Part shown: positions 1 through 7,764 of the stretch, one piece after another | Position numbering within the stretch: the stretch's first letter is position 1 | Layout of the letters: every line of letters begins with the position of its first letter | NCBI GenBank assembly: GCA_027415455.1 | Contig: DAIBSV010000088.1 | Span: 1-7,764 of the forward strand | Reading direction: 5' to 3' | Source: Nitrospirota bacterium | Lineage (GTDB): Bacteria > Nitrospirota_A > Leptospirillia > Leptospirillales > Leptospirillaceae | Length of the DNA stretch: 7,764 nt | The notes under the pieces: model-generated | Told to the model about the DNA's origin: nothing | The model's input: the letters and a program-made list of their open reading frames with translations, nothing else | The model's database searches: none | Position numbers and translations under genes: made by a program

Positions 1-525
1 CCACCGTCCGGCCTTGCCTGTCACGGTGGCGTTCCTGATCTCTCCCGCAATCTGCCGGGAGAGGCGGACCTTGACCCACCCCACCTTGGGGAGAAAGATC
101 CGGGGCAGGAGATTCCGTCCCTCCTCATCCCGGATTGCAAGATCGAGCTTCACCTGGAGGGGATCGGGATACCGGAGGGACTCCCCCTCGCCCTTCCTTT
201 TGAACCGTGGGAAGCGCTTCGGGTTTCTCCGGTCCAGGGCGTCCCACATGGCCCGGTCGAGGTTCCTGAGGGTCTGCTGCTGGGGATGGACCGGACCGAG
301 CGACAGAAACCCGTATTCCTCGCTCGATCGCCACAGGGTCAGGAGCTTGGCCAGGTCCCCGTAGGACAGGAGAGGCATCCCGGATTCGAGCCGTTTCGTC
401 TGAAGATCGAGGGCCTTGTTCCAGACGAACCGGACGCACCCCGCATGGCGTGACAGGAGTCTCTCCTGTTCGGGCGTCGGAACGAGCCGGAATTTGAAGG
501 CTTGCATTCTTTTCATGTTGGGCAT
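1..525 (-). CDS. tnpB: TnpB-like protein (IS200/IS605 family), N-terminal part, cut by window edge
   Basis: My reading of the minus strand gives an open frame of 175 codons with no stop, running off the left edge. The first residues (MQAFKFRLVPTPEQERLL, then HAGCVRFVWNKAL) match the N-terminal helix-turn-helix signature of TnpB/OrfB proteins. They are followed by the typical NPKRFPRFKRKGEG stretch and a basic beta-rich region. TnpB is an RNA-guided nuclease of IS200/IS605-type elements and the ancestor of Cas12. The RuvC catalytic residues, the zinc finger and the guide-RNA-bearing right end would lie off-window, so activity cannot be judged. The start is uncertain: ATG at 525, 516 or 507 are all in frame and none has a strong ribosome binding site. 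The MQAFKFRL start at 507 looks most like family members. It lies on the same strand as array 1 and casDinG, about 100 bases beyond the last repeat, and looks more GC-rich than the cas genes, which suggests a separate insertion. Confidence 0.88.
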   Translation of the reverse strand, partial: MPNMKRMQAFKFRLVPTPEQERLLSRHAGCVRFVWNKALDLQTKRLESGMPLLSYGDLAKLLTLWRSSEEYGFLSLGPVHPQQQTLRNLDRAMWDALDRRNPKRFPRFKRKGEGESLRYPDPLQVKLDLAIRDEEGRNLLPRIFLPKVGWVKVRLSRQIAGEIRNATVTGKAGRW

Positions 526-623
526 TGTCGCAGAAAACCCCGCACTGAAAGCCACGACAGGGACGGCCCTGCCGTCCGCGCTATCCTTCCCCGCGCCTTT
601 CGGGCGAGGTTTGCCGCGCGATT
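526..623. other. Spacer region between array 1 and tnpB, with a hairpin at 561-577
   Basis: This short noncoding stretch contains a perfect inverted repeat, GGACGG, a five-base loop CCCTG, then CCGTCC (561-577). A weaker one lies around 594-606 (CGCC/GGCG). Neither is followed by a T-run on the minus strand, so neither looks like an intrinsic terminator for the array transcript. The 561-577 hairpin lies just upstream of tnpB, where the left-end imperfect hairpin of an IS200/IS605-type element would be expected, but I cannot define the element's boundary. Both readings are inference. Confidence 0.4.
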
Positions 624-1189
624 GGATCACCCCTGCACGCAGGGGAAATCCACCTCCCAGATATCCCCGGTCTGTCGAAAGACAGATTCTCACCCCTGGC
701 CCGCAGGGGAAACCTCCACCGGGAGGACGGCCCCGCCGTCGAGTATTTCTCACCCCTGCACGCAGGGGAAATCCCTTTCTCGTCTTTCCGAATCCGGGCA
801 TCGTCCTTCTCACCCCTGCGCGCAGGGAAAACCCTCCTTACCCTTCCAGAGCTTGCCCCCTCCTGCTTCTCACCCCTGCACGCAGGGGAAACCTTCGCAG
901 ACCCTGGCCGACCTTGCGATTCTCACCCCTGCACGCAGGTGATGCCCTAGCCGAGCGGGATCGCTCAGTTCCATCGTTTCCTTCTCACCCCTGCACGCAG
1001 TGGAAAAACTAGACCTTGAGGAGTTCATACGATCGCGGTATTTCCTCACCCCTGCACGCAGGGGAAACCCGGCTGGAAGGAGGCAGCCATAAAATGGCTT
1101 TTCTCACCCCTGCACGCAGGGGAAACCCGATTTCCAGGCGCTTGTATCCGATTCTCTCTTCTTCTCACCCCTGCACGCAGGGGAAATCC
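624..1189 (-). CRISPR. CRISPR array 1 (10 repeats, 9 spacers), minus-strand orientation, type IV-A
   Basis: Ten 28-29 base repeats lie at 624-651, 687-714, 747-774, 807-834, 867-894, 920-947, 982-1009, 1043-1070, 1101-1128 and 1162-1189. They are separated by spacers of mostly 30-35 bases; the spacer at 895-919 is only 25. Read on the minus strand each repeat is a variable 5' part, a stem CCCCTG/CAGGGG closed over CGTG (or CGCG, CGGGC), and a 3' tail TGAGAA. This is the layout of type I-E/IV-A repeats, in which Cas6-type enzymes cut at the 3' base of the hairpin and leave a 7-8 base handle. That orientation makes the array collinear with casDinG, whose stop codon directly touches the first repeat. 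The far repeat (624-651) has a degenerated 3' end, as expected for the leader-distal end. Repeats at 807, 920 and 982 carry stem mismatches or wobbles. No leader is visible at either end. Confidence 0.95.
948..981 (-). repeat. Spacer shared with array 2 (copy 1)
   Basis: Read on the minus strand this 34-base spacer matches the first spacer of array 2 (6987-7020) at 31 of 34 positions. The repeat that follows it (920-947) shares with its array 2 counterpart the unusual 5' sequence GGGCATC, found in no other repeat. Including the preceding CAGGGGTGAGAA, the matched block is 920-993 against 6975-7048, with about 70 of 74 positions identical in inverted orientation. Confidence 0.9.
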
Positions 1190-3397
1190 TCAACGAATTA
1201 CCTGCTGCTTACGATAGTTTGTCCGATCAAACATTCGTCGTGCAATTTTCTGGAAGCGCTCGAACTTCGGCCATTCTGTCCAAAGTCGTCCGTCAAGGAC
1301 CCAAAGATTTTTTTCCGGGGCATTCGGGTGGCGTACGAGACGACCCAGACCCTGCTTGATGATCAGTAACGCATCTTTGATGATCGAATCAACCCCTGTT
1401 TTTTCGAAGCGAGACATGGCTGATGTTGTTTTGTTGAGCCCTATTGGAAAGCAGGCAATGATGAGGTCACTCAGAAGCGAGTCATGCTCCGGAGCAACCG
1501 ATTTGTCGGTCAAGTCGATGCCCGTCCAAGCCACCCCCGTTGCGATCAGAATGGGCCGTGCTCCTTCAGTATGAAGCGCACGAAATTTCTCTTCGGCAAC
1601 GCTAAACTTCTCGTTGCGCCGCTGAGCCACAATGCGCGTCGGAAAAGGAATATGCTTGGCCAGGGCCTCGACCTGGGCAAACGATGCGGTCAGAATGAGG
1701 GTCCCCCCTCGGCTCTCTTCAACAATTTTTCGGCACTGATCCGCAACATTGATGAGCCAATGCGTTTCAGACTCCTCCGACCTCACTTTATCGAGAGGGC
1801 GTGAAAGTTTTTCCGCTAACTCCTTGGAAGGAAGATGGAGCTTGGGAATCGCGGTAATCCAGCTGGCAATAACAGGAGGAGGTGTGTCTGTTCTCCCTTT
1901 CGGCATGGCCAGGAGCGATAACATGTAATCCGCACGATTGTTTCCGAACTCATCTGAAATATAAAGTGTGGCGGAACAAACGGCGGCGCTCCCTACGGAT
2001 TTCCAGAGATTTCCGAGAACGTCGCCTACGCTATCTCGTCCAATAACAATCGAAGGGAATCGGAGATCTGGCGAAAATTCGACAAAGGCAGACCACTTTT
2101 TTCCCATGACGACGTTGATGGCTTCTTTGATGACCGATCGGTCATTTCCGATATCCCTGACGACCGACAGCGGTTTCGGCGTCAAGGCCTGTCCTATTTC
2201 TTCCAACATCTCCTTTATTTCGTCGAAGTCTTCCATGTGCGGACCCAGACTGATTCTTCTTTCAGAAAAAGCGGCGACGTCTGAAAGACGCGTGCGAGAA
2301 CTTTCGATGATCTTGAGCGCCTTGACGATGGAGGATCCGTTTGAGGCTCCGGTCGCTTTGGCGGCCTGTTTCAAGCGAAAACGAAGGGATGTCATGGAAA
2401 GGGATTCGGAGTGAATTTTGGCGAAATTCTGCTCGAGTTGATGCGCTTCATCGACGATCAGAACATCCGGTGCCGGGAAGGCCGCCCATTGACGCTGGTG
2501 CGCACGCGCCAGCATGGCATGTGTACAAAAAAGAATATCCGATGCGATCGCCGCCTGTCTTACAGCCAACAGCGACTGGTGAAGCTCCTTTTCCTCGGAC
2601 CGAAGGAGAAAATCATTCACGGGCACATCCTTTGCCAACTGGCGTAGGTCATCCGCCAAGAACGCAAGACGGGCCCCAGATTCCCGCATGGCGCGAATAA
2701 GGGGAGACTCCATTAAGACGGGCCCTCCCTCGAGGATCCAACTTCTGACGCCAATGTCGATCGAAGCATCTTCCGCAATCCATTCGCGAAGACGTTCCTC
2801 GCTGACGAATTCTGTTATGCCTGGAAAGAAGCCAGCCGTCACCCCCTGGGCGATCCCTTCATCCTTAAGATTTTCGTATTCCACCCACAACTGTCCGATA
2901 ACTTTGAGAGTTGGCGCCGTCATGACCACACGCTTTTTTTTCCTCGCCTGAAGGATGGCCGCCGCCACCATCGCGCGGGACTTCCCGATGCCCGTCGAGG
3001 CTTCCGCCAGACAGAGGCGACCGTTGTCCAGCGATGTCGCAATGTTTTTAAAAAACGTGATCTGTTCCTGGGACTGCGTGGAGAAGGGTGGCGGCGAGGA
3101 TGTTTCGACCTGCATAGAAAATGCGGCCTGTTTTCCCTGCAAAATCTTGAGGCCGGCAATCATCAGTGATGCAAAAACATCATCAAAGGTCAGACCATCC
3201 GCTTGGTGTTTTTCAACCAGTTCCTCCACTTTCGCCATGATGACGGGCGGAATGAAGAGCGTTTTCTTGTTGATGTTTTTCAAGGAAACCTTTTCAGGCT
3301 TGACGCCATCATTGAGCGCTTTCGAGATCGCTGATCTGAAGGTGACGCCGGGAAGAGTGGGCGGGATGGGAATAACAGGAACGTAACGGTTTGGCAT
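1190..3397 (-). CDS. csf4: CasDinG (Csf4), type IV-A CRISPR-associated XPD/DinG-like superfamily 2 helicase
   Basis: The 735-residue protein has the DinG/XPD helicase motifs in order: Walker A in AEASTGIGKS (131-140), DEAH box (316-319), SAT (475-477), a motif V-like ATGVAWTGIDLTD (619-631) and motif VI QGLGRLVR (682-689). Between motifs I and II, where DinG and XPD carry four cysteines for a 4Fe-4S cluster, I find only one cysteine (about 291), so the cluster is absent. That is the known state of CasDinG proteins. The N-terminal ~110 residues before the helicase core match the accessory N-terminal domain of this family. CasDinG is a 5'-3' ATP-dependent helicase recruited to the Csf-crRNA R-loop and needed for type IV-A interference, which does not require target cleavage. 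The start ATG at 3397 is supported by AAGGAG (3403-3408) five bases upstream. It is transcribed away from the other csf genes, and its TGA (1190-1192) abuts array 1 with no gap. Confidence 0.95.
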   Translation of the reverse strand: MPNRYVPVIPIPPTLPGVTFRSAISKALNDGVKPEKVSLKNINKKTLFIPPVIMAKVEELVEKHQADGLTFDDVFASLMIAGLKILQGKQAAFSMQVETSSPPPFSTQSQEQITFFKNIATSLDNGRLCLAEASTGIGKSRAMVAAAILQARKKKRVVMTAPTLKVIGQLWVEYENLKDEGIAQGVTAGFFPGITEFVSEERLREWIAEDASIDIGVRSWILEGGPVLMESPLIRAMRESGARLAFLADDLRQLAKDVPVNDFLLRSEEKELHQSLLAVRQAAIASDILFCTHAMLARAHQRQWAAFPAPDVLIVDEAHQLEQNFAKIHSESLSMTSLRFRLKQAAKATGASNGSSIVKALKIIESSRTRLSDVAAFSERRISLGPHMEDFDEIKEMLEEIGQALTPKPLSVVRDIGNDRSVIKEAINVVMGKKWSAFVEFSPDLRFPSIVIGRDSVGDVLGNLWKSVGSAAVCSATLYISDEFGNNRADYMLSLLAMPKGRTDTPPPVIASWITAIPKLHLPSKELAEKLSRPLDKVRSEESETHWLINVADQCRKIVEESRGGTLILTASFAQVEALAKHIPFPTRIVAQRRNEKFSVAEEKFRALHTEGARPILIATGVAWTGIDLTDKSVAPEHDSLLSDLIIACFPIGLNKTTSAMSRFEKTGVDSIIKDALLIIKQGLGRLVRHPNAPEKNLWVLDGRLWTEWPKFERFQKIARRMFDRTNYRKQQVIR

Positions 3398-3402
3398 TTT
3401 GT

Positions 3403-3408
3403 CTCCTT
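3403..3408 (-). promoter_or_regulatory. Ribosome binding site of casDinG
   Basis: AAGGAG on the minus strand, five bases before the ATG at 3397. It fixes the start of casDinG. Confidence 0.85.
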
Positions 3409-3412
3409 ATCT

Positions 3413-3439
3413 CAAGTGCGATTAAATTTAACACACTTG
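3413..3439. promoter_or_regulatory. Inverted repeat in the casDinG leader, possible operator
   Basis: CAAGTG (3413-3418) and CACTTG (3434-3439) form a perfect six-base inverted repeat. It surrounds a ten-base palindrome TTAAATTTAA (3422-3431). It lies between the casDinG -10 box and its ribosome binding site, where a repressor or a short RNA structure could act. No regulator gene is in the window, so the role is inference. Confidence 0.35.
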
Positions 3440-3465
3440 CATTATAGCAAGATATTCGATATAGT
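3437..3465 (+). promoter_or_regulatory. Predicted sigma70-type promoter for cas6-csf1-csf2-csf3 (and array 2)
   Basis: On the plus strand there is a TTGCAT -35-like box (3437-3442), a 17-base spacing and a TATAGT -10-like box (3460-3465). It occupies almost the same bases as the casDinG promoter on the other strand: each -10 overlaps the other's -35. The start would lie around 3472, giving a leader of about 115 bases before cas6. It is a weaker match to consensus than the opposite promoter. Confidence 0.5.
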
Positions 3466-3468
3466 CAA
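3441..3468 (-). promoter_or_regulatory. Predicted sigma70-type promoter for casDinG (and array 1)
   Basis: On the minus strand there is a -35 box TTGACT (3463-3468), a 16-base spacing, and a perfect -10 box TATAAT (3441-3446). It lies about 45 bases upstream of the casDinG start in an AT-rich intergenic region. A five-base inverted repeat CTTGC/GCAAG (3436-3440, 3447-3451) exactly brackets the -10 box and could be a regulator site. Because array 1 follows casDinG without a gap, this promoter would also drive the array. Prediction from consensus only. Confidence 0.7.
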
Positions 3469-3587
3469 CGAAAGGCATGGAGAACGGCGCTCGATCCCCT
3501 GTGCGTCAACTCCGAGTCATGCCAGTAGGTTCGTCCAGCATCTCCTGAGTCGGACTGAGCATCCTTCAGCATTAAAAAGGAGAAAAA

Positions 3588-4319
3588 GTGGCTGAATACA
3601 CAGAACTGTTTTTCCGGAGCAAGGCCTTTGGGGACGACCCAATATGGCCCGACATCGCCAGGAAGATGCTGGCGGAGGCTCTCGATGGAGAAAAAATTTC
3701 CCCTGTGTTTTTCCATCGGGACCACAAGGGATCCATTCAAGGACGTATTGGGGATGACAGGAACGGAGAGGGCATGGGACTGCCTCCGTCCGTTATTTTC
3801 GATGGCGGTCGTGGCTTTGTGCGGCTGTATGGGGTGGGACAGGAAGGGGTGGAAACCTTGGCTCTTTCTCTGCCAACACTTCTTTCAGCACTCAATCGCC
3901 ATCTTGGATCCCCTGTCTTACTGGAGATGCGACAAGGATCGCTGGACATCAAAGCCACCGGTTATGGCGTTCTCCATTCCATCCATCGCCTTGTCGTGTC
4001 GAAGAAGTCAGGATTCCCTGGCGATGATTACCAGGAAAGAATGAAACGGGAGATTGTGAGAGGGCTTGTCTCGTGCGCACGAATTCATGCCCCTCATTTC
4101 GAAAGCTTGATTCCGTCGGAGTCAGAGATCGAAGTTCTTGAGGGCGTTCCGTGCGCGGTGGAAATCAAACCCGGCATCATGGCCGGAGCTGTCAAGAATG
4201 TTGTTGTGGCCATGCCAATTCGTCTTTCTGGGCCATGGTCCGTCGGACGGTTGCGCTCGCGGGGATACGGACTTATTCGTTCCGTTAACCCAAGAGGATT
4301 TAGAATGGAGGTTTCATGA
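3588..4319 (+). CDS. csf5: Cas6-family pre-crRNA endoribonuclease of type IV-A (Csf5-like)
   Basis: This 243-residue protein starts at GTG, preceded by AAGGAG (3577-3582) with five bases of spacing. It is called mainly from position (first gene of a csf operon) and from a C-terminal glycine/arginine-rich loop SVGRLRSRGYGLI (218-230) preceded by a beta-rich segment (KNVVVAMPIRLSG). This is the G-loop arrangement of Cas6/Csf5 RAMP-fold proteins. It would cut the CCCCTG/CAGGGG hairpin of the repeats and probably stay bound to the crRNA 3' end. Histidines at 43 and 46 lie near the N-terminus, but I cannot assign catalytic residues with confidence. Its stop overlaps the start of csf1 (ATGA, 4316-4319), indicating translational coupling. 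Whether it is closer to Csf5 or to a type I-E-like Cas6e cannot be decided by eye. Confidence 0.8.
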   Translation: MAEYTELFFRSKAFGDDPIWPDIARKMLAEALDGEKISPVFFHRDHKGSIQGRIGDDRNGEGMGLPPSVIFDGGRGFVRLYGVGQEGVETLALSLPTLLSALNRHLGSPVLLEMRQGSLDIKATGYGVLHSIHRLVVSKKSGFPGDDYQERMKREIVRGLVSCARIHAPHFESLIPSESEIEVLEGVPCAVEIKPGIMAGAVKNVVVAMPIRLSGPWSVGRLRSRGYGLIRSVNPRGFRMEVS

Positions 4320-5035
4320 AAACACTGACCTCATCTGTGCTGGTTGCACAGGCGTTGGGGTTTCGTCAGGACGGCGTGCGATCCAAACGTGCCGGTCTGT
4401 GCGCCTACTGTGGTTTGTCCATCCAGGAAGGTGATCTTTGTATTCCTTTTTCGGCCGGCCAAGCTTTTATGGATGATCTCTCGTTAGCGGCAAAAGGATC
4501 TGGGTTGACGTGCGGTTATTGTGCCACCCTGCTGACTGTCGACGGTCTGAGGATGTCTGGATACGGCATGTTTTACAAAGGTGGTGTCGTCCCATTCCGA
4601 AAGTGGAAGGATATCGCAGAGGGAATCATAAATCCGCCCGAGCCACCCTTTGTCGCTGTGTACGCGACGGCCAACAACCAGCACATGGCATGGAGGGCGC
4701 CCGTCAATCTTTCTCGTGATCTTTTTTACGTCCGAGTCGGTCTCCGTGACCTTAAAATTCGTCGTCGAAAACTCCTGGAAGCGGTCGAGGGATGCCAACG
4801 TCTCGCTGGCATCATGGGTATTCCGGCCACGCAAAAATCCGTTGCCCACCCTTTCGCATCGCTTTCGACCAACCTGAAAGATGCTCATCACGGACAAATC
4901 CGGAGAAACCATTTTCACGAGGCAGCCATCGCGCTTCCAGACGATGCAGAAAGACTCTTCGATCTGACGCTTGGCGAAACATGGGCTCTTCGCTTCTTGT
5001 TGTCTCCCAACGCGGGAACAAAAGAAGACGAATAA
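4316..5035 (+). CDS. csf1: Csf1, small Cas8-like subunit of the type IV-A complex, zinc-finger protein
   Basis: This 239-residue protein has two CxxC pairs, C29-A-Y-C32 and C66-G-Y-C69, which form the zinc finger characteristic of Csf1. Downstream is the segment PPFVAVYATANNQHMAWRAPVNLS (about 110-133), a region I recall as conserved in the family. Csf1 is the signature subunit of type IV systems and takes the place of the Cas8/large subunit at the 5' handle end of the crRNA. In related complexes it helps with target or PAM-side recognition; that role here is inferred from family. The start is fixed by GGAGG (4307-4311) four bases upstream and by the ATGA overlap with the preceding cas6. The gap to csf2 is 33 bases. 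Confidence 0.9.
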   Translation: MKTLTSSVLVAQALGFRQDGVRSKRAGLCAYCGLSIQEGDLCIPFSAGQAFMDDLSLAAKGSGLTCGYCATLLTVDGLRMSGYGMFYKGGVVPFRKWKDIAEGIINPPEPPFVAVYATANNQHMAWRAPVNLSRDLFYVRVGLRDLKIRRRKLLEAVEGCQRLAGIMGIPATQKSVAHPFASLSTNLKDAHHGQIRRNHFHEAAIALPDDAERLFDLTLGETWALRFLLSPNAGTKEDE

Positions 5036-5068
5036 GTTCCTTTTCACAAACAACACAAAGGAGACATC

Positions 5069-6154
5069 ATGAAACTTCGCATCGACGCCATTCTTAAGAC
5101 CAAAACACCTCTCCATATTGCGGCCCCTGGCGGAGCACGCATGGATCCGAGCAACGGAAATATCGTTTACACTGGAGGAATTCCGTGTACGACCATACAG
5201 AAGCTCCCCATCCAGGACGGAGACGTAATTTATAACTATCCGGCTATCGCTGCGAACAATATTGCCGGGCGTTTACGCCGTCATGCGGCCAAGATCGTTC
5301 TTGACGTTTTAAAGAATAAAGGTCAGAAGGTGAGCCTTCACGCATATTCCGTCCTGCAATGCGGTGCTGCCACTGGCAATCCGGACGCAGCGGACATTAC
5401 CTATGAGGAATGGAAAAAAGCGACGGCTCATCCTTATATTGGCCTTTTCGGTGGCGGCAACAAAATGCTTCGAAGAAAAGCCAGAGTTCACAACGCATTG
5501 CCAATTATCCAGCCTGTACTCAATTTGATCGGCGATCTGGCGCATCCGGCCGCCGAAACCCACGCCCTCCCCTTGAAGTCTTACCTGACAAAGGCATGGT
5601 CTTTCCGGCGCAATGACGATCTTCGCGAACTTGTCAACATTTCAGTCGCCGCCGATGTTGTTGATCATTTTGAAGAGGAGTTTGAAAAACGCCAGATCTT
5701 GATCGTGACAGAACAGCTCAATAAAAAAGCCGGCGAGAGCAGCGAGCTTAAGTCCTCAACCAAAACTTTCTCGGCGATCGAATTCGTGATCCCAGGGATT
5801 CCTTTTGGATTGCTCTTTGAACTTGATGACGTCACTCCAGCGCAAGCAGGACTCTTTCTCCTGACACTCGAGAGCTTTCAAAAGACAGAGCACCTGGGTG
5901 GATATGTCCGCAATGGTTTCGGCGCATTTTCACTCAACGATGTTCGATTGACAAATCTTGAATCCGGAGAAGAGTGCAATATTTTTGATGGAGGAGCGCT
6001 CGTCAGACCATCAGTTTCAAACCTGCTTGATTCATGGTTTCACGAGGCCGAAAAACTTTCCGCTAAAGAGATTGAAGAAATTGTCAGCGTCACAGTCAAA
6101 GAGAAGAAGAAGAAAGAAAAAACTGAGAAAGAGCCCGCACATTCTCCTGCCTGA
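5069..6154 (+). CDS. csf2: Csf2, Cas7-like backbone subunit of the type IV-A complex
   Basis: This 361-residue protein follows csf1 in the conserved csf order. Features are an N-terminal beta strand (MKLRIDAILKTKTPLHIAAPGG) typical of Cas7/RAMP folds, and a central region rich in asparagine and arginine (NNIAGRLRRHAAK, about 65-77) of the kind that binds the target or crRNA. The C-terminal glycine loop is LGGYVRNGFG (276-285). Several copies would polymerise along the crRNA spacer. The last ~20 residues form a strongly lysine/glutamate-rich low-complexity tail (KEKKKKEKTEKE), probably disordered. The start is supported by AAAGGAG (5057-5063) with five bases of spacing. In the same frame the TGA stop is followed two codons later by a TAG. 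Confidence 0.92.
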   Translation: MKLRIDAILKTKTPLHIAAPGGARMDPSNGNIVYTGGIPCTTIQKLPIQDGDVIYNYPAIAANNIAGRLRRHAAKIVLDVLKNKGQKVSLHAYSVLQCGAATGNPDAADITYEEWKKATAHPYIGLFGGGNKMLRRKARVHNALPIIQPVLNLIGDLAHPAAETHALPLKSYLTKAWSFRRNDDLRELVNISVAADVVDHFEEEFEKRQILIVTEQLNKKAGESSELKSSTKTFSAIEFVIPGIPFGLLFELDDVTPAQAGLFLLTLESFQKTEHLGGYVRNGFGAFSLNDVRLTNLESGEECNIFDGGALVRPSVSNLLDSWFHEAEKLSAKEIEEIVSVTVKEKKKKEKTEKEPAHSPA

Positions 6155-6262
6155 CACTAGGCAGCCCGTCGAAGACAGGTATTCACCGATAGTAGAGAAA
6201 GGAGAAGCGGGAACGGCGCTATCCCGCCCCGGCAGCAATGCCGGGGCCTCCCGCGCAATCGG
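6155..6262 (+). promoter_or_regulatory. Structured csf3 leader: consensus ribosome binding site separated from the start by two hairpins
   Basis: AAAGGAG (6198-6204) is the same ribosome binding site sequence used by csf2, but it lies 58 bases before the csf3 ATG. Between them are hairpin 1, GCGGGA/TCCCGC (6207-6212, 6222-6227, nine-base loop), and hairpin 2, CCCCGGCA-GCAA-TGCCGGGG (6227-6246), an eight-base-pair perfect stem with a GNRA tetraloop. There is no T-run after either, so a terminator is unlikely. No good Shine-Dalgarno lies directly before the ATG. The stems could bring the binding site closer to the start, lower csf3 translation, or be a REP-like insertion. Confidence 0.6.
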
Positions 6263-6955
6263 ATGCAAGCACTCAAAGTCGTGTTTCGTTTCAGAAGTCC
6301 TCTCATGGTTGATTCCGAACATCCCCTGCACCTTGATGCCGTTTTGTCTTTTGCTCTTATGAAAGAACTGGAAGAGAACGAAAGCGCAAACCCTTGGCAA
6401 GAATCGCTTGACCTTTCTCATATTCTTGAAAAAACAGAAGGAACACCGTGGGTCTGGAAAGCCTCACAAATCGAATTTCGTTCCGGAATGGCTCCATTTT
6501 TATCCACACATCTCATGACGAATATGATTCGTCGTTCCGATCCGGAACGGACCTATGCCGATCTCGGGTATGCGTGGGAGACCAGTCGAACGGTCGGTCC
6601 AGCATTCAAGGTCGATACACGGTCCGGACAGCAAAGAGGCTACCAATGGCTGGCCGCAAGTCGATGGATTCGTGAGGCCACGGCTTGGGCCATCGGCGAT
6701 ATCGATGCTGTCAGACACTATCTAAGTTTTATTAAATTTCTTGGAAAACAAGGGCGAAACGGATATGGCCAAATTTCGGAAGTGTCCGTCGATCCCGTGA
6801 CTCAGGACGTAGAGAACGAAAACTGGAAGAAGAGATGTCTCCCGGAAGGGATCCCCGGTCTTCCTGGCATCGTCTACGAACCCTCGTTTGAGACCGCGCG
6901 ACCTCCCTACTGGAGGAGGACGGAGCGCGAACGCGTTCTCGTGCCGGTGATCTAA
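6263..6955 (+). CDS. csf3: Csf3, Cas5-like subunit of the type IV-A complex
   Basis: This 230-residue protein has an N-terminal RAMP-type strand (ALKVVFRFRSPLMVD) and a glycine-rich loop LGKQGRNGYGQISEV (160-174). Its basic C-terminus is ARPPYWRRTERERVLVP, which I recognise as typical of Csf3. Csf3 replaces Cas5: it holds the 5' handle of the crRNA and caps the Csf2 filament beside Csf1. The ATG at 6263 (MQALKVVF) begins directly at the first strand. The reading frame is open upstream to 6161 but has no usual start codon. The gap from csf2 is 108 bases and holds a structured leader, unlike the tight spacing of the other genes. The TAA (6953-6955) is two bases from the first repeat of array 2. 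Confidence 0.92.
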   Translation: MQALKVVFRFRSPLMVDSEHPLHLDAVLSFALMKELEENESANPWQESLDLSHILEKTEGTPWVWKASQIEFRSGMAPFLSTHLMTNMIRRSDPERTYADLGYAWETSRTVGPAFKVDTRSGQQRGYQWLAASRWIREATAWAIGDIDAVRHYLSFIKFLGKQGRNGYGQISEVSVDPVTQDVENENWKKRCLPEGIPGLPGIVYEPSFETARPPYWRRTERERVLVPVI

Positions 6956-6986
6956 GAGGTACCCCCCTGCGGGCCAGGGGTGAGAA

Positions 6987-7020
6987 GGAGACGATGGAAC
7001 TGAGCGGTCCCGCTCGGCTC
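6987..7020 (+). repeat. Spacer shared with array 1 (copy 2)
   Basis: First spacer of array 2. It differs from the array 1 copy (948-981, minus strand) at spacer positions 4, 21 and 34. It contains a perfect inverted repeat GAGCGG-TC-CCGCTC; in the array 1 copy one stem pair is broken by the position 21 change. Confidence 0.9.
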
Positions 7021-7231
7021 GGGCATCCCCTGCGTGCAGGGGTGAGAAGTAAACGGGCTCCAAGATCGGTCAAATATCGTAGGTACTCCCCTGCGTGCAG
7101 GGGTGAGAAGACACGGGCTCCCGGGATTTTTCCTGCGGCGATGGTGTTCCCTGCGTGCAGGGGTGAGAACGGGCGAGCCCACAGGGATGAGATTCGAACA
7201 GAGGATTTCCCCTGCGTGCCAGGGGTGAGAA

Positions 7232-7262
7232 GCAAGAGGGTGGAATGTGACCATCCACGAGA
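7232..7262 (+). repeat. Duplicated spacer A, copy 1
   Basis: This 31-base spacer recurs at 7480-7510 with a single difference (G or T at position 7). It contains the inverted repeat GTGGA/TCCAC. The identity extends into the preceding repeat end and the following repeat. Confidence 0.95.
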
Positions 7263-7290
7263 GGATTTCCCCTGCGGGCAGGGGTGAGAA

Positions 7291-7324
7291 TTGCCCGCCG
7301 TGTCCTCTCCGCGCCCCGATTTTT
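7291..7324 (+). repeat. Duplicated spacer B, copy 1
   Basis: This 34-base spacer is identical to 7664-7697. With the flanking repeat sequence the exact identity covers 74 bases (7279-7352 and 7652-7725), including a following repeat variant GGTTTACC that occurs only at these two places. Confidence 0.97.
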
Positions 7325-7416
7325 GGTTTACCCTGCGGGCCAGGGGTGAGAACTAGATAAGGACAGGGAAATCGAAATACTAAAACAGGTTTTCCCCTGC
7401 GGGCCAGGGGTGAGAA

Positions 7417-7450
7417 GTGTGTAACCGTTACACAGCCCCCTGTGTAACCA
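7417..7450 (+). repeat. Related spacer D, with a nine-base-pair hairpin
   Basis: This spacer contains GTTACACAG (7427-7435), CCCC, CTGTGTAAC (7440-7448), a perfect nine-base-pair inverted repeat. It is preceded by a further GTGTAAC arm (7419-7425) that can pair with GTTACAC instead. It is related to the spacer at 7726-7758. Confidence 0.9.
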
Positions 7451-7479
7451 GGTTTTCCCCTGCGGGCCAGGGGTGAGAA

Positions 7480-7510
7480 GCAAGATGGTGGAATGTGACC
7501 ATCCACGAGA
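7480..7510 (+). repeat. Duplicated spacer A, copy 2
   Basis: Second copy of the spacer at 7232-7262, 30 of 31 bases identical. The following repeat differs from that after copy 1 at two positions. Confidence 0.95.
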
Positions 7511-7663
7511 GGATTTTCCCTGCGTGCAGGGGTGAGAAGTACTCCTCCCAGAGTCGTTGTCCGATGACATGGGTTTTTCCCTGCGGGACAGGGGTGAGAA
7601 GTAAACGGGCGCCTCGGACGAGACGTCAAAGAAGGGTTTTCCCCTGCGGGCCAGGGGTGAGAA

Positions 7664-7697
7664 TTGCCCGCCGTGTCCTCTCCGCGCCCCGATTTTT
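7664..7697 (+). repeat. Duplicated spacer B, copy 2
   Basis: Exact copy of the spacer at 7291-7324 together with the repeat that follows it. Confidence 0.97.
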
Positions 7698-7725
7698 GGT
7701 TTACCCTGCGGGCCAGGGGTGAGAA

Positions 7726-7758
7726 TGTGTAAAATTTACGCAGCCCCCTGTGTAATGG
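7726..7758 (+). repeat. Related spacer D', diverged version of spacer D
   Basis: 26 of 33 positions match spacer D. The central hairpin is kept (TTACGCAG, CCCC, CTGTGTAA, with one G-U pair), and an upstream GTAAA/TTTAC pairing replaces GTAAC/GTTAC. The window ends just after this spacer. Confidence 0.85.
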
Positions 7759-7764
7759 GGATTT

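Follow-up and report, generated by a model that had tools for sequence, protein, structure and literature searches.

How is a CRISPR array transcribed when there is no room for a leader beside it? This question is raised by a type IV-A locus in which both arrays begin at the ends of cas genes. We analyzed the whole stretch of 7,764 nucleotides, called the window here, and found the following features.

1..629, minus strand: IS200/IS605-type element, comprising the N-terminal part of tnpB (534..1, running off the window) and a left end at ~535–629
624..1189, minus strand (crRNA sense): CRISPR array 1, 10 repeats and 9 spacers of 25–35 nt, 0 nt after the dinG stop
948..981, minus strand: array 1 spacer 4, a diverged copy of array 2 spacer 1
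1190..3397, minus strand: casDinG/csf4 helicase, full length (TIGR03117, E 1.4e-149, 499.8 bits against a cut-off of 400; PADLOC Csf4_1_IVA1, 5.5e-164)
3398..3587, no strand: divergent intergenic region with two overlapping promoter-like sites
3588..4319, plus strand: cas6/csf5 crRNA endonuclease (NF045575, E 2.2e-23, 83 bits, under the cut-off of 150; PADLOC typeIV_Cas6, 3.5e-22)
4316..5035, plus strand: csf1 (cas8-like; TIGR03114, 3e-76, over cut-off)
5069..6154, plus strand: csf2 (cas7; TIGR03115, 1.5e-94, over cut-off)
6263..6955, plus strand: csf3 (cas5), full length (TIGR03116, 2e-45, over cut-off)
6958..7764, plus strand (crRNA sense): CRISPR array 2, 13 repeats (6958–7725), continuing to the window end, 2–3 nt after the csf3 stop
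6987..7020, plus strand: array 2 spacer 1, a diverged copy of array 1 spacer 4

The locus is a complete type IV-A (IV-A1-like) CRISPR-Cas locus, in which casDinG on the minus strand diverges from cas6/csf5-csf1-csf2-csf3 on the plus strand (3588–6955). Of the hallmarks of type IV-A it has csf1, csf2 and csf3, all above their NCBIfam cut-offs, dinG/csf4, Cas6/Csf5 and CRISPR arrays. The best profile match of dinG is Csf4_1_IVA1; for cas6 the best is an unlabelled IV-A model, and Cas6_2_IVA1 comes third. Walker A and DEAH motifs were read by eye in the casDinG translation. The six identified ORFs and the two arrays leave no room for cas1 or cas2 within the window. This is a known system in an unusual layout, not a new system.

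At the first junction, on the minus strand, dinG ends at 1190 and array 1 opens with a repeat at 1189–1162. At the second, the csf3 stop codon occupies 6953–6955, and array 2 begins at 6958 if the repeat is taken in its 29-nt form (5-nt loop) and at 6959 if it is taken in its 28-nt form. Aligned with their homologues, DinG (50 of 65 matches) and Csf3 (26 of 26) end within a few residues of the homologues' ends, and by this comparison the gene ends at both junctions are natural. The matches include the two proteins of the window themselves, listed as P0001 and P0066, at 99–100%. Polarity was determined by laying out all 23 repeats as a 5' flank, a 6-nt arm, a loop, a 6-nt arm and TGAGAA, with the loop length picked in each repeat for best pairing. 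TGAGAA is present in 21 of the 23 repeats (the exceptions are A1R3 and A1R10), and 19 have mismatch-free stems. Departures from pairing amount to four wobbles and four mismatches on the assigned strand versus eight mismatches on the other; the mismatched repeats include one pair of duplicates. Thus, the earlier note was right that no bases separate the dinG stop from array 1, that each array runs in the direction of the preceding gene, as stem pairing and tag indicate, and that there is no space for a leader at the proximal ends; its distance of 2 bases at csf3 becomes 2–3 nt by repeat form. Its description of the locus as mirror-symmetric holds for position and fails for content, since the arrays differ and have one diverged spacer unit in common.

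Neither array has a leader with a promoter beside its first repeat. The divergent intergenic region carries a minus-strand promoter-like site at 3468..3441 (TTGACT-16-TATAAT, 11/12, TG before the -10), overlapped by a weaker plus-strand site at 3428..3456 (9/12). Since the window contains five promoter-like sites and shuffled sequences lead one to expect 3.4, only the 11/12 site is notable. From 5440 to 6958 on the plus strand and from 3441 to 1189 on the minus strand, the consensus scan found no promoter-like site, and nothing resembling a terminator was found on the sense strand of dinG, array 1, csf3 or array 2; such scans overlook many promoters and terminators, and their totals differ little from the shuffled means (5 vs 3.4 and 8 vs 9.7). 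Because there is no promoter-like site closely before either array, the best explanation is that pre-crRNA forms the 3' part of the cas mRNAs, and because the arrays start right at stop codons, the guides probably come from the tails of gene messages. We give a probability of about 0.65 to the reading that, in a complete type IV-A1-like locus, each array has become the untranslated 3' end of one of the two cas transcription units. The earlier note had proposed the same origin of pre-crRNA; the missing leader room, the polarity and the single strong promoter-like site, in the divergent region, speak for it. The sequence itself shows the anatomy, the polarity, the full-length genes, the missing leader space and the IS cut of array 1; promoter use, co-transcription, processing and function are inferred. 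RNA polymerase would start at the two overlapping promoters that face away from each other in the dinG–cas6 interval, producing one transcript of dinG followed by array 1 and another of cas6-csf1-csf2-csf3 followed by array 2. Cas6/Csf5 would cut 3' of each repeat hairpin, releasing crRNAs with a short 5' tag, and the same cutting would leave a hairpin-capped mRNA 3' end just behind the stop codon. The crRNAs would load Csf1-3, after which DinG would be recruited and targets repressed, as in known IV-A. Against this reading, when array 1 was folded together with dinG sequence, the hairpin of its first repeat was missing from the minimum-energy models and present in the centroid of the longer stretch; none of the folding z-scores was notable.

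It is possible, at well under even odds, that the arrays are relics, array 1 above all: the leader would have been deleted up to the gene end, the repeats would be decaying, and the junction would be functionless debris. The IS200/IS605-type element interrupts the distal repeat of array 1, with the cut at ~627–629. Its tnpB matches PF12323 over the cut-off, and the TnpB family models match under the cut-off, the protein being partial. The left end of the element matches plasmid copies and has the left-end palindrome of the family; the window does not extend to its right end or to a tnpA, if there is one. The end of array 1 at 624 is not natural and is a product of the IS insertion. The earlier note did not mention this cut. 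Besides the insertion, a 25-nt spacer, the mismatched stems of the degenerate repeats A1R4 and A1R5, and degenerate repeats likewise beside dinG in P. putida pKF715A would fit relics. Given A1R4/A1R5 and the insertion, array 1 may be decaying. Both arrays look old because their units are uneven (start-to-start distances of 53–64), repeats are degenerate, spacers are duplicated (A2s5/A2s9, A2s6/A2s12, A2s8/A2s13 and A1s4/A2s1), and a diverged unit of 74 nt, flanking repeat parts included, is common to both at 95%. However, the tag and the mismatch-free stems are retained in most repeats, and all five cas genes are uninterrupted, which argues against debris. Under the read-through reading, the arrays would be old and leaderless, their content altered more by recombination, duplication and point mutation than by new acquisition.

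Less probable still is that the arrays have promoters of their own, as in Neisseria type II-C, concealed within the repeats or within the final coding portions of dinG and csf3, which would make pre-crRNA independent of cas mRNA. The lack of a leader does not by itself imply the lack of a promoter. However, a scan for the sigma-70-like consensus type at a 9-of-12 threshold found no site within the arrays or the sense-strand stretches before them.

Gene and array order was compared in 16 other type IV-A loci, as the earlier note had suggested. Of 24 plasmid records that matched csf2, 15 entered the comparison; those left out are eight of P. aeruginosa (score equal to that of L005) and a second Citrobacter. 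The comparators include close, non-independent pairs (L006/L007, L010/L016, L004/L015 and L011/L012). It turned out that an array lies downstream of csf3 in 16/16. The csf3 strand has fewer broken stem pairs than the other, clearly in 11/16 and by only one or two cells in 5/16 (L001, L002, L003, L013 and L014), with a bias toward that strand because the stems were predicted on it. From the position and the pairing together, the geometry of read-through is general. The csf3-array gaps are short in many comparators: six are 42–61 nt, one of them uncertain, and that of Azospira pAZI09 is ~4–5 nt, read by eye where the script gave 71 nt and overlooked the degenerate first repeat. Gaps are uncertain in L008 (first repeat with 7/27 mismatches), in L012 (10/28) and in the Azospira locus, L013. 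A sense array behind dinG was found in 0/16. The csf3-side order is the rule, and the dinG-side sense array is unmatched among the 16 comparators; judged by order, the latter is the unusual half and the csf3-array half is not exceptional. The earlier note treated the arrangement as not known to be described for type IV-A; in this comparison that fits the dinG side and does not fit the csf3 side. Since the csf3-side arrays of L005, L008, L012 and L013 escaped the array script, degenerate arrays elsewhere could be overlooked too. On the dinG side of L004 there is one isolated match to the main-array consensus at 1313 (9/28 mismatches), and on that of L006 one at 3183 (10/29) to a consensus partly from the L007 relic. 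The match at 3147 in L007 (2 mismatches) was not counted because that consensus was partly typed from the same relic, which is circular.

The type IV-A loci of Pseudomonas plasmids (P. aeruginosa PA83, L010; DN1, L006; P. putida pKF715A, L007) are like the window in the five-gene order, the divergent dinG, an array downstream of csf3 in its direction, and a similar repeat with a TGAG/TGAA tag. Unlike the window, they have a csf3-array gap of 55–61 nt and no sense array behind dinG; the degenerate repeats behind dinG in pKF715A have the opposite polarity. In Azospira sp. I09 pAZI09 (L013), dinG is also divergent and the csf3 stop nearly touches a degenerate first repeat, but an array beside dinG was not found, and the polarity of its own array is weakly supported. 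Geoalkalibacter subterraneus pGSUB1 (L009) has its single array inside a one-strand cas cluster, with a degenerate array end ~20 nt before the csf4 start; unlike in the window, dinG is downstream of the array, 185 nt separate csf3 from it. In type IV-A3 of IncHI1B/IncFIB plasmids the array also adjoins the cas genes, but a conserved 65-bp leader lies between them (PMC7434947). It is very improbable that arrays with common repeats and one spacer unit were mis-joined during assembly. In favor of a mis-join, the 74-nt unit recurs, and the contigs that carry the window's DinG and Csf3 in the database are no longer than 5064 and 895 bases. Against it, each junction leads from unique gene sequence into a 28–29-nt repeat, array 1 goes on into a spacer without a close copy among the other 21, and all 16 comparators likewise have an array behind csf3.

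Relatives of csf2 were found neither in genome_contigs nor in viral_contigs. The csf3 alignment search gave one locus in genome_contigs (L001) and none in viral_contigs, and that for dinG gave three distant viral loci; a simple array scan of these found no CRISPR and one GC-rich tandem repeat, in L017. In the genome samples, 9/399 (order) and 2/398 (phylum) had a match, one in each over the cut-off, both being the Rhodoferax genome of L001; a scan of the weaker-match loci L022, L024 and L031 found no arrays. Rfam gave a single, sub-threshold match. Array 2 protospacers had no match in phages or plasmids, array 1 protospacers had three weak matches covering 5–14% of the query in plasmids, the only set searched, and 0/4 exact spacer patterns were found in viral_contigs. 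With no convincing protospacer, the PAM is unusable for fixing polarity. Self-targeting was rejected: the best local score of a spacer against the non-array window was 13 (A1s8, tnpB-element side). Palindromic spacers were rejected as a main theme; the mean longest stem was 4.4 vs 3.6 in shuffles, and 4/22 spacers (A2s8, A2s9, A1s2 and A1s5) reached p < 0.05 singly, strongly so in A2s8 only.

If the arrays of this lineage act as 3' untranslated regions, Cas6 cleavage behind the stop codons might set both mRNA 3' ends and crRNA supply, feeding back on the half-life of its own operon's mRNA and of dinG mRNA and tying the guide pool to the helicase supply; we offer this tentatively and consider it doubtful. 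The coupling that the earlier note proposed, of helicase level to array 1 guides and of complex level to array 2 guides, is putative; one and the same Csf complex might take up guides of both arrays. The portions of the literature retrieved contained no description of type IV-A array transcription, and a leaderless locus allows a direct test of this question. Any crRNAs produced by it must stem from read-through of cas mRNA, or from promoters inside coding sequence or arrays. The locus is also a hint that arrays of type IV-A may persist without a leader, changing by recombination and mutation.

The locus, judged by its protein sequences, is a type IV-A CRISPR-Cas system. In a profile search of the window proteins, csf4/dinG, csf1, csf2 and csf3 exceeded the NCBIfam cut-offs, and cas6/csf5 gave a clear match (E 2.2e-23), yet below its NCBIfam cut-off. 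PADLOC assigned the same gene names, with Csf4_1_IVA1 as the top dinG model. The genes form two divergent units:

1190-3397, minus strand, dinG/csf4 (NCBIfam, PADLOC)
3588-6955, plus strand, cas6-csf1-csf2-csf3 (NCBIfam, PADLOC)

The earlier note placed an array directly behind each unit, and the measured junctions bear this out. The dinG stop codon abuts the first repeat of array 1 (1189-1162, minus strand) with 0 nt between, and the csf3 stop lies 2-3 nt from the first repeat of array 2, against 2 in that note. At neither gene-proximal array end is there space for a leader, whereas PMC7434947 describes a conserved 65-bp leader for IV-A3. For DinG, 50 of the 65 homologues detected were aligned, and for Csf3 all 26; both C-termini lie no more than a few residues from those of the homologues. 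One match per set, P0001 for DinG and P0066 for Csf3, is the window's own protein (99-100%). By these alignments, neither gene is shortened by its array.

All 23 repeats fit a layout of a flank, a 6-nt arm, a loop of 4 or 5 nt (chosen repeat by repeat for best pairing), a second 6-nt arm and TGAGAA. This tag is conserved in 21 repeats, and 19 have mismatch-free stems. On the assigned strand the stem substitutions give four wobbles and four mismatches, and on the other strand eight mismatches. Two mismatched repeats of array 2, A2R7 and A2R13, are copies of each other. The stem evidence taken alone is modest. By eye, the window repeats resemble those 3' of csf3 in the Pseudomonas plasmids L006 and L010. 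Taken together, the substitutions, the tag and this likeness show that each array runs in the direction of the preceding gene, as had been proposed. According to PMC11519345, the IV-A1 crRNA 5' tag spans positions -7 to 0 (8 nt).

We compared the layout with 16 other type IV-A loci, 15 on plasmids and one in a genome (L021 completes the Aromatoleum record). The dinG strand is opposite to csf2-csf3 in 14 of the 15 annotated plasmid loci, the exception being Geoalkalibacter subterraneus pGSUB1 (L009). The unannotated Rhodoferax genome locus (L001) has an 814-aa minus-strand ORF where dinG sits elsewhere. An array lies downstream of csf3 in all 16. Broken stem pairs are fewer on the csf3 strand in 16/16, clearly in 11 and with a margin of one or two cells for L001, L002, L003, L013 and L014, although comparator stems were predicted on that strand, which leans the count toward it.

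Distance from csf3 stop to first repeat in the comparator loci (nt)
L013 about 4-5 (by eye), L005 42, L006 55, L007 55
L008 55 (uncertain), L010 61, L016 61, L015 96, L004 98
L011 102, L012 103 (uncertain), L003 113, L009 185, L002 190, L001 252
L014 1723, with cas6 and cas1 in between

The window's csf3 junction therefore falls at the tight end of the range, with one near match: in Azospira pAZI09 (L013, 8577-8620) the csf3 stop precedes a degenerate first repeat that is in register with the array. Searches with the main-array consensus found repeats behind dinG in its own direction in 0 of 16 comparators, and two de novo searches (one on 13 of the 16 loci, one on all loci then fetched) concur. 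Thus the claim of an unusual arrangement holds for the sense array behind dinG and is not supported for the csf3-side array; by this comparison, only the dinG half is unusual. In P. putida pKF715A (L007) degenerate repeats behind dinG point toward dinG, unlike array 1. Three of them (2947, 3086 and 3272) have 9-10 mismatches in 29, a fourth at 3153 is in 62-nt register, and 3400-8700 holds no such match on either strand; the repeats at 2947-3300 are probably a relic second array. The one-strand pGSUB1 locus (8889-10057) is ordered csf5-csf1-csf2-csf3-array-csf4, with about 20 nt between the degenerate end of the array and the start of csf4.

In its last repeat, array 1 reads ...CAGGGGTGATCC in place of ...CAGGGGTGAGAA, and from this break onward the DNA matches IS200/IS605-type left ends (535-651, minus strand; a tnpB element). 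Some match to the searched stretch occurs in 58 plasmid records, not all covering the left end. In four aligned copies (Azotobacter, Sulfuricystis, Allochromatium and Pseudomonas paraeruginosa; a fifth fetched copy, L036, was left out) the match likewise starts at (N)TGATC, and tnpB is annotated next in two. Most likely such an element inserted into the tag of this repeat, and array 1 may extend past it. In Allochromatium vinosum pALVIN01 (L034, 1-251) the copy begins at a gene annotated as cas1, at its 3' end. A palindrome like the IS left end fills the csf2-csf3 gap at 6200-6262, immediately before the csf3 start codon; its score of 17 equals the best of 300 shuffles (mean 9.5), so the kinship is only suggestive. 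It may account for the gap of 108 nt, against 21 nt or less in 14 of the 15 annotated plasmid loci and 98 in L008.

Start-to-start distances are 53-63 in array 1 and 59-64 in array 2, compared with 60-62 in L006 and L010, 71-75 in L002 and 73-77 in L009. Since other comparators vary too, uneven spacing is no proof of decay. In array 2, spacers A2s6 and A2s12 are identical, A2s5 and A2s9 differ by one base, and A2s8 and A2s13 are partly alike; A1s4 of array 1 and A2s1 share a common ancestral unit (74 nt at 95%). On sequence, these likenesses are the expected product of recombination, duplication and point mutation, and past acquisition is also compatible. A2s8 (7417-7451) and A2s13 (7726-7758) share the nearly palindromic TTAC(A/G)CAGCCCCCTGTGTAA, for which viral contigs gave no exact match; their targets are perhaps two related operators or iterons.

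A sigma-70-like scan gave a single strong site in the divergent region (3468..3441, minus strand, 11 of 12, TG before -10), overlapped by a weaker plus-strand site (3428..3456). By eye, an inverted repeat, CTTGC-ATTATA-GCAAG (3436-3451), lies inside these overlapping promoters and is a possible operator. On the sense strands, no promoter-like site was found from 3441 to 1189 (minus), from 5440 to 6958 (plus) or in the arrays; these strands also carry no terminator-like site within dinG, array 1, csf3 or array 2. These absences are weak evidence because the totals are near expectation (promoter-like, 5 vs 3.4; terminator-like, 8 vs 9.7). Folding z-scores at both junctions were not notable. The first hairpin of array 1 is absent from minimum-energy models that include dinG sequence and present in the centroid of a 131-nt stretch; the csf3-side hairpin forms in a 63-nt fold and is shifted in 29-nt and 131-nt folds.

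Gene content, array polarity, the junctions and the lack of room for a leader are established for this locus, and delivery of pre-crRNA by the cas transcripts is plausible. PMC6737040 proposes that the orientation of an array be judged from that of the cas genes; it also mentions leaderless systems and an exception for II-C. The literature searched gave no account of array and cas co-transcription in type IV-A; the A. aromaticum processing paper fell outside that search, and an earlier description is possible. Two transcripts would start in the divergent region, each reading through its array. Cas6 would cleave behind each hairpin, so that the crRNAs are freed and each mRNA ends in a hairpin beyond its stop codon. 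These hairpins begin 6 nt (dinG) and 8 nt (csf3) past the stops. At that distance they would lie under a terminating ribosome, and, speculatively, translation and Cas6 cutting might compete.
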